Source: Sphingomonas sp. SCN 67-18
Lineage (GTDB): Bacteria; Pseudomonadota; Alphaproteobacteria; Sphingomonadales; Sphingomonadaceae
Length of the DNA: 64,000 nt
Assembly (NCBI RefSeq): GCF_001724715.1
Contig: NZ_MEFG01000027.1
Coordinates: forward strand, 64,914 to 128,913
Direction of reading: 5' to 3'
Part shown: piece by piece, positions 1 to 64,000 of the stretch
Position numbering within the stretch: the stretch's first letter is position 1
Layout of the letters: every line of letters begins with the position of its first letter
Made by a program: the position numbers and the translations under genes
The notes under the pieces: generated by a model
What the model was told of the DNA's origin: nothing
The model's database searches: none
Seen by the model: the letters and a program-made list of their open reading frames with translations, nothing else

Positions 1-2037
1 CGCGTAATTGGCGGTTTCGTTCAGGAACAGGTCCTGCACCACCACGCATTCCATGGCGGCAAGGCCGGCCGCGACATGATGGGTATTGGGATCGGACTGG
101 AGAATATCCTCGCCCTGCACGAACAGGCCCTTGAACACCCCGTCCGTCGCGGCATCCAGCATGTTGTTGATGCGCAGGCCGGGCTCTGGATCAAGCGTGA
201 CGCCCCACGCCTTCTCGAAAGACTGGCGGACGGCATCGATCGACACATGGCGATAGCCGGGGAATTCGTGGGGGAAGCTGCCCATGTCGCAGCTGCCCTG
301 CACGTTGTTCTGGCCCCGCAGCGGGTTCACGCCCACGCCCTCGCGGCCCATATTGCCGGTCGCCATCGCCAGATTGGCGATCGCGATGACCGCGGACGAG
401 CCCTGGCTGTGCTCGGTGACGCCGAGGCCGTAATAGATCGCGGCATTGCCGCCGGTGGCGTAGAGGCGGGCGGCGGCGCGGACCTCGTCCGCCTTCACGC
501 CGGTCAGCGCCTCGGTCGCCTCGGGCGAGCGCTCGCGCTGGGACACGAATTCGGCCCAGTGCTGATATTCGTCCCAGTCGCACCGCGCGCGGATGAACGC
601 CTCGTTCGCCAGCCCTTCGGTGACGATGACATGGGCGAGCGCGGTCAGGATCACCACATTGGTGCCCGGGCGCAGCGCCAGATGGTGGTCCGCCTTCACA
701 TGCGCGCTGCGGACCAGATCGATCCGGCGCGGATCGACGACGATCAGCCGTGCGCCCTCACGCAGGCGCTGCTTCATCCGGCTGCCGAACACGGGGTGGG
801 CGTCCGTCGGGTTCGCGCCGATCACCAGGATCACATCCGCCTGCGTCACGCTGTCGAAATCCTGCGTGCCGGCCGAGGTGCCGAGCGTGGTGTTCAGCCC
901 GTAACCGGTGGGCGAGTGGCAGACCCGCGCGCAGGTATCGACATTATTGTTGCCGAAACCCTGGCGGATCAGCTTCTGGACCAGATAGGTCTCTTCATTG
1001 GTGCAGCGGCTGGACGTGATGCCGCCGATGCTGCGGACGCCATATTTGGCCTGGATGCGCTGGAACTCGCTGGCGGTGTGGGCGATCGCTTCTTCCCAGC
1101 TCACCTCGCGCCACGGCTCTTCGACGCTGGCGCGGATCATCGGGTTGAGAATGCGGTCGCGGTGCTGGGCATAGCCCCAGGCGAAGCGGCCCTTGACGCA
1201 GCTATGCCCGTGATTGGCCTTGCCGTCCTTCCACGGCACCATCCGCACCAGTTCTTCGCCGCGCATTTCCGCGCGGAAGGTGCAGCCGACGCCGCAATAG
1301 GCGCAGGTGGTGACGACGGCGCGGTCGGGCGTGCCGATTTCCACCACCTTCTTCTCGATCAGGCTGGCCGTGGGGCAGGCCTGCACGCAGGCGCCGCAGG
1401 ACACGCATTCGGAATCGAGGAAGCTGTCGCCCTGTGAAGGCGACACCTTGGATTTGAACCCCATATTCTCGATGGTGAGCGCGAACGTGCCCTGCACCTC
1501 GTCACAGGCGCGCACGCAGCGCGAGCAGACGATGCACTTGCTGGGATCGAAATCGAAATAGGGGTTGGAGACGTCTTTCTCCTGACCCATGTTGGTCGCG
1601 CCGTCATAGCCGTAGCGCACATCGCGCAGGCCGACCGCGCCGGCCTGGTCCTGCAGTTCGCAATCGCCATTGGCCGCGCAGGTCAGGCAATCCAGCGGAT
1701 GATCGGAGATATAAAGCTCCATCACGCCGCGCCGCAGCTTCTTCAGCCGCTCGGTCTGGGTGTGGACCACCATGCCCTCGCCCACCGGCGTGGTGCAGGA
1801 TGCGGGATAGCCGTTGCGCCCTTCCACCTCGACCAGGCAGAGCCGGCACGAACCGAAGCTCTCGACATTGTCGGTGGCGCATAATTTGGGGATCGCCCCG
1901 CCCATCAGCGATGTCGCGCGCATGATCGACGTGCCTTCCGGCACGGTGACGGGCTGGCCGTCCACCGTCAGCGTGACGGTCTTGCCGGTGACGATGGCCG
2001 GCGGGGTTCCGTGGTCGCGTTCGCGGTTGAAAGCCAT
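1..2037 (-). CDS. fdsA: NAD-dependent formate dehydrogenase, molybdenum (alpha) subunit, partial
   Basis: Catalytic subunit of a soluble NAD-linked formate dehydrogenase (formate + NAD+ to CO2 + NADH). The reverse strand stays open from an ATG at 2037 to the left edge, giving 679 visible residues; the family is usually about 950 long, so the C-terminal part lies outside. Domains in order: a 2Fe-2S ferredoxin fold (residues ~10-90, with GSCRLCLV), a His/Cys3 cluster site (~115, DCLTCAANGDC), two 4Fe-4S motifs (~165-215, CIVCSRCVRAC and CVSCGACVQAC), then the bis-MGD domain opened by CAYCGVGC (~245). CARVCHSPTGYG near residue 370 carries the Cys expected to ligate Mo. The start lies 5 bases after the fdsB stop, whose end supplies a GGAG ribosome site. 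fdsC and fdsD would be expected just beyond the left edge (inference). Confidence 0.95.
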   Translation of the reverse strand, partial: MAFNRERDHGTPPAIVTGKTVTLTVDGQPVTVPEGTSIMRATSLMGGAIPKLCATDNVESFGSCRLCLVEVEGRNGYPASCTTPVGEGMVVHTQTERLKKLRRGVMELYISDHPLDCLTCAANGDCELQDQAGAVGLRDVRYGYDGATNMGQEKDVSNPYFDFDPSKCIVCSRCVRACDEVQGTFALTIENMGFKSKVSPSQGDSFLDSECVSCGACVQACPTASLIEKKVVEIGTPDRAVVTTCAYCGVGCTFRAEMRGEELVRMVPWKDGKANHGHSCVKGRFAWGYAQHRDRILNPMIRASVEEPWREVSWEEAIAHTASEFQRIQAKYGVRSIGGITSSRCTNEETYLVQKLIRQGFGNNNVDTCARVCHSPTGYGLNTTLGTSAGTQDFDSVTQADVILVIGANPTDAHPVFGSRMKQRLREGARLIVVDPRRIDLVRSAHVKADHHLALRPGTNVVILTALAHVIVTEGLANEAFIRARCDWDEYQHWAEFVSQRERSPEATEALTGVKADEVRAAARLYATGGNAAIYYGLGVTEHSQGSSAVIAIANLAMATGNMGREGVGVNPLRGQNNVQGSCDMGSFPHEFPGYRHVSIDAVRQSFEKAWGVTLDPEPGLRINNMLDAATDGVFKGLFVQGEDILQSDPNTHHVAAGLAAMECVVVQDLFLNETANYA

Positions 2038-2042
2038 GTCGG

Positions 2043-3620
2043 TTACTCCGCAGCCTCGGCGATCGGCGCCGGCGCGCCGAAATCTTCCGGGAAATGATCG
2101 AGCGCGCTCAGCACCGGATAAGGCGTGAACCCGCCAAGCGCGCAAAGGGATCCGAATTTCATCGTGTCGCACAGGTCGCGCAGCAACTCCGTCTGGCCGT
2201 CCAGCGAACGGTCGATCCGGCCCGGCGCGCGGGAATAGAGCGTCGCGGCGAGGCGGCCCGGCAGGGCCGGCTCGGCGGGCCGGCTGTCATCCGCCCGCGC
2301 GGCGATGATCCGGTCGATCACCTCCACCCCGCGCGTCGAGCCGATCCGGCAGGGCGTGCATTTGCCGCAGCTTTCCGCCGCGCAGAATTCCATGGCGAAG
2401 CGCGCCATGTGCGCCATGTCGACGCTGTCGTCGAACACGGTGATGCCGGCATGGCCGATCAGCCCGCCCGCCTGGGCGAACGCCTCATAATCGAAGGGCA
2501 GATGGAACATGGACGGGGGGAAATAGGCCCCCAGCGGCCCGCCGACCTGCACGGCGCGCACCGGCCGCCCGCTGCCCGTGCCGCCGCCGATCTCGTTGAC
2601 CAGCTCACCCAGCGTGATGCCGAAGCCGACCTCGAACAGGCCGCCATTGCGGACATTGCCGGCCAGTTGCACCGGCATCGTCCCGCGCGACCGCCCGAAG
2701 CCGACCGCCGCATAAGCCTCCGCCCCCTCGGCGAGGATGAAGGGCACGGCGGCGAGGCTGAGCACATTGTTGATCACGGTGGGCTTGCCGAACAGCCCCT
2801 TCAGCGCGGGCAACGGCGGCTTGGCGCGCACCTGCCCGCGCTTGCCCTCGATCGAATCGAGCAAGGCGGTTTCCTCGCCGCACACATAGGCGCCGGCACC
2901 CACCCGCACTTCCAGCGTGAACGGGGCGATCCGCGCCGCCGACCGCTCGATGGCCGCCCGCATCGTGTCGACCGCGAACGGATATTCGGACCGGATGTAG
3001 ATATAGCCATGCCCCGCCCCGACCGCGTGGCCGGCAATCGCCATGCCCTCGATCAGGCAGCAGGGATCGCCCTCCATCAGCATCCGGTCGGCAAAGGTGC
3101 CGCTGTCGCCCTCGTCCGCGTTGCAGACGATGAATTTGGTGTCGTCCCGCGCGTCGAGCACGGTCTGCCATTTGATGCCGGTCGGGAAGCCGGCGCCGCC
3201 CCGCCCGCGCAGGCCGGACGCCTTCACCGCCTCTACCACGGCGGCGGGCGGCATGGCGCGCGCCGCGTCCAGCCCCTTCCAACCGCCATGGGCTTCATAA
3301 TCGTTGAGGCTGAGCGGATCGATCACCCCGCATCGGGCAAAGGTGAACCGCTGCTGCCGCGCGAAAAAGGGCAATGCGGCCAGATCGCCCAGCCGCCCGG
3401 CATGGCTGCCGTCAAGCACGGCGGCGACGTCGCCGGGGCCGACCGGGCCGAAAGCGATCCGGCCCTGCGGCGTATCCACCTCCACCAGCGGCTCGATGGT
3501 GAACAGCCCATGGCTGCCCGTCCGCACCACATCGCACCCCGCATCGGCGAAGGCGCGCGCCACATCGTCCGCGCCCAGCGCGACCGAGGCCATGTCGCGG
3601 CTGATATAGACGCGGGTCAT
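2043..3620 (-). CDS. fdsB: NAD-dependent formate dehydrogenase, NADH-binding (beta) subunit
   Basis: 525-residue NuoF-like diaphorase subunit that passes electrons from the iron-sulfur chain to FMN and NAD+. An N-terminal thioredoxin-like region (~1-120) is followed by the FMN/NADH domain with glycine-rich GLRGRGGAGFPTG (~165) and NADEGDSGTF (~200), an SLBB region, and a C-terminal 4Fe-4S motif ESCGKCTPCRIGSTRG (~415-430), with the fourth Cys in GSLCALGG. Its ATG overlaps the end of fdsG by 4 bases (ATGA), and fdsA follows after 5 bases, so translation is probably coupled. The FdsB fusion form (thioredoxin-like plus NuoF) separates it from plain NuoF of complex I. Confidence 0.95.
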   Translation of the reverse strand: MTRVYISRDMASVALGADDVARAFADAGCDVVRTGSHGLFTIEPLVEVDTPQGRIAFGPVGPGDVAAVLDGSHAGRLGDLAALPFFARQQRFTFARCGVIDPLSLNDYEAHGGWKGLDAARAMPPAAVVEAVKASGLRGRGGAGFPTGIKWQTVLDARDDTKFIVCNADEGDSGTFADRMLMEGDPCCLIEGMAIAGHAVGAGHGYIYIRSEYPFAVDTMRAAIERSAARIAPFTLEVRVGAGAYVCGEETALLDSIEGKRGQVRAKPPLPALKGLFGKPTVINNVLSLAAVPFILAEGAEAYAAVGFGRSRGTMPVQLAGNVRNGGLFEVGFGITLGELVNEIGGGTGSGRPVRAVQVGGPLGAYFPPSMFHLPFDYEAFAQAGGLIGHAGITVFDDSVDMAHMARFAMEFCAAESCGKCTPCRIGSTRGVEVIDRIIAARADDSRPAEPALPGRLAATLYSRAPGRIDRSLDGQTELLRDLCDTMKFGSLCALGGFTPYPVLSALDHFPEDFGAPAPIAEAAE

Positions 3621-4087
3621 GCCGCCACCAGCCGGGCGATCCGGTCAAGCGCCGCCGCGTCGACGCGGGCCACCGGCTGGCCGTCGACCAGCGCATTGGG
3701 GCCGATGGCGCACAGGCCCAGACAATAGACCGGCTCCAGCGTCACTTGCCCGTCATCCCGAGTCTTGCCCATCGCCACGCCCAGCCGGTCCGCAGCGGCA
3801 CGCTCCATCGCCGCCCCGCCCCGGGCCTGGCAACTTTCCGCGCGGCAGAACTTCACGACATGGCGGCCCGCCGGCCGGTGACGGAAATCATGGTAGAATG
3901 TGACCACCCCGTGGACGTCGGCACGGCTGATATTAAGCGCCTGAGCAATCAGGGGAATTGCCGCATCATCGATATAACCTATCTCATCCTGCAAGGCGTG
4001 CAGCAGGGGGATCAACCCGCCCTGCGTTTTCGCAAAGCGGCCGGCCAGTCTCTCGACCACCTCTCCAAGCCCCTGTTCGGCGCTCAT
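3617..4087 (-). CDS. fdsG: NAD-dependent formate dehydrogenase, gamma subunit (NuoE-like)
   Basis: Small 2Fe-2S thioredoxin-fold subunit of the formate dehydrogenase, about 156 residues from the ATG at 4087. The cluster cysteines are visible as CRAESC and, ~35 residues later, CLGLC, followed by GPNALVDG as in NuoE/FdsG. The same frame stays open to a TTG at 4120 and a GTG at 4108; neither of these nor the ATG has a strong ribosome site, so the start is uncertain by up to 11 codons. The family begins close to the ATG-proximal helix (EVVERLAGRF), which favours 4087. It overlaps fdsB by 4 bases. The lysR gene lies upstream with an inverted repeat in the gap. Confidence 0.9.
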   Translation of the reverse strand: MSAEQGLGEVVERLAGRFAKTQGGLIPLLHALQDEIGYIDDAAIPLIAQALNISRADVHGVVTFYHDFRHRPAGRHVVKFCRAESCQARGGAAMERAAADRLGVAMGKTRDDGQVTLEPVYCLGLCAIGPNALVDGQPVARVDAAALDRIARLVAA

Positions 4088-4188
4088 GCGGCTGTATTTT
4101 TCGGCCACCCGGCATTCCAATATTGTCGCTTCGGATGCCTAGAATTGCACTTTTCCGCCATCCGGATCAAATCGAACGTCGATATGGT

Positions 4189-4207
4189 TGATAGATAATA
4201 GCTATCA
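4189..4207 (-). promoter_or_regulatory. Inverted repeat upstream of fdsG, likely LysR-type operator
   Basis: TGATAGATAATAGCTATCA is a perfect 6-7-6 inverted repeat (TGATAG / CTATCA). It overlaps the lysR stop codon and ends about 100 bases before the fdsG ATG. It fits the T-N11-A rule for LysR-type regulators and also matches one OxyR half-consensus (ATAG-N7-CTAT). The likely ligand is the LysR protein encoded immediately upstream (inference). Confidence 0.6.
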
Positions 4208-5092
4208 CGTCAATGTCAGTGTCCGCGCCGTCGCCAGCGCCGCAGCCGCCAGCGCGCTCAGCGGACTGCGGTCGAGCACGATCAGGCCGATGCGGCTGGA
4301 TTCCACCGGATCGTCGAACGGCAGGATGCGCGCCCAGCTATGTTCCGGCACCAGCGGGGCGTAACTGTCGGGGATGATGGTGGACAGGCCGCCCGCCCTC
4401 ACCATCGCCAGCAGGCCGACATAGGAATCGGCCACCGTGCGGGGACGCAACACCAGCCCGCGCGCGGCCAGCCGGCTGTCCAGGATGCGCCGGTTCTGCA
4501 TCCCCTGATGGAGCAGGCAGAGCGGCGTCGACACCGCCTCCGCCCAGCCGATGCTCCGCCGCTCGCGGTGCGGCCCTTCCGCATGGGTGACGAACATGTA
4601 GGATTCGAAATAGAGCGGCACCTTCAGCACGCTCGACGGCGGTTCATGGTCGAGATAGGTCAGCCCGGCGTCCAGCTCGAAATTGCCAAGCCCGAACTCG
4701 ATCTCGCGCGAGGTGGATGAGCGCACCGAGACGGTCAGCGTCTCATGTTCGGCCAGCACCGCGCGGGTGAACTGCCCGGTCGCGGTCATCGCCGCAGGGA
4801 TGGAGCCGATCCGCAATTCCCCGCTCAGCGGCCCGCGCACAACCTCCGCCGCCTGCATCATGCTTTCCGACGCGGCGACCATCTGCTGCGCCCATGGCAG
4901 CATCGCCTCGCCTTCTGGGGTGAGGCCGATATAGCGCCGGTCGCGGATGATGAGCCGCGCGCCGACCTGTTCCTCCAGCGTGATCAGCCCGGCCGACAGC
5001 GTCGGCTGGGTGACGCCGCACGCCTGCGCCGCCCGCGCGAAATGCTGCAGCCGGGCCAGCGCGACGAAATAGCGGACCAGCCTCAGCTGCAT
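4205..5092 (-). CDS. LysR-family transcriptional regulator, probable regulator of fds operon
   Basis: 295-residue LysR-type activator. The winged HTH is at the N-terminus (residues ~5-62: ALARLQHFARAAQACGVTQP, then LSAGLITLEEQVGARL). A co-inducer domain follows (~90-290). It is co-oriented with, and directly upstream of, fdsGBA, and its start is only 3 bases after the stop of the GNAT gene, so the five genes may be co-transcribed. A cysteine near residue 195 (PLCLLHQGMQN) sits in the region where OxyR has its sensing Cys, but the second OxyR Cys is not seen, so I do not call it OxyR. The effector, perhaps formate or molybdate, is not readable from sequence. Confidence 0.88.
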   Translation of the reverse strand: MQLRLVRYFVALARLQHFARAAQACGVTQPTLSAGLITLEEQVGARLIIRDRRYIGLTPEGEAMLPWAQQMVAASESMMQAAEVVRGPLSGELRIGSIPAAMTATGQFTRAVLAEHETLTVSVRSSTSREIEFGLGNFELDAGLTYLDHEPPSSVLKVPLYFESYMFVTHAEGPHRERRSIGWAEAVSTPLCLLHQGMQNRRILDSRLAARGLVLRPRTVADSYVGLLAMVRAGGLSTIIPDSYAPLVPEHSWARILPFDDPVESSRIGLIVLDRSPLSALAAAALATARTLTLT

Positions 5093-5095
5093 CGC

Positions 5096-5638
5096 TCAGC
5101 CCTCGGCCGACAGGGATCTGGCCAGCACGACGAAGGCCAGATCCGGGTTGATGGGCAGGCCGAAACGCGCGTCGGCCAGCGGAAAGGGCCGCTCCTCCCC
5201 GGTCAGCGCATAGCCGCGCCGCTGATAATAAGCGATCAGCTCGCCGCGTTGCCGGATGACCGTCATCTCCATCGTCCCGGCACCGAAGGCCCGGCGCGCA
5301 TGGTCCTCCGCCGCCGCGATCAGCGTCCGGCCCAGCCCGCCGGCCTGCCGGGCGGGGTCGACCGCCAGCATGCCGAGATAGGCGATGCCCTCCGTCACCT
5401 TCGACACCTGGACACAGCCCACCGGTTCGCCGCCGGAAAAGGCCAGCAGCAGGCACTGGCGCGGATCGGCGATCAGCGCGGCCAGGGTGTCGGGATCGGT
5501 GCGCTGCCCGCCGAGCAGATCGGCCTCATGCGTCCAGCCGCGCCGTGCGCTGTCGCCGCGATAGGCGCTTTCGACGAGCGCATGGAGCAGGGGAATATCG
5601 GCCTGCGCCGCCGGGCGGATCGAGAGCATTTCCGTCAT
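5096..5638 (-). CDS. GNAT-family N-acetyltransferase
   Basis: About 180 residues from the ATG at 5638 (MTEMLSIRPAAQADIPLLH); an in-frame ATG at 5707 would add 23 residues lacking the GNAT pattern and crowd the divergent NUDIX promoter. The acetyl-CoA loop is visible as VDPARQAGGLGRTLIAAAED (~105-125), the Q/RxxGxG/A signature, followed by a C-terminal strand YQRRGYALTGEERPF. Substrate unknown. Its stop is 3 bases before the lysR start, an unusual first gene for a formate dehydrogenase operon. Confidence 0.85.
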   Translation of the reverse strand: MTEMLSIRPAAQADIPLLHALVESAYRGDSARRGWTHEADLLGGQRTDPDTLAALIADPRQCLLLAFSGGEPVGCVQVSKVTEGIAYLGMLAVDPARQAGGLGRTLIAAAEDHARRAFGAGTMEMTVIRQRGELIAYYQRRGYALTGEERPFPLADARFGLPINPDLAFVVLARSLSAEG

Positions 5639-5726
5639 TGGCGTTTCATGTCCTGTCGCGCCCGGGGAATCCAGCGCCAGATGGGGCTGGATCATTGGGA
5701 AAGGCACTGGCTACTATGCGTGCGCC

Positions 5727-6503
5727 ATGACGCAATCCCCCGCCATTCCCGCAGCCACCCTGATCCTGATGCGCGACGCCGCGGAAACGCCGCCGGCCAT
5801 ATTGATGGTCGAGCGGGCGCGATCGATGGTCTTTGCGGGCGGGGCGCTGGTCTTTCCCGGCGGCCGCATCGACCCCGGCGACCGCGAGATCGCCGCGACC
5901 CCGGCCCTCATCCGCTCCGTGGGCGAAATCGAGCCGGAAGACGCCGCCGCGCGGGTCGCCGCGATCCGCGAGACCATAGAGGAAAGCGGCATCGCCCCCG
6001 GCTTCGTCCGATCGCCCGACCATGGCCTGCTGGCCGCGCTCCGCGCCGAGATGGCGGCCGGCGGGGATTTCGGCACGCTGATCGCCGGCCACGGCCTGAC
6101 GATCGATCTCGACCTGCTGGTGCCCTTTGCGCGCTGGCGGCCGTCCTTCAAGGAAAGCCGGATCTTCGATACCCGCTTCTACGTCGCCCGCGCGCCCGCC
6201 GATGCGCCGGAGGCGGTGGTCGACGCGACGGAGAATGTCCGGCTGTTCTGGGCGAGCGCAGCGGCCGTGCTGGCGGATTGCGACAGCGGGAACGGCCATG
6301 TCATCTTCCCCACCCGCCGCAACCTCGAACGGCTGGCGGGCCTTGCCGGATTCGATCAAGCCGCCGCCGATGCGCGCCGCCACAGCGTCGAGACGATCAC
6401 CCCGTGGATCGAGGAACGGGACGGGCAGCGCTGCCTCTGCATCCCGGAAGGGCGCGGCTATCCGGTCACCGCGGAGCCGCTGGCCGCGGCGATGCGCGGT
6501 TAG
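5727..6503 (+). CDS. NUDIX hydrolase (NUDT19-like)
   Basis: 258 residues. The NUDIX box is split as in the NUDT19/RP2 subgroup: GGALVFPGGRIDPGD near residue 40-52 and, after an insertion, RVAAIRETIEESGI (~75-90), which supplies the REx2EExG metal-binding half. It should hydrolyse a nucleoside diphosphate linked to another moiety, CoA being a common substrate in this subgroup (family knowledge). It is transcribed divergently from the GNAT gene with no other same-strand neighbour, so it is probably monocistronic. Confidence 0.88.
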   Translation: MTQSPAIPAATLILMRDAAETPPAILMVERARSMVFAGGALVFPGGRIDPGDREIAATPALIRSVGEIEPEDAAARVAAIRETIEESGIAPGFVRSPDHGLLAALRAEMAAGGDFGTLIAGHGLTIDLDLLVPFARWRPSFKESRIFDTRFYVARAPADAPEAVVDATENVRLFWASAAAVLADCDSGNGHVIFPTRRNLERLAGLAGFDQAAADARRHSVETITPWIEERDGQRCLCIPEGRGYPVTAEPLAAAMRG

Positions 6504-6512
6504 CGCAAGGGA

Positions 6513-7061
6513 TCAGGCAGCGGCGTCTGCCGCCACCTTTTCCACCCAGTTGGGGTAGAAGGTCGGCGCGCGGTTCGACCAGCCCGGCGCGGTCGCCGCG
6601 GCTTCGCTGATCGATTGCAGCAGGATGCGGCGTTTTTCCGGGTGGAGGTGCGGCAGCGCCGCCGCCGCGCAGAACGCGCCGGGCAGCCATGGCCGAACCG
6701 CCGGGCCGATCAGCCGTTCATAAAGGAAGCGATAGGCGGCGAAACTGTTCAGCCGGTCCTGCCCGAGATCGAACGCGGAAGCCGTCACCAGCGGCGCGAG
6801 GAAGGGTTCGACCGCATCCAGCCCGCTATCGTCCGGCACCAGCGAGCGGATTTCGTCGAGCCGGGCATAGACGCGGGTCTGCGCGCGGATGCTGGCCGCC
6901 TCCACCACGTCGCGCGACCAGATGGCCATCGCGTCGCTGCGATCCAGCCCGATATCGAGCGAGCGCCGGATGTAACGCTGCGTGCCGGCCGAAAAGCCGG
7001 CGAATTCCTTGACCTCGGCGAGCGTCGCCGAACCTGCGGCTGGTATCATGCGGGTACCCAT
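6513..7061 (-). CDS. Conserved hypothetical protein, function unknown
   Basis: About 182 residues from the ATG at 7061 (MGTRMIPAAG); the same frame reaches an earlier ATG at 7097 but the GGAGACGAGAGC stretch favours 7061. Predicted mostly helical with many Ala/Arg; no signal peptide or membrane span. Recognisable landmarks are GTQRYIRRSLDIGL (~30) and a Trp/Pro-rich tail (APTFYPNWVEKV). I recognise no domain. It stands convergent to the NUDIX gene with only 9 bases between stops. Coding character is supported by codon bias like the neighbours and lack of a competing frame. Confidence 0.7.
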   Translation of the reverse strand: MGTRMIPAAGSATLAEVKEFAGFSAGTQRYIRRSLDIGLDRSDAMAIWSRDVVEAASIRAQTRVYARLDEIRSLVPDDSGLDAVEPFLAPLVTASAFDLGQDRLNSFAAYRFLYERLIGPAVRPWLPGAFCAAAALPHLHPEKRRILLQSISEAAATAPGWSNRAPTFYPNWVEKVAADAAA

Positions 7062-7189
7062 GCTCTCGTCTCCGACCTTTCGACCCGGATCGATCATGCG
7101 CCCGCCATGGTTGCTGGGGCGTTAACCGCACGATCGATCCGCGCCGGGACCGAACCTGAATAACTGCATGAATCCGCAACTTGCCGGGG

Positions 7190-7414
7190 TCAATGCTTCT
7201 TTTCGGCCGCCTCGTCATAGCCGGATGAAGGGGCCGGCTCCGTCCCCGCGCCGGGCGTGGTCACCGCCGGCGGATCGGACGCATCCATCGATTCGTCCAG
7301 CCCGACATCCAGCTTGGCGTCGGGGTTTTCCGGGTCGCGTTTCAGCCGCTTGCGAATATCACGGTCCTGCCCGGCATTCTGGTGGCGCTTTTTCACTGTC
7401 GTCGCCGTCATCAT
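7190..7414 (-). CDS. Small highly charged conserved protein (DESMDASDPP motif)
   Basis: 74 residues beginning MMTATTVKKRHQNAGQDRDI and containing GLDESMDASDPPAVTTPG. I recognise this as a small sphingomonad protein of unknown function (memory, not searched). It is hydrophilic with a basic N-terminal third and an acidic/Pro-rich remainder, so probably disordered and cytoplasmic. GGGAG sits 4 bases before the first of two adjacent ATGs. The frame continues open far upstream, but that part is antisense to the histidine kinase and is not believed to be coding. Confidence 0.75.
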   Translation of the reverse strand: MMTATTVKKRHQNAGQDRDIRKRLKRDPENPDAKLDVGLDESMDASDPPAVTTPGAGTEPAPSSGYDEAAEKKH

Positions 7415-7552
7415 CAATCTCCCATCATTGCCGGCAAAAACCGCCGAGCGGCGATCCCGGTTCCGCCCGGCTTTCGACGAACGCCGCCTTCGTTTCGATC
7501 TGCGTCGCCGGTTCGCTGGCGGAAAGCCGCGATTGCGCGCTATTGATGGGCG

Positions 7553-8668
7553 ATGACATTGCAGCAGATCAGCGCCCGCCGCCCCGGCATCGGCCAGGAA
7601 GTGGCGCTCTACACCATTCTCGGCTTCTGGCTGTTCTACGTGCTGATCGTCACCGCGCGCGCCGCGGTCATGGATTTCCCGGCGCAGGGCGAGATGGCCC
7701 AGCGCCGGGTGGTGGTGACGCTGATCGGCATCGTCATCACCTACGGACTTTACCGGCTGCTGCGGCGGGTGGACGACCAGCGGCTCGGCGTCCGGATCAT
7801 GACCGCCTTTGTGGGCGCGGTACCCTGCGCCGTCGCGATCGCCGGGATCAACTATTACATCTTCAACATCTACCACCCGGAGGGGATTTTCCGCGACCCA
7901 GAGATATTGAGCGAGATCGCCTCGGGCACCACCATGGCCAAGGAGATCGCGGAAGTCGCCATCTCCCGCTATTTCTTCCTCGTCGCCTGGGCGGCGCTCT
8001 ACCTTGCCATTTCCTATGCCGCCGAAGTGCGCGAGGCGGAGCGGCGCACCGCGCAGTTCGCCCGCGCCGCGCAGGATGCCGAACTCCGCTCGCTGCGCTA
8101 TCAGGTCAATCCGCACTTCCTGTTCAACACGCTCAACTCGCTCAGCTCGCTGGTGATGACCCACCGCGCGGCGGAGGCGGAGGCGATGATCATGAACCTG
8201 TCGACCTTCTACCGCACCAGCCTGTCCGGCGACCCGCTGGACGATGTCACGCTGGCAGAGGAAGTGAAGCTGCAGCGCTTCTATCTGGACATAGAGGCGG
8301 TCCGCTTTCCGGACCGGCTGCGCGTCCTCATCGACATTCCCGACGCGCTGATGAGCGTATGCGTGCCCGGGCTGATCCTGCAGCCGCTGGTCGAGAATGC
8401 GATCAAATATGGCGTTTCGCCCGTCAACCGGCCGGTGACGCTGTCGATCAGCGCCCGTGCCGAAGCCGGGCAGGTGCAAGTCACCGTGGCGGATGACGGG
8501 CGCGGCCCCGCCGACAACCATGCCGAGGGCGAAGGCATCGGCCTGCCCAATGTCCGCGACCGGCTGGCCGCGCGGTTCGGCGAGGCGGCGGCGCTGCACA
8601 GCGAAGCGCCGGCCGAGGGCGGCTTCATCGTCACGCTCACCTTCCCGGAGGTGCGCAATGACTGCTGA
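7553..8668 (+). CDS. Sensor histidine kinase, LytS/YpdA type
   Basis: 371 residues. Four hydrophobic segments fill the first ~165 residues, so the sensor is membrane-embedded. The His_kinase (PF06580-type) domain follows: phospho-acceptor region YQVNPHFLFNTLNSLSSLV (His ~188), N-box LILQPLVENAIKYGVSP (~280), and ATP-lid glycines DDGRG and GEGIGLPNVRDRL. It overlaps the response regulator gene by 11 bases, so the two are co-translated. The signal is not evident. ATG at 7553 was chosen because it opens the first membrane segment. Confidence 0.93.
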   Translation: MTLQQISARRPGIGQEVALYTILGFWLFYVLIVTARAAVMDFPAQGEMAQRRVVVTLIGIVITYGLYRLLRRVDDQRLGVRIMTAFVGAVPCAVAIAGINYYIFNIYHPEGIFRDPEILSEIASGTTMAKEIAEVAISRYFFLVAWAALYLAISYAAEVREAERRTAQFARAAQDAELRSLRYQVNPHFLFNTLNSLSSLVMTHRAAEAEAMIMNLSTFYRTSLSGDPLDDVTLAEEVKLQRFYLDIEAVRFPDRLRVLIDIPDALMSVCVPGLILQPLVENAIKYGVSPVNRPVTLSISARAEAGQVQVTVADDGRGPADNHAEGEGIGLPNVRDRLAARFGEAAALHSEAPAEGGFIVTLTFPEVRNDC

Positions 8669-9404
8669 GGCCGGAACGCCGCTTCGCACGCTGATCGTGG
8701 ACGACGAGCCGCTGGCGATCGAGCGGCTCCAGCTGCTCTGCGCGCGCGAACCGATGATCGATCTGGTCGCCACCGCGTCGGACGGGCGCGCGGCGCTGCG
8801 CCTGTCGGAGGCGCTGGAACCGGACCTGCTTTTGCTGGACATCGCCATGCCGGAGCTGGACGGCATCGCCGTCGCCCGCGCGCTGGGCGCGACGCGCCAT
8901 CGCCCCGCCGTCATCTTCGTCACCGCTTTCGACGCCTTCGCGGTCGAGGCGTTCGATCTGGCGGCGGTCGATTATCTGTTGAAGCCGGTGGCGCCGGATC
9001 GTCTGGCGCGGGCGGTCGCGCGGGTCGCGCAACTGCGGGGAACGGCGCCGGCGGAAAAGCCGGCGGCTTCCCCCTATACCCAGGAATTCTGGGTGCCCCA
9101 CCGCGCGGAACTGATCCGCATCGCCGCGCAGGATATCGAGCGGATCGACGCTGAGCGGGATTATATGCGCCTGCACGTCGGGTCGCGCAGCTTCCTGCTG
9201 CACCAGACGATCAGCGCCCTGGAAGAGAGGCTGGACCCGGCGCATTTCCTCCGCCTGCACCGCTCGACGATCGTCCGGCGCGACCAGATCAGGAAATTAC
9301 GCCATGACGGCAGCGGCGTCTGGTACGCCGATCTGGGCGATCGGGGCGAGGTGCGGATCGGCCGCACCTATATGACGGCGGCCAAGGCGGTGGCGGGGCG
9401 CTGA
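8658..9404 (+). CDS. LytTR-family response regulator
   Basis: 248 residues from an ATG inside the end of the kinase gene; the frame extends upstream but overlaps the kinase. The receiver domain (~10-125) shows VDDEPLA, phospho-acceptor Asp in LLLLDIAMPELDG (~60), T in FVTAFDAFAVEA and Lys in DYLLKPV. The C-terminal LytTR DNA-binding domain (~150-245) has IERIDAERDYMRLHVGSR and HRSTIVRRDQI. Partner of the adjacent LytS-like kinase; targets unknown. Confidence 0.94.
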   Translation: MTAEAGTPLRTLIVDDEPLAIERLQLLCAREPMIDLVATASDGRAALRLSEALEPDLLLLDIAMPELDGIAVARALGATRHRPAVIFVTAFDAFAVEAFDLAAVDYLLKPVAPDRLARAVARVAQLRGTAPAEKPAASPYTQEFWVPHRAELIRIAAQDIERIDAERDYMRLHVGSRSFLLHQTISALEERLDPAHFLRLHRSTIVRRDQIRKLRHDGSGVWYADLGDRGEVRIGRTYMTAAKAVAGR

Positions 9405-9436
9405 ACCGGGTCGCGGTCGGCGCCTGTCGTGTAAGA

Positions 9437-9472
9437 AACCGGCCCGCAATCAACCCTGATTCCGGGCCGGTT
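9437..9472. terminator. Bidirectional hairpin terminator
   Basis: Arms AACCGGCCCG and CGGGCCGGTT form a perfect 10-bp stem with a 16-base loop between the convergent response regulator and urcA-family genes. The arms begin AA and end TT; there is no long T-run on either side. Confidence 0.65.
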
Positions 9473-9491
9473 CGTACGGAACAATCCCGCT

Positions 9492-9845
9492 TCAGGGAGC
9501 CGCGACGACCAGTTTCGGGGCACGGGCGGCATAATGCTCGCCGCGCTCGATTGCCGCCAGCATCGTCACCAGCGGTCTGCGCGATTCGCTATACGCTTCG
9601 CTGGCGCAGGCAAACCGTTTGATCGGCCGCACCAGCTGCGCGCGCACCGCGGATGTGCAGATGCGGTCGGCAGCGTCGCGGATCCGCTGGTCCAGCGTCG
9701 CGACATCCGCGGCGCTGCTCAGGTCGAGATCCGCATAGGAAACGATCTCGGTATAGGGGGCCGGGCGTTCCGCCTGGGCGGGCATGGCAAGGGCGAGCGC
9801 CGCAACGGCAGCGCTGGCGATGAAAGCGGCTGGATGAGCAAGCAT
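9492..9845 (-). CDS. UrcA family protein
   Basis: 117 residues: signal peptide (~1-25, ending AMPAQA), then the UrcA pattern VSYADLDLSSAADVATLDQRI and a pair of Cys (DRICTSAV and RFACASEAY) that could form a disulfide. The function of the family is not established; members are exported. Start fixed by the signal peptide. Confidence 0.85.
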   Translation of the reverse strand: MLAHPAAFIASAAVAALALAMPAQAERPAPYTEIVSYADLDLSSAADVATLDQRIRDAADRICTSAVRAQLVRPIKRFACASEAYSESRRPLVTMLAAIERGEHYAARAPKLVVAAP

Positions 9846-10140
9846 GACACGTCCTTCCTGAAACGATCAAAATATGGCCGAGGGGCCGTGGCGACGCCCG
9901 GTTCCCGACCAAGGGACAATCGGAAACCGAGCATCGCGCCCACCCTCTCTAGGTGGAGGCCGTGACCGCTTCACGCACGCTTCGACCGGAACACTGCTGT
10001 CGTCGGCGGACGCGGCGGGGCGCCGACGAACGGCGTGCGACGTTCGACGAATGACAGAATCAGTCTTGATGGAAAACTAAGATGAAATATTCAAACAGGA
10101 TAATCGCTTTCTCGCGATATCTTCATGCAAACACAGGCGA
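9846..10140. other. Intergenic stretch without a supported gene
   Basis: No open frame here has a ribosome site together with plausible composition. The right half (about 10060-10130) is markedly richer in A+T than the surroundings. The left end should hold the promoter of the urcA-family gene. I see no tRNA, repeat or terminator. Confidence 0.5.
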
Positions 10141-10412
10141 TTAGCACGGTGCCGGGGCCAAAGAGTCGCCATAGGTTGCAATAAGATTATTGCGGTCCGC
10201 GATACGACCAGCCCACAGGTGTGCGATCATCGGCGCGTCGAGGCGTGTGAGGCTCGCCAGCGATCCGGCGGTGGCGGCATCTCGCCCTGTATTTCGATAT
10301 TGTCCTTGATCAGCGCCGGGATGCCGTGCAGCGGTCCGCGCACATGGCCAGCGCGCCGGCCGTATCCGCCGGAGGCGGGGCCGGCGTGGCACAACCGGAA
10401 AGCGGGGGACAT
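10141..10412 (-). pseudogene. Amidase-signature family remnant, frameshifted and truncated
   Basis: One reverse frame reads GPLHGIPALIKDNIEIQGEM, a near-exact match to the N-terminal core of amidase-signature enzymes (GPLHGIPVLIKDNI), including the first Lys of the Ser-Ser-Lys triad. The conserved continuation ATAGSLASLTRLDAP appears in a different frame a few codons later and runs to a TAA at 10141; a third frame upstream holds LSGCATPAPPPADTAGA, which looks like a lipoprotein signal end. The Gly/Ser-rich loop with both catalytic serines and most of the ~450-residue enzyme are absent. So this is a dead fragment of a once probably lipid-anchored amidase. Confidence 0.7.
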
Positions 10413-10413
10413 G

Positions 10414-10447
10414 AAAAAGGGCTGCCGGGCACGAAGCCCGGCAACCC
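10414..10447 (-). terminator. Rho-independent terminator of the 19-codon mini-gene
   Basis: Read on the reverse strand: GGGTTGCCGGGC - TTCGT - GCCCGGCAGCCC followed by TTTTT, a 12-bp stem with one G-U pair and a classical U-tract. It lies 55 bases after the mini-gene stop and just before the amidase remnant. Confidence 0.85.
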
Positions 10448-10502
10448 CTCAACATGGTCAGCGGCCGGAAGCGCCGCCTCCGGAAGATTCTGGGCGCTGC
10501 CC

Positions 10503-10562
10503 TTAGCGGGCGCGCATCTCCCGAACGGACTTGACCGACCTCTCTGCTGAACCATGAGACAT
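10503..10562 (-). CDS. 19-residue peptide behind an extended Shine-Dalgarno
   Basis: A short reverse-strand frame encodes MSHGSAERSVKSVREMRAR then TAA. It is basic and Ser/Arg-rich, with no membrane segment. Its claim to be real rests on context: a 14-base ribosome site ideally spaced upstream and a strong intrinsic terminator downstream, making a compact transcript of at most roughly 200 bases. It could be a translated small protein, a leader peptide or a dual-function small RNA. I do not recognise the peptide. Confidence 0.6.
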   Translation of the reverse strand: MSHGSAERSVKSVREMRAR

Positions 10563-10563
10563 C

Positions 10564-10577
10564 GGATCACCTCCTTT
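10564..10577 (-). promoter_or_regulatory. Full-length (14-base) Shine-Dalgarno
   Basis: Reverse strand AAAGGAGGTGATCC is perfectly complementary to the 16S rRNA 3' tail (GGATCACCTCCTTT). The AGGAGG core sits 7 bases before the ATG of the 19-codon gene. No other gene in the window has comparable complementarity at its start. Confidence 0.75.
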
Positions 10578-10766
10578 CGCTATGTGAATGTCGCTGTGCC
10601 GTTGAGCACGATCGGAGAGTGAATCAACGCCTCACGCCGATCAAGCCTTGAAATAAAAAATATTTCGGGCAAACCTCATGGGCTCGTGCCGCGATCAACC
10701 CGGCGCAACCCCTTCCGACGCAAGCATTCCACCGGCAGCGGCCTCGCAGCCCGCCCGGCCGCGCGT

Positions 10767-11336
10767 TCAACGCCCAAAGCCGCCGCCCGGCCGGCATCCG
10801 CCGATCACGCGCGCGATGGTGGGATCGGCCGGCACCGCCAGCGGCACCCCGTCGTCGATCCGCACGCCGATTATCCCCTCGGCGGGTGCGAGCGCATCCT
10901 CGAACCAGGCATAGCTGGCCGGGAAACGCGCCATGGTGGCATCGCCGCCCTGCGCCTTCATCGGTTGCGCGTCGAACAGGTTGATGCCCCGGTCCGTCAG
11001 CACGGTGAGGCTGCGCCCGGTTGCGCCGCCACGCACGATCTCGATCTCCAGCGTGGCGGGCAGGCAGCGAATGCTGAGCTGGCGGGCAAAGCGGGTCACG
11101 CGGCCGCGGCTATCCTCGGCATAGCTCCACTGACCCGCCGCGACGGGCAACCCTTCCAGTTCCGGCACGGTCATCCGCTCGGTGAGCACCTCGCCCCGTT
11201 CCAGCGGCTGCGCCGGGCCGGTCCGTTCCGGCGGCGCGGCGCGCGGCGGCGCGCTTGCCTTGTCGGTGGCCCTGTCATCGCCACAACCGGCGATTGTGGC
11301 GGCGAGTAGGGCGCACAGAAGCCAGCGGCCCGCCAT
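10767..11336 (-). CDS. Putative lipoprotein, paralogue of the next gene
   Basis: 189 residues with a lipoprotein signal (lipobox IAGC, Cys ~18) and a Pro/Ala-rich linker. The folded part has GQWSYAEDSRGRVTRFARQ, SIRCLPATLEIEI and a C-terminal ARVIGGCR. The pattern W-x-Y, R-C, then ...RV(I/V)xxCR is shared with the protein encoded just upstream (11343-11873), suggesting tandem duplication with a conserved disulfide. No known domain recognised. The 6-base gap makes an operon. Confidence 0.78.
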   Translation of the reverse strand: MAGRWLLCALLAATIAGCGDDRATDKASAPPRAAPPERTGPAQPLERGEVLTERMTVPELEGLPVAAGQWSYAEDSRGRVTRFARQLSIRCLPATLEIEIVRGGATGRSLTVLTDRGINLFDAQPMKAQGGDATMARFPASYAWFEDALAPAEGIIGVRIDDGVPLAVPADPTIARVIGGCRPGGGFGR

Positions 11337-11342
11337 GGCGGT

Positions 11343-11873
11343 TCAGCGGCAATCCTCGACGACGCGGGTGAATTCGGGCCAGGCCGGCACGATCAGCCGC
11401 GCCGCGCCGGGCGCCGTCACCATGAATCGGCCGCGTGAAAAGGCCATCGCGTCCAGCGTCCCGTCGGCAGCGGGCAGATCGGCTGTCCAGCCCTGGCCGT
11501 CCGCACCGGCGATTGCGGCATGGCTGGTCTCGCCGGTGGTGGTGCGGATGGTGATCCGGCCGGTCGCGGTCGCCCCCGCCGCCGGGCGCGAGATCGTCAC
11601 CATCCGCCGCGCCGTAACACAGCGCACGACCAGTTCAGGCGCAAGGCCCGGCTGGCCGTAGCTTGCGCTCGAACCGCCCGCGCCCGGCGCATAGCGCCAG
11701 TCGCCGGGGGTCAGCGGCCAATCCCGCCAGTCCGGCCCGTAGACGACGGGCGGCGGCGCGGGCGGCGGCGGGACGGCCACGGGCTGGGAAGACGGCTCTG
11801 GCTTGGGCTCGGGCGGGCCGACGCAGCAGGCGGTGAGAAACAGCACCGCCAGGATCGCGCTCTGTCTTCTCAA
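11343..11873 (-). CDS. Putative lipoprotein, paralogue of the previous gene
   Basis: 176 residues with signal and lipobox (LTAC, Cys ~16-17), then a Pro-rich spacer of ~30 residues (PEPKPEPSSQPVAVPPPPAP). The globular part contains PLTPGDWRYAPGAGGSSASY, LVVRCVTARRMVTISR and ends VVEDCR. It aligns by eye with the 10767-11336 product. Probably anchored facing the periplasm; function unknown. First gene of the two-gene unit. Confidence 0.78.
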   Translation of the reverse strand: MRRQSAILAVLFLTACCVGPPEPKPEPSSQPVAVPPPPAPPPVVYGPDWRDWPLTPGDWRYAPGAGGSSASYGQPGLAPELVVRCVTARRMVTISRPAAGATATGRITIRTTTGETSHAAIAGADGQGWTADLPAADGTLDAMAFSRGRFMVTAPGAARLIVPAWPEFTRVVEDCR

Positions 11874-12051
11874 GGCTCACTCCCACTACAAGGCATGGCA
11901 TGGCAATGGCGCGTGGCGGCACGATTTGCAACCGCGCCGGGCGCGGGCAAAGGGCGGGCAGTCCGCCATCCGCGCCGCGCCCTTGCCCGGCTGCTTCCAC
12001 TCCGCCGCGACAGCGCCTAGGCTCCCCACGCCAGCACGGGGGGAACGGGCG

Positions 12052-13323
12052 GTGGACGGAAAAAGACTGAAGGCCATCATGGGCGGTTCGGCCGGCAATC
12101 TGGTCGAATGGTATGATTTCTACGCCTATGCGGCGCTCGCCATCTATTTCGCGCCCGCCTTCTTCCCCAGCGAGGACCGCACCGCGCAATTGCTGGCCAC
12201 CGCCGCGATCTTCGCCGCCGGCTTCCTGATGCGGCCGATCGGCGCATGGATCATGGGCGTTTATGGCGACCATCATGGCCGCAAGGCGGGGCTGGCGCTG
12301 TCCGTGGGGTTGATGTGCGGCGGATCGCTGCTGATCGCGGTCGCGCCGACCCACGCGCAGGCGGGCGTGCTGTCCCCCGTCATCCTGCTCGCCGCGCGGA
12401 TGCTGCAGGGCCTTTCGGTCGGCGGCGAATATGGCACCAGCGCCACCTATCTGTCCGAAATGGCGCCGCGCGGGCAGCGCGGATTCTGGTCCAGCTTCCA
12501 ATATGTCACGCTGATCGGCGGGCAATTGTGCGCGCTCGCCGTGGTGTTGCTGCTGCAGGCGGTGATGAGCGAGCAGGCGCTGGAGGCGTGGGGATGGCGC
12601 ATCCCCTTCCTCATCGGCGCGGGGCTGGCGCTGATCGTCTATGTGCTGCGCCGCCGCCTGGCCGAGACGGCGTCGTTCGAGGCGATGGCGGGGACGGAGC
12701 GGCCGCGCTCCACCATCCTCAACCTGTGGCGCGACCATCCCCGCGCCTCGATACTGGTCGCCACCATCACCGCGGGCGGCAGCCTGGCCTTCTATGCCTA
12801 CACCACCTACATGCAGAAATTCCTGGTCAACACGACCGGCTTCGACCGCCAGACCGCGACGCAGGTGATGACGGCTGCGCTGGTGGTGTTCATGCTGGCC
12901 CAGCCGGTCTTCGGCCATTTCGCCGACCGTTTCGGGCGCAAGCCGATGCTGCTGCTGTTCGGTTTCGGCGCCATGGCGACGACGGTGCCGGCCTATACGC
13001 TGATCGCCACCGCCGCGTCGCCGCTGACCGCCTTTGCCCTGATCACGGCGATGCTGATGGTCCTCGCCGCTTACACGTCGATCAGCGCGCTGGTGAAGGC
13101 GGAGCTGTTTCCCGCCCACATCCGCACGCTGGGCGTGGCGCTGCCCTATGCCATCGGCAACACGCTGTTCGGCGGCACCGCCGAATATGCGGCGCTCTGG
13201 CTGAAGCAGGCGGAGCAGGAAGCCGGCTTCTACTGGTATGTCACCGCCGTCATCGGCATCGCCACCATCGGCTTTATGATGTTGCCGGAAACGAAGACGG
13301 CCAGCCTGATCCAGGAGGACTGA
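12052..13323 (+). CDS. MFS transporter, metabolite:H+ symporter (MHS) family
   Basis: 423 residues from a GTG at 12052 preceded by GGGGGGAA; upstream in-frame sequence lacks transporter character. The opening GGSAGNLVEWYDFYAYAALA is the hallmark of the MHS family (KgtP, ShiA, ProP). The loop 2-3 signature GDHHGRKAGLALSVGLM and the repeat GHFADRFGRKPMLLL in the second half are present, with 12 hydrophobic segments. Predicted proton-coupled importer of an organic acid or similar. The TonB-dependent receptor that follows may deliver the same substrate through the outer membrane (inference from adjacency). Confidence 0.9.
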   Translation: MDGKRLKAIMGGSAGNLVEWYDFYAYAALAIYFAPAFFPSEDRTAQLLATAAIFAAGFLMRPIGAWIMGVYGDHHGRKAGLALSVGLMCGGSLLIAVAPTHAQAGVLSPVILLAARMLQGLSVGGEYGTSATYLSEMAPRGQRGFWSSFQYVTLIGGQLCALAVVLLLQAVMSEQALEAWGWRIPFLIGAGLALIVYVLRRRLAETASFEAMAGTERPRSTILNLWRDHPRASILVATITAGGSLAFYAYTTYMQKFLVNTTGFDRQTATQVMTAALVVFMLAQPVFGHFADRFGRKPMLLLFGFGAMATTVPAYTLIATAASPLTAFALITAMLMVLAAYTSISALVKAELFPAHIRTLGVALPYAIGNTLFGGTAEYAALWLKQAEQEAGFYWYVTAVIGIATIGFMMLPETKTASLIQED

Positions 13324-13350
13324 GCCGCCCGCCGCCGGGCAGACGCGCCG

Positions 13351-13363
13351 ACAATGACATTGT
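13351..13363. promoter_or_regulatory. Perfect inverted repeat ACAATG-A-CATTGT
   Basis: A 6-1-6 perfect palindrome lying in the 128-base gap between the MHS transporter and the TonB-dependent receptor. Candidate operator for the receptor gene; no matching regulator lies next to it. Confidence 0.35.
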
Positions 13364-13451
13364 GCGCCGCAACGGCCCGGCGATAGCTGCGGGACGGCGC
13401 GGCCAGGGCAGACCACAGCATAAGCGATGGCGCGCGCGAGCGGAGGGGCAA

Positions 13452-15518
13452 ATGCGCGCTTATTGCATGGTCGGCCTGTTGGCCGCGTTTCCGGCGCCGG
13501 CGCTGGCCGAGCGCGCGGCCGACCTGCCGGGCGAGGCGCTGTTCGTCCAGGCGGGCGGGGGCGGCGCGCAGGCCACGGACGCGGCGGCGCCCCCGCCGCC
13601 CGACGACGGCGCGACGGACACGCAGGGCGCCACCCCGCCCGCGACCGCGCCCGCTTTGCCCTCGCGCGGATCGGAAAATGCGGTGACGCAGGCGGAGGAC
13701 GCCTTCGGCTTCAGCAGCGGCAAGGAGACGCTTGGTCTCTACACCAGTTCCAATGTGCGCGGATTCTCGCCGGTGACGGCCGGGAATGTCCGCATCGACG
13801 GGCTTTATTTCGACCAGGTTTTCGGCATGACCAACCGGGTGCGGGAGGCCACGTCGATCCGCATCGGCCTGTCCGCCCATGGCATTCCCTTTCCCGCGCC
13901 GACCGGCATCGTCGATTACCGCATGTACAAGCCCGGCGGCACCGGATCGCATTCCGGGCTGGTCAACATCGACAGCTATGGGACGGTGACGCTTGAGACG
14001 GACTTCGTCATGCCGCTCGACGGGGAGCGCCTCAGCCTGGGCGGGGGCGTCTATGTGGCTTCGCAGCAATCCTATGACGGCACGGCGGACCTGCGGAACA
14101 TCCAGGGCTTCACCCTGCGCTGGCGGCCGTCCCCCGCCGTCGAGCTGATGCCGTTCTGGACCCGGTCCGAGATATCGGACGACGAGCGCGCGCCGCGCTA
14201 CATCCCGGCCGGGCCGTTCCTTCCCCCCAAGGTGCCGCTGCGCCAATATGACGGCCCGGCCTGGGCGGATTTCAACAGCGTCGGCAGCAGCTATGGGCTG
14301 ACCAGCGCGCTGCGCCCCTCCCCGTCATGGCTGATCCGCGCCGGGCTGTTCCGGTCGCGGCTCGACGACCCGTCCGATTTTGCCCAGCTTTTCCGCGATC
14401 TCCAGCAGGACGGCAGCGCGCGCCGCGTGATCATCGCAGATCCGGCCAACAAGGCCGTCTCCACCAGCGGCGAACTGCGGGTCAGCCGCACCGTGGCGGA
14501 CGGGCCGCGGCTGCACCTGATCCATCTCAGCCTGCGCGGGCGGAACCGGACGGAAATCTACGGCGGTTCCCAAAGCATCGATTTCGGCCCGACGGAAATC
14601 GGCGCACCCTTCCATGAGCCGAAGCCGACATTCAGCTTCGGCCCGCTTTCGCGCGATCATGTAAGGCAATGGACCGGCGGCATCGCCTATGAGGGGCGTT
14701 GGGCCAGGGTGGGTGAGATCAGCGCCGGCATCGCGCGCACCGATTACAGCAAGACGGTGCGCCTGCCCGGCCTGCCCAGCGCGACCACGACGTCCCGCCC
14801 GTGGCTATATTACGCCTCCGCCTCCGCGCAGGTGACGGGCGCGCTTTCGCTCTACGCCAGCTACACCAAGGGGCTGGAGGAAAGCGGCGTGGCGCCGGAC
14901 AACGCCACCAACCGCAACGAGCCGCTGCCCTCGATCATCACCACCCAGAGCGAGGTCGGGCTGCGCTATGCCTTCACCCCCGGCCTGCGGATGATCGCCA
15001 GCCTGTTCGAGCTGGAAAAGCCCTATTACAGCCTCAACCAGACCAACCTGTTCACCCTGCTGGGCGACGTGCGCAACCGCGGGCTGGAACTCTCCCTCTC
15101 CGGCGCGCTCACGCCCCGGCTGAACGTGGTGGCGGGCGCGGTGCTGCTGCAGCCGCGCGTGACCGGCGAGGGCGTGACGCTGGGCCGCGTCGGGCGGCGG
15201 CCGGTGGGCCTTGCCGAGCGCACGGCGATGCTGAATGTCGACTGGCGGCCGCCGATCGTGCCCGGCCTGTCCTTCGACCTGGCGGTGACGCACAACAGCG
15301 CCATCATCGCCACCCGCGACAACCGGGTTTCGATACCCGGGCGGACGCTGTTCGACATTGGCGGGCGCTATCGGTTCAAGCTCGGCGGACAGGGCGCCAG
15401 CCTGCGCGTCAAGCTGAGCAACCTGACGGACCGGCAGGGCTTCCAGCTGCAGGGCGCGGGCGCATATGACATCATCGCCGGGCGGCTGCTGACCACCTAT
15501 CTGGCGGTCGATTTCTGA
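13452..15518 (+). CDS. TonB-dependent outer-membrane receptor
   Basis: 688 residues from ATG 13452 behind GGAGGGG. A signal peptide (~1-19, ending PALA) and a long low-complexity Ala/Pro/Gly linker (~30-70) precede the plug, recognisable by GLYTSSNVRGFSP, NVRIDGLYFDQVFGM and a later GTGSHSGLVNIDSYG. The barrel has alternating aromatic strands and ends with the LxxYLAVDF-type Phe-terminal strand typical of outer-membrane proteins. I see no clear TonB box. It lies downstream of an MHS importer in the same direction; the substrate is likely a small organic molecule rather than iron (inference). Confidence 0.88.
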   Translation: MRAYCMVGLLAAFPAPALAERAADLPGEALFVQAGGGGAQATDAAAPPPPDDGATDTQGATPPATAPALPSRGSENAVTQAEDAFGFSSGKETLGLYTSSNVRGFSPVTAGNVRIDGLYFDQVFGMTNRVREATSIRIGLSAHGIPFPAPTGIVDYRMYKPGGTGSHSGLVNIDSYGTVTLETDFVMPLDGERLSLGGGVYVASQQSYDGTADLRNIQGFTLRWRPSPAVELMPFWTRSEISDDERAPRYIPAGPFLPPKVPLRQYDGPAWADFNSVGSSYGLTSALRPSPSWLIRAGLFRSRLDDPSDFAQLFRDLQQDGSARRVIIADPANKAVSTSGELRVSRTVADGPRLHLIHLSLRGRNRTEIYGGSQSIDFGPTEIGAPFHEPKPTFSFGPLSRDHVRQWTGGIAYEGRWARVGEISAGIARTDYSKTVRLPGLPSATTTSRPWLYYASASAQVTGALSLYASYTKGLEESGVAPDNATNRNEPLPSIITTQSEVGLRYAFTPGLRMIASLFELEKPYYSLNQTNLFTLLGDVRNRGLELSLSGALTPRLNVVAGAVLLQPRVTGEGVTLGRVGRRPVGLAERTAMLNVDWRPPIVPGLSFDLAVTHNSAIIATRDNRVSIPGRTLFDIGGRYRFKLGGQGASLRVKLSNLTDRQGFQLQGAGAYDIIAGRLLTTYLAVDF

Positions 15519-15525
15519 ACCGGCG

Positions 15526-17706
15526 CTAACGGCCGAACTTGCGCTGCGTCTTGCCGTAGCGCAGCTTGCGCGTGCCGGGCTTGCCCTCGTTGCTGCGGCC
15601 CATCGGGCTGGCGCGGCGCTCCTGCGCGGGCAGGCCCAGCTCCTCCTGTTCAAGCGCGCGGATCTCGTCGCGCAGGCGGCCCGCCTCCTCGAACTCAAGG
15701 TCGGCGGCGGCGGCGCGCATCCGCCCTTCCAGCTCCTCTATGTAACTGCGCAGATTATGGCCCACCATGTGCGGCTTGTCCTCGCCGATCTCCACGGTCA
15801 CCTGATCCTTCTGCGACAGGTGCTGCATCACGTCAGAGATGTTGCGCTTGATGGTCTGCGGCGTGATGCCGTGCTCGGCATTATAGGCGAGCTGCTTGGC
15901 GCGGCGGCGGCCGGTTTCCGCCATCGCCCGCTCCATCGACCCCGTGACGCGATCGGCATAGAGGATCACGCGGCCCTCCACGTTGCGGGCGGCGCGGCCG
16001 ATGGTCTGGATCAGCGAGGTCTCGGACCGCAGGAAACCCTCCTTGTCCGCGTCGAGAATGGCGACCAGCCCGCATTCGGGAATGTCCAGCCCCTCGCGCA
16101 GCAGGTTGATGCCCACCAGCACGTCATAGACGCCCAGCCGCAGGTCGCGGATCAGCTCGATGCGCTCCAGCGTCTCGACGTCGCTGTGCATGTAGCGGAC
16201 CTTCAGGCCCGCCTCGTGCAGATATTCGGTCAGGTCCTCGGCCATCCGCTTGGTCAGCGTGGTCACCAGCACGCGGTAGCCGGCCTGCGCGGTGATCCGG
16301 CATTCGTTGATCAGATCGTCGACCTGATCCTCGATCGGCCGGATTTCGACCGGCGGGTCGATCAGCCCGGTGGGGCGGATCACCTGTTCCGCGAACACGC
16401 CGCCGGTCTGCTCCATTTCCCAGTCGCCCGGCGTCGCGGAGACATAGATGGTCTGCGGGCGCATCGCCTGCCACTCGTTGAAGCGCAGCGGGCGGTTGTC
16501 GATGGCGGAGGGCAGGCGGAAGCCATATTCGGCCAGGGTCAGCTTGCGGCGGTGGTCGCCGCGCGACATGCCGTTGACCTGACCGATGGTGACATGGCTC
16601 TCGTCGACGAACAGCAGGGCGTTTTCCGGCAGATATTCGAACAGGGTGGGCGGCGGCTCCCCCGGCAGGCGGCCGGTGAGAAAGCGGGAATAATTTTCGA
16701 TACCGGCGCAGCTGCCGGTCGCGGCGATCATCTCCAGGTCGAAATTGGTGCGCTGCTCCAGCCGCTGCGCCTCCAGCAGCTTGCCCTCCCCCACCAGTTC
16801 CTTCAGCCGCTCCGCCAGCTCGAAACGGATCGCCTCCGTCGCCTGCTTCAGCGTCGGCCCCGGCGTGACATAATGGGAATTGGCATAGACCTTCACGCTG
16901 TCCAGCGAGGCCACTTTCTTGCCGGTCAGCGGATCGAACTCGACGATCTCCTCAATCTCGTCGCCGAAGAAGCTGATCCGCCAGGCGGTGTCGTCATAAT
17001 GGGAGGGGAAGAGTTCCAGATTGTCTCCGCGCACCCGGAAATTGCCGCGCACGAAGGCGGCGTCGTTGCGCTTGTACTGCAGCGCCACCAGCTTGCGGAT
17101 GATCTCGCGCTGGTCGACGCTCTCGCCCTTCTTCATCGAAAAGACCATGGCCGAATAGGTTTCGACCGATCCGATGCCGTAGAGACAGGAGACGGAGGCG
17201 ACGATCAGCACGTCGTCGCGCTCCAGCAATGCGCGCGTCGCCGAATGGCGCATCCGGTCGATCGCCTCGTTTACCGAGCTTTCCTTCTCGATATAGGTGT
17301 CGGACCGGGGCACATAGGCCTCCGGCTGGTAATAATCATAATAGCTGACGAAATATTCGACCGCGTTTTCGGGAAAGAAACTCTTGAACTCGCCGTAAAG
17401 CTGGGCGGCGAGGATCTTGTTGGGGGCGAGCACCAGCGCCGGGCGCTGCAGCTTTTCCACCACCTTCGCCATGGTGAAGGTCTTGCCGCTGCCGGTGACG
17501 CCCAGCAGCACCTGATCCCGCTCCCCCGCCATCGCCTGTTCGGTCAGCTCGGCGATCGCGCCCGGCTGGTCGCCCGACGGTTCGTAATCGGAAACGATGC
17601 GGAAGGCGCGCCCGCCCTCCGACTTCTCCGGGCGCACGGGTTTGTGCGGGACGAAAGCCTGGCCCGTCTCGGGCTCGTCGAGGGTGGTGCGGATTTGGAT
17701 TGCCAT
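15526..17706 (-). CDS. uvrB: UvrABC system protein B
   Basis: 726-residue DNA-damage recognition helicase of nucleotide excision repair. Walker A GVTGSGKT (~72), beta-hairpin [16 protein letters not shown] (~120-135), DEAH-like Walker B DESHV, helicase motifs including [10 protein letters not shown], and a C-terminal UVR motif ([20 protein letters not shown]). The frame is open upstream to 18186, but family alignment and the start [13 protein letters not shown] place the ATG at 17706. The last ~40 residues are a basic tail ([20 protein letters not shown]). Divergent from the DUF3617 gene. Confidence 0.97.
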
Positions 17707-17770
17707 CGCGCCTGAATATGGGAAACCTGAAGCCGGGACGCAACGAAGCCCGTGTCGGAAAGGATCCACC

Positions 17771-18316
17771 ATGCATAATCTTCGACTGGCCGTCGCGGCC
17801 CTCGCCCCGCTGGCCCTGGCGGCATGCGGCGGCGCGGCCGACCAGCCCGGCAACGCCGCGGCCCCCGGCGCGCAAAGCCCGGCGGAGGCGGCGGCGTCCA
17901 TTGCGGTCAAGGCGGTGTTCGAACCCGGCCAGTGGGAATCGACCAGCGCCGTCACCGCCGTGTCGATGCCCGGTGCGCCCGCCGAGGTGACCAGGGCGAT
18001 GGTCGGCAAGACCACCGAGTTCAAGCATTGCATGACCGAGGCGGAGGCCAATCGCGAGCCGGGCGAGATATTCCGCAAGGGCGCGGGCGACGATTGCCAA
18101 TATGAGCGGTTCAACATCGCCGACGGCAAGATCGACGCGCTGATGCAGTGCAAGAGCAAGGACAGCGGCGCCGCGCTCTCCACCATCGAGATGGCGGGCA
18201 GCTATGACCGCACCAGCTATGCCGTGACCACCAGGATGAGCGTCGCCGGCCCCGGCGGCCAGACCATCGCGATGGAAGCCAAAGCCAATGGCCGGCGCAC
18301 CGGCGCCTGTTCCTGA
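17771..18316 (+). CDS. DUF3617 domain lipoprotein
   Basis: 181 residues from ATG 17771. Lipobox LAAC (Cys ~19) and short Ala/Gly linker, then the DUF3617 pattern [59 protein letters not shown] and [16 protein letters not shown], with four conserved Cys. Family function unknown; common and multicopy in sphingomonads. Likely periplasmic, membrane anchored. Confidence 0.88.
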
Positions 18317-18336
18317 ACCACGGGGAGGATGAAAGC

Positions 18337-18726
18337 ATGATCGGCTATTCAACCGTCGGCACCAACGACATCGACCGCGCCCGCGCCTTTTACGACGCGC
18401 TGCTCGGCCTCATGGGCGCCCGGCAGATCATGGTGATGCCGGATGAGCGCGGCTTCACCCTTTACGGCAACGGCCCCGGCAAGCCGATGTTCGCGGTCAC
18501 CGGCCCCTATGACGGGCGACCGGCGACGGCGGGCAACGGATCGATGGTGGCGCTGGCCGCCGACAGCCGCGAACAGGTCGACGCGCTGCACGCCCGCGCG
18601 CTGGAACTGGGCGGCGCGGACGAGGGCCAGCCGGGGCTGCGCGGCCCGGCGGGCGACCAGACATTCTACGGCGCCTATTTTCGCGATCCGGACGGCAACA
18701 AGCTCTGCGCCTTCAAGATCGGCTGA
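18337..18726 (+). CDS. VOC family protein (glyoxalase/bleomycin-resistance fold)
   Basis: 129 residues. Opening strand [22 protein letters not shown] and closing [20 protein letters not shown] are the paired beta-alpha-beta-beta-beta modules of the VOC superfamily. Candidate metal ligands are not all conserved, so lyase activity is uncertain. GGGAGG lies before the ATG; it starts 20 bases after the DUF3617 gene and may share its transcript. Confidence 0.88.
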
Positions 18727-18747
18727 CCATCAACACAGGGGGATAAT

Positions 18748-20073
18748 ATGCGTGCCATCCATGTGCTCCTCGCCGCCACGGCGCTGATCGCCGCGCCCGC
18801 CGCCGCCGCGCCGGACTATCAGGCCGCGATCAAGGCGGATTACGACCAGTCGCTGGGCAAGCTGTTCGTCTGGTTCCACCAGAACCCGGAACTGTCGTTC
18901 AAGGAGGTGAACACCGCCGCGCGCATGGCAAAGGAACTGCGCGCCGTGCCCGGCATGGTGGTGACGGAGAAAGTGGGCGGCACCGGCGTGGTCGGCGTGC
19001 TCGCCAATGGCAGCGGGCCGACGGTGATGCTGCGCGCCGACATGGACGGGCTGCCGATCCTGGAGAATTCGGGCGTGCCCTATCCGTCCAGGGCGCGGCA
19101 GGTGGGCATTGACGGGGTGGATTCACCGGTGATGCACGCCTGCGGGCACGACACCCACATCACCGCCATGGTGGCGACGGCGCGGCGGCTGGCGGCGATG
19201 AAGGACCGTTGGCACGGCACCGTCGTCTTCGTCGTCCAGCCGGCCGAGGAGCGGGTGGGCGGCGCCGACGCGATGGTGAAGGACGGGCTCTACACCCGCT
19301 TCCCCAAGCCCGAATATGCGCTGGCCTTCCACGTCACGTCCGGGCTGGCGTCCGGCAAGGTGAGCGCGTCCGAGGGCATTCAATATTCCTCCGCCGACAG
19401 CGTCGACATCACCGTGCGGGGTGTCGGCACCCATGGCGCGTCGCCCAACCAGGGCAAGGACCCGGTCTATATCGGCTCGCAGATCGTCATCGCCCTGCAG
19501 GGGCTGATCAGCCGGGAGCGGCCTCCGCTGAAACCGGGCGTGATCACCGTCGGCTCCTTCCATGCCGGGCAGAAGCACAACATCATCTCCGACGAGGCGA
19601 AGCTGCAGATCACCGTGCGCGCCAATGACGAGCAGACGCGCGCGGAGCTGCTCGCCGGGATCAAGCGGATCGCCGAGAATGTCGGCCGGATGAACGGCCT
19701 GCCGGAAGACCGGCTGCCCATCGTCAGGAACAGCGAGGGCACGCCGACGACCATCAACGACGGCGCGCTCGCCCGCCGGCTGAACGCGACGCTGACCCGC
19801 GAGCTGGGCGCGGCGGCGGTCGAGCCGTTCGTGCAGGAAGGGATGGGCGCGGAAGACTTCGCCTATTTCGTCCAGCCGGAGAGCGGCGTGAAAGGCTATT
19901 ATTTCGCGGTGGGCGGCACGCCGCAGGCGGTGATCGATGCCGCCGCCAGGGGCGGCCCGCCCATTCCGCCGCACCATTCGCCGGTCTTCTGGGTGGACCC
20001 GGAACCGGCCATCGTCACCGGCGCGACCGCGATGACCGCCGCCGTGATCGACCTGCTGGGGCCGTCAAGCTAG
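18748..20073 (+). CDS. M20 family metallopeptidase / amidohydrolase (exported)
   Basis: 441 residues with a signal peptide (~1-21, APAAAA). Zn-site motifs of the M20D (IAA-amino acid hydrolase-like) group: MLRADMDGLPI (~95), HACGHDTHITAM (~130), VVFVVQPAEERVGGADAMV with catalytic Glu (~165-170), HVTSGLASG, and GAEDFAYFV near the C-terminus. Hydrolyses an N-acyl amino acid or peptide amide; the exact substrate is unknown, and export suggests scavenging in the periplasm. Confidence 0.92.
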   Translation: MRAIHVLLAATALIAAPAAAAPDYQAAIKADYDQSLGKLFVWFHQNPELSFKEVNTAARMAKELRAVPGMVVTEKVGGTGVVGVLANGSGPTVMLRADMDGLPILENSGVPYPSRARQVGIDGVDSPVMHACGHDTHITAMVATARRLAAMKDRWHGTVVFVVQPAEERVGGADAMVKDGLYTRFPKPEYALAFHVTSGLASGKVSASEGIQYSSADSVDITVRGVGTHGASPNQGKDPVYIGSQIVIALQGLISRERPPLKPGVITVGSFHAGQKHNIISDEAKLQITVRANDEQTRAELLAGIKRIAENVGRMNGLPEDRLPIVRNSEGTPTTINDGALARRLNATLTRELGAAAVEPFVQEGMGAEDFAYFVQPESGVKGYYFAVGGTPQAVIDAAARGGPPIPPHHSPVFWVDPEPAIVTGATAMTAAVIDLLGPSS

Positions 20074-20115
20074 CGGAAGGGCCGCCACCGGTGCTTCCCG
20101 GCGGCACGCCCCCGG

Positions 20116-21324
20116 TCACTCCATCGCGCGCACGGCGGGCGTATCGAGACAGCGCAGCACCTCCGCCCGGTCGCGCTCCGGCATGGCGACCGGCTCCGGC
20201 GGGCGGCGGATAGCGGCGAGAGGCGCGATGGCGATAGGCCGTCCGATCACCGCCGCATCGAACGTCCTGCCGGGCCGGTTGTGGGTGATGAGGCTGCAAT
20301 CGAGCGCCGCCTTCAACAGGCGCGGCGGCGTGTCATACGCCTCGAACGAGAGCCGGAACGTGCCCCAGTGGATGGGGATGGCCGTCTGCGCGTCCAGCCG
20401 GCGGAACACCTCCACCGCGTCGACCGGGCCGATATGGCTGCCGGTTTCCATCGATCCGGGGGAAAAGCGGAATGCGCCGATGGGGATGATCGCCAGCCGC
20501 ACCGGGCCGATCCGCGCGGCCTCCGCCGGCCATTGCATGTCGCCCGCCCCGGTATCGCCCGCGAAGAAGATATTGCCGCCCGGCAGGGTGATGGTGAAGC
20601 TGCTCCACAGCGCGCGGTTGCGGTCCGTGAACCAGCGCGACCCCCAATGATGGTTGCGGGTGACGACCACGTCGATGCCGGGCCGGACGCTGACCCGCTG
20701 GCCCCAATCCGCCGCCACCGCCCTGGCGCCCGCGCCCGCGATCACCGCATCATTGCCGAGGCTGGTGACGATCAGCGGCTTGTCCCGCTCCCACAGCCGT
20801 TTCAGCGTATCGAGATCGAGATGGTCGTAATGATTGTGGCTGACGATGACGACGTCGATCTTCGGCAGGTCCTGGAAGCGGACGCCGGGCGCCGTCACCC
20901 GTTTCGGCCCCACAAGGCCGAACGGGCCGGCGCGCTCGCTCCAGATCGGGTCGGTCAGGATGTTCAGGCCCTGCGTCTGCACCAGCACGGTGGCATGGCC
21001 GATCCAGGTGGCGACCATCTGCTCCCCCTCCACCCGCGCGGCCGGGCGGGTCTGGGTGACGGGCACGGTTTGCGGCCAGGCCGGGCGATCGTCATTGCCG
21101 GTGATCCAGCGGAGCAGGAAGCCGCCCCGGCTGCGGCCGCCGGGCGGACGGGCCATGTCGTCGCCATCGGGGTTGAAGAAGCGCGCGCCGTCATAATGGC
21201 CGCTCACCGGCCCGCGATAATAGATGCGGTCGAGAAAGGGCGGCGCCAGCACGATCGCCAGGCAGAGCGCGACGATCAGCACGAACAGGGTGACGCCAAT
21301 GACACGCAGGACTGGTTTCAGCAC
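20116..21324 (-). CDS. MBL-fold metallo-hydrolase (NAPE-PLD-like), membrane-anchored
   Basis: 402 residues. An N-terminal hydrophobic helix (~8-30) anchors it. The core has WIGHATVLVQTQGLNILTDPIW, the zinc motif SHNHYDHLD (~170), FFAGDTGAGDM and a late His in IPIHWGTFRLSFEAYDTPP, as in NAPE-PLD-type and UlaG-like beta-lactamase-fold enzymes. Possible phospholipase D-like or other lipid hydrolase; substrate unproven. Convergent with the M20 peptidase gene. Confidence 0.88.
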   Translation of the reverse strand: MLKPVLRVIGVTLFVLIVALCLAIVLAPPFLDRIYYRGPVSGHYDGARFFNPDGDDMARPPGGRSRGGFLLRWITGNDDRPAWPQTVPVTQTRPAARVEGEQMVATWIGHATVLVQTQGLNILTDPIWSERAGPFGLVGPKRVTAPGVRFQDLPKIDVVIVSHNHYDHLDLDTLKRLWERDKPLIVTSLGNDAVIAGAGARAVAADWGQRVSVRPGIDVVVTRNHHWGSRWFTDRNRALWSSFTITLPGGNIFFAGDTGAGDMQWPAEAARIGPVRLAIIPIGAFRFSPGSMETGSHIGPVDAVEVFRRLDAQTAIPIHWGTFRLSFEAYDTPPRLLKAALDCSLITHNRPGRTFDAAVIGRPIAIAPLAAIRRPPEPVAMPERDRAEVLRCLDTPAVRAME

Positions 21325-21440
21325 GCCGGGCCCTCTCCGCTTCGGTCAGCCCGCATAGCGGAGATGCCGGGGGGAAGGAAACGCCCGATCTGCAAAATCG
21401 ATGCGGCGGCGCGCCCGCGCGGCGCGGGCGGCGCACCGGG

Positions 21441-22967
21441 TCAGGCGTTTTCCAGCAGCTTCTCGCGCGCGATCTTGTCCCGCCACACCAGCGGGGCGAG
21501 GTGGTGGACACTGTCCCCCGCCGCGTCCACGGCGACGGTGACCGGCATGTCCCGCACCTCGAATTCGTAGATCGCCTCCATGCCGAGATCGGCAAAGCCG
21601 ACCACCTTCGACCCCTTGATCGCGCGCGCGACGAGATAGGCCGCGCCGCCAACCGCCATCAGATAGGCGCTCTTGTGATCGCGGATCGCATCTATGGCCA
21701 TCGGCCCGCGCTCCGCCTTGCCGACCATGGCGAGCAGGCCGTTCTCCAGCATCATGCGGGTGAACTTGTCCATGCGGGTGGCGGTGGTGGGGCCGGCCGG
21801 ACCGACCACTTCCTCGCCCACCGGATCGACCGGGCCGACATAATAGATGACGCGGCCGGCGAATTCGACCGGCAGCGGCTCGCCCGCGTCGAGCATGTCC
21901 TTGATCCGCTTGTGCGCGGCGTCGCGGCCGGTGAGCATCTTGCCGTTGAGCAGCAGGCGGTCGCCATGCTTCCAGCTTTGCACCAGCTCCGGCGTCAGCG
22001 CGTCCAGATCGACGCGCTTCGCTTCCTTGGACGGGGTCCAGCTGACGTCCGGCCAGTCCGCCAGGTCAGGCGTTTCGAGAAAGGCCGGGCCGGACCCGTC
22101 GAGGGTGAAATGGGCGTGGCGGGTGGCCGCGCAATTGGGGATCATCGCGATCGGCTTCGACGCGGCATGGGTCGGCCAGTCGAGGATCTTGACGTCGAGG
22201 ATGGTGGCGAGGCCGCCCAGCCCCTGCGCGCCGATGCCCAGCGCGTTGACCTTGTCGAACAGTTCGATCCGCAGTTCCTCGATCCTGTTTTGCGGCCCGC
22301 GCTGCTTGAGCTGCGCCATGTCGATCGGCGCCATCAGACTTTCCTTGGCCAACAGCACCGCCTTTTCGGCGGTGCCGCCGATGCCGATGCCCAGCATGCC
22401 CGGCGGGCACCAGCCGGCGCCCATTTGCGGCACCATCTCCAGCACCCAGTCGACAATCGAATCCGACGGGTTGAGCATCTTGAACTTGGACTTGTTTTCC
22501 GATCCGCCGCCCTTGGCCGCCACGTCGATCGACACGGTCGCGCCCGGCACCATTTCGACATGCAGGACGGACGGCGTGTTGTCGCGCGTGTTCTGCCGGG
22601 TAAAGGCGGGATCGCTGAGGATCGAGGCGCGCAACGGGTTTTCCGGGTTGCGATAGGCGCGGCGGACGCCTTCATCGACGACCTGCTGCAGGCTGCGGTC
22701 GCTGACCAGCCGGCAGTCCTGCCCCCATTTCACAAAGATGGTGACGATACCGGTATCCTGGCAGATCGGCCGGTGGCCCTCGGCGCACATGCGGCTGTTG
22801 GTGAGGATCTGCGCGATGGCGTCCTTGGCCGCGGGGGATTTTTCCGCCTCATAGGCGACGCCCAGCGCGCGGATATAATCCATGGGGTGATAGTAGCTGA
22901 TGAACTGCAGCGCGTCGGCAACGCTGTCGATCAGGTCGGCTTCGGTAATGTCGGTGGTCAAGGTCAC
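21441..22967 (-). CDS. fumA: Fumarate hydratase class I
   Basis: 508 residues from a GTG at 22967; the frame is open further upstream but that part has no family match. Class I, iron-sulfur type: MCAEGHRPICQDTGIVTIF (~60-78), GGGSENKSKF, MGAGWCPPGMLGIGIGG and NCAATRHAHF, with cluster cysteines in the first, third and fourth of these. The C-terminal beta domain contains GKMLTGRDAAHKRI and VGPAGPTTATRMDKFTRMML. Converts fumarate to malate in the TCA cycle. The closely related L(+)-tartrate dehydratase is less likely because both domains are in one chain. Confidence 0.95.
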   Translation of the reverse strand: MTLTTDITEADLIDSVADALQFISYYHPMDYIRALGVAYEAEKSPAAKDAIAQILTNSRMCAEGHRPICQDTGIVTIFVKWGQDCRLVSDRSLQQVVDEGVRRAYRNPENPLRASILSDPAFTRQNTRDNTPSVLHVEMVPGATVSIDVAAKGGGSENKSKFKMLNPSDSIVDWVLEMVPQMGAGWCPPGMLGIGIGGTAEKAVLLAKESLMAPIDMAQLKQRGPQNRIEELRIELFDKVNALGIGAQGLGGLATILDVKILDWPTHAASKPIAMIPNCAATRHAHFTLDGSGPAFLETPDLADWPDVSWTPSKEAKRVDLDALTPELVQSWKHGDRLLLNGKMLTGRDAAHKRIKDMLDAGEPLPVEFAGRVIYYVGPVDPVGEEVVGPAGPTTATRMDKFTRMMLENGLLAMVGKAERGPMAIDAIRDHKSAYLMAVGGAAYLVARAIKGSKVVGFADLGMEAIYEFEVRDMPVTVAVDAAGDSVHHLAPLVWRDKIAREKLLENA

Positions 22968-23265
22968 GGTTCCGCGCGCAGATGAATGTCGCGGCCCCCT
23001 TAGAACCATTTTGCGGGCCGTGGAAACAGTTGACCGGCAGGAATATTCGCGGCCGCCGCCACGCGGCCGGGTACGCGAGTCCCGCAACGAAACGCCTGCC
23101 CGGAAAATATTCCCGCAGGCGGATGGCCCGTTTTCATGGTTTCCGTCGCCTTAATCATTGACGGGCATCGACAGCCGAAGGGGCACCATGCGGGTTTGGG
23201 GACCGGCCTGGCGGCAAGGCCGGATGCGGGTGACCCGTACCGTAAGTATCTGAAGGGGCTATATT
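22968..23265. other. Intergenic region between fumarase and PEP-CTERM gene
   Basis: About 300 bases of divergent promoter space without a supported gene. It ends with GAAGGGGCTATATT, the ribosome site of the PEP-CTERM gene. I see no hairpin terminator or clear operator. Confidence 0.5.
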
Positions 23266-23967
23266 ATGAACTGGATAGGTTTTTCATCCCGTGTCGCGCT
23301 GACCGGGCTGGCGGGATTTGCGGCGAGCGCCGCGCTGGCCGCGCCGGTCTATCTCAACAAGGACAATATCACCGTCAAGCTGGGGTCCAGCCACGACGCC
23401 GCGGTGGCCGCCAACCCGACCTACGGCCCGTTCAACGACGTCAAGATCGCCGATGCTCTGGAAAACATCATCGACGCGCCGACCGCGACCGCGCTTGAAA
23501 ACCACAGCTCGGGCGGCAACGGCACCCATATCTGGGTGATCGGCACGCCGCTTGAGCTCGAATTCGATTTCCTCGCCGAATATGACCTGACGACACTGCA
23601 TTTCTGGAATTATTATACCGAGCAATATGACGTCGACAGCATCCTGTTCACCTTCTACGACGCGAGCCGCACCCTCGTCGGATCGCTGGAGGAGGAACCC
23701 CGGCTGGGCAATATGACCAGCGGCGGTCCCATCATCCCGGAACATTACACGCTGAATTTCCCCAGCCGCGTCCGTTATGTGAACGCCGTGCTGAAGGGCA
23801 GCAACGGGCATGTCGATTACAACAATATCGGCTTCACGGCGGAATTGTCGCCGCCGCTGAACGCGGTTCCCGAACCGGCGAGCTGGGCGATGCTGATCGC
23901 CGGTTTCGGGCTGGCCGGCAGCGCGATCCGCCGGCGGCGCGCGGGCGGACGGATGGTCACCGCCTGA
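23266..23967 (+). CDS. Exported PEPxxWA-CTERM sorting-domain protein
   Basis: 233 residues. Signal peptide (~1-25, ASAALAAP), then a beta-rich domain (HIWVIGTPLELEFDFLAEYD, TLHFWNYYTEQYDVDS) resembling a carbohydrate-binding or discoidin-like sandwich. The C-terminus is the sorting signal VPEPASWAMLIAGFGLAG followed by RRRR, which is recognised by an exosortase (family knowledge). Probably surface-attached or secreted with exopolysaccharide. GAAGGGG lies before the ATG. Confidence 0.92.
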   Translation: MNWIGFSSRVALTGLAGFAASAALAAPVYLNKDNITVKLGSSHDAAVAANPTYGPFNDVKIADALENIIDAPTATALENHSSGGNGTHIWVIGTPLELEFDFLAEYDLTTLHFWNYYTEQYDVDSILFTFYDASRTLVGSLEEEPRLGNMTSGGPIIPEHYTLNFPSRVRYVNAVLKGSNGHVDYNNIGFTAELSPPLNAVPEPASWAMLIAGFGLAGSAIRRRRAGGRMVTA

Positions 23968-24087
23968 CCGGCGCATGGCCGCATCGATGCCTTCCGGGTC
24001 GTCGGGCGGCAGCGCCCGCCCGGACGGCATGATGGATGAAGCGGGGAGGGTAGCGGCGGCGGCAGGCCGTCATGCCCTCCCCGTTCG

Positions 24088-24753
24088 TCATTCCTGCGGG
24101 AACATGTCCGCATAGGGTTCGGCTTCCTTCAGCACACGCGCGAAGGAAGGGCGCGCGGTCAGCCGGGCCAGATAGGCCGCGAGATGGGGAAAGCGCCCCG
24201 CCATGGGCTGCACCCTGTCGGCATAGCTGAGCGCGGGGGCCGCCGCGCAGTCGGCAAGCGAGAAGCGCGCCCCCGCCGCCCAGAGCCGGGTCTCCATTTC
24301 CCCGTCAAGCCAGCGATAGGCGGTGTCGATGAGCGTCCGGGCCTGCGCCACGCCATAGGGGTCGCGCGCATGGGCGGGCCGGATGCGGTTGAACACGATG
24401 GCCTGCATCGGCGTCATTACATAATTGTCGAAGAAGCGGTCCCGCATCCGCACGTCCAGCGCGGCGGCGGGGTCCGCCGGCAGCAGGTGCAGCGGGCCGC
24501 CATGGCGCAGGTCGATATATTCGATGATGACGCTGCTCTCGGCGATGGTCCGGCCTTCGTCGCGCAGCACCGGAAACCGCCCGATCGGCCACAGCGCATG
24601 CAGCTCCCGCGCGGTGCCGGTGTCTTCCGGCGCGAGCAGCCGGTAATCGAACGGCATCCCCAACTCATAAAAGGCGGTCAGCACCTTCCAGCAATAGGAG
24701 GACAGCGGATGTGCGTAGAGAATGAGGATCGGCGCACCGCCCTGCAAGGTCAT
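24088..24753 (-). CDS. Glutathione S-transferase family protein
   Basis: 221 residues. N-terminal thioredoxin-like GST domain (LILYAHPLSSYCWKVLTAFYE, GRFPVLRDEGRTIAESSVII, with the SNAIL/TRAIL-type ES after the cis-Pro) and an all-helical C-terminal domain (FSLADCAAAPALSYADRV). Ser/Cys near residues 19-21 could be catalytic. Substrate unknown. Its ATG overlaps the stop of the preceding small gene (ATGA), so they are coupled. Confidence 0.9.
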   Translation of the reverse strand: MTLQGGAPILILYAHPLSSYCWKVLTAFYELGMPFDYRLLAPEDTGTARELHALWPIGRFPVLRDEGRTIAESSVIIEYIDLRHGGPLHLLPADPAAALDVRMRDRFFDNYVMTPMQAIVFNRIRPAHARDPYGVAQARTLIDTAYRWLDGEMETRLWAAGARFSLADCAAAPALSYADRVQPMAGRFPHLAAYLARLTARPSFARVLKEAEPYADMFPQE

Positions 24754-25016
24754 GATCCCGATTTGGACTGCAAATTGGCGCCGCGGGCACGCTCAAAATC
24801 ATTCTGGTAGGCGCGGGCCTCTCCGTCCCACTGCGCCTGAGTTTTGCAGACCTTGTGCGGCATGCGGGATCCGGTAGTCGGCGTGCTCCGGCAAACAAGC
24901 TTTTCTGCGTCCTTTACGGATTTGCTGCCATCCGTATCGCCAAGACCTGCGGCGGAAGGCTGAGCGAAGGCGGTTGTGAGGGTGAAGGCCGTGATCAGCA
25001 TGATCATTTTCATCAT
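24750..25016 (-). CDS. Small exported protein of unknown function
   Basis: 88 residues from ATG 25016 (two adjacent ATGs, MMKMIMLITAFTLTTAFA) with a signal peptide ending near AQPSAAG. The mature part carries EKLVCRSTPTTGSRMPHKVC, a CxnC pattern I know from small sphingomonad periplasmic proteins, and an acidic/Arg helix at the end (QNDFERARG). Function unknown; forms a coupled pair with the GST gene. Confidence 0.72.
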   Translation of the reverse strand: MMKMIMLITAFTLTTAFAQPSAAGLGDTDGSKSVKDAEKLVCRSTPTTGSRMPHKVCKTQAQWDGEARAYQNDFERARGANLQSKSGS

Positions 25017-25134
25017 CGGGGCGCATCCTGATTTGGAAATTACGGCTAAATAGCTGATCTCGGGCATTGTCGCACAGGTTTTCATTGCGGCCATGCTTCA
25101 TTGCCTTGGCATGGGCATATGGACGGCGTAGCGC

Positions 25135-25295
25135 TGGCGCGCCGCCGCCGTCTACTCCCCGCTGGAGACGGCCGCGCTCAACGATGCGAACCCGCAGGCT
25201 GGGCTGGCCGATGCGCTGGACCGGACCAGCAAGGGAATCCCATCAACTGGATCGATGAGTTGCTGCCGTTGAACTGGACAATCACCTCCGCATAA
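25135..25295 (+). pseudogene. IS66-family transposase, C-terminal remnant (frameshifted)
   Basis: The forward strand reads RAAAVYSPLETAALNDANPQ in one frame and, after a shift near 25240, NPINWIDELLPLNW then a stop. These correspond to the end of IS66 TnpC transposases (typically ...AAAIYSLIETAKLN... and ...RLDELLPWNW). Only the last ~50 residues survive, with internal degradation. The element's other genes and inverted repeats are not seen. It marks an old insertion point next to atypical DNA. Confidence 0.75.
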
Positions 25296-25382
25296 GTTCT
25301 GATTGATGGTCGCGCCTTTAAACATCGTTGAGTTCCCGGCCTTGATATTCGATGGTCCCGATCGGGGCGATTTGACGGGAAG

Positions 25383-26045
25383 ATGCCAGTGGATCTCGAA
25401 GGCGTTTGGAAAATTCGCGAAGAAGAGGTGTATCCAGCCCTCTTTGGTCCCGTAAGCCGGGGTATTTTCCCGCTTACCCAAGAGATATTCTCCACATATT
25501 TCGGTCAGGCCGACATCGATCCCCGATGGCTCTTTCATGGGGTGTTCGAGTTCGCGCCGACGATCGCCCGTCAATCGTGGCTCTATGTGACATCGGGCTA
25601 TTCAAATCCATGGGACCAGGAGCCCGAGGATTATGATCCTATGGGAGAGTCCGGTGCCGGGGTCGAGTTCACGTTTTCCGTTTCAGAGCAAGGTGATTGG
25701 GCTATCCAGACTCTGCAGCGAATGCTCGCATTCGACCTTCTCTTGGGTGCTGGGCGCTTTCCAGGAGGTGATCGCATGTCGATGCACGATCGCGTTCCCC
25801 TGCGGGCACCACTCAACGGTCAACCAGATTGCAAGATCCGAAATCTGATGCTCGTTGAACGAGAGGATGGAGCGCAAGAGTTTTCGCTTCCGTCCGGTGA
25901 GGTCATTCTCGTTGGATTCACCAGCATGACTGACGCTGAACTGGCCTTCGCAAAGCAGCATGACTCGGCGGCGTTGATCGAGAAACTGCGCGCCGCCGGA
26001 TATCATCCGGTAACCAACCCACACCGCGATTCATTGCCCTTATAG
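25383..26045 (+). CDS. Suppressor of fused (SUFU) domain protein
   Basis: 220 residues. Matches bacterial SUFU-domain proteins: VYPALFGPVSRGIFPLTQE, DPRWLFHGVFEFAPTIARQS, WLYVTSGYSNPWD, GVEFTFSVSEQGDWAIQTLQ and LPSGEVILVGFTSMTDAELA. Bacterial roles are unknown; some occur as immunity-type proteins of toxin systems (family knowledge). Base composition is visibly lower in GC with less biased codons than neighbours, and it lies directly after an IS66 scar, so it was probably acquired horizontally. No toxin partner is visible beside it. Confidence 0.85.
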   Translation: MPVDLEGVWKIREEEVYPALFGPVSRGIFPLTQEIFSTYFGQADIDPRWLFHGVFEFAPTIARQSWLYVTSGYSNPWDQEPEDYDPMGESGAGVEFTFSVSEQGDWAIQTLQRMLAFDLLLGAGRFPGGDRMSMHDRVPLRAPLNGQPDCKIRNLMLVEREDGAQEFSLPSGEVILVGFTSMTDAELAFAKQHDSAALIEKLRAAGYHPVTNPHRDSLPL

Positions 26046-26508
26046 TCGGAAGGCACCCTGTCTCCCGCCTTTGGCCGGACGCTTGGCCAGCAGGCGCAAG
26101 ACGCCGAAGACCGGACGCTTGCACGCTTACGAACCGATCCGCTGTGGCGCGGCCGAAATTTTTTGTTCTTTATCCGTTCCCCTTGCCTTTCGAGAAGGCG
26201 AGGAAGGTCCGCGCGTCGCTGCGGTGCAGTAGCGTCCGGACGAGTCCGGGCAGCGACGAGGCGCTGCGCCCAGGCGCATTAGGCGCTTGCATCCGGACTC
26301 CAATAGGGCACTATTGATGGTGGCTTGGCCGGGGGGCAAACCCAAGGGCTAGTGGGGCGGCCGCATCGATCCTATATCGGAAGCGCCGCCCGCTGACCTG
26401 TGGAACATGGGGAAAAGGCGAATTTATCCGCCCGTTCCGCGCCCTTCGATGCTAGGATGGGGGTTCGCCCCCGAGTCGAACGTAAACGGAACAAAGCAGG
26501 GGCCGGTA
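26046..26508. other. Long non-coding stretch upstream of nrdA
   Basis: About 460 bases without a credible gene. It contains a T-rich run (AATTTTTTGTTCTTT near 26157) and an imperfect hairpin (CTTGCCTT / AAGGCGAG near 26184-26205). I see no NrdR box and no convincing cobalamin riboswitch. The right part should hold the nrdA promoter and leader; the left may be residue of the insertion that brought the SUFU gene. Confidence 0.5.
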
Positions 26509-28413
26509 ATGGATTTCAGAGATACGCAGGAAGGCGGCAACAGCGACGTGAACACCACCACCATCGAATCCCCTGCCCCCACTGCCCCGGACGCGGCCGA
26601 CGCGCCCGCCGGCGCGCGCCGCGCGCCCTACCCCGTCGAGGTCGATCATGGCCGCGACGCGCTGCTCACCGATTTCGGCAAGGAAACGCTGAACGACCGC
26701 TACCTGCTGCCCGGCGAGACCTATCAGGACCTCTTCGTCCGCGTCGCCAGCGCCTATGCCGACGATCAGGCGCACGCCCAGCGCATCTACGACTATATCT
26801 CGAAACTGTGGTTCATGCCGTCCACGCCGGTGCTGTCCAACGGCGGCACGGGGCGCGGCCTGCCCATTTCCTGCTACCTCAATTCCGTGCCCGACAGCCT
26901 GGAAGGCATTGTCGACACCTGGAACGAGAATGTCTGGCTGGCCTCGCGCGGGGGCGGCATCGGCACCTATTGGGGCAGCGTGCGCGGCATCGGCGAGCCG
27001 GTGGGCCTGAACGGCAAGACCAGCGGCATCATTCCGTTCGTGCGCGTAATGGATTCGCTGACGCTCGCAATCTCGCAGGGGTCGCTGCGCCGCGGGTCGG
27101 CCGCCTGCTATCTGGACATCTCCCACCCGGAGATCGAGGAGTTCCTGGAGATCCGCAAGCCGTCGGGCGATTTCAACCGCAAGGCGCTGAACCTGCACCA
27201 TGGCGTGCTGCTGACCGACGAGTTCATGGAGGCGGTGCGCGACGGCGCCAGCTTCACCCTGCGTTCCCCCAAGGACGGCAGCCAGCGGGGCGAGGTGGAC
27301 GCGCGTTCGCTGTTCCAGAAGCTGGTCGAGACCCGGCTGGCGACGGGCGAGCCCTATATCGTCTTCTCCGACACGGTGAACCGGGCGATGCCGAAGTTCC
27401 AGCGCGACGTCGGCCTGAAGGTGTCGACGTCCAATCTCTGTTCCGAAATCACCCTGCCCACGGGTCGCGACCAGCACGGGGTGGACAGGACGGCGGTATG
27501 CTGCCTGTCGTCGGTCAACCTGGAAACATGGGACGAATGGCATGACGATCCCCGGTTCATCGAGGATATCATGCGGTTCCTGGACAATGTGCTGACCGAC
27601 TATATCGACCGCGCCGAGCCGGGCATGGAGCGCGCCAAGTACAGCGCCTCGCGCGAGCGCTCCGTCGGGCTGGGGGTGATGGGTTTCCACAGCTTCCTGC
27701 AGGCGCGCGGCCTGCCCTTCGAAGGGGCGATGGCGAAAAGCTGGAACATGAAGATGTTCAAGCACATCTCCGCCCAGGCCAATGAAGCGTCGATGCACCT
27801 CGCCAATGAGCGCGGGCCGTGCCCGGACGCGGCGGACCAGGGCGTGATGGAGCGTTTTTCCTGCAAGATGGCGATCGCGCCGACCGCGTCGATCAGCATC
27901 ATCTGCGGCGGCACCAGCGCCTGCATCGAGCCGATCCCGGCCAATATCTACACCCACAAGACGCTGTCCGGCAGTTTCTCCATCCGCAACCCGCACCTGG
28001 AAAAGCTGCTGATCGAGAAATCGAAGAACAGCGAGGCGGTGTGGAATTCGATCCTGGAACAGGGCGGTTCGGTCCAGCATCTGGATTTCCTCAGCCAGGA
28101 GGAAAAGGACTGCTACAAGACCAGCTTCGAGATCGACCAGCGCTGGCTGCTCGAACTGGCGGCGGACCGCACCCCGTTTATCGACCAGGCGACCAGCCTC
28201 AACCTGTTCATCCCCGCCGACGTGGAGAAATGGGACCTGCTGATGCTCCATTTCCGCGCGTGGGAGCTGGGCATCAAGTCGCTCTATTATCTGCGGTCCA
28301 AATCCGTGCAGCGCGCGGGTTTCGCGGGCGGGGTGGAAGCGGACAACACGCCCGAGCTGAAGAAGATCGACGTCGAGAGCACGGATTACGACGAATGCCT
28401 GGCCTGCCAGTGA
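26509..28413 (+). CDS. nrdA: Ribonucleoside-diphosphate reductase class I, alpha (large) subunit
   Basis: 634 residues from ATG 26509; the frame extends to 26407 without homology. Reduces ribonucleotides to deoxyribonucleotides with NrdB. Active-site Cys are visible: SCYLNS (~121), the thiyl Cys in NLCSEIT (~310, with the NxCxE pattern) and CCLSSVNLE (~331), and the C-terminal redox pair ECLACQ. Also CKMAIAPTASISIICGGTSA and YYLRSKS. There is no N-terminal ATP-cone, so the dATP activity switch seems absent. Unusually, an opposing DUF2171 gene separates it from nrdB. Confidence 0.95.
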   Translation: MDFRDTQEGGNSDVNTTTIESPAPTAPDAADAPAGARRAPYPVEVDHGRDALLTDFGKETLNDRYLLPGETYQDLFVRVASAYADDQAHAQRIYDYISKLWFMPSTPVLSNGGTGRGLPISCYLNSVPDSLEGIVDTWNENVWLASRGGGIGTYWGSVRGIGEPVGLNGKTSGIIPFVRVMDSLTLAISQGSLRRGSAACYLDISHPEIEEFLEIRKPSGDFNRKALNLHHGVLLTDEFMEAVRDGASFTLRSPKDGSQRGEVDARSLFQKLVETRLATGEPYIVFSDTVNRAMPKFQRDVGLKVSTSNLCSEITLPTGRDQHGVDRTAVCCLSSVNLETWDEWHDDPRFIEDIMRFLDNVLTDYIDRAEPGMERAKYSASRERSVGLGVMGFHSFLQARGLPFEGAMAKSWNMKMFKHISAQANEASMHLANERGPCPDAADQGVMERFSCKMAIAPTASISIICGGTSACIEPIPANIYTHKTLSGSFSIRNPHLEKLLIEKSKNSEAVWNSILEQGGSVQHLDFLSQEEKDCYKTSFEIDQRWLLELAADRTPFIDQATSLNLFIPADVEKWDLLMLHFRAWELGIKSLYYLRSKSVQRAGFAGGVEADNTPELKKIDVESTDYDECLACQ

Positions 28414-28422
28414 GACAGGCCA

Positions 28423-28446
28423 CCCTCCCCCCGCGCGGGGGGAGGG
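28423..28446. terminator. GC palindrome after nrdA, possible bidirectional terminator
   Basis: CCCTCCCCCC-GCGC-GGGGGGAGGG is a perfect 10-bp stem with a 4-base loop between the convergent nrdA and DUF2171 genes. It lacks a T-tract, so it may be a dispersed GC-rich intergenic repeat rather than a terminator. Confidence 0.45.
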
Positions 28447-28454
28447 CCGGCCGC

Positions 28455-28682
28455 TCAGTCTTCCTCGAACATCACTGCGACGGCGGCGTTGGCGCTCAGC
28501 CGCACCTTGTCCCCCTCCACGTCGGCGATCAGGCCGCTGCTGATATAGTGGTGCCGCCCGTCTCCGCTGTCTTTCCGGGTCAGCTTGATGCGATCGCCAT
28601 CGACATGGTCGATCGTGCCGACATGCACGCCGTCTGCGCCGATGACTTCCATATGTTCCTTGATCCGGCCGGTCTGCGTCAT
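28455..28682 (-). CDS. DUF2171 domain protein
   Basis: 75 residues from ATG 28682 (MTQTGRIKEHMEVIGADG); an upstream in-frame ATG at 28742 adds no homology and GGAGATGG lies just before 28682. Pattern HMEVIGADGVHVGTIDHVDG, DRIKLTRKD and HHYISSGLIADVEGDKV is typical of DUF2171, a PRC-barrel-like small fold of unknown role. It lies between nrdA and nrdB on the opposite strand. Confidence 0.85.
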   Translation of the reverse strand: MTQTGRIKEHMEVIGADGVHVGTIDHVDGDRIKLTRKDSGDGRHHYISSGLIADVEGDKVRLSANAAVAVMFEED

Positions 28683-28783
28683 GGTCCATCTCCTTGCGTG
28701 ATGAGAGCTGTTGAACGCCCCGCCCGGCCCTTCGTTTCCCATCCAGCCCGTTAATCGAACCCGATAGAACCAGGATCCGTCCC

Positions 28784-29839
28784 ATGTCGCTCACCGAAGC
28801 CCGCACCCAGTACAAGCCCTTCGAATATCCCTGGGCCTATGAATTCTGGAAGCGCCAGCAGCAGATCCACTGGATGCCGGAGGAAGTGCCGCTGGGCGAG
28901 GATTGCCGCGACTGGGCGCAGAAGCTGACCGACCATGAGCGCAACCTGCTGACCCAGATCTTCCGCTTCTTCACCCAGGCGGACATCGAGGTGCAGAATT
29001 GCTATCACGAGCAATATGGCCGCGTGTTCAAGCCGGTCGAGATCAAGATGATGCTGGCCGCCTTCTCCAACATGGAGACGGTGCACATCGCCGCTTATTC
29101 CCACCTGCTCGACACGATCGGCATGCCGGAGAGCGAATATGGCATGTTCCTTCAATATAAGGAGATGAAGGACAAGCACGACTATCTCTCCACCTTCGGC
29201 GTCGACAGCGACGAGGATATCGCCCGCACGCTGGCCATGTTCGGCGGCTTCACCGAGGGGCTTCAGCTGTTCGCCAGCTTCGCGATGCTGATGAACTTCC
29301 CGCGCTTCAACAAGATGAAGGGCATGGGCCAGATCATCAGCTGGTCGGTGCGCGACGAAAGCCTGCACTGCGAAGGCATCACCAAGCTGTTCCACGCCTT
29401 CTGCGCGGAACGCGACTGCCTGACCTCCGCGGTGCGCCGCGACATTCGCGACATGTGCCACACCACCGTTGGGCTGGAGGACGCCTTCATCGACCTGGCG
29501 TTCGAACAGGGGCCGGTGCCCGGCATGACCGCCAAGGACATCAAGCGCTACATCCGCTACATCGCAGACTGGCGGCTGGGCCAGCTGGGCATGAAGCCGA
29601 TGTTCATGATCGAGGAACACCCGCTGCCCTGGCTCGCGCCGCTGCTGAACGGGGTGGAGCACGCCAATTTCTTCGAAACCCGCGCCACCGAATATTCAAA
29701 GGCCGCCACGCGGGGCAATTGGGGCGAGGTCTGGGAAAGCTTCGACCGCCGCAAGAAAGCCGGCGCCAACGACACGGCCGACGAAGCCGCGCCGGAAGGC
29801 GACGACATGTTCACCCGCGCGGGGCTGGCGGCGGAATAA
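28784..29839 (+). CDS. nrdB: Ribonucleoside-diphosphate reductase class I, beta (small) subunit
   Basis: 351 residues. Ferritin-like metal-site ligands are visible in ADIEVQNCYHEQYG (Glu, His), FSNMETVHIAAYS (Glu, His) and SVRDESLHCEGITK (Glu, His). It generates the radical used by NrdA. The C-terminal ~30 residues (AANDTADEAAPEGDDMFTRA) are acidic and presumably provide the flexible tail that docks on NrdA. It has its own promoter space of ~100 bases because an antisense gene separates it from nrdA. Confidence 0.95.
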   Translation: MSLTEARTQYKPFEYPWAYEFWKRQQQIHWMPEEVPLGEDCRDWAQKLTDHERNLLTQIFRFFTQADIEVQNCYHEQYGRVFKPVEIKMMLAAFSNMETVHIAAYSHLLDTIGMPESEYGMFLQYKEMKDKHDYLSTFGVDSDEDIARTLAMFGGFTEGLQLFASFAMLMNFPRFNKMKGMGQIISWSVRDESLHCEGITKLFHAFCAERDCLTSAVRRDIRDMCHTTVGLEDAFIDLAFEQGPVPGMTAKDIKRYIRYIADWRLGQLGMKPMFMIEEHPLPWLAPLLNGVEHANFFETRATEYSKAATRGNWGEVWESFDRRKKAGANDTADEAAPEGDDMFTRAGLAAE

Positions 29840-29908
29840 GGCTTCCGCCAGTCCGCCTGCCGGCGCGACACGGCACGATACTGCCCGCGCCACCCGCAAA
29901 AGCCGTAT

Positions 29909-29943
29909 GGCCCCGCCGCGTCGCCAACCGACGCCGCGGGGCC
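29909..29943. terminator. Hairpin terminator between nrdB and 29950 gene
   Basis: Arms GGCCCCGCCGCGTCG and CGACGCCGCGGGGCC pair over 15 positions with one mismatch and a 5-base loop, followed on the forward strand by GTTTCTT. It serves the convergent nrdB and the unknown exported-protein gene. Confidence 0.75.
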
Positions 29944-29949
29944 GTTTCT

Positions 29950-30669
29950 TCAGGGCATCACTTTCTTCTGCACATATTCGACGAAATCCTTCGAGAAGGC
30001 GTCGCGCAGCTCATCCTTGGCGACCTGAACGTTCTCGGCCGATTTGGGCGGGAAGAGTTCGAGCGGGTTTTTGACCTGCCCGGTCGCCGTCTTCTTCGCC
30101 TGCGGCTTGTCGCCGAATTCGCGGTAGATCCACCCGGTGAACAGGTTGCTGCCGTATAGCGCCGCCTTGTGATAGAAAATGTGGGTCGTGATCAGCTCGG
30201 CATAGCAGCCGCTTTTTGAATCGGTGAGCCGCCTGCCCGCCTTGATCTCCGCGTTCATCGCCTTCCACCGGGCCTTCAGTTCGGGATGGGCCTTGAAATC
30301 CTCTTTGAACGGCGTCGGCTCCTCCAGCACGATGCGATAGCCGTCCAGCTTGAGCGTGCGGGTGAGGCCGGCCTTGTCGAGTTCGGCCATCTGGACGTCC
30401 GGACCGAGATAATCGGCCATCAGATCCTTGACGCTCGCCACCCGGCCCTCATGGACGGCCATATCGGTCAGCACACCGACCACGCCGAAGCCGGACAGTA
30501 GCCCCATGTTCAGCCCCAGATAATTATGCGTGGGCCACACGTGCAGTTCGCAGCCCGCATCAGCCGCGGGAGCGACGGGAGCCTCCGCAGCCATATCCTG
30601 CGCCGCCAGCGGCGTTGCAATGAAGGCGCCGGCCGCCAGCGCGGCCAGAAATGATGGTTTGATCGTCAT
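29950..30669 (-). CDS. Exported conserved hypothetical protein
   Basis: 239 residues with a signal peptide (~1-23, ATPLAAQ), then a short Ala-rich segment and CELHVWPTHNYLGLNMGLLS. The mature domain contains a single other Cys (DSKSGCYAELITTHIFYHKA), possibly disulfide-bonded to the first, and ends with a Lys-rich amphipathic region (KDFVEYVQKKVMP). I do not recognise the family. No operon partner; the upstream gap is AT-rich near 30705-30718. Confidence 0.75.
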   Translation of the reverse strand: MTIKPSFLAALAAGAFIATPLAAQDMAAEAPVAPAADAGCELHVWPTHNYLGLNMGLLSGFGVVGVLTDMAVHEGRVASVKDLMADYLGPDVQMAELDKAGLTRTLKLDGYRIVLEEPTPFKEDFKAHPELKARWKAMNAEIKAGRRLTDSKSGCYAELITTHIFYHKAALYGSNLFTGWIYREFGDKPQAKKTATGQVKNPLELFPPKSAENVQVAKDELRDAFSKDFVEYVQKKVMP

Positions 30670-30771
30670 GTCATCCCCCGGTTTCGGAGCGGGATGATTT
30701 CCAGATTAAATGATTATTAGCAACCGCTTGTTGGCGCTGTGCGTGGCGTGGCGATACGGTTGGCGGGCCGG

Positions 30772-31377
30772 TCAGTCGCACCAGCTCCGCCGTCCGCCTT
30801 CCCAGCGGCGGGCAAGGCCCTCGCTGACCAGCATCGCGCCGAGCGATGCCCCGTCGCGGGTGACGATGCGGAGCTTGCGGCCGTAGCGATCGACATCGCG
30901 GTCCCCCGTCTCCAGCGCCACCGGCCCGGCGTTCAGCAAGGCGTGGAGCCGCCGGGTCGCGCGGGCGCCGAGATCGGCCTCACGGGCGCAGCGGGCGGGG
31001 TGGGTTTCCGGCGCATCGATATCCGCGACACGGATCTTCTCGCCGTCCATCCAGAAAGTATCGCCGTCCACCACGCAATTGCGGCCGCCGCCGCTATGGC
31101 AGAAGCCGAAACGCCGGGACACGGCTGAGGCGACGACGCCCGGCGGCACGACGCCCGCTGCTCCGTCCGCGGACGGGCTGCTCTCCGCCAGCGGCTGGAC
31201 GATCGGCGCCGGCGCGGGCGGCCCACCGCCGCCGCCGTTTCCGCTGAAATGGAACAGGCCAAGGCCCAGCAGCACGCCGACGATGACGGTGATCGCCAGT
31301 TCACCAAGGCCGATGCCGCGCCGCGCGTCCCGGCGCGTGCCCCGGCCCCTCCATTCCTGCCTGCGCCTTGCGCCCAA
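30772..31377 (-). CDS. Thermonuclease (SNase-like) family protein with N-terminal anchor
   Basis: 201 residues from a TTG at 31377 with AGGGGTGAT upstream; no ATG is available in frame and an in-frame stop lies just before. An Arg-rich start is followed by a membrane helix (LAITVIVGVLLGLGLF, ~28-45), a Gly/Pro linker, and an SNase fold: CVVDGDTFWMDGEKIRVADIDAPE, GARATRRLHALLNAG and GRKLRIVTRDGASLGAMLV. Catalytic Arg/Asp/Glu positions are largely present (RVADIDAPE; DRYGRKL). Exposed to the periplasm. Could be a nuclease or a non-catalytic relative. Confidence 0.85.
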   Translation of the reverse strand: MGARRRQEWRGRGTRRDARRGIGLGELAITVIVGVLLGLGLFHFSGNGGGGGPPAPAPIVQPLAESSPSADGAAGVVPPGVVASAVSRRFGFCHSGGGRNCVVDGDTFWMDGEKIRVADIDAPETHPARCAREADLGARATRRLHALLNAGPVALETGDRDVDRYGRKLRIVTRDGASLGAMLVSEGLARRWEGGRRSWCD

Positions 31378-31457
31378 CCCACATCACCCCTGCCCGAGCA
31401 TGACGGCGCAGCCTAGGCCCGCCGGCTGAAACAGGGGGTTAACCGCCCGGCGCTGCG

Positions 31458-31874
31458 CTAGCGGGCAAATGCTCCATTCCCGACAAAACCGAGCTTGGTC
31501 ACCCCGGCGCGCTTCACGGCGGCGAGGGTGCTGTCAAAGCGTTCGTAACGCGCCTCGCCGTCGGTCTGCATCAGCAGCAGCGCGTCCGGGTCTTTCCGCA
31601 TCGCCGCCAGCGCGCCGGGCAGCGCCGCGTCGCTCGTCGCAACGCCATCGAAGCTGAGGCTGCCGTCGGCGGCAAGATCGAGCCGGTGGGTGACCGGCGG
31701 CGCGCCCGTGGCGGGGCCGGCTTGGGGCAGGTCTATCGCCACCTTGTGGGTCTGCATGGGGATGGTGATGATGAACATGATGAGCAGCACCAGCAGCACG
31801 TCGATGAGCGGCGTGGTGTTCATGGTGCTGAACGGCTGGGGTTCGGCCGGGACGGCAGTGGCGAAGCGACGCAT
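31458..31874 (-). CDS. exbD: ExbD/TolR-type biopolymer transport protein (orphan)
   Basis: 138 residues: short cytoplasmic start, one membrane helix with the proton-channel Asp in TPLIDVLLVLLIMFIITIP (~20-38), and a periplasmic domain (RLDLAADGSLSFDGVATSD, YERFDSTLAAVKRAGVTKLG). It should partner an ExbB and TonB, but neither lies beside it; the only TonB in the window is at 41203-41940. A palindrome stands just upstream. Confidence 0.85.
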   Translation of the reverse strand: MRRFATAVPAEPQPFSTMNTTPLIDVLLVLLIMFIITIPMQTHKVAIDLPQAGPATGAPPVTHRLDLAADGSLSFDGVATSDAALPGALAAMRKDPDALLLMQTDGEARYERFDSTLAAVKRAGVTKLGFVGNGAFAR

Positions 31875-31892
31875 CTTCCTCTCCCTCGTGTA

Positions 31893-31912
31893 TGTGACAT
31901 GATATCATCACA
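31893..31912 (-). promoter_or_regulatory. Palindrome upstream of exbD
   Basis: Arms TGTGA and TCACA separated by 10 bases that themselves contain ATGATATCAT, ending 19 bases before the exbD ATG. Candidate operator or promoter element; the spacing differs from the Crp consensus (N6). Confidence 0.35.
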
Positions 31913-31947
31913 ATACGGGAGAGCGGTCAAGCCGTTGCTGGGGCCGA

Positions 31948-32229
31948 TTATTCTGCCCAGCCGTCGATCCTGAGCAGCTTGTCCCGGCCCGTCTCGCCCC
32001 GCGCGATGGTGATCGTCGAACGGGGCACGTCAAGCGCCCGGGCGACGAGCGCGATCACCGCCTTGTTGGCCTTGCCGTCCTCCGGCGCGGTGGTGACGTG
32101 GACGCGCAGCCGCGCCGGGCGATCCGCCGTCGCCGGCTCCACGGCGATCCGGTCCGCCGCCGCGCGCGGCGTCACCCTGAGCGCGACCAGGCCGTCAGCG
32201 CTGACCAGCGCCCGCGCCTCCGCCATCAT
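31948..32229 (-). CDS. DUF167 (YggU) family protein
   Basis: 93 residues. Family motifs LRVTPRAAADRIAVEP, LRVHVTTAPEDGKANKAVIALVARALDVP and TIARGETGRDKLLRI fit YggU/DUF167, a small alpha/beta protein of unknown function that is usually found beside YggT. Starts with two adjacent ATGs overlapping the stop of the preceding gene, so it is translationally coupled to the YdeI gene. Confidence 0.88.
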   Translation of the reverse strand: MMAEARALVSADGLVALRVTPRAAADRIAVEPATADRPARLRVHVTTAPEDGKANKAVIALVARALDVPRSTITIARGETGRDKLLRIDGWAE

Positions 32230-32837
32230 CGTTCATATTTCCAGTGCCGCGCCTTGCCCTCCGCCAGCCAGGCGACCGACTGGGCGATGCGCGCCGCGCG
32301 GGTTTCGGCGCGCTTCGCCTCAGTCACCCACTCCAGATAGTCGCGCTGCTTGCCGGGCGGAAAGGCATGGAACTGCGCCTGCGCCGCCGGCGCGGCCGCC
32401 AGCGCGGCGCCGAAATCGTCCGGCATCGGGATGGGCGCGCGGGGTGCCGCCTTGCGTGTGGCGGGCACGCCCGCATCCACCAGCGCCATCGCATCATGGA
32501 CCAATGCGGTCAGCGCGGCGGCGTCGGGCAGGTCGGCAATGCCGGTCAGCCGGCCGAACTGGCCCATCGTTTCACTTCCGGTCTTATTCCGCTGGCTTTC
32601 CCGCCCGGCTTGCGTCACCATATCGCCGTGCCAGAAGGACAGCGCCGCATGCCCTTTGAACGCAGCCATCATGCAGAGGATCTGCTTGTTGTAGACGAAG
32701 CTGGGAGCGCCCCATTTCAGCGTCTCCTGCGCCTGCGGGCACGCCGCGTGGACAAGCTCCCTCAGGTGGCGCAGGATCGGCTGCGCGAAGGGCGCCGCCC
32801 GCTCGATATAGGCCGTGACCCGGTCATCCCGCTGCAT
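32226..32837 (-). CDS. YdeI/OmpD-associated family protein (DUF1801 plus OmdA)
   Basis: About 203 residues from ATG 32837, which has GGAGG at good spacing; ATGs at 32843 and further upstream are alternatives. The N-terminal DUF1801/YdhG fold (PILRHLRELVHAACPQAQET, LKWGAPSFVYNKQILCMMA) is followed by the YdeI tail (IPMPDDFGAALAAAPAAQAQ, FPPGKQRDYLEWVTEAKRAE, TRAARIAQSVAWLAEGKARH). Role unknown. Overlaps the YggU gene. Confidence 0.85.
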   Translation of the reverse strand: MQRDDRVTAYIERAAPFAQPILRHLRELVHAACPQAQETLKWGAPSFVYNKQILCMMAAFKGHAALSFWHGDMVTQAGRESQRNKTGSETMGQFGRLTGIADLPDAAALTALVHDAMALVDAGVPATRKAAPRAPIPMPDDFGAALAAAPAAQAQFHAFPPGKQRDYLEWVTEAKRAETRAARIAQSVAWLAEGKARHWKYER

Positions 32838-32962
32838 CGCCATTCCCTCCGTCGCCATCGCGCCCCGCGCCAAACCCGGCCCTTTGCGGGCGGGTTTACG
32901 AGTTGCTTACCCTCTTTGACGTACAGGGGCGCAGGACAGGCGGAAAGGGGGACGACATAGCC

Positions 32963-33289
32963 ATGCGGATTGCTGCCCGCCTTGCCCTCGAAAGACCCTT
33001 TTCGGACGATCGCCGCGTGACGCGCGAGCCGGTGACGGTGCGCGCCACCATGCGCGCGCTCGGTTATCACGGCATCGACGTCGTCGTGCGCACCATTTCC
33101 CCGCAGGGTTTTTCCGCCGAGACGAACGGCGATTTTCCGCCCGGATCCTATGTGCGCCTGCGCCTGCCCGGCCTCGGCGCGGTCCACGCCAAAATCGTGT
33201 GGACCAAGGACAGTCAGGTTGGCGGCGAGTTCCTGAACATGGTAGAACCCAACCGGCTCGGCCGGATCATCGGATTGACCGCGCAATGA
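32963..33289 (+). CDS. Single PilZ domain protein
   Basis: 108 residues from ATG 32963; the frame is open further upstream but without homology. The pattern DDRRVTREPVTVRATM (RxxxR-like), DVVVRTISPQGFSAET (D/NxSxxG variant) and GSYVRLRLPGLGAVHAKIVWTK is that of PilZ c-di-GMP receptors as found in sphingomonads. The second motif is SPQG rather than the standard D/N-x-S-x-x-G, so ligand binding is not certain. Confidence 0.75.
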   Translation: MRIAARLALERPFSDDRRVTREPVTVRATMRALGYHGIDVVVRTISPQGFSAETNGDFPPGSYVRLRLPGLGAVHAKIVWTKDSQVGGEFLNMVEPNRLGRIIGLTAQ

Positions 33290-33313
33290 ATGCATGCCCG
33301 CTCCACAATGCTG

Positions 33314-33329
33314 TGGACATCAATGTCAA
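33314..33329. promoter_or_regulatory. Imperfect inverted repeat upstream of P450
   Basis: TGGACAT-CA-ATGTCAA pairs in six of seven positions and lies 28 bases before the P450 ATG. Candidate operator; no cognate regulator is adjacent. Confidence 0.3.
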
Positions 33330-33356
33330 TAACGGTAGACTTGCGGGAGGAAGGGC

Positions 33357-34721
33357 ATGACCTTGGCGCGCAACTTCAAGAACAATCCCCACTGGCTTCC
33401 CGCCAACCCGCCGGACACGCTGTCCGACGTGCCGGGCGAGGATGGCTGGCCCGTGGTCGGCACCACGCTGGCGCTGCTCAGCGATCCGCCCGCCTTCACC
33501 CAGCGCATGTACGAGACCTATGGTCCGGTCTATCGTTCGAACAGTTTCGGCGGCCGGCTGGTCACCCTGCTGGGCGCGGACGCCAACGAGCTGGTGCTGT
33601 TCGACCGGGAAAAGCTGTTCTCGTCCGAACAGGGCTGGGGCCCGATGCTGAACCTGGTGTTCCCGCGCGGGCTGATGCTGATGGATTTCGAGCAGCACCG
33701 CGTCCACCGCCGCACCCTTTCCACCGCATTCAAGCCGGAGCCGATGCGGCTCTACGCCGACGCGCTGAACGAGGGGATTGCCGAGCGCGTCGCGCAGTGG
33801 GGCGGCACGGATTTCGCCTTCTATCCCGCCATCAAGCAGCTGACGCTCGATCTGGCCGCCGTTTCCTTCCTGGGCATTCCCTGGGGACCGGAAGCGCAGC
33901 GGATCAACCAGGCCTTTGTCGACATGGTGGCGGCCACCATCGCGGTGGTGCGCGTGCCGCTGCCGGGCACGGCCATGGGCCGCGGCGTCGCGGGGCGCAG
34001 TTTCCTGGTCCAATATTTCCGGCGCGAGATCCCCGAACGCCGGGCCGGCGACGCGCAGGACATTTTCAGCCAGCTCTGCCGCGCCAGCCATGAGGATGGC
34101 ACGCTGCTGACCGATGACGAGATCATCGACCATATGAATTTCCTGATGATGGCGGCGCATGACACCATCACCTCCTCCGTCACCTCGATGGTCAACCTGC
34201 TCGGCCAGAACCCGGACTGGCAGGACCGGCTGCGCGCGGAGATGCAGGCCCTTGGCCTGAACGGCACCGCCCTGCCCTATGAGCGGCTGGGCGAGCTGAC
34301 GCTGACCGAATATGCGTTCAAGGAATCGCTGCGGCTGATGCCGCCGGTGCCGTCGCTGCCGCGCCGCGCGCTGCGCCCGTTCAGCCATGGCGGCTATGAT
34401 TTTCCGGCCGGCACCTTCGTCGGCATCCAGCCGTCCTTCACGCACCGCATGGAAGAATATTGGCCGGACCCCGAACGGTTCGACCCGATGCGCTTCGAGC
34501 CGGAGGCGACGCGCAACCGCCACAAATATGCCTGGGTGCCGTTCGGCGGCGGGGCGCATATGTGCCTTGGCCTGCACTTCGCCTATATGCAGATGAAAAT
34601 CCTGTTCTATCATATCCTTATGAACAACCAGATCCTGCTCGGCGCGAGCAGCGGCAAATGGCAGGCATGGCCTATCCCGAAGCCGCGCGACGGCCTGCCG
34701 GTGCGGCTCCAGCCGCTCTGA
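33357..34721 (+). CDS. Cytochrome P450
   Basis: 454 residues, soluble type. I-helix oxygen-activation motif AAHDTITSS (~266), K-helix ExxR in FKESLRLMPP (~322), and heme loop FGGGAHMCLGLHFA with the axial Cys near 403. The overall style resembles the CYP120/CYP26-like bacterial group rather than CYP101. It is a monooxygenase for a hydrophobic substrate such as a terpenoid, fatty acid or sterol (inference). GGGAGGAAGGGC precedes the ATG. No ferredoxin or reductase gene lies next to it, so electrons come from elsewhere. Confidence 0.93.
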   Translation: MTLARNFKNNPHWLPANPPDTLSDVPGEDGWPVVGTTLALLSDPPAFTQRMYETYGPVYRSNSFGGRLVTLLGADANELVLFDREKLFSSEQGWGPMLNLVFPRGLMLMDFEQHRVHRRTLSTAFKPEPMRLYADALNEGIAERVAQWGGTDFAFYPAIKQLTLDLAAVSFLGIPWGPEAQRINQAFVDMVAATIAVVRVPLPGTAMGRGVAGRSFLVQYFRREIPERRAGDAQDIFSQLCRASHEDGTLLTDDEIIDHMNFLMMAAHDTITSSVTSMVNLLGQNPDWQDRLRAEMQALGLNGTALPYERLGELTLTEYAFKESLRLMPPVPSLPRRALRPFSHGGYDFPAGTFVGIQPSFTHRMEEYWPDPERFDPMRFEPEATRNRHKYAWVPFGGGAHMCLGLHFAYMQMKILFYHILMNNQILLGASSGKWQAWPIPKPRDGLPVRLQPL

Positions 34722-34778
34722 GCCTTGCCGGCGGGACCGTTCATCCTGCGTAAAGCCCACCCCCGCCATGCCGCGGCG

Positions 34779-34979
34779 ATGGCGAGACTCATCGTGATCG
34801 CGATTGCCGCTGCCGGCGCATTGTCGATGCCGTCCGTTGCCCGGGCGGCGCCCGGCAATGCCTGCGATACGGCCGTCACCGCCCCCGCGCGCGACAAGGC
34901 GGCGGCGGGCGCCGACAAGGCGGTCCGGCCCGTCACCCCGCCCAAAAACGTCACGTCCCGCCGCTACATATTGATGTAG
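34779..34979 (+). CDS. Possible small exported protein
   Basis: 66 residues from ATG 34779: a good signal peptide (MARLIVIAIAAAGALSMPSV, then ARAAPG) and a short Lys/Ala-rich mature part ending NVTSRRYILM. One Cys. I recognise no family and the ribosome site is weak, so the gene is only probable. It lies between the P450 and DUF4893 genes on the same strand. Confidence 0.4.
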   Translation: MARLIVIAIAAAGALSMPSVARAAPGNACDTAVTAPARDKAAAGADKAVRPVTPPKNVTSRRYILM

Positions 34980-35150
34980 GGTTTGCGCGCCCTCCGCGCG
35001 CCTTTTCGCCCCTTCAGCTCATCGCCCGTCATGACCGGCTGCGGAACGATTTCCGCGGCGGCGCGTAAAAACAGCCAAGTTGGCGGGCTGTCGCGCCCAT
35101 TGGATCGGCGCGGCACCGGCCTTTTGGCTCGATGACCGACAGGATTCTGC

Positions 35151-35870
35151 ATGGCGCGACACGCCCCGATCTCTCTCCCCCTATCGACGAGCGGCATGCT
35201 GGGCATATTGCTGTCAGCCTGCACCACCTCGCGCGCGCCGCCACCCGTGGCGCCACCGCCGACAAACGGGGCGAGCGTGGAGCTGCTGCCGGCGGATGCC
35301 ATCCCCACCGCCTGGGAGGAAGTGATCACCCCGGCCGACAAGGATCGCCTCGCCCGCACCGAACAGGCGTGGAGCGAGGCGCTGGCCGAGGCCCGGCAGG
35401 CCGGCTTCAGCGCGGACATTGCGGGGGAAGGGCCGTTGCTTGACCCCGCCGTCGCGCTTCCCCGCCCCGCGCCGCCGCCCGGCCCCTATATGTGCCGAGT
35501 GGTGAAGCTTGGCATTCCGGCGGCGGAGGCGCGCAGGCGGGGCCGCGCCTTTGCCGCGTACAAGCCGTTCAACTGTTATATCGAGGCGGAGGGCGCGCTG
35601 CTGACCATCGTCAAGCAGAGCGGATCGCAGCGGCCCGCCGGGCGATTGTGGCAGGATGGCGAGAGCCGGCTGGTCTTCCTCGGCACGATGGAGCGCGACC
35701 AGGAGGCCGCCCCGCCCGCTTATGCCACCGATGCCGACCGCGACCTTGCCGGCTATGTCGAGCGCGTCGCGCCCTTCCGCTGGCGGCTGGCCATCCCGTG
35801 GCCGCAGCAGGATTCGATCCTCGACATATTGGAGCTGATCCCGATCCCGCCGGAGACGCGCCTCAACTGA
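35151..35870 (+). CDS. DUF4893 domain lipoprotein
   Basis: 239 residues. Lipobox LLSAC (Cys ~24) and Pro-rich linker, then the DUF4893 pattern: WEEVITPADKDRLARTEQAW, YMCRVVKLG, FNCYIEAEGALLTIVKQSGS, GRLWQDGESRLVFLGTMERD and RWRLAIPWPQQDSILDILEL. Two Cys likely form a disulfide. Function unknown; periplasmic or outer-membrane anchored. Confidence 0.85.
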   Translation: MARHAPISLPLSTSGMLGILLSACTTSRAPPPVAPPPTNGASVELLPADAIPTAWEEVITPADKDRLARTEQAWSEALAEARQAGFSADIAGEGPLLDPAVALPRPAPPPGPYMCRVVKLGIPAAEARRRGRAFAAYKPFNCYIEAEGALLTIVKQSGSQRPAGRLWQDGESRLVFLGTMERDQEAAPPAYATDADRDLAGYVERVAPFRWRLAIPWPQQDSILDILELIPIPPETRLN

Positions 35871-36014
35871 CGGCCCGGGCCGGATGGTCGGGAAATGGCG
35901 GCGCGAAAATGACGGCCTTTCGCAACCCGCAGCGCAGCGTGCCCACCGCATTTGAGCGCGGCAATCGCGGAAGGCCGCCTTCTACAGCCCGGCGGGACTG
36001 ATTGGCGCCGGGCC

Positions 36015-36164
36015 TTATGGATGGTGGTCTGCCGACGCGCCACCTACCGACGCGCCACCCACGGACACGCCGCCATAGGCATGGCCGCCGTCGGTCGCGC
36101 AGCCGGCCAGCATGACCAGCGCCAGCAGGCCGAGCAGCGCATGGGAAAAGCGGATTGCGGGCAT
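36015..36164 (-). CDS. 49-residue lipoprotein with VGGAS repeats
   Basis: MPAIRFSHALLGLLALVMLA then a lipobox ending in Cys 22 (LAGC) and a short mature peptide built from GGVSVGGASVGGASAD. An excellent ribosome site, GGAGGAAGATC, sits directly before the ATG. The mature part is encoded by three 15-base repeats (36032-36076). Function unknown, possibly a small membrane-anchored peptide of the entericidin kind (weak comparison). Confidence 0.75.
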   Translation of the reverse strand: MPAIRFSHALLGLLALVMLAGCATDGGHAYGGVSVGGASVGGASADHHP

Positions 36165-36226
36165 GATCTTCCTCCGTTCAGGCGCGCAGCATCGGGCGGC
36201 GGGCTTGAATTGGCGCTGAACCGCGG

Positions 36227-37120
36227 TCAGGCGACGGGCGTGTTGGGCTGGCGGCGGCCATGGCGCACGCCGTCCACCGCATAGATGGCGAGGCCGGTCC
36301 AGATCGCCGCGAAGCAGACGACATAGGGCAGGGTCAGCGGCTCGCCGAACAGCAGCACCGCCTGCAGGAAGATGAGTGTCGGCGCGAGATATTGCAGCAG
36401 GCCCATGGTGGCATAGCGCAGCAGCCGCGCCGCCGCCGCGAACAGCAGCAGCGGCACCGCCGTGACCACCCCGGCCAGCGCCAGCAGCACCGACATGCCG
36501 GGATGCTGGCCGAAGACGAGCTGCCCCTGCCCGGCCAGCCACAGCACATAGATGAGCGCGACGGGGGCGAGCAGGATGGTTTCGACCGTCAGCCCCTCGA
36601 TCGATTCGACCGGGGCGATCTTGCGGAGCAGCCCGTAAAAGGCGAAGCTCAGCGCCAGTGACAGGCTGATCCACAGGCCGGCGGCGGCGCTGGCCGCAAG
36701 TATCGCGACACCGGCGGCGGCGAGCGCGACGGCGAAGAGCTGGGCCGGACGCAGCCTCTCCTTCAGGAAGATCACCCCCATGCTGACGTTGACCAGCGGG
36801 TTGAGGAAATAGCCGAGGCTGCCTTCCAGCACATGATCGTTGGCGACGGCCCAGACATAGATCAGCCAGTTGAGCGCGATGAGCAGCGCGGTGGTGGTGA
36901 GGATCAACATCGCGCGCGGGTTGGTGAAGGCGGCGCGCAACGCGGCCCAGCGGCCGCGCAGCAGGATCAGCCCGGCCATGAAGATCAGCGACCAGAGGAT
37001 GCGCTGGGCGACCACCTCACCCGGCAGCACGCCATCCAGCAGCTTCAGATATAGCGGCAGCAGCCCCCAGCACAGATAGGCGCCGAGGCCGAGCAGGATG
37101 CCCCGGCGAGAATCGGTCAT
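36227..37120 (-). CDS. rarD: RarD-type EamA transporter
   Basis: 297 residues with ten hydrophobic segments in two EamA repeats. The opening SRRGILLGLGAYLCWGLLPLYLKLL and EVVAQRILWSLIFMAGL, and later NHVLEGSLGYFLNPLVNVSMG-like text (here DHVLEGSLGYFLNPLVNV), are diagnostic of RarD. Inner-membrane transporter with unproven substrate. Ends just before a small membrane protein gene reading in the same direction upstream. Confidence 0.92.
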   Translation of the reverse strand: MTDSRRGILLGLGAYLCWGLLPLYLKLLDGVLPGEVVAQRILWSLIFMAGLILLRGRWAALRAAFTNPRAMLILTTTALLIALNWLIYVWAVANDHVLEGSLGYFLNPLVNVSMGVIFLKERLRPAQLFAVALAAAGVAILAASAAAGLWISLSLALSFAFYGLLRKIAPVESIEGLTVETILLAPVALIYVLWLAGQGQLVFGQHPGMSVLLALAGVVTAVPLLLFAAAARLLRYATMGLLQYLAPTLIFLQAVLLFGEPLTLPYVVCFAAIWTGLAIYAVDGVRHGRRQPNTPVA

Positions 37121-37142
37121 GGCAATGCCCAGCTTGCCGCGA

Positions 37143-37364
37143 TCAGAAAATGCCGCCGCCCAGCAACAGGCGGACGACGCCGATCACGATGACGACGAGG
37201 TTCAGGTTCCGCCCCGCATTGCGCGACGACATCGCGCCCAGCGCAAGGCCGACCAGCGCGAAGGGCAGGATCAGCCAATTGCCCCAGCCCAGAAAGGGCA
37301 GGAAGGCGAAAAAGGCCAGAAACAGCGAGAACAGGCCCAGCAGGATGGAAAGGATGTTCAGCAT
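37143..37364 (-). CDS. Small membrane protein, function unknown
   Basis: 73 residues from ATG 37364 (MLNILSILLGLFSLFLAFFA); an in-frame start at 37400 adds only a polar stretch. Three hydrophobic segments: ~1-25, ~28-45 and ~52-72, with a short basic loop (SSRNAGRN). No known domain. Lies between the SOUL gene and rarD, same direction, 22 bases before rarD. Confidence 0.72.
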   Translation of the reverse strand: MLNILSILLGLFSLFLAFFAFLPFLGWGNWLILPFALVGLALGAMSSRNAGRNLNLVVIVIGVVRLLLGGGIF

Positions 37365-37406
37365 GGCGCCCTTATGCCCGGCGGGGCCGCCCGCTTGCAA
37401 GCATCA

Positions 37407-38000
37407 TCACCGGACGGGAATCCACAGTTCGTTGTGGCGCAACGGCCCCGGCACCATCGGCGAACTGTAATAGGCATGCTCGGCCGGCCCGGCCGCGCGC
37501 AGCCCCTTGTCCGATATCCATTGCCTCAGCGCCTCCTCATTGGCGGCGAGGATGCGGTCGTCCGCCTTGCCGGAGAAGCGCAGCACCGCCACCCGCCGCG
37601 CCGCCATTTCGGCGATCAGCACGTCCCCCGGCGGGTGCGGCAGCGTCTTGCGCGTCCACTTGCCGGGCATGATGAAGCGCGTGCGCCAGCCGCCATCCTC
37701 GCCGGCCGGGTCGTGGATCACCGGCGCGGTCATCGCGATCTTTTCCCCGCTGCGCGATCGCGCGCCGATATAATCGGCCAATATGCCGAAGCCCTCGGTC
37801 AGCGCGGCATCGCGCGCGCCATGTGCCACGGTTTCGGCGACGACCAGCATGGGGTAGGCGCGCAGCTCGAAATCGCCGTCCGTCATGATCGTGCGGTGGT
37901 TGGGGCGCTCGGTCGATCGCTCGCGCAGATAGAGGCCGCCCACCGCCGCCCCGGCGACGAGCGCGATGCCGGCCGCCATCCATTTCGCATTCACGCGCAT
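37407..38000 (-). CDS. SOUL family heme-binding protein
   Basis: 197 residues from ATG 38000 behind GGGAG. N-terminal membrane helix or signal (MAAGIALVAGAAVGGLYL), then the SOUL fold: GDFELRAYPMLVVAETV, AFGILADYIGAR-like GFGILADYIGAR, EKIAMTAPVIHD, FIMPGKWTRKTLPHPPGD and AYYSSPMVPGPLRHNELWIP. Binds heme or related tetrapyrroles in characterised members. Probably anchored on the periplasmic side. Confidence 0.9.
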   Translation of the reverse strand: MRVNAKWMAAGIALVAGAAVGGLYLRERSTERPNHRTIMTDGDFELRAYPMLVVAETVAHGARDAALTEGFGILADYIGARSRSGEKIAMTAPVIHDPAGEDGGWRTRFIMPGKWTRKTLPHPPGDVLIAEMAARRVAVLRFSGKADDRILAANEEALRQWISDKGLRAAGPAEHAYYSSPMVPGPLRHNELWIPVR

Positions 38001-38130
38001 CACGCACTCCCTGGTCGATCGGGCGGGATCATGCCACCGGCGCGGCCGCTTGCGAAGAGCATTGATGCCCTTGCATCCACCCGGATGACATGGGAATCCC
38101 GTCACCTGCCCCCGGCGACAAGGATAAGCG

Positions 38131-38697
38131 ATGACGATCAACGGCCCCCTGCTGGTCACCCCGCGCCTGATCCTGCGCCTGCCCGGCCCGGAGGACCTGG
38201 AACCGTGGATCGCCTTTTGCGCCGACCCGCAGACCATGCGCTTCCTGGGCGGCCCGCAGACCCGGTCGGAGGCGTGGCGCGGGCTGTGCACCATGGCCGG
38301 CGCCTGGCACGTCGCCGGCTTTGCGATGTTCTCGGTCATCGAACGCGCCAGCGGCCGCTGGATCGGGCGGATCGGCCCGTGGCGGCCGGAAGGATGGCCG
38401 GGCAATGAAGTGGGCTGGGGCATCGCCAGCGCCTTTGCGGGGCAAGGCTATGCCCATGAAGCCGCCGCCGCAGCGATCGATTATGCCTTCGACCGGCTGG
38501 GCTGGCCGGAGGTCATCCACTGCATCGATCCGGACAACACGCCCTCCATCGCCCTGGCGACACGGCTGGGGTCACGCCTGCTGCGCCCGGTGACGCTGCC
38601 GCCGCCCATCGTCGCCCCGCGCATCGACGCCTGGGGGCAGAGCGCGGCCGAATGGCGCGCGCGCAAGGCTCAGCCCGCGTCCGGCGCCTCGCTGTAA
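38131..38697 (+). CDS. GNAT-family acetyltransferase (RimJ/RimL type)
   Basis: 188 residues. [20 protein letters not shown] at the start and [20 protein letters not shown] (acetyl-CoA site, ~95-115), [19 protein letters not shown] (~130-148) match the RimJ/RimL acetyltransferase 3 group. Substrate unknown. Its 3' end overlaps the end of queH by 28 bases on the opposite strand. Confidence 0.9.
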
Positions 38698-39332
38698 TAA
38701 AGCTCGCCGATGCGGATCTCGTCGCGCCCCTGCGCCACGCGGTGCGCGTTGGTGTCGCGCAACGAATAGACGCAGCCGCAATATTCCTGCTGGTAGAATT
38801 GCTCGCGCTTGGAAATCTCGATCATCCGGGATGATCCGCCGCCCTTGCGCCAGTTGAACGTCCAGTAGCTGATCCCGTCATAATGGGCCGCCGCGCGCTC
38901 GCCGCAATCGTTGATCTGCGCCATGTTCTTCCAGCGCGAAATGCCGAGCGAGCTGGTGATGACCGGAAAGCCGTTCTCATAAGCGTAGAGCGCGGTCCGC
39001 TCGAACCGCATGTCGAAACACATGGTGCAGCGTATGCCGCGTTCCGGCTCATGCTCCATGCCGCGCGCGCGGGCGAACCAGTTGACCGTGTCGTAATCCG
39101 CATCGACGAAGGGCACGCCATGCTTTTCGGCGAAACGGATATTCTCCTCCTTGCGGAGCAGATATTCCTCCCGGGGGTGGATGTTCGGATTGTAGAAGAA
39201 GATGGTGTAATCGATCCCGCTCGCGGTCATCGCCTCCATCACTTCGCCGGAACAGGGCGCGCAGCAGCTGTGCAGCAGCACCTTGCCCTCGCCGCCCGGC
39301 GGCACGAGAATGGGGCGGTCGACAGGGGTCAT
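38670..39332 (-). CDS. queH: Epoxyqueuosine reductase QueH
   Basis: About 220 residues from ATG 39332 (an upstream in-frame start at 39377 lacks homology). Adjacent Cys in [17 protein letters not shown] (~20-30) are the QueH/DUF208 signature; further conserved parts are [53 protein letters not shown] and [12 protein letters not shown], giving the cysteines for 4Fe-4S binding. Catalyses the last step of queuosine synthesis in tRNA. Convergent overlap with the GNAT gene. Confidence 0.93.
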
Positions 39333-39577
39333 GGCACGGCGTCTCTCGAAAACAGGGCAATGGCGCCGCCCGCCCATATGGGCGGCAGGGCCGCCGCCTC
39401 ATAATCCCTCGCGCCCGTCCTGTCACCGGCGATGAAGGCGGGCAGTCTCGCCGGCCGGCGCCGCCGATCACCGATAATCGTACCAAAATAGAGCAGAGTC
39501 GCGGCCCGGTCCTTTTCAGCACTTGCGCCCGTCATTTCACTTGTTAACGAGATGTTTATCTTAATCGAGGGGTTAAT

Positions 39578-40453
39578 ATGATGAAATTGCATGCTTTGCT
39601 GCTCGCGTCCGCATTTGCCTTTGCCGCCACTTCCGCCGGCGCGCAGACCGTCCACGACACGGATCTGGCCGCGCTCAACACCGGCACCGCCGTCACCACC
39701 ACCACGGCCAACGGCACCACCACCACCGTTTCCGGCGCGCGCCAGAGCGCACCCGTCACCACCGGCGCATGGCAGCAGGCCAATGTCGGCGGCGGCGCCA
39801 CCGTGGGCATCACCAGGGATTATGCCCGCAACGGCAATGGATCGGCTTACTTCGCCACCACCGACGCGGGCAGCAAGGCCGACCTGCAATATTATTTCGC
39901 GGCGCCGGTCGCCCTGTCGTCGCTGAACAGCGTGTCGTTCGACTGGTATCGCGACGGTGCGTCCACCGCCGGGGTGCTGTTCGCGCCGGTGCTGCGCTTC
40001 GACATCTTCAAGACGGGCGAATTCGCCGGATCGCTGGTGTTCGAGAATTATTATCAGGGCGAGGTGAACGCAGCGACCGACAGCTGGACCACGCTGACGG
40101 CAACGCTGAACAGCGGCGACATCTGGGCCACCAACGCCAAGCTTGGCCCCACTTTCGCGGCGGCGAACGGCGGCGAAAAGACGTTCCAGCAATGGCTGGA
40201 CGACAATGGCAGCGCCGAACTGACCGTCTATGGCGTCAGCATCGGCGTCGGATCGGGCTGGAGCGGCGCCTTCACCGGCGCGGTCGACAATGTCGCGTTC
40301 AACTTCACCAACGGGCCGAGCGCCAACTTCAACTTCGAAGTGGCGGCCGGCGTGCCGGAACCGGCAAGCTGGGCGCTGATGATCGCCGGTTTCGGGCTGG
40401 TCGGCGGCGCGCTGCGTCGGCGGACGGCCAAGCCGGCGACCGTCATCGCCTGA
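39578..40453 (+). CDS. Exported PEPxxWA-CTERM sorting-domain protein
   Basis: 291 residues: signal peptide (~1-22, ATSAGAQ), a Thr-rich stretch (TAVTTTTANGTTTTVSGAR), then a beta-sandwich domain (QYYFAAPVALSSLNSVSFDW, DILFKTGEF-like FDIFKTGEFAGSLVFENYYQ, GSGWSGAFTGAVDNVAFNF) and the sorting tail VPEPASWALMIAGFGLVGGA plus RRR. Exosortase substrate. GAGGGGTTAAT precedes the ATG; a strong terminator follows. Confidence 0.92.
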   Translation: MMKLHALLLASAFAFAATSAGAQTVHDTDLAALNTGTAVTTTTANGTTTTVSGARQSAPVTTGAWQQANVGGGATVGITRDYARNGNGSAYFATTDAGSKADLQYYFAAPVALSSLNSVSFDWYRDGASTAGVLFAPVLRFDIFKTGEFAGSLVFENYYQGEVNAATDSWTTLTATLNSGDIWATNAKLGPTFAAANGGEKTFQQWLDDNGSAELTVYGVSIGVGSGWSGAFTGAVDNVAFNFTNGPSANFNFEVAAGVPEPASWALMIAGFGLVGGALRRRTAKPATVIA

Positions 40454-40475
40454 TCGGCTGGCTTGAGGGTGCAAG

Positions 40476-40508
40476 GCCCCGGCGCGCCACTGGCGCGCCG
40501 GGGCTTTT
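40476..40508 (+). terminator. Rho-independent terminator after PEP-CTERM gene
   Basis: GCCCCGGCGCGCC and GGCGCGCCGGGGC form a perfect 13-bp stem with a 3-base loop followed by TTTT. It also stands before the 3' end of the convergent piuC-like gene. Confidence 0.88.
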
Positions 40509-40522
40509 CAATATGCGGCTTT

Positions 40523-41206
40523 TCAGCAGTCCGCCCAGCGGCGCAGCAGGTTGTGATAGACGCCGGTCAGCTGGATGATCGCGGGATCGCCCTGCCCCCG
40601 GTCGGCCGCGACGGCCTGGATCGCGGTGTCGAGTTCAAAAAGGGTGCGGCGCGCATTTTCGTCGCGCACCATGCTCTGCAGCCAGAAGAAGGAGGCGACC
40701 CGCTCACCGCGCGTCACCGGGGCGACGCGGTGCAGGCTGGTCGCCGGGTAGAGCAGCATGTCGCCCGCCGGCAGCTTGACGCCGTGCGCGCCCATCTGCC
40801 CTTCGACGATCAGCTCGCCGCCGTCATAGCTGTCCGGGTCCGCCAGGAAGAGGGTGGCGGAAAGATCGCTGCGGATGCGGAAATCCGTGCCGCGCTGGAT
40901 GCGGATGGCGTTGTCGACATGGGTGCCGAACGCCTGCCCGCCGGCATAGCGGTTGAACAGCGGCGGATAGACTTTCAGTGGCAGCCCGGCCGCGATGAAC
41001 ATGGCCGACCGGCCGAGCGCGTCGAGCACCATGCGCCCGGCTTCGCGCGCAGCGGGGGAATCCTCGGGCAATTGCGCGTTGCGCTTGGCCAGCGCGGACT
41101 GGTGGCCGGAGGTCGCGTTGCCGTCTATCCATTCGGCCGCGTCGATCAGCGCGCGCAGGCGCGCCACCGCTTCGGCGTCGAGGACGCCGGGTATCGCGAT
41201 CATCAT
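40523..41206 (-). CDS. piuC: PiuC-like Fe(II)/2-oxoglutarate dioxygenase
   Basis: 227 residues (a second ATG 3 bases on gives 226). Fe2OG ligands: His-x-Asp in [11 protein letters not shown] (~100) and distal His in [20 protein letters not shown] (~160), with the 2OG Arg in the same segment; ends with NLLRRWADC. PiuC/PKHD-type hydroxylases are found with catecholate receptors in pseudomonads. Its ATG overlaps the tonB stop (ATGATGA), so it is coupled to it and shares the Fur-like box at 41996. Confidence 0.92.
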
Positions 41207-41940
41207 CCCTGCAGCACGAATGGAATATCGACGATCCCGCGGACCTGCACGGGCTGGCCGCCGCGAATGGTCGGCCGCCATTTCCAGTGCATCACCGCAT
41301 CCCGCGCCGCGCGGTCGAGGCGCCCATAACCGCTGCTCCTGGCAATCCGCACGTCTTCCACGCTCCCGTCCAGCGCCAGCGTGACCGACAGGACCACCGT
41401 GCCCTGTTCGCGGTGCCGCCGCGATTCCATGGGATAGCGCGGCGGGCGGCCGGACACCATCTTGGTCGCCAGATCGTCGACGCCGATGGGCGCGCTCGTC
41501 ACCGGGCCGGGCGCGGCCGACACCACCTGCGCGCGCGGGACGACCGGCGGCGGCTCCGGCGCTGAGACGATGGGCGGCGGCGTGATGACGGGCGTGCGGA
41601 TGACCGGAATTGGCGCGACCACCACCGGCTCGACCGGGACGACCGGCTTTTCCTGCTCGGCCGGCGGCGGCGGCGCCACCTCCGGCGACAGGGTGATCAG
41701 CTTCAGCTCCGAAGGCGGCTTGGGCAGCGACACCACGTGGAACATGACAAGCGCACCGAGCAGGCCGGCATGGACGAGAACGATGATGCCGAGCGCGAAC
41801 CAGTTGGGGCCGCGCCGGCCGGAATAGGCGCCGGGCACAGCGAGGACGGCCGATGATGCCGGCGACATCCACCTGTCCGTCACATAGCTCTCGCCATGAC
41901 CGGCGGGAGGCCGGGAAAGCAGTTCGCTGACCGCGTTCAT
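41203..41940 (-). CDS. tonB: TonB energy-transducing protein
   Basis: 245 residues. A cytoplasmic start, one membrane helix ([20 protein letters not shown], ~50-70), a Pro/Val/Glu-rich periplasm-spanning linker (~85-150) and the C-terminal TonB domain with [20 protein letters not shown] and [20 protein letters not shown], ending WKWRPT...VDIPFVL. Couples proton-motive force to the receptor encoded at 42760. No ExbB/ExbD next to it; an orphan ExbD sits at 31458. Confidence 0.92.
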
Positions 41941-41995
41941 TGGCTGGCCATTTCATCCTTTGTCGATGGTGCGACTCGCCTAGACCGAATACTAA

Positions 41996-42010
41996 TGCGA
42001 ATCAATCGCA
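41996..42010 (-). promoter_or_regulatory. Fur-like box upstream of tonB-piuC
   Basis: Reverse strand TGCGATT-G-ATTCGCA is a 7-1-7 inverted repeat with one mismatch, ending 55 bases before the tonB ATG. It nearly equals the box at 45341 (TGCGAAT-G-ATTAGCA), supporting a shared iron regulator. Confidence 0.6.
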
Positions 42011-42013
42011 CTA

Positions 42014-42763
42014 TTAAGAATGTGCCGGATTCGGCCAGTCCGGGGCGATTTTTCTGAAGGCTGCGATATCGGACGCGGCCAGATAGGCCCGGACCTGCGC
42101 GATGAAGCGCGGCGTCGCCGTTTCGGGAACCCGCGCCAGCCAGGCCAGCGCTTCGTCGTTGCGCCCGGCGTCGGCCAGCATCCGGGCATGGTTGAAGCGC
42201 CCGCGAAAATCGCCGCCTTCCGCTGCCCGCGCATAATAGCCGGCGGCGGTGGCGATATCCGCCTCCACCGCCCAGCCATCCTCATAGAAGCTGCCGATGA
42301 AGTTCAGCGCCTTGGCGTTGCCCATCGCCCCGGCGCGGCGGAACAGGGCCAGCGCCGCCTCATGGTCGCGCGCCACGCCCTCGCCCAGCGCCAGCAGCGT
42401 GCCGAGATTATACATGCCCCAGTCCAGCCCGCGATCGGCCGCCGCCCTGTACCATTCGGCGGCGCGCGCCTTGTCCACCGCGGTGCCCCAGCCGAGATCG
42501 TAGCAGCGCCCGATCATGTTGATCGCCTCGACATGGCCGGCCTTGGCCGCCCGGGCGAACCAGCCCAGCGCGGCGCGCTGGTCCTGCTTCACGCCGGTGC
42601 CGTCGAGCAGCATCTGGCCGAAGCGGGCCTGCGCCTCCGCCACGCCGGCGACGGCGGCCGCGCGAACGAAAGCCGCCACCTCGTCCGGGGGACCGGAGAG
42701 GCGGCGGGCAATCTCGTCGGCGGACAGCGCCGTCAACGCATCGAGGGTGGGCGCGTCGCTCAA
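42014..42763 (-). CDS. Sel1-repeat protein of the siderophore cluster
   Basis: 249 residues with about five Sel1-type helical repeats (for example ARFGQMLLDGTGVKQDQRAA, ALGWFARAAKAGHVEAINMI, RCYDLGWGTAVDKARAAEWY, ALNFIGSFYEDGWAV). Probably a cytoplasmic protein-interaction scaffold. The neighbourhood receptor - Sel1 - PiuC matches the piuA-piuC-PA4516 arrangement in Pseudomonas (from memory). Start overlaps the receptor stop by 4 bases. Confidence 0.88.
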   Translation of the reverse strand: MSDAPTLDALTALSADEIARRLSGPPDEVAAFVRAAAVAGVAEAQARFGQMLLDGTGVKQDQRAALGWFARAAKAGHVEAINMIGRCYDLGWGTAVDKARAAEWYRAAADRGLDWGMYNLGTLLALGEGVARDHEAALALFRRAGAMGNAKALNFIGSFYEDGWAVEADIATAAGYYARAAEGGDFRGRFNHARMLADAGRNDEALAWLARVPETATPRFIAQVRAYLAASDIAAFRKIAPDWPNPAHS

Positions 42764-45279
42764 TATTTGAAGCTGAGCGTCGCGAACGCCGACCGGCCGG
42801 GCGCGATGGCGGCATAGTGCGACGTGTAGACCTGGTTGAAATAGATCTTGTTGGTCAGGTTCTGGACGTTGACCGACAGATCGATCTGATCGTTGACCTT
42901 GTAGCCGACCCGCGCATCGAACCGCCAGTAACCGGGCACGGTGCGGGCGATGGTCTTGGTCGCCGCATTGACCGTGACGACGCCGGCCGAGTCCTGCGTG
43001 GCGCTGCGGTTGTCCTGATAGCCGCCGAACACCCGGCTGGTGTAGAAGGCCCCGCCGCCGATGGAGAGCGCCGGCGTCACCTCATAATTGGTCCACAGGG
43101 TGAAGCTGTGCTTGGCGGTCTGCGGGAACTGGCGGCCGTTGTTGACCGACGGCACCAGCACGGTCTTGGCGAGTTGCCCGGTCACCGCCGCGGCGGTCAG
43201 CGCGGTAAAGCCGCCGTCGATGATCTCGGCATCCAGATAGGTATAGCCGCCAAAAACATTCCAGGCATCGGTGATGTTGCCGTTGAAACCCAGTTCAACG
43301 CCGCGGATCCGCCGTTCGCCGATGAAGGCGATGGTGTTGGCATCGCCAAGCGCGCGGGCGTTCTTGGTTTCGGTCTGGAACAGCGCCGCGTTCAGCGACA
43401 GGGCGTTGTCGAACAGATCGGCCTTGGCGCCGACTTCCCACGACTTGGTCTTTTCCACCTTCAGCGCGTCGACGATCGCCGCCGCCGCCACGGTGGTGCC
43501 GACGCTGTTCTGCTCCTGCCCTTCACCGATCAGGCTGTTCGGCGGGGTCGCGGCGGTGGCGTAGGACGCATAGAGGCTGGTGTTCGGCGTCGGCTTGAAC
43601 ACCACGCCCGCCTGCCAGTTGAAGATATCGTCCTTGCGGGTGATCTCGAACGTGCTGGTCGCCGTCGCCGCCTGGCCGGGCGTCACCGTCGTCTTGAAGC
43701 TGTCGAAACGCGCGCCGAGGTTGATGATCAGCTGCTCGCTGAGCGTGATGGAGTCGAACGCATAGACGGCGTAGGTGCGCGCGTCATTGCGGGTTTCCGT
43801 GATCGGCGCGCCCTTGACGATGGGGGTCACCGCGGCGCCCGCAGCATCGCTGGCATAGTTGACCCAAGGATCGTTGGGGTTCGGGTTGAACAGGTCCGCG
43901 CAATAATAGCGCGAGATGGTCAACGTGTTGCAGCGCGGGCTGACGCTCGATCCCGACGCGCTGACGAAAGTGCCGCGGCGCGCCTTCTCGACCGAATATT
44001 CAGCGCCCAGGGCAAAGCTGTGCTCCATGCCGCCGGTGTCGAATTTCCCGAACAGATCGGTCTGGTTGGTCAGGCTGTCCGTATAGCCATAGCGGGTGTT
44101 GCCGCGCCGCCAGACATAGCCGCCGCTCAATATGTCGCCCCGCGCGCCGGCCGCGCCGGTGGTCGGATCAACCGCGTTGGTGCCGAACACATTGCCGGTG
44201 CTGTCGTCGGGCAGCAGGAAGATATAGGCTTGGCTGTTGTGGTTGTAGCGCGCGGTGTTGCGCACGGTGATGCCGCTGTCGAATTCATGTTCGAACCGCA
44301 ACGTCAGCTGATCCGTCTTGCTGTCGCGGAAATCGCGGCTCTTCAAGCCATAGAAGGTGCTGCGCTTCACATGGCCGCTGCGCCCGCCGATGGTGGTAAT
44401 GTCGCCGATGGCGGGCTGCGAGTAAGTGACGCCCAGAGGCGCGTTGGCAAGCGTGTAGAGGAAGGGAATACCGCTGTCCGGCAGCTCGTCCGTATCGAGG
44501 TGGTAATAGGAAGCGGTCAGCCGGGTGGGCGTGCCGAGGCCGATGGTGACGGACGGCGCGATGCCCCAGCGCTTCTGGTAGATGGCGTCGCGCCCGGCCA
44601 CGTCCTGATCGTGATACATGCCGGTGATGCGCACGCCGACGATATCGCTCAGCTTGTAGTTCACGTCGCCGGTGACGCGCTTGTAATCATCGGTGCCGTA
44701 GCTGATCGCCCCGGCGACGAAATTCTCGTCGCGCGGCAGCTTGGAGATCACGTTCAGCGACCCGCCGGCGGAGCCGCGCCCGCCCAGGGTCGAGTCCGAC
44801 CCGCGCACGATCTGGATCTGCTCGACCGCGAAGATCTCGCGGGTCTGCGCCCCGATGTCGCGCACGCCGTCCAGATAGGTCGATCCCTGGCTGTCGAAAC
44901 CGCGAATGAAGGGGCGGTCGCCAATCGGGTTGCCGCCCTCGGCCGCGCCGAAGGTGATGCCCGGCACGGTGCGCAGCGCCTCGACCAGCGTGGCCGATCC
45001 GGTATCCTTGATCACCTGCTGCGGCACCACGACGACGGAACGCGGCGTGTCCAGCAGCGGCGCGGTGAATTTCGGCGATTCCTGAACCTCGCCCTTGTAA
45101 CCCGTCTCGTCGATGGCGGTGTCGGTGACGACGACGCCGCCCAGCCGCTGGCCGTCCGCCGATTGCGCGCTGCCATCGCTCGACTGGGCGAGCGCGGGCG
45201 CGCTGGCGACGAAGCCGACGCAGCCGAGCGCTAGGAACATCGGCGAGGACAAGGCGGTTTGGGTCGTGGAACGAGACAT
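42760..45279 (-). CDS. TonB-dependent catecholate siderophore receptor (Fiu/PiuA-like)
   Basis: 839 residues. Signal peptide (~1-31, APALAQ); plug with KFTAPLLDTPRSVVVVPQQV, VEALRTVPGITFGAAEGGNP, RPFIRGFDSQGSTYLDGVRD and QIQIVRGSDSTLGGRGSAGG; 22-strand barrel ending GRSAFATLSFKY with terminal aromatic. A TonB-box-like stretch is VVVTDTAIDE (~48). Imports ferric mono- or bis-catecholates in characterised relatives. First gene of an operon with Sel1 (4-base overlap), then tonB-piuC. A Fur-like box lies 62 bases upstream. Confidence 0.93.
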   Translation of the reverse strand: MSRSTTQTALSSPMFLALGCVGFVASAPALAQSSDGSAQSADGQRLGGVVVTDTAIDETGYKGEVQESPKFTAPLLDTPRSVVVVPQQVIKDTGSATLVEALRTVPGITFGAAEGGNPIGDRPFIRGFDSQGSTYLDGVRDIGAQTREIFAVEQIQIVRGSDSTLGGRGSAGGSLNVISKLPRDENFVAGAISYGTDDYKRVTGDVNYKLSDIVGVRITGMYHDQDVAGRDAIYQKRWGIAPSVTIGLGTPTRLTASYYHLDTDELPDSGIPFLYTLANAPLGVTYSQPAIGDITTIGGRSGHVKRSTFYGLKSRDFRDSKTDQLTLRFEHEFDSGITVRNTARYNHNSQAYIFLLPDDSTGNVFGTNAVDPTTGAAGARGDILSGGYVWRRGNTRYGYTDSLTNQTDLFGKFDTGGMEHSFALGAEYSVEKARRGTFVSASGSSVSPRCNTLTISRYYCADLFNPNPNDPWVNYASDAAGAAVTPIVKGAPITETRNDARTYAVYAFDSITLSEQLIINLGARFDSFKTTVTPGQAATATSTFEITRKDDIFNWQAGVVFKPTPNTSLYASYATAATPPNSLIGEGQEQNSVGTTVAAAAIVDALKVEKTKSWEVGAKADLFDNALSLNAALFQTETKNARALGDANTIAFIGERRIRGVELGFNGNITDAWNVFGGYTYLDAEIIDGGFTALTAAAVTGQLAKTVLVPSVNNGRQFPQTAKHSFTLWTNYEVTPALSIGGGAFYTSRVFGGYQDNRSATQDSAGVVTVNAATKTIARTVPGYWRFDARVGYKVNDQIDLSVNVQNLTNKIYFNQVYTSHYAAIAPGRSAFATLSFKY

Positions 45280-45340
45280 GAATTCCCCCGGAGCAAGAAG
45301 CGGCCGGCGCGCGCCGGTCTGGATAGAGGGCGCTCGCTAT

Positions 45341-45355
45341 TGCTAATCATTCGCA
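45341..45355 (-). promoter_or_regulatory. Fur-like box upstream of siderophore receptor
   Basis: Reverse strand TGCGAAT-G-ATTAGCA, a 7-1-7 inverted repeat with one mismatch, of the form reported for alphaproteobacterial Fur sites (AAT-N-ATT core). It lies 62 bases before the receptor ATG. Confidence 0.65.
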
Positions 45356-45405
45356 GAGTCAATCGCAGTTCAGCAACAAAATGCACAAAGCGGACATAAA
45401 ATGCG

Positions 45406-46641
45406 TCAGCCGGGCAACATCTCCCCGGCGTCGCGGGCCGCGCGCAGGCTGATGATCGCGGCGCCCGCCAGAATGGCGGCGGCGATCAGAAATGCCGTGC
45501 CGGGGTACGGAAAGGCCGGGTTCTGGCCGACCGACATGGAATAGACCGCGCCGAAGAACAGCGGCGATATCACCCCTGCGATGCTGCCGACGCTCATATT
45601 GGCGCCCTGCAGCTGACCCTGTTCGGATTCGGAGACGCGGCGCGTCATCAGCGACTGGATGGTGGGCATGGCCAGCCCCCACAGCGCATTGGGCAGCATC
45701 GCCAGGGTGAACAGCCAGCCGGTCGGCGCCAGCCCCATGCAGGCGATGCCGACGGCCCCGGCCGCCAGCCCCAGGATCATCGTCCGCCTGTCGCCCAGCC
45801 TTTTCACCACCGGGCCGACCAGCACGCCCTGCACGATCATGTCCAGCGCGCCGACCAGCGCCAGCAGGGTGCCGACCTGGAAGGCGCTCCAGCCGAAACG
45901 ATGGCCGGCGTAGAGCACGAACACCGCCGCGAAGAGGTGGTGGGCGAAATAGAGCAGGAAATTGACCACCGACAGGCGGGTGAGGTCGCGGTGCGAACGG
46001 AGCAGCATCAGCGCGCCGAACGGATTGGCCCGCCGCCAGGAAAAGGCCATGCGCTTTTCCCCGGCCAGCGATTCCGGCAGCACGAACAGGCCGTAGAGCA
46101 GCGCGACGCCGCTCAGCGCCGCCGCCGCCCAGAAGGGCGCGCGCGGGGAGATTTCCCCTAATATGCCGCCCAGCAGCGGCCCGGCGACAAAGCCGGCGCT
46201 GAACGCCGCGCCGATCAGGCCATAGCCGCGCGCCCGCGCGTCCGGCGCGGTGATGTCCGCCATATAGGCATAGACGGTGGTGAAACTGGCCGATGTCACG
46301 CCCGCCAATATGCGCCCCGCCGCCAGCCACCACAGGTCGGGGGCCAGCGCCATCAGCACATAATCCGCGCTCAGGCCCAGCGTGGACAGCAGGATCACCG
46401 GCCTTCGCCCATAACGGTCCGACAGCGACCCGATGACCGGCGAACAGAGGAACTGCATCAGCGCCCACAGCGCGACGAACAGGCCGTTGATCACCCCGGC
46501 GCGCGCGGTGGAGCCGGTGAACTGTTCGATCAGCGGCGGCAGGACGGGGATGACGATGCCCATCGCCATCACGTCCAGCAAAGCCGTGACGAGGATGAAG
46601 GCAATGGCCGCGCGGCGGGCGGAGGCGGGAAACAAACGCAT
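45406..46641 (-). CDS. MFS transporter, TCR/Tet family
   Basis: 411 residues from ATG 46641 (MRLFPASARRAAIAFILVTA); upstream in-frame start at 46713 has no transporter character. Twelve hydrophobic segments. Motifs LLDVMAMGIVIPVLPPLI (TM1), GSLSDRYGRRPVILLSTLGL (loop 2-3), and GRILAGVTSASFTTVYAYMA (TM5 motif C region with AGPLLGG later) are those of TetA(A/B/C)-like drug:H+ antiporters. Actual substrate unknown; no TetR-type repressor adjacent, so resistance is not implied. Confidence 0.9.
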   Translation of the reverse strand: MRLFPASARRAAIAFILVTALLDVMAMGIVIPVLPPLIEQFTGSTARAGVINGLFVALWALMQFLCSPVIGSLSDRYGRRPVILLSTLGLSADYVLMALAPDLWWLAAGRILAGVTSASFTTVYAYMADITAPDARARGYGLIGAAFSAGFVAGPLLGGILGEISPRAPFWAAAALSGVALLYGLFVLPESLAGEKRMAFSWRRANPFGALMLLRSHRDLTRLSVVNFLLYFAHHLFAAVFVLYAGHRFGWSAFQVGTLLALVGALDMIVQGVLVGPVVKRLGDRRTMILGLAAGAVGIACMGLAPTGWLFTLAMLPNALWGLAMPTIQSLMTRRVSESEQGQLQGANMSVGSIAGVISPLFFGAVYSMSVGQNPAFPYPGTAFLIAAAILAGAAIISLRAARDAGEMLPG

Positions 46642-46734
46642 CCGGCGCGCTATAGCGCGGCCGCTCCGTGATGCTAGGCAGCACGGGCCGGGGGCGCTAT
46701 CAGGCGCGCTCACTCCGCCATCGAAAGCAAAACC

Positions 46735-46995
46735 ATGTCCGATACTCCGCCCGACCGCCTGTCAAACGATCCGGCCAGCCCCTTTTACGACGAGGCCGCC
46801 CTGGCCCGCGGCATCGGCATCACCTTCAAGGAGAAGGAGCGCACGGACGTGGAGGAATATTGCGTCAGCGAAGGGTGGATCCGCGTCGCGCTGGGCAAGA
46901 AGATGGATCGGCGCGGACGGCCGCTGACCCTGAAGCTTTCCGGCCCGGTCGTCCCGCGCTTCGAGCGGCCGGCCGCCGAGACCGGCGAAGAATAA
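46735..46995 (+). CDS. DUF3297 family protein
   Basis: 86 residues: MSDTPPDRLSNDPASPFYDE, then GIGITFKEKERTDVEEYCVS and EGWIRVALGKKMDRRGRPLT match DUF3297, a small conserved proteobacterial protein of unknown function (often called glutathione peroxidase-associated in annotations without proof). No signal or membrane span. Divergent from the MFS gene. Confidence 0.88.
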   Translation: MSDTPPDRLSNDPASPFYDEAALARGIGITFKEKERTDVEEYCVSEGWIRVALGKKMDRRGRPLTLKLSGPVVPRFERPAAETGEE

Positions 46996-47195
46996 AGGCC
47001 ACAAGACCTCAACAGCCATAGAGATGATGCACGGACCGGCCCGGACGAGGGCGGGTTCGCGCATCATCTTCATCGCGCCCATGGCGCGGGCATAGTATCT
47101 TAGCCCTGGCCTCCCGCTCCTTATCAAGCACAGTTGGCGATTGTGGATTGATGACGAAATGAATTCGTTCATTTTTCCATGAAAATATTCTTTCG

Positions 47196-47219
47196 ATTGT
47201 CATATTAACATATGATAAT
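47196..47219. promoter_or_regulatory. 24-base inverted repeat in AT-rich region upstream of Crp/Fnr gene
   Basis: ATTGTCATAT-TAAC-ATATGATAAT pairs in nine of ten positions. It sits in the most AT-rich stretch of this part of the window, about 120 bases before the GTG at 47340. The symmetric layout suits a Crp/Fnr-family dimer, hence possible autoregulation (inference). Confidence 0.5.
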
Positions 47220-47339
47220 TTGAATAGATCGCGCCGGTCAGCACGCATCCGACAACAGGATATGGAAGGTCTATTTCCATATCCTCTTTCACAATGCCCG
47301 GAACTTTGGCACATCCGGGTGAAACGTGAGAGGTTCCCG

Positions 47340-48080
47340 GTGGCGCAAAGCTGTTTCGTCGAAAAGCTCGAACATTATCTTCCGCTCACCGATTATGAGA
47401 AGGAATCGCTCGCGGTTCTTGAAGACAACCCCGCCGATATTCCGGCAGGGCAGGCGATATTCGAGGAAGGGCACCCCTGCGGCGCGCTGTTCGTGCTGCG
47501 CCAGGGCCGGGTGTTCAGCGCATCCATGGTGCAGGGCGGCGAACGCCAGATCCTCAAGCTCTATTATCCGGGCGATATCGTCGGCACCGCCAACGTCACC
47601 TTCGTCGACGCCACGGCCAGCGCGGTCGCGGCCATCGATTCGGTGGTCTGCCGCTTTCCCCGCTCCGCGCTGAAGCAGATTTTCATCACCCATCCACGTC
47701 TGGCCGCCTTGTTCTACGCCATCGGCATGCTGGAGAATGTCGCGCTGGCCGACCGGCTGAAATCGATCGGCAGGACGGACGGCAAGGCGCGGATCGCCGC
47801 CCTGCTGCTCGACATCTTCGCGCGGGCGCGGATCACGGACCGGGCGATGGGCAACAGCATGGAGCTGAAGCTGACCCAGACCGACATCGGCGACGCGGTG
47901 GGGCTGACCCAGATCCACGTCAACCGGCTGCTGCGCGAGATGACCGAGCAAGGCTTCATCGCGCGCGACGGCCGCATCGTCACCCTGCTCGACGAACAGG
48001 GGATGGCCGCCCATTGCGATTTCATCAACCGCCATGCGCGGATCGATACCAGCTGGTTTCCCGAACCGGCGCAACGCTGA
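47340..48080 (+). CDS. Crp/Fnr-family transcriptional regulator
   Basis: 246 residues from a GTG at 47340 with AGAGG six bases upstream; a TTG at 47220 would add 40 residues lacking homology. Cyclic-nucleotide-binding fold (~20-140: GQAIFEEGHPCGALFVLRQG, RVFSASMVQGGERQILKLYY, PGDIVG) and C-terminal HTH_Crp (~165-225: TQTDIGDAVGLTQIHVNRLL). No N-terminal Cys cluster of the Fnr type, and the effector is unknown. The nucleotide pocket lacks the standard RAA(S/T) so cAMP binding is doubtful. Confidence 0.85.
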   Translation: MAQSCFVEKLEHYLPLTDYEKESLAVLEDNPADIPAGQAIFEEGHPCGALFVLRQGRVFSASMVQGGERQILKLYYPGDIVGTANVTFVDATASAVAAIDSVVCRFPRSALKQIFITHPRLAALFYAIGMLENVALADRLKSIGRTDGKARIAALLLDIFARARITDRAMGNSMELKLTQTDIGDAVGLTQIHVNRLLREMTEQGFIARDGRIVTLLDEQGMAAHCDFINRHARIDTSWFPEPAQR

Positions 48081-49170
48081 CCGGCCGACCGTCCCGGCCC
48101 GTTTCCGTCAACCGGCCATGCCGTAGCGTCAGCCCGGAAAACCGCGCTTTTCCGCCGGATTTTGTTGATTTGCCCGCCTGCGCGGCCGATAAGAACCGGC
48201 ACGATCGGACAGGAAGTGGAGACAGGCGATGGCGTTGCTGGACCCCGATGCGCTCGGCTTCGACCCGGCACGGCTGGCGCGGATCGACGCGCTGCTGGCC
48301 GATCGCTACATCGCCCCCGGCCGCCTGCGCGGCGCGCAGCTGCTGATCAGCCGGGACGGGCAGGTCGCGCACCGGGCGTCGCTCGGCACGATGCGCGAGG
48401 ACGGCCGACCGATGGCCGATGACACGCTGTTCCGCATCGCATCGATGACCAAGCCGGTCACCTCCGTCGCCTTCATGATGCTGGTCGAGGAAGGGCTGGT
48501 CGCGCTTGACGATCCCGTCCACCGGCTGGTGCCGGAACTGAAGGATGTCGGCGTCTATAATGGCGGCGGCGGCGATGCCCCCTTCCTGACGCGCGCCACG
48601 GACGCGCCGATGCGGATGATCGATCTGCTGCGCCACACGTCCGGGCTGACCTATGGTTTCCAGAACCGCAGCAACATCGACGCCGCCTACCGCGCGGCCG
48701 GGATAGAGGAATGGCGCGGCGGGCACGATCTGGACAGCTTCGCCGCCGTGCTGGGCCGGTTGCCGCTGGAATTCTCGCCCGGCGCGGCGTGGAACTATTC
48801 TGTCTCCACCGACATATTGGGGCTGGTCGTCGAGCGCGTGTCGGGGCTGAAGCTGGACGCCTTCTTCCAGAGCCGGGTCTTCGATCCGCTGGGCATGGCG
48901 GACAGTTTCTTCCAGGTGCCCGACGACAAGGCGCACCGGCTGGCCGATTGCTATGCCATGCACCCGAAAAAGGGGATGGTGCTGTTCGACAGCGGCGAGA
49001 AGAGCCTGTGGCGCACCCCGGCGAAACTGCTGTCGGGCGGCGGCGGGCTGGTGTCCTCCACCGCCGATTATCACCGCTTCTGCCGGATGCTGCTGAACGG
49101 CGGCGTGCTGGACGGGGCAAGGCTGCTCTCGCCCAAGACGGTGCAGCTGATGACGATCAACCATCTGCCG

Positions 49171-49291
49171 GGCGGCGGCGACCTGTCCTCGCTGTCGAAA
49201 TCTCTGTTCAGCGAGGCCGCCAATGCCGGCGCCGGCTTCGGGCTGGGCTTCGCCGTCAATATCGACGTGTCGCCGTCAATATCGACGTGGC
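49171..49291 (+). repeat. Donor copy of a 101-base patch shared with the next gene
   Basis: The sequence from GGCGGCGGCGACCTGTCCTC to ATCGACGTGGC is identical, once the 20-base tandem duplication is collapsed, to 49691-49791. Here it fits its host: the encoded [20 protein letters not shown] then [12 protein letters not shown] is normal for class C-like esterases. Confidence 0.9.
49250..49289 (+). repeat. 20-base perfect tandem duplication
   Basis: TCGCCGTCAATATCGACGTG at 49250-49269 is repeated directly at 49270-49289, shifting the esterase reading frame by 20 bases. The duplication ends within 2 bases of where the shared patch ends. Confidence 0.95.
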
Positions 49292-49486
49292 GCGCACCAT
49301 GCTGCCCGGCTCCGTCGGCGAATATTATTGGGGCGGCATGTTCTCCACCGCCTTCTTCATCGACCCGGTGGAGCGCATCATCATGCTGTTCATGACCCAA
49401 TTGGCGCCGTCCAGCACCTGGCCGGTGCGCCGCGAACTCAAGACCATGATCTATGCCGCGCTGACGCGGCAGGCAGGAGAGAGACG

Positions 49487-50657
49487 ATGAGCGATCTCGA
49501 CACGTTCCGGGCGGAAACCCGCGCCTGGCTGGCGGAGAATTGCCCGGCCGCGATGCGCGAGCCGGTGCGCAGCGAAAAGGACATGAACTGGGGCGGCCGC
49601 AACCCCGATTTCGCCTCGCCCGACCAGAAATTGTGGATGGACCGCATGGCGGCGCGCGGCTGGACCGTGCCGGACTGGCCGGTGGAATATGGCGGCGGCG
49701 ACCTGTCCTCGCTGTCGAAATCTCTGTTCAGCGAGGCCGCCAATGCCGGCGCCGGCTTCGGGCTGGGCTTCGCCGTCAATATCGACGTGGCTCAAATATG
49801 GCACCGAGGCGCAGAAGATCCGCTTCCTGAACGAGATCGCGCGCGGCGAGATCCGCTGGTGCCAGGGCTATTCCGAACCCAATGCCGGGTCCGACCTCGC
49901 CAGCCTCGCCACCCGGGCGGAAGACAAGGGCGATCATTTCCTCGTTAACGGGCAGAAGGTGTGGACCAGCTATGCCGACAAGGCGGACTGGATCTTCTGC
50001 CTGGTCCGCACCGACCCCGCCGACAAGCACAAGGGCATCAGCTTCCTGCTGTTCGACATGGCCTCGCCCGGCGTGTCGACCAAGCCGATCCTGCTCATTT
50101 CCGGCTACAGCCCGTTCTGCGAGACGTTCTTCGACAATGTGCAGGTGCCAAGGGACCAGCTGGTCGGCGAACTGAACCGCGGCTGGGATGTGGCCAAATA
50201 TCTGCTGGGCCATGAAAGGGAAATGATCAGCGGCATGGGCCTGGCCGCCAAAACCCAAAAATCGCTCGCGGAGACGGCGCTGGAAACCGTGGGGCGCGAC
50301 GCCGACGGGCGGCTGGCCGATCCGCTGCTGCGCGGGCAGCTGGCGCTGTACGAGGTGCGCGCGCTGGCGTTCCAGGCGATGTCGGAGCGTTTCCTCGACG
50401 AGCTGAAGGCCGGGCGCGCGCACCCCGCCCAACCTTCCATGATGAAATATTACGGCACCGAGCTGAACAAGAGCCGCCACGAGCTGGCGATGGCGGCGGG
50501 CGGCGCGGATGCGCTGGAATGGGAGAGCAGCGCCTCCGGCGGCGGGGCAAGGGCGCGCAGCTGGCTGCGCACCAAGGCCAATTCGATCGAGGGCGGGACC
50601 AGCGAGGTCCAGCTGAACATCATCGCCAAGCGCATCCTCGAACTGCCCGGAGCCTGA
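49487..50657 (+). pseudogene. Acyl-CoA dehydrogenase, frameshifted by an invading esterase segment
   Basis: Intact ends of an acyl-CoA dehydrogenase of about 390 residues: N-terminus [20 protein letters not shown] to [13 protein letters not shown] in one frame, and [40 protein letters not shown] (FAD/substrate loop) and RSWLRTKANSIEGGTSEVQL in another. Between them the expected ~30-35 residues of the helical domain are replaced by the 101-base patch copied from the preceding gene, which leaves the wrong frame. Start overlaps the upstream stop (ATGA). As written the enzyme cannot be made in one piece. Confidence 0.82.
49691..49791 (+). repeat. Recipient copy of the 101-base patch
   Basis: Identical over 101 bases to the segment in the upstream esterase gene, but foreign to the acyl-CoA dehydrogenase it interrupts. 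The left edge lies in GGCGGCGGCG, a short run both genes would naturally contain (GGG codons); the right edge is followed directly by CTCAAATATGG, where dehydrogenase sequence resumes. Confidence 0.9.
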
Positions 50658-50658
50658 C

Positions 50659-51795
50659 ATGCCCCTGTTCCTGAACGACGAACAAGCCATGCTGCAGGAC
50701 AGCGCCCGCGCCTTCATCGGCGAGAGCGCGCCGGTCAGGCATATGCGGGCGCTGCGCGACGCGGGCGACGCCACCGGCTTTTCCCCCGCATTGTGGAAAC
50801 AGTTCGCTGAAATGGGCTTCACCGCGATCCTGATCGGCGAGGCGGATGGCGGAATGGGGCTCGGCCATGTCGAGGCCGGCATCGTGCTGGAGGAAATCGG
50901 CCGCAACCTCACCCCCTCCCCCTTCCTCTCCACCGCGGTGGGCGCGGTGACGGCGCTGAACGGCGGATCACAGGCGCAGCGCGACCTGTGGTTCCCGCGC
51001 ATCGCGGCGGGCGACGCGGTCGCCGCGCTGGCGATCGACGAGGGCGCAAAGCACCGCCCGGCGCAAACCGCGCTGGCGGCCGAACGGTCCGGCAACGGCT
51101 TCAGGCTGACCGGCGCGAAGACGTTCGTCGCCCATGGCCATGTCGCCGACCTGATCGTCGTCGCCGCGCGCACCGCGGGCAAGCCGGGCGAGGAAGCGGG
51201 CATCACACTGTTCGCGGTGGAAAAGGGCGCGCGCGGGCTGACCGCCACGCCGGAGCGCCTGGCCGACGCCAGCCTGGCCGCGCACATGGCGTTCGACGGC
51301 GTCGAGGTGGATGCGGATGCGGTGATCGGCGAAGTCGACGGCGGCTGGTCCGGCCTGACGGCGCTGCTGTCGGCCGGGCGCTCCGGCGCGGCGTCGGAGC
51401 TTCTCGGCGTCGGCGCGGGCGCGATGGCGATGACCGTCGGCTATCTGAAGGAGCGCAAGCAGTTCGGCCAGCCGATCGGCGGATTTCAGGCGCTGCAGCA
51501 CCGCGCCGCGCATCTTTATTCGGAGCTGGAGGTAGCGCGCGCGGCGGTGCTGAAGGCGCAGCAGCTGCTCGATGCCGGATCGGACGGGGCCACGCGCGCG
51601 GCGATGGTCGCCAAGGCGATGACCGGGCTTGCCACCACCCTGTCCGTCCAGGAAGGCGTGCAGATGCATGGCGGCATCGGCATGACCGACGAATATGACA
51701 TCGGCTTCTACATGAAGCGCGGGCGCGTGCTGGCCGAGCTGTTCGGGGACACCAATTTCCAGGCGGATGCGATCGCCCGACTGGCGGGCTATTGA
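50659..51795 (+). CDS. Acyl-CoA dehydrogenase family protein
   Basis: 378 residues, intact. N-terminal helical domain (MPLFLNDEQAMLQDSARAFI), middle strand domain (ALAIDEGAKHRPAQTALAAE) and C-terminal FAD-binding helices (ERKQFGQPIGGFQALQHRAA, QEGVQMHGGIGMTDEYDIGF). Lies one base after the preceding dehydrogenase gene. The pair may form a heteromeric dehydrogenase as in steroid side-chain or other acyl-CoA pathways (family knowledge plus adjacency). Confidence 0.92.
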   Translation: MPLFLNDEQAMLQDSARAFIGESAPVRHMRALRDAGDATGFSPALWKQFAEMGFTAILIGEADGGMGLGHVEAGIVLEEIGRNLTPSPFLSTAVGAVTALNGGSQAQRDLWFPRIAAGDAVAALAIDEGAKHRPAQTALAAERSGNGFRLTGAKTFVAHGHVADLIVVAARTAGKPGEEAGITLFAVEKGARGLTATPERLADASLAAHMAFDGVEVDADAVIGEVDGGWSGLTALLSAGRSGAASELLGVGAGAMAMTVGYLKERKQFGQPIGGFQALQHRAAHLYSELEVARAAVLKAQQLLDAGSDGATRAAMVAKAMTGLATTLSVQEGVQMHGGIGMTDEYDIGFYMKRGRVLAELFGDTNFQADAIARLAGY

Positions 51796-51827
51796 CGGCG
51801 GCGGCCGGACCCGCTTGAGGACAAGCC

Positions 51828-52727
51828 ATGGCCGATGCTGACAGGAACCCCGCACCGGAAACGCTGATTTCCGGCCTGAAGACGCTGCTGGACGTCGAGG
51901 AGATCGATACCGATCTCTATCGCGGCCCCCGCCTGCCCGGCGGGCGCGGGCGCGTGTTCGGCGGGCAGGTGATCGCCCAGGCGCTGATGGCGGGCAGCAA
52001 ATCCACGACCGCGGCGCGCGTCGCCCATTCGCTGCACGCCTATTTCATGCGCCCCGGCGACGAGGAGCATCCGATCATCTACCGCGTGGCGCGCGACCAT
52101 GACGGCGGCAGCTTTTCCGCGCGGCGGATCATCGCCTTCCAGCATGGCAAGCCCATCCTCAACATGGCGGCGTCGTTCCAGGCGCTGGAATCCGGCTTCG
52201 CGCACCAGGTGGCGATGCCGGAGGTTCCGATGCCGGAGGATCTGCTCGACGAGGCGACCCAGCGCCAGCAGTTCGTCGAGAACATTCCCGAGCAATATCG
52301 CGAGTGGTTCCTGCGCCCCCGCCCCTTCGAGATGCGGCAGGTGGAATCGCAGGGGTGGCGGGAACGCCGCAAGACGGAAGCGCGTCAGCACATCTGGATC
52401 CGCGCCGTCGCGCCGGTGAACGGCGACGCCGCCATGCACCGCGCCATGCTGGCCTATGCGTCCGACATGTATCTGCTGGGCACGGCCACGCGCCCGCACG
52501 GGGTCGACTGGATGGTCGACAAGCTGCAGACGGCAAGCCTGGACCATGCGCTGTGGATCCACGACGATATCGATATGGACGACTGGCTGCTCTACGCCAC
52601 CGACAGCCCCTGGGCGGGCCGGGGGCGCGGGTTCAACCGGGGGTCGATCTTCACCCGCGACGGGCGGCTGGTGGCCAGCGTGTCGCAGGAAGGGTTGATC
52701 CGCAGCCGGGCGCCCAAGCCCGCCTGA
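51828..52727 (+). CDS. tesB: Acyl-CoA thioesterase II
   Basis: 299 residues with two hotdog domains. Typical TesB parts: DLYRGPRLPGGRGRVFGGQV, HSLHAYFMRPGDEEHPIIYR, DGGSFSARRIIAFQHGKPIL in the first half and DDIDMDDWLLYATDSPWAGR, GRGFNRGSIFTRDGRLVASV in the second, with the Asp/Gln/Thr catalytic set expected there. Hydrolyses acyl-CoA to free acid and CoA; closes the CoA gene cluster. Confidence 0.94.
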   Translation: MADADRNPAPETLISGLKTLLDVEEIDTDLYRGPRLPGGRGRVFGGQVIAQALMAGSKSTTAARVAHSLHAYFMRPGDEEHPIIYRVARDHDGGSFSARRIIAFQHGKPILNMAASFQALESGFAHQVAMPEVPMPEDLLDEATQRQQFVENIPEQYREWFLRPRPFEMRQVESQGWRERRKTEARQHIWIRAVAPVNGDAAMHRAMLAYASDMYLLGTATRPHGVDWMVDKLQTASLDHALWIHDDIDMDDWLLYATDSPWAGRGRGFNRGSIFTRDGRLVASVSQEGLIRSRAPKPA

Positions 52728-52739
52728 CCGGACTTGCGG

Positions 52740-53417
52740 TCAGGCGATCCGCCGCCCTGCCCACACCACCCGACCGATAATGTCGATATCCGCGGGGTCG
52801 CACTCGGCGATCGGCGGATAGGCGGGATTGTCGCTGTGGATGGTCAGCCGGCGGGTAGCCGGGTTGAGCGCGATCCGCTTGACGTTCAGCGCGTCGGCGA
52901 TGCGCAGCACATAGATGCCGTCGCGCAACCGCGCCGCCGCGTCGCCGCGATCGACCAATATATCGTCGCCGTCACCCAAGGTCGGGGCCATGGAATCGCC
53001 GTCGACCTGGATGATCGACAACGCCTGCGGGCTGCTCGCCACCCGCCGCAGCCATTGCGCCTGAAACGCGATGCGGGCGTGTGGGCGTTCGTCCCCCGCG
53101 ACCGCGCCCGGCCCCGCCGATGCACCGACGGCAAGGCGCGGCACCGCGACCAGATCCGCCTGCCTGGACCGCCCGCGCTCCGCCGCGACAATCCGCACGC
53201 CGTCGCTTTCCGGCCCGCCGAGCCGCGATTCCGGCACGTTGAAATAGCGCGCGAGCAGCCGGCGATCGGCCTCGTCCAGCTTGCGGGGCACGCCGCGCTT
53301 GATGAACTGCTGCACATAGGCGGCGTTGCGGCCGATCAGCCGGGACAGCGAGGCATAATCCTCCCCGCGCTCCCGGATCAGCGCGTCGAGCGCGGCGCGT
53401 TGATCGGCAATCGTCAT
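52740..53417 (-). CDS. XRE/S24 (LexA-like) repressor
   Basis: 225 residues. N-terminal helix-turn-helix (YASLSRLIGRNAAYVQQFIK, ~22-40) and a C-terminal S24 peptidase fold with nucleophile Ser in VDGDSMAPTLGDGDDILVDR (~150) and general-base Lys in NVKRIAL (~190). Such repressors either self-cleave on DNA damage or act as non-cleaving phage-type repressors. The Ala-Gly cleavage site is not obvious; ASAGPGAVAG near residue 100-110 is one candidate region. A palindromic operator lies in front of its own start, facing two small genes. Confidence 0.9.
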   Translation of the reverse strand: MTIADQRAALDALIRERGEDYASLSRLIGRNAAYVQQFIKRGVPRKLDEADRRLLARYFNVPESRLGGPESDGVRIVAAERGRSRQADLVAVPRLAVGASAGPGAVAGDERPHARIAFQAQWLRRVASSPQALSIIQVDGDSMAPTLGDGDDILVDRGDAAARLRDGIYVLRIADALNVKRIALNPATRRLTIHSDNPAYPPIAECDPADIDIIGRVVWAGRRIA

Positions 53418-53433
53418 GAATCCTCCGTATCGA

Positions 53434-53461
53434 TAGGAAAATTCCTAGACAAGTAGGAAAT
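53434..53461. promoter_or_regulatory. Operator: three TAGGAA half-sites
   Basis: TAGGAA-AA-TTCCTA (53434-53447) is a perfect palindrome, and a third half-site TAGGAAAT begins at 53454, exactly 20 bases (two helical turns) after the first. It lies between the divergent S24 repressor and the small gene at 53510, so it is the likely operator controlling both. Confidence 0.65.
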
Positions 53462-53509
53462 CACATAGTCAGGTGATGTTCTTGATATGTTCCGATTCTG
53501 GAGGGGTGG

Positions 53510-53686
53510 ATGTGCTTGTTACGGCGGATTGAGCGGTATTTGCGGGCCAGCGATACGCCGCCCACCCGGTTCGGGCGCGAGTCGGTGAAGGATCCGCGGC
53601 TGGTCGGCGACATGCGCAACGGCCGCGAGCCGGGCGCGCGGATGGCGGCCCGGCTGGACGCCTATCTGAAGGCGCGCGGGGCATGA
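53510..53686 (+). CDS. Small putative DNA-binding protein (58 aa)
   Basis: MCLLRRIERYLRASDTPPTR then FGRESVKDPRLVGDMRNGRE and a final helix (AARLDAYLKARGA). The layout recalls a lone helix-turn-helix whose recognition helix is KDPRLVGDMRNG; I know similar small proteins in sphingomonads (memory). GGAGGGG precedes the ATG. Its TGA overlaps the ATG of the next gene. Divergent from the S24 repressor across a palindromic operator. Confidence 0.75.
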   Translation: MCLLRRIERYLRASDTPPTRFGRESVKDPRLVGDMRNGREPGARMAARLDAYLKARGA

Positions 53687-53988
53687 GCGGCCGGTCCATG
53701 GCGGACGCCGGCCCGGCGCTGATCCGCGCCCTGCGCGCCCGCGCGCCCGAACTGGATATAGAGGGATCGACCAGCACGGGCTGGGCGAGCATGACCTTCA
53801 CCGGCGCGCGCCATAGCATCCGCTGCCTCATTCCGATCGCGGCCTATGAGGCGTTCAGCGAGGGCCTGGGCGTGGTGGAATTTTCACTGCCCGGCCATGT
53901 CGTCGCCGATATCGCGATCGAAAGCGCGGAACACACCGGCGACGCGATGCGATTGGAGATCGGGATATTGACCGTCGAGGACTGCTAA
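53683..53988 (+). CDS. Hypothetical protein coupled to the small DNA-binding gene
   Basis: 101 residues (MSGRSMADAGPALIRALRAR), or 96 from a second ATG. Predicted alpha/beta: an amphipathic helix, then strands IEGSTSTGWASMTFTGARHS, VEFSLPGHVVADIAIESAEH and LEIGILTVEDC. No known domain. Starts inside the stop of the 58-residue gene (ATGA), so the two are translationally coupled, and ends in a 4-base convergent overlap with the next reverse gene. Confidence 0.72.
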   Translation: MSGRSMADAGPALIRALRARAPELDIEGSTSTGWASMTFTGARHSIRCLIPIAAYEAFSEGLGVVEFSLPGHVVADIAIESAEHTGDAMRLEIGILTVEDC

Positions 53989-54581
53989 CGCGCAGCGGCC
54001 TGACGCAGCTCGCCCAGCCCTTCGCGGAAAGCATGATCGGGCGTGGGCGGGGGCGCGTTTGCGGCATCGGTCCAGCCCTGCGCCCGGCGCTCGACACCCG
54101 ATTCCAGCCGGGTGAGCAGTTCGCGCAACGTGGGGCGCTCGTCCAGATCTGCGACGGGCTGGCTGCGCATCGGCACCACCGTCGTCAGTTCCAGGACGTC
54201 GTCGTCCGCGCCCAGCCGGAAGGACGGCCACACGACCGGCTCCAGCGTTTCAAGATCGGTGGCGGACAGCGGGCGGCGCGGCGGCGCATCGGGATGCGCG
54301 TCATAGGTGCGCAGCGACGGCGCCTCCGGGTCGGCGGCGGCAGCGCCATGCGTGCGCCTGCGCCGGTCCCGCGCCCTGTCGTCAAGCAATGCCAGCAGCG
54401 TCAGGAAGGCCGCCGCCATGCCAAGGCCGCCGCCAAGCGCAGCCAGCGGCCGCGTGACGCCGCCTGCGCCCAGCACGGTCGCCGCCAGCCAGGCAAAAGC
54501 CGCGACGATGATGCCCAGCCCGATTGCGGAAACCATTGCCGGCGGATCGTGGCGCACCCGCCGCCCCATAGATTTCAACAT
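53985..54581 (-). CDS. Hypothetical membrane protein
   Basis: 198 residues. Two membrane helices at the N-terminus (AMVSAIGLGIIVAAFAWLAA, ~15-37, and LAALGGGLGMAAAFLTLLAL, ~46-66), followed by a basic stop-transfer (RARDRRRR) and a long soluble Pro/Ala/Asp-rich region with DLETLEPVVWPSFRLGADDD and RPTLRELLTRLESGVERRAQ. No domain recognised; soluble part probably cytoplasmic. Confidence 0.72.
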   Translation of the reverse strand: MLKSMGRRVRHDPPAMVSAIGLGIIVAAFAWLAATVLGAGGVTRPLAALGGGLGMAAAFLTLLALLDDRARDRRRRTHGAAAADPEAPSLRTYDAHPDAPPRRPLSATDLETLEPVVWPSFRLGADDDVLELTTVVPMRSQPVADLDERPTLRELLTRLESGVERRAQGWTDAANAPPPTPDHAFREGLGELRQAAAR

Positions 54582-54698
54582 CTTATATGACCCTTTACAC
54601 GGCGACCCGGCCGAATCCGCATCCGGCCGAAACCATTAAACCGGATCGGCGCGGGATTTTCCACCGCGCTTTTCAAGGGCCGTCGATTCGCTCGAGGC

Positions 54699-55271
54699 TC
54701 AGGCGGCGGCCCGCTCCGGCAAGGCCGCGAGCGCGGTCAGGATCGCGTCGTTGAAGGCCGGAATATCCTCCGGCTTGCGGCTGGTGATGATGTTGTCGTC
54801 AACCACCACCTCGCTGTCCACCACATGCGCGCCGGCATTGCGGAGGTCGGTACGGATGGACGGCCAGCCGGTGACCGTGACGCCGCGGATGACGTCCGCC
54901 TCCACCAGCATCCACGGGCCGTGGCAGATCGCCGCGATGATCTTGCCCGCGCGCCGGAACGCCCGGACGATCTCGACCGCCTCCGGGTTCATCCGGAGCG
55001 TGTCCGGGTTGATCAGCCCGCCCGGCAGGATCAGCGCGTCATAATCGTCGACATGCACATCTTCGAGGATGATGTGCGGGGTGATGGTGCGCGTCTTTTC
55101 GTCATGCTCCATGCCCTGGATCGGCTCGATGGTGACGGAGGCGAGCGTCACCTCCGCCCCGGCGGCGAGCAGGGCCTCCTGCGGCTTGAAAAGCTCTGAC
55201 TGCTCGAAACCGTCGGTGGCGACGATCAGCGCGCTGGCGGGCAACGCACGAGCGGGCGGGGTTTCAGCCAT
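54699..55271 (-). CDS. DJ-1/PfpI family protein (type 1 glutamine amidotransferase-like)
   Basis: 190 residues from ATG 55271; the frame is open further upstream without homology. Nucleophile Cys in IAAICHGPWMLVEA (~120) with Glu in the early strand (DGFEQSELFKP) as in PfpI; other parts are YDALILPGGLINPDTLRMNP and GWPSIRTDLRNAGAHVVDSE. Members are proteases, glyoxalase III or deglycase-like; activity here is undetermined. Next to topoisomerase IB, divergent. Confidence 0.92.
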   Translation of the reverse strand: MAETPPARALPASALIVATDGFEQSELFKPQEALLAAGAEVTLASVTIEPIQGMEHDEKTRTITPHIILEDVHVDDYDALILPGGLINPDTLRMNPEAVEIVRAFRRAGKIIAAICHGPWMLVEADVIRGVTVTGWPSIRTDLRNAGAHVVDSEVVVDDNIITSRKPEDIPAFNDAILTALAALPERAAA

Positions 55272-55384
55272 ATCCTGGACTCCAAATCGGCGCACGGCCC
55301 CTGCAACCGAACGCACTATGCCGAAAACCGTTCCGGAACCAAGCCGGAGGCGGCGGGTTTCCGATATCGCCCGAAAGGACATTC

Positions 55385-56392
55385 ATGCCCAGCGCCCTCG
55401 TTTATGTCGACGACGCCCTTCCCGGCATCACCCGCAGACGGGCCGGCAAGGGCTGGATCTATCACGACACGCGGGGAGACAGGATCGTCCGCCGCGACGA
55501 CATCGACCGGCTGAACCGGATCGCGCTGCCGCCCGCTTATCGGGACGCCTGGTTCTGCCCCTCAGCCAATGGCCATATCCAGGCGACGGGCCATGACGAG
55601 CGGGGCCGCAAGCAATATCGCTACCACCCCGATTTTCGCGCACGCCGGGATGCCGCCAAATATGACCGCTGCGCCGCATTCGGCCGCGCCCTGCCGCTGT
55701 TGCGGGCGCGCGTGGACGACGATCTGGCGGGCGACGGGTTCGGCAAGGAACGGGCGGTGGCGGCAGTGGTTCGCCTGCTTGATCTGGGCCGCGTGCGGGT
55801 GGGCAACGAGGCCTATGCGAAGGCGAACGGGAGCTTCGGCGCGACGACGCTGCGCAAGCGCCATGCGGTGGTGAGCGGCCGCGTGCTGAAGCTGAAATAC
55901 CGGGCGAAATCCGGCAGGCTGCTGGTGCTCGCCGTCACCGACGCATCGCTGGCGCGTTTCGTCCGGCGGGTGCAGGACCTGCCGGAGCAGCATCTGTTCA
56001 GCTATCTCGACGAGAGCGGCGCGGCGCATCCCGTCTCGTCGAGCGACGTCAACGCCTATATCCGCGAGGCGATGGGCGACGATTTCACCGCCAAGCATTT
56101 CCGCACCTGGGCAGCCAGCGCCATCGCGTTCGAGGCGCTGATCGCCGCCCAGGGAGCGTTGTCGCTGAAGGAACTGCTGGACCCGGTGGCGGCGGCGCTG
56201 GGCAACACACCGGCGATTTCGCGCAAATCCTATGTCCATCCCGCGCTGATCGAACGGACCCGCTCGTCCGCGCCGTGGGACAAGGGCTTGCAACTGCCCC
56301 GTGCAACCAAATATCTGACACGGGTGGAGCGCGGCCTTGCCGCATTCCTTGACGAGATCGGCAACGCCAAGACCCCCGCGCGGGCGGCCTGA
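55385..56392 (+). CDS. DNA topoisomerase IB (poxvirus/bacterial type)
   Basis: 335 residues. Catalytic residues visible: Arg in RVGNEAYAKANGSFGATTLR (~135-150), Lys in LKLKYRAKSGR, Arg/His in FTAKHFRTWAASAIAFE, and the nucleophile Tyr in SRKSYVHPALIE (~282). Relaxes supercoils through a 3'-phosphotyrosine. Opens with the small N-terminal DNA-clamp domain (GWIYHDTRGDRIVRRDDIDR). Confidence 0.94.
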   Translation: MPSALVYVDDALPGITRRRAGKGWIYHDTRGDRIVRRDDIDRLNRIALPPAYRDAWFCPSANGHIQATGHDERGRKQYRYHPDFRARRDAAKYDRCAAFGRALPLLRARVDDDLAGDGFGKERAVAAVVRLLDLGRVRVGNEAYAKANGSFGATTLRKRHAVVSGRVLKLKYRAKSGRLLVLAVTDASLARFVRRVQDLPEQHLFSYLDESGAAHPVSSSDVNAYIREAMGDDFTAKHFRTWAASAIAFEALIAAQGALSLKELLDPVAAALGNTPAISRKSYVHPALIERTRSSAPWDKGLQLPRATKYLTRVERGLAAFLDEIGNAKTPARAA

Positions 56393-56502
56393 CAGGACGA
56401 AGACCCATCGCCACGCCAAACCCAGCCCCGCCGCCCCCCGCCCCGCTGATCGACGGATCAGACCTGCCCATCGGCCAGCAGCTCGGCGAGCTGTGGGCGT
56501 CG

Positions 56503-57603
56503 ATGCTCTACTGGATATCCCAGCACAGCGTGCAGATCATGATCGGCGCGGCCTTCGGGCTGGCCATCTTCACGCTGCTGCACCTCGTCCGCGGCCTCGG
56601 CATCCGCCTGTGCCGGCGCGACAAGGGCGTGACGGGGTGGGCGACGGTGTTCGGCCGCGCCATCGCCCGGACGGGCAATTTCTTCATCATCATGGTCTCC
56701 GTGCGGCTGGTGATCGGCTATTCCGGCGCGCCGGACATGGTGGCCTCCACCGCCAATTTCCTGTTCGTCATCGCCGCCGTGTTCCAGGCCGCCATCTGGG
56801 CGCGCGAGATCATCCTCGGCGTGATCGAGCATCGCACGGTGGGCGAGAACGGCAGCGATTCGCTGGGCAGCGCCTTCGGCATCATCCGCCTGCTGGTGAC
56901 CGTCACCGTCTTCGCCATCGCGCTGATCGTGGTGCTGGACAATCTGGGCGTCAACGTCACCGGGCTGGTCGCCGGGCTGGGCGTTGGCGGCATCGCCATC
57001 GGCCTTGCCGCGCAGGGCATATTCTCCGACCTGTTCGCCGCGCTCTCCATCCTGTTCGACAAGCCGTTCAAGCGCGGCGATGCGATCCATTACGACACCA
57101 GCGGCGGCACGGTGGAATCGATCGGCCTCAAGACGACGCGGCTGCGCGCGGCGACGGGCGAGGAACGGATCATCTCCAACGCCCAGCTGCTCAACAAGGA
57201 AATATCGAACATGACGCGGCTCAGCCGCCGCCGTGTCCAGTTCCTCTTCGGCGTCGTTTACCAGACCCCGCCGGAAACCGCCGACCGCATCCCCGCGATA
57301 TTGGAGGAGATCGTCAAGGCGGCGGGGCACCAGTTCGTGCGCGCCGGCTTTCAGGCCTTCAGCGCCAGCTCGCTCGACTATCAGCTGGATTTCGACGTGA
57401 AATCGCCCGCACTGGAAAAACAGTTCGCCGCCCGCCACGCCGTGGGCGTCGCCATATTGAAGCGCTTCCACGCCGAGGGGATCGAATTCGCCTATCCCAC
57501 CCAGATGAGCTTCACCGCCGCGCCGGACGGCAGCGCGATCATGCCCTATCCCGAGCCGGCCCCGCGCGGCGCCAAAAAGCCGGGCGCCCGGCGCGGGGCG
57601 TGA
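56503..57603 (+). CDS. MscS-type mechanosensitive ion channel
   Basis: 366 residues from ATG 56503. Three to four hydrophobic segments, then the MscS pore helix and beta domain: GLVAGLGVGGIAIGLAAQGI, FSDLFAALSILFDKPFKRGD, ISNAQLLNKEISNM. C-terminus RFHAEGIEFAYPTQMSF. The same frame is open upstream to the topoisomerase stop and encodes PLIDGSDLPIGQQLGELWAS, which looks protein-like, yet no ATG, GTG or TTG is available there, so the true start may use a rarer codon such as the ATC at 56407. Confidence 0.9.
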   Translation: MLYWISQHSVQIMIGAAFGLAIFTLLHLVRGLGIRLCRRDKGVTGWATVFGRAIARTGNFFIIMVSVRLVIGYSGAPDMVASTANFLFVIAAVFQAAIWAREIILGVIEHRTVGENGSDSLGSAFGIIRLLVTVTVFAIALIVVLDNLGVNVTGLVAGLGVGGIAIGLAAQGIFSDLFAALSILFDKPFKRGDAIHYDTSGGTVESIGLKTTRLRAATGEERIISNAQLLNKEISNMTRLSRRRVQFLFGVVYQTPPETADRIPAILEEIVKAAGHQFVRAGFQAFSASSLDYQLDFDVKSPALEKQFAARHAVGVAILKRFHAEGIEFAYPTQMSFTAAPDGSAIMPYPEPAPRGAKKPGARRGA

Positions 57604-57771
57604 CGCGAATCGAGTCGGCGGGCGGTTTTGCCGGCCGGTGCGCCGTGGCCCGGCGAACGGACGTTGCGGAATCCATCGCTTTCGCCGCGCCCTTGTTTCA
57701 GGCCCGAATACCGGCCTAAGACGGAGGAAATCCGCGCCTTCGCGCGATGCGACATCCTGTGGAGAGAGACC

Positions 57772-58230
57772 GTGGCGACCGCGACCATCGACGAGCTGAT
57801 GACCATGCAGGGCCAGCATCTGGGCACTTCGGAATGGGTGCTGGTGGACCAGGCGATGATCGACAAGTTCGCCGATGCGACAGGCGACCACCAGTTCATC
57901 CACGTCAACCCGGAAGCCGCGAAGATGACGCCTTTCGGCGGCACCATCGCCCATGGTTTCCTCACCCTGTCGCTGTTCCCGATGCTGTTCGAGAAATCGG
58001 ACGCGCCGCACCCGGCGGGCATCCGCATGGGCATCAACTATGGCGGCAACAAGGTGCGTTTCCTTGCACCCGTCCGGTCCGGCAAGCGAGTGCGCGGCCA
58101 GTTCCGGCAGATCGAACTGGTCGAGAAACGGCCCGGCCAATATCAGCAGACGCTCGAATTCACCGTCGAGATAGAGGGTGAGGACAAGCCGGCCCTGATC
58201 GCCGAGTGGATTTCGCAATTCTTCGTTTGA
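57772..58230 (+). CDS. MaoC family dehydratase
   Basis: 152 residues from a GTG at 57772 behind GGAGAGAGAC; longer in-frame start at 57628 lacks homology. Hotdog fold with the catalytic Asp/His of (R)-hydratases in FADATGDHQFIHVNPEAAKM (~40-58) and TIAHGFLTLSLFPMLF (~65-80). Hydrates an enoyl-CoA. Sits 27 bases before the thiolase gene and likely works on the same acyl-CoA. Confidence 0.92.
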   Translation: MATATIDELMTMQGQHLGTSEWVLVDQAMIDKFADATGDHQFIHVNPEAAKMTPFGGTIAHGFLTLSLFPMLFEKSDAPHPAGIRMGINYGGNKVRFLAPVRSGKRVRGQFRQIELVEKRPGQYQQTLEFTVEIEGEDKPALIAEWISQFFV

Positions 58231-58257
58231 ATCCCGTCCTTGGAAGGAGTGTTCCCC

Positions 58258-59436
58258 ATGCGCGACGCCGTCATCGTTTCCACCGCCCGCACCGCCATTG
58301 GCCGCGCCTATCGCGGGGCATTCAACAACCTGCCCTCGCCCACCCTTGCCGGCCATGCGATCCGCGCCGCGGTGGAGCGCGCCGGGATTGACGGCGCGGA
58401 GGTGCAGGACGTGGTGATCGGCGCGGCGCTGCAGCAGGGCCACCAGGCCGCCAACATCGCCCGCACGTCGCTGCTGCGCGCCGGCCTGCCGGTGAGCGTT
58501 TCCGGCATGTCGGTGGACCGGCAATGCGCTTCCGGACTGATGGCCATCGCCACCGCGGCGAAGCAGGTGATCCACGACCGGATGGACGTCTGCATCGGCG
58601 GCGGCGTCGAATCCATCTCGCTGGTCCAGACCGCGCAGATGCGCGTCGCGCCGGACCCCGAGCTGGTGGCGCTGCACAAGGACATCTACATGCCGATGCT
58701 GCAGACCGCCGAAGTGGTCGCCAAGCGGTATAATATCAACCGCGACGCGCAGGACGAATATGCCCTCCAGTCGCAGCAGCGCACCGCCGCCGCGCAGGCC
58801 GCCGGCAAGTTCGACGACGAGATCATCCCCGTCACCGCGACCATGGCGGTGGTCAACAAGGAGACCAAGGAAGTCACCCACAAGGAGGTGACGCTGGCCA
58901 AGGACGAGGGCAACCGCGCCGACACCACGCTGGAAGGGCTGAAATCCCTCAACCCGGTGATGGGGCCGGACATGAACATCACCGCCGGCAATGCCAGCCA
59001 GCTTTCCGACGGCGCATCCGCCTGCGTGGTGATGGAAGCGGGCGTCGCCGCGAAGAAGGGGCTGACGCCGCTCGGCCGCTATGTCGGCATGGCGGTGGCC
59101 GGCACCGAGCCGGACGAAATGGGCATCGGCCCCGTCTTTGCCATCCCCAAGCTGCTTGAGCGGTTCAACCTGAAGATGGACGATATCGGCCTCTGGGAGC
59201 TGAACGAAGCCTTTGCCGTGCAGGTGCTCTATTGCCGCGACAGGCTGGGCATTCCCAACGAGTTGCTGAACGTCAACGGCGGCGCGATCTCCATCGGCCA
59301 CCCCTATGGCATGTCGGGCGCGCGGATGACCGGCCATGCGCTGATCGAGGGCAAGCGGCGCGGCGCGAAATATGTCGTCGTCACCATGTGCGTGGGCGGC
59401 GGCATGGGCGCGGCGGGGCTGTTCGAAGTGCTCTGA
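58258..59436 (+). CDS. Acetyl-CoA C-acyltransferase (thiolase)
   Basis: 392 residues from ATG 58258 with GGAAGGAG upstream. Nucleophile Cys in [17 protein letters not shown] (~89), His in [17 protein letters not shown] (~348) and second Cys in [17 protein letters not shown] (~378). Cleaves 3-ketoacyl-CoA or condenses acetyl-CoA. Degradative FadA-type role is more likely given MaoC and dehydrogenase genes nearby. A terminator follows. Confidence 0.95.
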
Positions 59437-59459
59437 CCGCCTGTATCTCAAGCAAGAAG

Positions 59460-59493
59460 AAGGCCCGCCGGTCCCCGGGGATCGGCGGGCCTT
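59460..59493 (+). terminator. Hairpin terminator after thiolase
   Basis: AAGGCCCGCCG and CGGCGGGCCTT pair perfectly over 11 bases (inner GTCCCCGGGGAT can extend the fold), followed by CCTGTTTTG. Ends the maoC-thiolase transcript. Confidence 0.85.
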
Positions 59494-59526
59494 CCTGTTT
59501 TGCGCCGCCGCCGGGCGGCCCGGCGA

Positions 59527-60465
59527 TCAGGACCGCGCGGGCGTCGCCCCGTCGTCGCCATGCGCCGGCTGTTGCGGGATCAACCCTTCGATCCGGGCAC
59601 CCCGGGCACGCAGCAGCGGCTCGATGCGGCGATAGAATCGGCCATAGGCATAGAAGGGCACGCTGGGCCAGAGATGGTGCACCAGATGGACGTCATGCCC
59701 CATATACCAGAGCGGCCCGCCCGGCACCTTGGTGATCCGCGCCTGCCGGTAACGGCTGCTCTCCGTAAACGGCGCGTGGGGCAGCCATTGCTGGAACGTG
59801 CCGAGCAACAGCCGGCCGATCGCGGCGGGCATGACGAACAGCGCGATGACCTGCGGGCCAAAGCCGATGGCGATCATGCCCCAGACGAAGGCGCACAGGC
59901 CGGTATGGGCGATCAGGTGCAGCTGCCATTCCCGTTCCGTCATCAGATGGCGGGTGTTGAGATAGCCGCTGTCGAAACCGGCCTTGTCGAACGCCCATTT
60001 GACCACCGGAACGGGGATGAGATTGGCGACGATGGACACCACCCAGATGAACAGCAGCCGCGCATAGCTGCCCTTCAGGAAATAATCCGCATCGTCCGGC
60101 GTGTTGGTGTCCGCATGGTGCGACAAATGGGTGCGGTGGAGCAGCGGCCATGTGGTGCCGATGGCGATGGAGCCGATCCAGCCCAGCGCGGTGTTCACCC
60201 GGTCGAAACCCCGGTGCCGCCGCACGATATTGCGGTGAATGGCCTCGTGCACGATGGTGTAGTGCATATAGGCGGTGACGCCCAATATGGGCATCAACGT
60301 CCAGATGCCGATCACCCCGGCCAACCCCAGCCCGACCAGCGCCAGATGCGCGATCGGCAGGAGGATGGAGAAGATCAGGCTTGGCCAGGCGATATCCGGC
60401 GACATCTCCCGCGCGATCGCGCGCTCGTCGATGCCCGCCGTCATCTCGTCCAGATTATTCGCCAT
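59527..60465 (-). CDS. Fatty acid desaturase family protein
   Basis: 312 residues, integral membrane. Three His boxes of the di-iron desaturase/hydroxylase superfamily: HEAIHRNIVRRH (~98), HLSHHADTNTP (~138) and HDVHLVHHLWP (~270), separated by four or more membrane helices. Substrate may be a fatty acyl chain or a carotenoid ring (the superfamily includes both); not decidable here. Convergent with the thiolase gene. Confidence 0.9.
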   Translation of the reverse strand: MANNLDEMTAGIDERAIAREMSPDIAWPSLIFSILLPIAHLALVGLGLAGVIGIWTLMPILGVTAYMHYTIVHEAIHRNIVRRHRGFDRVNTALGWIGSIAIGTTWPLLHRTHLSHHADTNTPDDADYFLKGSYARLLFIWVVSIVANLIPVPVVKWAFDKAGFDSGYLNTRHLMTEREWQLHLIAHTGLCAFVWGMIAIGFGPQVIALFVMPAAIGRLLLGTFQQWLPHAPFTESSRYRQARITKVPGGPLWYMGHDVHLVHHLWPSVPFYAYGRFYRRIEPLLRARGARIEGLIPQQPAHGDDGATPARS

Positions 60466-60564
60466 CGCCGCCCCCGAGATGCTCGCATGATGGATCGATC
60501 ATGCCTCAAAGGATGGTTTATAGGCGCTTAACCAACTTATATCGACAGCTTTGTTAAGGGCGGA

Positions 60565-61560
60565 TCAGCCCCAGAACGGGGCAGCCGGCGGAACGAGCAG
60601 GCCGTCCTTCAGCGCAAAGCCGCCGGGCCGGTCCCTCGCGAGCAGCAGCGGCCCGTCCAGGTCGATCCATTTCGCCCTGGGCGCGAGCAATGCCGCCGGC
60701 GCGATGCCGAGCGAGGTGGACAACATGCAGCCGACCATCACCGCCATGCCGCGCATCCGCGCCTTTTCCGCCAGCAGCAGCGCCTCGGTGAGCCCGCCGG
60801 CCTTGTCCAGCTTGATATTGACGGCCTGGAACCGCCCCTCGCAACGGTCGAGATCCTCATGGGTATGGCAGCTCTCGTCCGCGCAGAAGGGGATCGGCGC
60901 GCCAAGGCCCAGCAGCAAATCCTCCTCGCCGGCGGAAACGGGCTGCTCGATCATCTCGACGCCCAGCGCGGCCAGCGCCCGCGCCTCCGCCCCGATATCC
61001 AGATCGTCCCAGCTTTCATTGGCGTCGACGATCAGCCGCGCATCGGGCGCGCCGCGCCGCACCGCCGCCACCCGCTCTTCGATCCGATCCGCATCCAGCT
61101 TGATCTTCAGCATCGCGTGGCGGCCCGACGCCGCCTTTGCGGCCGCCTCCATCGTAGCAGGTTCGGCGAGCGAAATGGTGAAGGCGGTGGCCGCCGGGGC
61201 CGGTTGCGGCAACCCGGCAAGCTGCCAGACGGGCTTGCCGGCCTGTTTCGCCTCCAGCTCCCACAAGGCGCAATCGAGCGCGTTGCGCGCCGCGCCCTCC
61301 ATCATCGTGTCGAGCAGGCTTTCACGGGTCAGCGGGGTGCGCGCCTTGGCCCGCATGGCGATGGCCTCGGCGCACAGTTCGGCGGTTTCGCCCTCATAAT
61401 AGATCGGCGTCGCCTCGCCGCGCCCGACATGGGTGCCGTCGCTTACCTCCGCGACGATCAACTCAACCTCGGTCTGGGAATTGCGGGCGATGGTGAAGGC
61501 GCCGGCCACCGGCCAGCGTTCGATTCGGGTGGTTACGCTCGGATTCGTCATCATGCTCAT
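60565..61560 (-). CDS. dgcA: Dipeptide epimerase / N-acetyl-D-Glu racemase-like enolase-superfamily enzyme
   Basis: 331 residues. Acid/base Lys in MLKIKLDADRIEER (~150), metal ligands in LIVDANESWDDLD, EQPVSAGEEDLL and CADESCHTHEDLDRCEG, second Lys in QAVNIKLDKAGGLTEALLLA (~250). This is the muconate-lactonizing subgroup with dipeptide epimerase style. Such proteins are sold under L-Ala-D/L-Glu epimerase or DgcA names; the true substrate needs the specificity loop compared. Starts at ATG 61560, 12 bases after the phaZ stop, hence co-transcribed. Confidence 0.88.
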   Translation of the reverse strand: MSMMTNPSVTTRIERWPVAGAFTIARNSQTEVELIVAEVSDGTHVGRGEATPIYYEGETAELCAEAIAMRAKARTPLTRESLLDTMMEGAARNALDCALWELEAKQAGKPVWQLAGLPQPAPAATAFTISLAEPATMEAAAKAASGRHAMLKIKLDADRIEERVAAVRRGAPDARLIVDANESWDDLDIGAEARALAALGVEMIEQPVSAGEEDLLLGLGAPIPFCADESCHTHEDLDRCEGRFQAVNIKLDKAGGLTEALLLAEKARMRGMAVMVGCMLSTSLGIAPAALLAPRAKWIDLDGPLLLARDRPGGFALKDGLLVPPAAPFWG

Positions 61561-61572
61561 ATTTTCGGGCGC

Positions 61573-62790
61573 TCAATCGTGCGCGGCGATCCACTGTTCC
61601 ACGACAGGGGCGATCTTCTCACGCCAGCGGCTGCCGTTGAAGATGCCATAATGGCCCACCTTGGGGGCCATATGATAGCGCTTGTGCCGGGCCGGCAGAT
61701 TCTTCGCCAGCGTGAGCGCCGCCTTGGTCTGGCCAAGGCCGGAAATATCGTCGCGCTCCCCCTCGATGGCGAGGATGCCGATATCGGTGATCGCGCCCGG
61801 ATCAACCCGCACGCCGCGATGCGTCATCTCGCCCCTGGGCAGGGCGTGGTTCTGGAACACCACATCGATGGTCTGCAGGTAGAATTCAGCCGTCATGTCG
61901 CAGACCGAGCGATATTCGTCGTAGAAATCCTTGGTGGCATCGGCGCTGTCGCCGTCTCCGACGACGAGATGTTTGAACATTTCCCAATGGCTGGTCATGT
62001 GATTGCCGAGGTTCATGGTCATGAAGCCGGCCAGTTGCAGGAAACCGGGATAAACCGCGCGCCCGGCGCCCGGATACATGAACGGCACGGTGGTGATCAC
62101 ATTCTGGCGGAACCAGCTGTGCGGCCGCTGGGTCGCCAGCGTGTTGACGGCGGTGGGCGCCTCCCGCGTGTCGACCGGCCCGCCCATCATCGTCAGCGTC
62201 TTCGGCCGGGCCGGATGCTTGTTTGCCGACATCAGCGCCGCCGCCGCGTAGCAGGGCACGGACGGCTGGCACACCGCCAGCACATGCGCGCCGGGGCCGA
62301 TATGCTCCAGAAAGGCGATCAGATAATCGATATAGTCGTCGAGGTCGAAACTGCCGTCCTCCACGGGGACCAGCTTCGCATCCCGCCAGTCGGTGATGTA
62401 CACGTCATGCCCCGGCAGCATCCGTTCCACCGTGCCGCGCAGCAGGGTGGCGAAATGGCCGGACATCGGCGCGACGATGAGCAGGCGGGGACCGCCCTCC
62501 ACCCCTTCGCGCACGAAATGCTTCAGCTGGCCGAACGGCTTCTGAACGACGATCTCTTCATGGACGGGGACGGTCTTTCCGTCGATGATCGTGCTGTGCA
62601 GGCCGAAGGCGGGCTTGCCGCGCGGCGCGGCGGCGTGGGCGAACACGTCCAGCGCGGAGGCGATGATCGGTCCGCCACCGAAATAAGCCAGCGGATTGGC
62701 GGGATTGTGGAGGAATTCTGCACCGACATTGGCGAGGGCGCTCGCGCTGGCCAGCAACGAACGCTGCATTTCATAAGCATTGTACAACAT
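61573..62790 (-). CDS. phaZ: Intracellular polyhydroxybutyrate depolymerase
   Basis: 405 residues from ATG 62790 (MLYNAYEMQRSLLASASALA); upstream in-frame sequence has no homology. PhaZ of the cytoplasmic type: N-terminal SANP-like (NPANPLAYFGGG), catalytic Cys in VLAVCQPSVPCYAAAALM (~173), TMMGGPVDTREAPTAVN, and C-terminal His in HMAPKVGHYGIFNGSRWR. Degrades stored PHB granules. Upstream divergent space holds overlapping palindromes. Confidence 0.94.
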   Translation of the reverse strand: MLYNAYEMQRSLLASASALANVGAEFLHNPANPLAYFGGGPIIASALDVFAHAAAPRGKPAFGLHSTIIDGKTVPVHEEIVVQKPFGQLKHFVREGVEGGPRLLIVAPMSGHFATLLRGTVERMLPGHDVYITDWRDAKLVPVEDGSFDLDDYIDYLIAFLEHIGPGAHVLAVCQPSVPCYAAAALMSANKHPARPKTLTMMGGPVDTREAPTAVNTLATQRPHSWFRQNVITTVPFMYPGAGRAVYPGFLQLAGFMTMNLGNHMTSHWEMFKHLVVGDGDSADATKDFYDEYRSVCDMTAEFYLQTIDVVFQNHALPRGEMTHRGVRVDPGAITDIGILAIEGERDDISGLGQTKAALTLAKNLPARHKRYHMAPKVGHYGIFNGSRWREKIAPVVEQWIAAHD

Positions 62791-62860
62791 CGAAAACCGG
62801 TCCCCCGCCCCGTGATCGGGCTTGTTAGACCGGCAGTCTGGGCCAAAAATCCCCATGGTG

Positions 62861-62889
62861 CAATGCGGCATTGGGACAACGTCCCATTG
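62861..62889. promoter_or_regulatory. Two overlapping inverted repeats between phaZ and ABC gene
   Basis: CAATGC-G-GCATTG (62861-62873) is a perfect 6-1-6 palindrome, and it overlaps CATTGGGAC-AAC-GTCCCATTG (62869-62889), an eight-of-nine 9-3-9 repeat. They lie in the 130-base divergent region; either could be an operator, for example for a PHB-responsive regulator. Confidence 0.4.
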
Positions 62890-62920
62890 AGGCACTGCGC
62901 GGCGGCTGCTAGGCGGTGCC

Positions 62921-64000
62921 ATGGCCGAAAAGACTGACCTGCCCAGCGGCGAACGCAACCTCGGGAACCTGCGGATGATCTGGGATTTCGCGGCGCGGTA
63001 TCCCGGACGGATCGTGGCGGCGGGTCTGTCCCTGCTGGTCGCGGCCGGGGCGACGCTGGCCATCCCCAGCGGGTTCAAGCGCGTGATCGACAATGGCTTC
63101 GCCGCCGGCGGCGGGGACGTGACGCCCTATTTCCGCTATCTGCTGATGATTGTCGTCATCCTGGCGCTGGCGACGGCGCTGCGCTTCTATTTCGTCTCCT
63201 GGCTGGGCGAGCGGGTGGTGGCCGACCTGCGTGTCGCGGTGCAGCGCAACCTGTTGCGGCTCGCCCCCCGTTTCTTCGAGGAGAACCGCCCGTCCGAGAT
63301 CGCGTCTCGGCTGACCTCCGATACCTCGGTGATCGAGCAGGTGGTCGGCACCACGCTGTCCGTGGCGCTGCGCAACGTGGTGATGGGGATAGGCGGGGTG
63401 ATCTATCTGTTCACCCTCGCCCCCAAGCTGACGGCGATGCTGCTGCTGGGCATTCCGGCCGTGGTGCTGCCGATCATGTTCATCGGCCGCCGGCTGCGCA
63501 CCCTGTCGCGCACCAGCCAGGACCGCATTGCCGATGTCGGCACCATCGTTTCCGAAACGCTCGGCGCGATGAAGATCGTTCAGGCCTTCGGGCAGGAAGC
63601 CCGTGAAGGGCAGCGTTTCGGCGAAGCGGTGAAAAGCGCCTTCGACACCGCCCGCAAGCGGATAAGGATGCGCGCCGCGATGACCGCCATCGTGATCGCG
63701 CTGATCTTCGGATCGATCACCATGGTGATGTGGCAGGGCGCGATCGACGTCGCCAACGGCGCTATGTCCAGCGGCGACATCGCCGCCTTCGTGCTGACCG
63801 GCGGGCTGGTCGCCGGGGCATTCGGCGCGCTGACCGAGGTCTATGGCGATTTGCTGCGCGGCGCTGGGGCGGCCGGGCGACTGGGCGAGTTGCTGGCCGA
63901 GGTGCCGGAGATCGCCGCCCCCGCCAACCCGGTCGCGCTGCCCGAACCGGCGATGGGCCGGCTGAGCTTCGAACATGTCCAGTTCCGCTACCCCACCCGT
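62921..64000 (+). CDS. ABC transporter, fused permease/ATPase (MsbA-like), partial
   Basis: First 360 residues; the gene runs off the right edge just where the ATPase domain begins (SFEHVQFRYPTR), so Walker A is not visible. The visible part is a type IV exporter transmembrane domain with six helices (LSLLVAAGATLAIPSGFKRV, YLLMIVVILALATALRFYFV, NVVMGIGGVIYLFTLAPKLT, AMLLLGIPAVVLPIMFIGRR, AMTAIVIALIFGSITMVMWQ) and GAMKIVQAFGQEAREGQRF between helices 4 and 5. Lipid or drug exporter of the MsbA/multidrug class. Confidence 0.9.
   Translation, partial: MAEKTDLPSGERNLGNLRMIWDFAARYPGRIVAAGLSLLVAAGATLAIPSGFKRVIDNGFAAGGGDVTPYFRYLLMIVVILALATALRFYFVSWLGERVVADLRVAVQRNLLRLAPRFFEENRPSEIASRLTSDTSVIEQVVGTTLSVALRNVVMGIGGVIYLFTLAPKLTAMLLLGIPAVVLPIMFIGRRLRTLSRTSQDRIADVGTIVSETLGAMKIVQAFGQEAREGQRFGEAVKSAFDTARKRIRMRAAMTAIVIALIFGSITMVMWQGAIDVANGAMSSGDIAAFVLTGGLVAGAFGALTEVYGDLLRGAGAAGRLGELLAEVPEIAAPANPVALPEPAMGRLSFEHVQFRYPTR

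What the first reader, a model, noticed from the sequence alone, without database searches (positions are those of the whole stretch)
49171..49791. Identical 101-base patch shared by two unrelated neighbouring genes
49691-49791 inside an acyl-CoA dehydrogenase is identical to a segment of the esterase gene 520 bases upstream (49171-49291, collapsing a 20-base duplication). It suits the esterase family but is foreign to the dehydrogenase, where it replaces about 30-35 conserved residues and breaks the frame. The left edge coincides with GGCGGCGGCG, which both genes could share. This looks like microhomology-guided template switching or non-homologous conversion, or alternatively a misassembly or consensus artefact; either is important for anyone using this locus.
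Basis: partly seen in the sequence, partly recalled or inferred. Interest (0 to 1): 0.75.

Follow-up and report, generated by a model that had tools for sequence, protein, structure and literature searches.

The report
Probable genome-assembly error in two genes
A 99-base stretch of one gene also appears inside an unrelated neighbouring gene, and both genes are broken; the pattern looks more like a mistake made when the genome was pieced together from reads than a real mutation, so it is probably ordinary but worth correcting.

Summary
Positions 49171-49269 and 49691-49789 are identical over 99 nt, or 101 nt if a 20-bp tandem duplication in the upstream PF00144 hydrolase ('esterase') gene is collapsed. 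In the acyl-CoA dehydrogenase (ACAD) the patch replaces most of a stretch that is 38 residues (114 bp) in 98 of 99 related loci; here it is 100 bp and the frame is lost.

Best reading: a local assembly error. The esterase duplication is blunt, and its internal boundary (49269) is the same base at which the patch ends. Both genes are otherwise intact. The esterase is continuous at this site in 34 of 34 homologues. In the 47% of the genome sampled there is a second blunt frame-breaking duplication (56 bp, in a T4SS coupling-protein gene) and two single Ns inside genes. Five other exact tandem arrays inspected all carry 4-14 bp of extra homology. No Ku gene was found, which weakens an end-joining rival.

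No reads were available, so the artefact is inferred, not shown; I put it at 0.83. Interest is low.

The parts
48229..49490 (+). PF00144 serine hydrolase ('esterase') gene; frame broken by a 20-bp tandem duplication (open frame ends at 49395; the native C-terminus reads on in another frame to 49490)
49171..49269 (+). 99-nt segment native to the esterase (the 'donor' copy)
   Evidence: homologues show a similar protein stretch here
49250..49289 (+). exact, blunt 20-bp tandem duplication; its internal boundary 49269/49270 is the same donor base at which the patch ends
49487..50657 (+). acyl-CoA dehydrogenase gene, broken into an upstream frame (from ATG 49487) and a downstream frame (that of ORF 49689-50657)
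49691..49789 (+). displaced copy of the esterase segment inside the dehydrogenase; 49691-49700 (GGCGGCGGCG) and the following GC (49790-49791) are ambiguous edges

Best explanation
The locus is a local assembly error. The genome probably carries an ordinary esterase gene and an ordinary ACAD gene side by side. The assembly broke at the esterase codons ending ...GACGTG and again inside the ACAD. In the esterase, two pieces overlapping by 20 bp were abutted without merging, giving the blunt duplication. In the ACAD gap, extension ran from GGCGGCGGCG into esterase sequence lying only 520 bp away, copied it up to the same end point, and was butted against the next ACAD piece. The result is 14 bp short and out of frame. 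Shown: letters, breakpoints, lengths, frames, and the state of relatives. Inferred: that reads would not support the joins, and the particular assembly step.
For: (1) The window's only exact tandem duplication of period 13-199 has its internal boundary at 49269, the donor base at which the 99-nt patch ends (49789). One break explains both lesions. (2) The duplication is blunt: zero bases of homology beyond the unit. (3) Parallels in the same assembly (75 stretches, 1.50 of 3.22 Mb): a blunt 56-bp tandem duplication splitting a T4SS coupling-protein gene into two frames (L158 12781-12892), whose halves match adjoining parts of PF02534; and two single Ns inside genes: L022, where the piece on one side matches TrbI, and L156, where TsaE is left fused across the N to a phosphotransferase. 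The five other exact tandem arrays inspected (two from this genome, three from the controls) carry 4-14 bp of extra homology, and four of the five have a period divisible by 3. (4) Outside the lesions both genes match their families. Relatives show the normal state: the 38-residue ACAD spacer in 95 of 99 loci by pattern and in 3 of the other 4 by alignment; the esterase continuous and in frame in 34 of 34 homologues. (5) A relative's version of the lost ACAD piece finds only weaker paralogues (42% identity or less) elsewhere in the assembly. (6) PMC7111523 (passages read) describes overlaps left unmerged at scaffold joins, with duplicate sequence, and consensus unsupported by any read.
Against: No reads, second assembly or same-genus genome were available, so no test reached the joins themselves. 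Exact tandem duplications as such are not enriched here: with period 15 or more there are 3 in 1.50 Mb of this genome and 3 non-homopolymer ones in 0.93 Mb of control loci. Bluntness is not special at short periods: 5 exact blunt arrays of period 10-12 occur in the first 438,493 bases scanned. The contrast rests on two long blunt cases. The lengths 20 and 56 differ, so no single k-mer size accounts for both. The 56-bp case could not be compared with relatives at DNA level: 25 genomes searched, only short weak matches besides the own copy. No other displaced long patch was found, and there is no N at the locus itself.
Confidence: 0.83

Rival explanations
1. Real microhomology-guided template switch: a nascent strand in the ACAD left at GGCGGCGGCG, copied about 90 nt of the esterase 520 bp away, and returned at GC, deleting roughly 100-110 bp of ACAD. 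The 20-bp duplication in the esterase arose separately.
For: Both patch edges show shared sequence: 10 nt at the left that either gene could own (donor's first 18 nt against native ACAD DNA: 16-17 matches in 14 of 98 readable relatives), and GC at the right. The donor is nearby and in the same orientation.
Against: Template switching leaves the donor unchanged, so the duplication with the same end point needs a second, coincident event, and that duplication has no microhomology. It would break two conserved neighbouring genes with no other decay seen.
Confidence: 0.09
2. Real two-break repair: a staggered break in the esterase was filled in and blunt-joined (20-bp duplication), while its broken end, finishing at GACGTG, served as template for filling a second break in the ACAD.
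For: It explains the shared boundary and the blunt duplication with one cause.
Against: No Ku (PF02735) match in the 98.68%-complete assembly (the same search found Ku in 1 of 14 named control genomes, Bacillus subtilis). An ATP-dependent ligase domain is present at one place, but without Ku this is weak support for end joining. It also does not explain the single Ns elsewhere.
Confidence: 0.05
3. A chimera of strain variants in a mixed sample: the pieces come from co-existing strains and were joined wrongly.
For: A tandem near-copy (period 173, four mismatches in 168 nt) lies at the 3' end of a GST gene in the same assembly (L181), as an unmerged overlap between two variants would look.
Against: The two copies of the 99-nt segment are identical, so no second variant is visible here. 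The GST case could be a natural duplication. Whether the genome is a MAG is not known.
Confidence: 0.03

Closest known systems
Local assembly errors with duplicate sequence at unmerged scaffold joins (PMC7111523, Accurate and complete genomes from metagenomes; passages read)
   Same: Duplicate sequence at a join between overlapping pieces; incomplete or incorrect gene sequences as the result
   Different: The passages describe Ns between the duplicated ends; here the 20-bp copies abut without N, and a longer displaced copy lies 520 bp away
Misjunctions from automated gap closing with paired reads (GapFiller paper, PMC3446322; passages read)
   Same: Reads whose mates anchor near a gap are recruited and extended by k-mer overlap; the closed length may deviate from the estimate; misjunctions are counted as an error class
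   Different: Nothing here says that a gap closer was used for this genome; GapFiller's default asks for at least 10 nt of overlap between the two extensions, and at most 2 nt are shared at the right join
Microhomology-mediated template switching / MMBIR (search listing and start of abstract only, e.g. PMC2621351; otherwise recalled)
   Same: Copy of a nearby segment with short homology at the edges
   Different: Donor altered at the same breakpoint; that duplication is blunt

Membership tests
Local assembly error (misjoin / unmerged overlap) | Joined sequence lacks support from any spanning read | not testable with these tools
   No reads available
Local assembly error (misjoin / unmerged overlap) | Blunt duplicate of piece ends at the join | tested here: met
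   20-bp unit, 0 bp of homology beyond it
Local assembly error (misjoin / unmerged overlap) | Other joins of the same kind in the assembly | tested here: inconclusive
   One 56-bp blunt frame-breaking duplication (L158) and single Ns in L022 and L156 in 1.50 Mb; few cases, each itself unproven, and tandem duplications as such not enriched against controls
Local assembly error (misjoin / unmerged overlap) | Relatives show uninterrupted genes at the site | tested here: met
   38-residue ACAD spacer in 98 of 99 loci (95 by pattern, 3 by alignment; the last is interrupted by Ns); 34 of 34 esterase homologues continuous. A real recent mutation would look the same in this test
Microhomology-mediated template switch | Short shared sequence at both edges of the copied patch | tested here: met
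   GGCGGCGGCG at the left, GC at the right; the native ACAD letters of this strain are not known and are judged from relatives
Microhomology-mediated template switch | Donor locus left unchanged | tested here: not met
   Donor carries a 20-bp duplication ending at the patch breakpoint
Ku/LigD end joining | Ku encoded in the genome | tested here: not met
   No PF02735 match in G000; the assembly is 98.68% complete, so a missed gene is possible

The most novel reading that the evidence does not exclude
A real, recent two-break repair event in a bacterium without a detected Ku: the broken end of one gene was used as a run-out template to patch a break in the neighbouring unrelated gene, while the donor break was closed as a blunt 20-bp duplication. 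This would be a captured bacterial templated insertion with a shared breakpoint.
Probability: 0.05. Interest if true: 0.5.

Novelty: not a real feature. Interest (0 to 1): 0.12.

Why it matters
Taken at face value the locus suggests two pseudogenes and an exotic conversion event. Read as an assembly error, it warns users not to call this ACAD and esterase lost and not to model the chimeric protein. It also points to other suspect places in the same assembly: a T4SS coupling-protein gene, trbI, tsaE and possibly a GST gene. A blunt tandem duplication together with a displaced copy that ends at the same base may serve as a cheap, read-free flag for such errors.

Tried and rejected
Search for the missing ACAD piece elsewhere in the assembly, with a relative's 77-residue version: apart from the locus itself only weaker paralogues, 42% identity or less. 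Search for a same-genus genome to compare directly: only G000 itself is held. Near matches on plasmids: 9 records, none covering 80% of the query in one place, none informative. Relatives of the 56-bp duplication site at DNA level: 8 of 25 genomes matched, the own copy in full and the others only by short weak matches, so no comparison was possible. A fixed k-mer overlap as the cause of both duplications: rejected, because the lengths 20 and 56 differ. The match of 101 nt to a common read length: considered, but two of the 101 letters are ambiguous and the read length is unknown, so it is not used. Enrichment of tandem duplications as such: not seen (period 15 or more: 3 in 1.50 Mb against 3 non-homopolymer ones in 0.93 Mb), so the argument uses bluntness and frame. 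The 38-nt repeat in L136 (spacing 135) looks like natural divergent repeats; of the two 28-nt copies in L151 one lies in a tRNA-Ser gene. Literature searches. Passages were read from two papers; the others were seen only in listings.

Full report
What is there. The 99 nt at 49171-49269 recur without a mismatch at 49691-49789, 520 bp downstream on the same strand. The upstream copy lies in a gene for a PF00144 serine hydrolase; the downstream copy lies in an acyl-CoA dehydrogenase (ACAD) whose pieces match PF02771, PF02770 and PF00441. Inside the upstream gene the last 20 bases of the segment, 49250-49269, are repeated head to tail at 49270-49289. GC could also belong to the native dehydrogenase: some relatives, such as L048, read CTGCTCAAATAT there. 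The repeat is far beyond chance: outside this cluster the longest exact direct repeat in the window is 21 nt.

Which copy is native. The segment fits the hydrolase: homologues in six relatives (L122-L127) have a similar stretch, such as [30 protein letters not shown] in L124, and run on past the point where the window is duplicated. In the ACAD the segment is foreign. Relatives have 38 residues between YGG and (Y/F)GTE in 95 of 99 loci by a motif pattern. Of the four that the pattern missed, three (L007, L008, L077) show the same length by alignment, and one (L084) is interrupted by a run of N. The window has 100 bp (49697-49796) where 114 are expected, so it is 14 bp short and the frame changes. 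The upstream frame from ATG 49487 and the downstream frame of ORF 49689-50657 each carry normal ACAD sequence outside the patch. A relative's version of the lost piece finds only weaker paralogues elsewhere in the assembly. In 28 of 80 named ACAD loci the hydrolase lies on the same strand within the fetched flank, upstream of the ACAD; two weaker opposite-strand hits (L098, L100) fall below the cut-off used. So the neighbourhood is a normal one.

Breakpoints. The left edge, GGCGGCGGCG, could belong to either gene. In relatives the native ACAD DNA there matches the donor's first 18 nt at 16-17 positions in 14 of 98 readable loci, against none of 19,800 random positions at 16 or more in the same script. 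The right edge shares at most GC. The key point is that the last donor base of the patch (49789) corresponds to 49269, exactly the internal boundary of the 20-bp duplication in the donor gene. This is the only exact tandem duplication of period 13-199 in the 64-kb window. Two independent lesions meeting at one base would be an odd coincidence; a break in the assembly at that base explains both.

State of the assembly. G000 has 79 contigs, 3.22 Mb, 98.68% completeness. I scanned 75 stretches (1,504,230 bases, window included) for exact repeats at spacings under 2 kb and for exact tandem arrays. Besides the present pair this gave: a 56-bp exact tandem duplication in L158 that splits a T4SS coupling-protein gene into two overlapping frames, whose halves match positions 32-140 and 132-452 of PF02534; a tandem near-copy of period 173, four mismatches in 168 nt, at the end of a GST gene (L181); and repeats that look natural. 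A search for the L158 site in 25 genomes gave only short weak matches besides the own copy, so relatives could not confirm that case. Two single Ns lie inside genes. In L022 the piece on one side matches TrbI and the short piece on the other matches no Pfam family. In L156 one open frame runs from TsaE across the N into a phosphotransferase-family protein. That the frame changes at the two Ns is my reading of the translations, not a Pfam result.

Control. The same scan on 80 loci with related ACAD genes, mostly sphingomonads (934,045 bases), found three non-homopolymer exact tandem arrays of period 15-21. By rate alone the present genome is not unusual: three of period 15 or more in 1.50 Mb. 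The difference is in kind. Two arrays from this genome (L036, L183) and three from the controls (L075, L087, L102) carry 4-14 bp of homology beyond the unit, and four of the five have a period divisible by three; whether L075's array is coding was not settled. The two suspects, 20 bp here and 56 bp in L158, have zero extra homology and a period that shifts the frame. Against this, five blunt exact arrays of period 10-12 occur in the first 438,493 bases scanned, so bluntness tells only at longer periods. The numbers are small.

Mechanism. Most likely the assembly was interrupted at ...GACGTG in the hydrolase and in the native ACAD stretch. Two pieces overlapping by 20 bp were placed end to end in the hydrolase. 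In the ACAD, extension crossed from GGCGGCGGCG into hydrolase sequence, near enough to lie within a paired-read insert (inference), and stopped at the same end. PMC7111523 (passages read) describes overlaps left unmerged with duplicate sequence at scaffold joins, and consensus with no read support. The GapFiller paper (PMC3446322, passages read) describes recruiting reads by mates near a gap and counts misjunctions. I do not know which software made this genome, and GapFiller's own default overlap would not have been met at the right edge.

Rivals. A template switch explains the patch but leaves the donor untouched, so the donor's blunt duplication at the same base needs a second event. A two-break end-joining model explains both, but no Ku was found; an ATP-dependent ligase domain is present once. 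Neither is excluded without reads. The intact relatives do not decide between an artefact and a real recent mutation; they only fix the normal state. The related locus L084 has a run of Ns inside the same gene. It may be an assembly gap or masking by the collection, and I do not count it.

Verdict. Observation confirmed; it is probably not a biological feature. Confidence 0.83 in an assembly error.

Noticed in passing
L158 12781-12892 (G000:C45): Exact blunt 56-bp tandem duplication splits a T4SS coupling-protein (PF02534) gene into two frames; a second likely join error.
   Followed up: partly
L022 2913 (G000:C27) and L156 15943 (G000:C43): Single N inside a trbI gene and inside tsaE, apparently with a frame change across each; the tsaE case fuses it to a following phosphotransferase gene.
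   Followed up: partly
L181 16728-17068 (G000:C18): Tandem near-copy (period 173, four mismatches in 168 nt) of the 3' end of a GST gene; an unmerged overlap between strain variants or a natural duplication.
   Followed up: partly
L151 10472-10499 and 10635-10662 (G000:C38): A 28-nt part of a tRNA-Ser gene is repeated 163 bp away, where ARAGORN calls no tRNA; could be an integration-site remnant.
   Followed up: no
L136 10759-10931 (G000:C22): Two imperfect copies at a spacing of 135 bp that share 38 exact nt.
   Followed up: no
L108 from 6981: A public record (Altererythrobacter sp. C41) carries a run of more than 60 G near a contig end, itself an apparent sequencing or assembly artefact.
   Followed up: no
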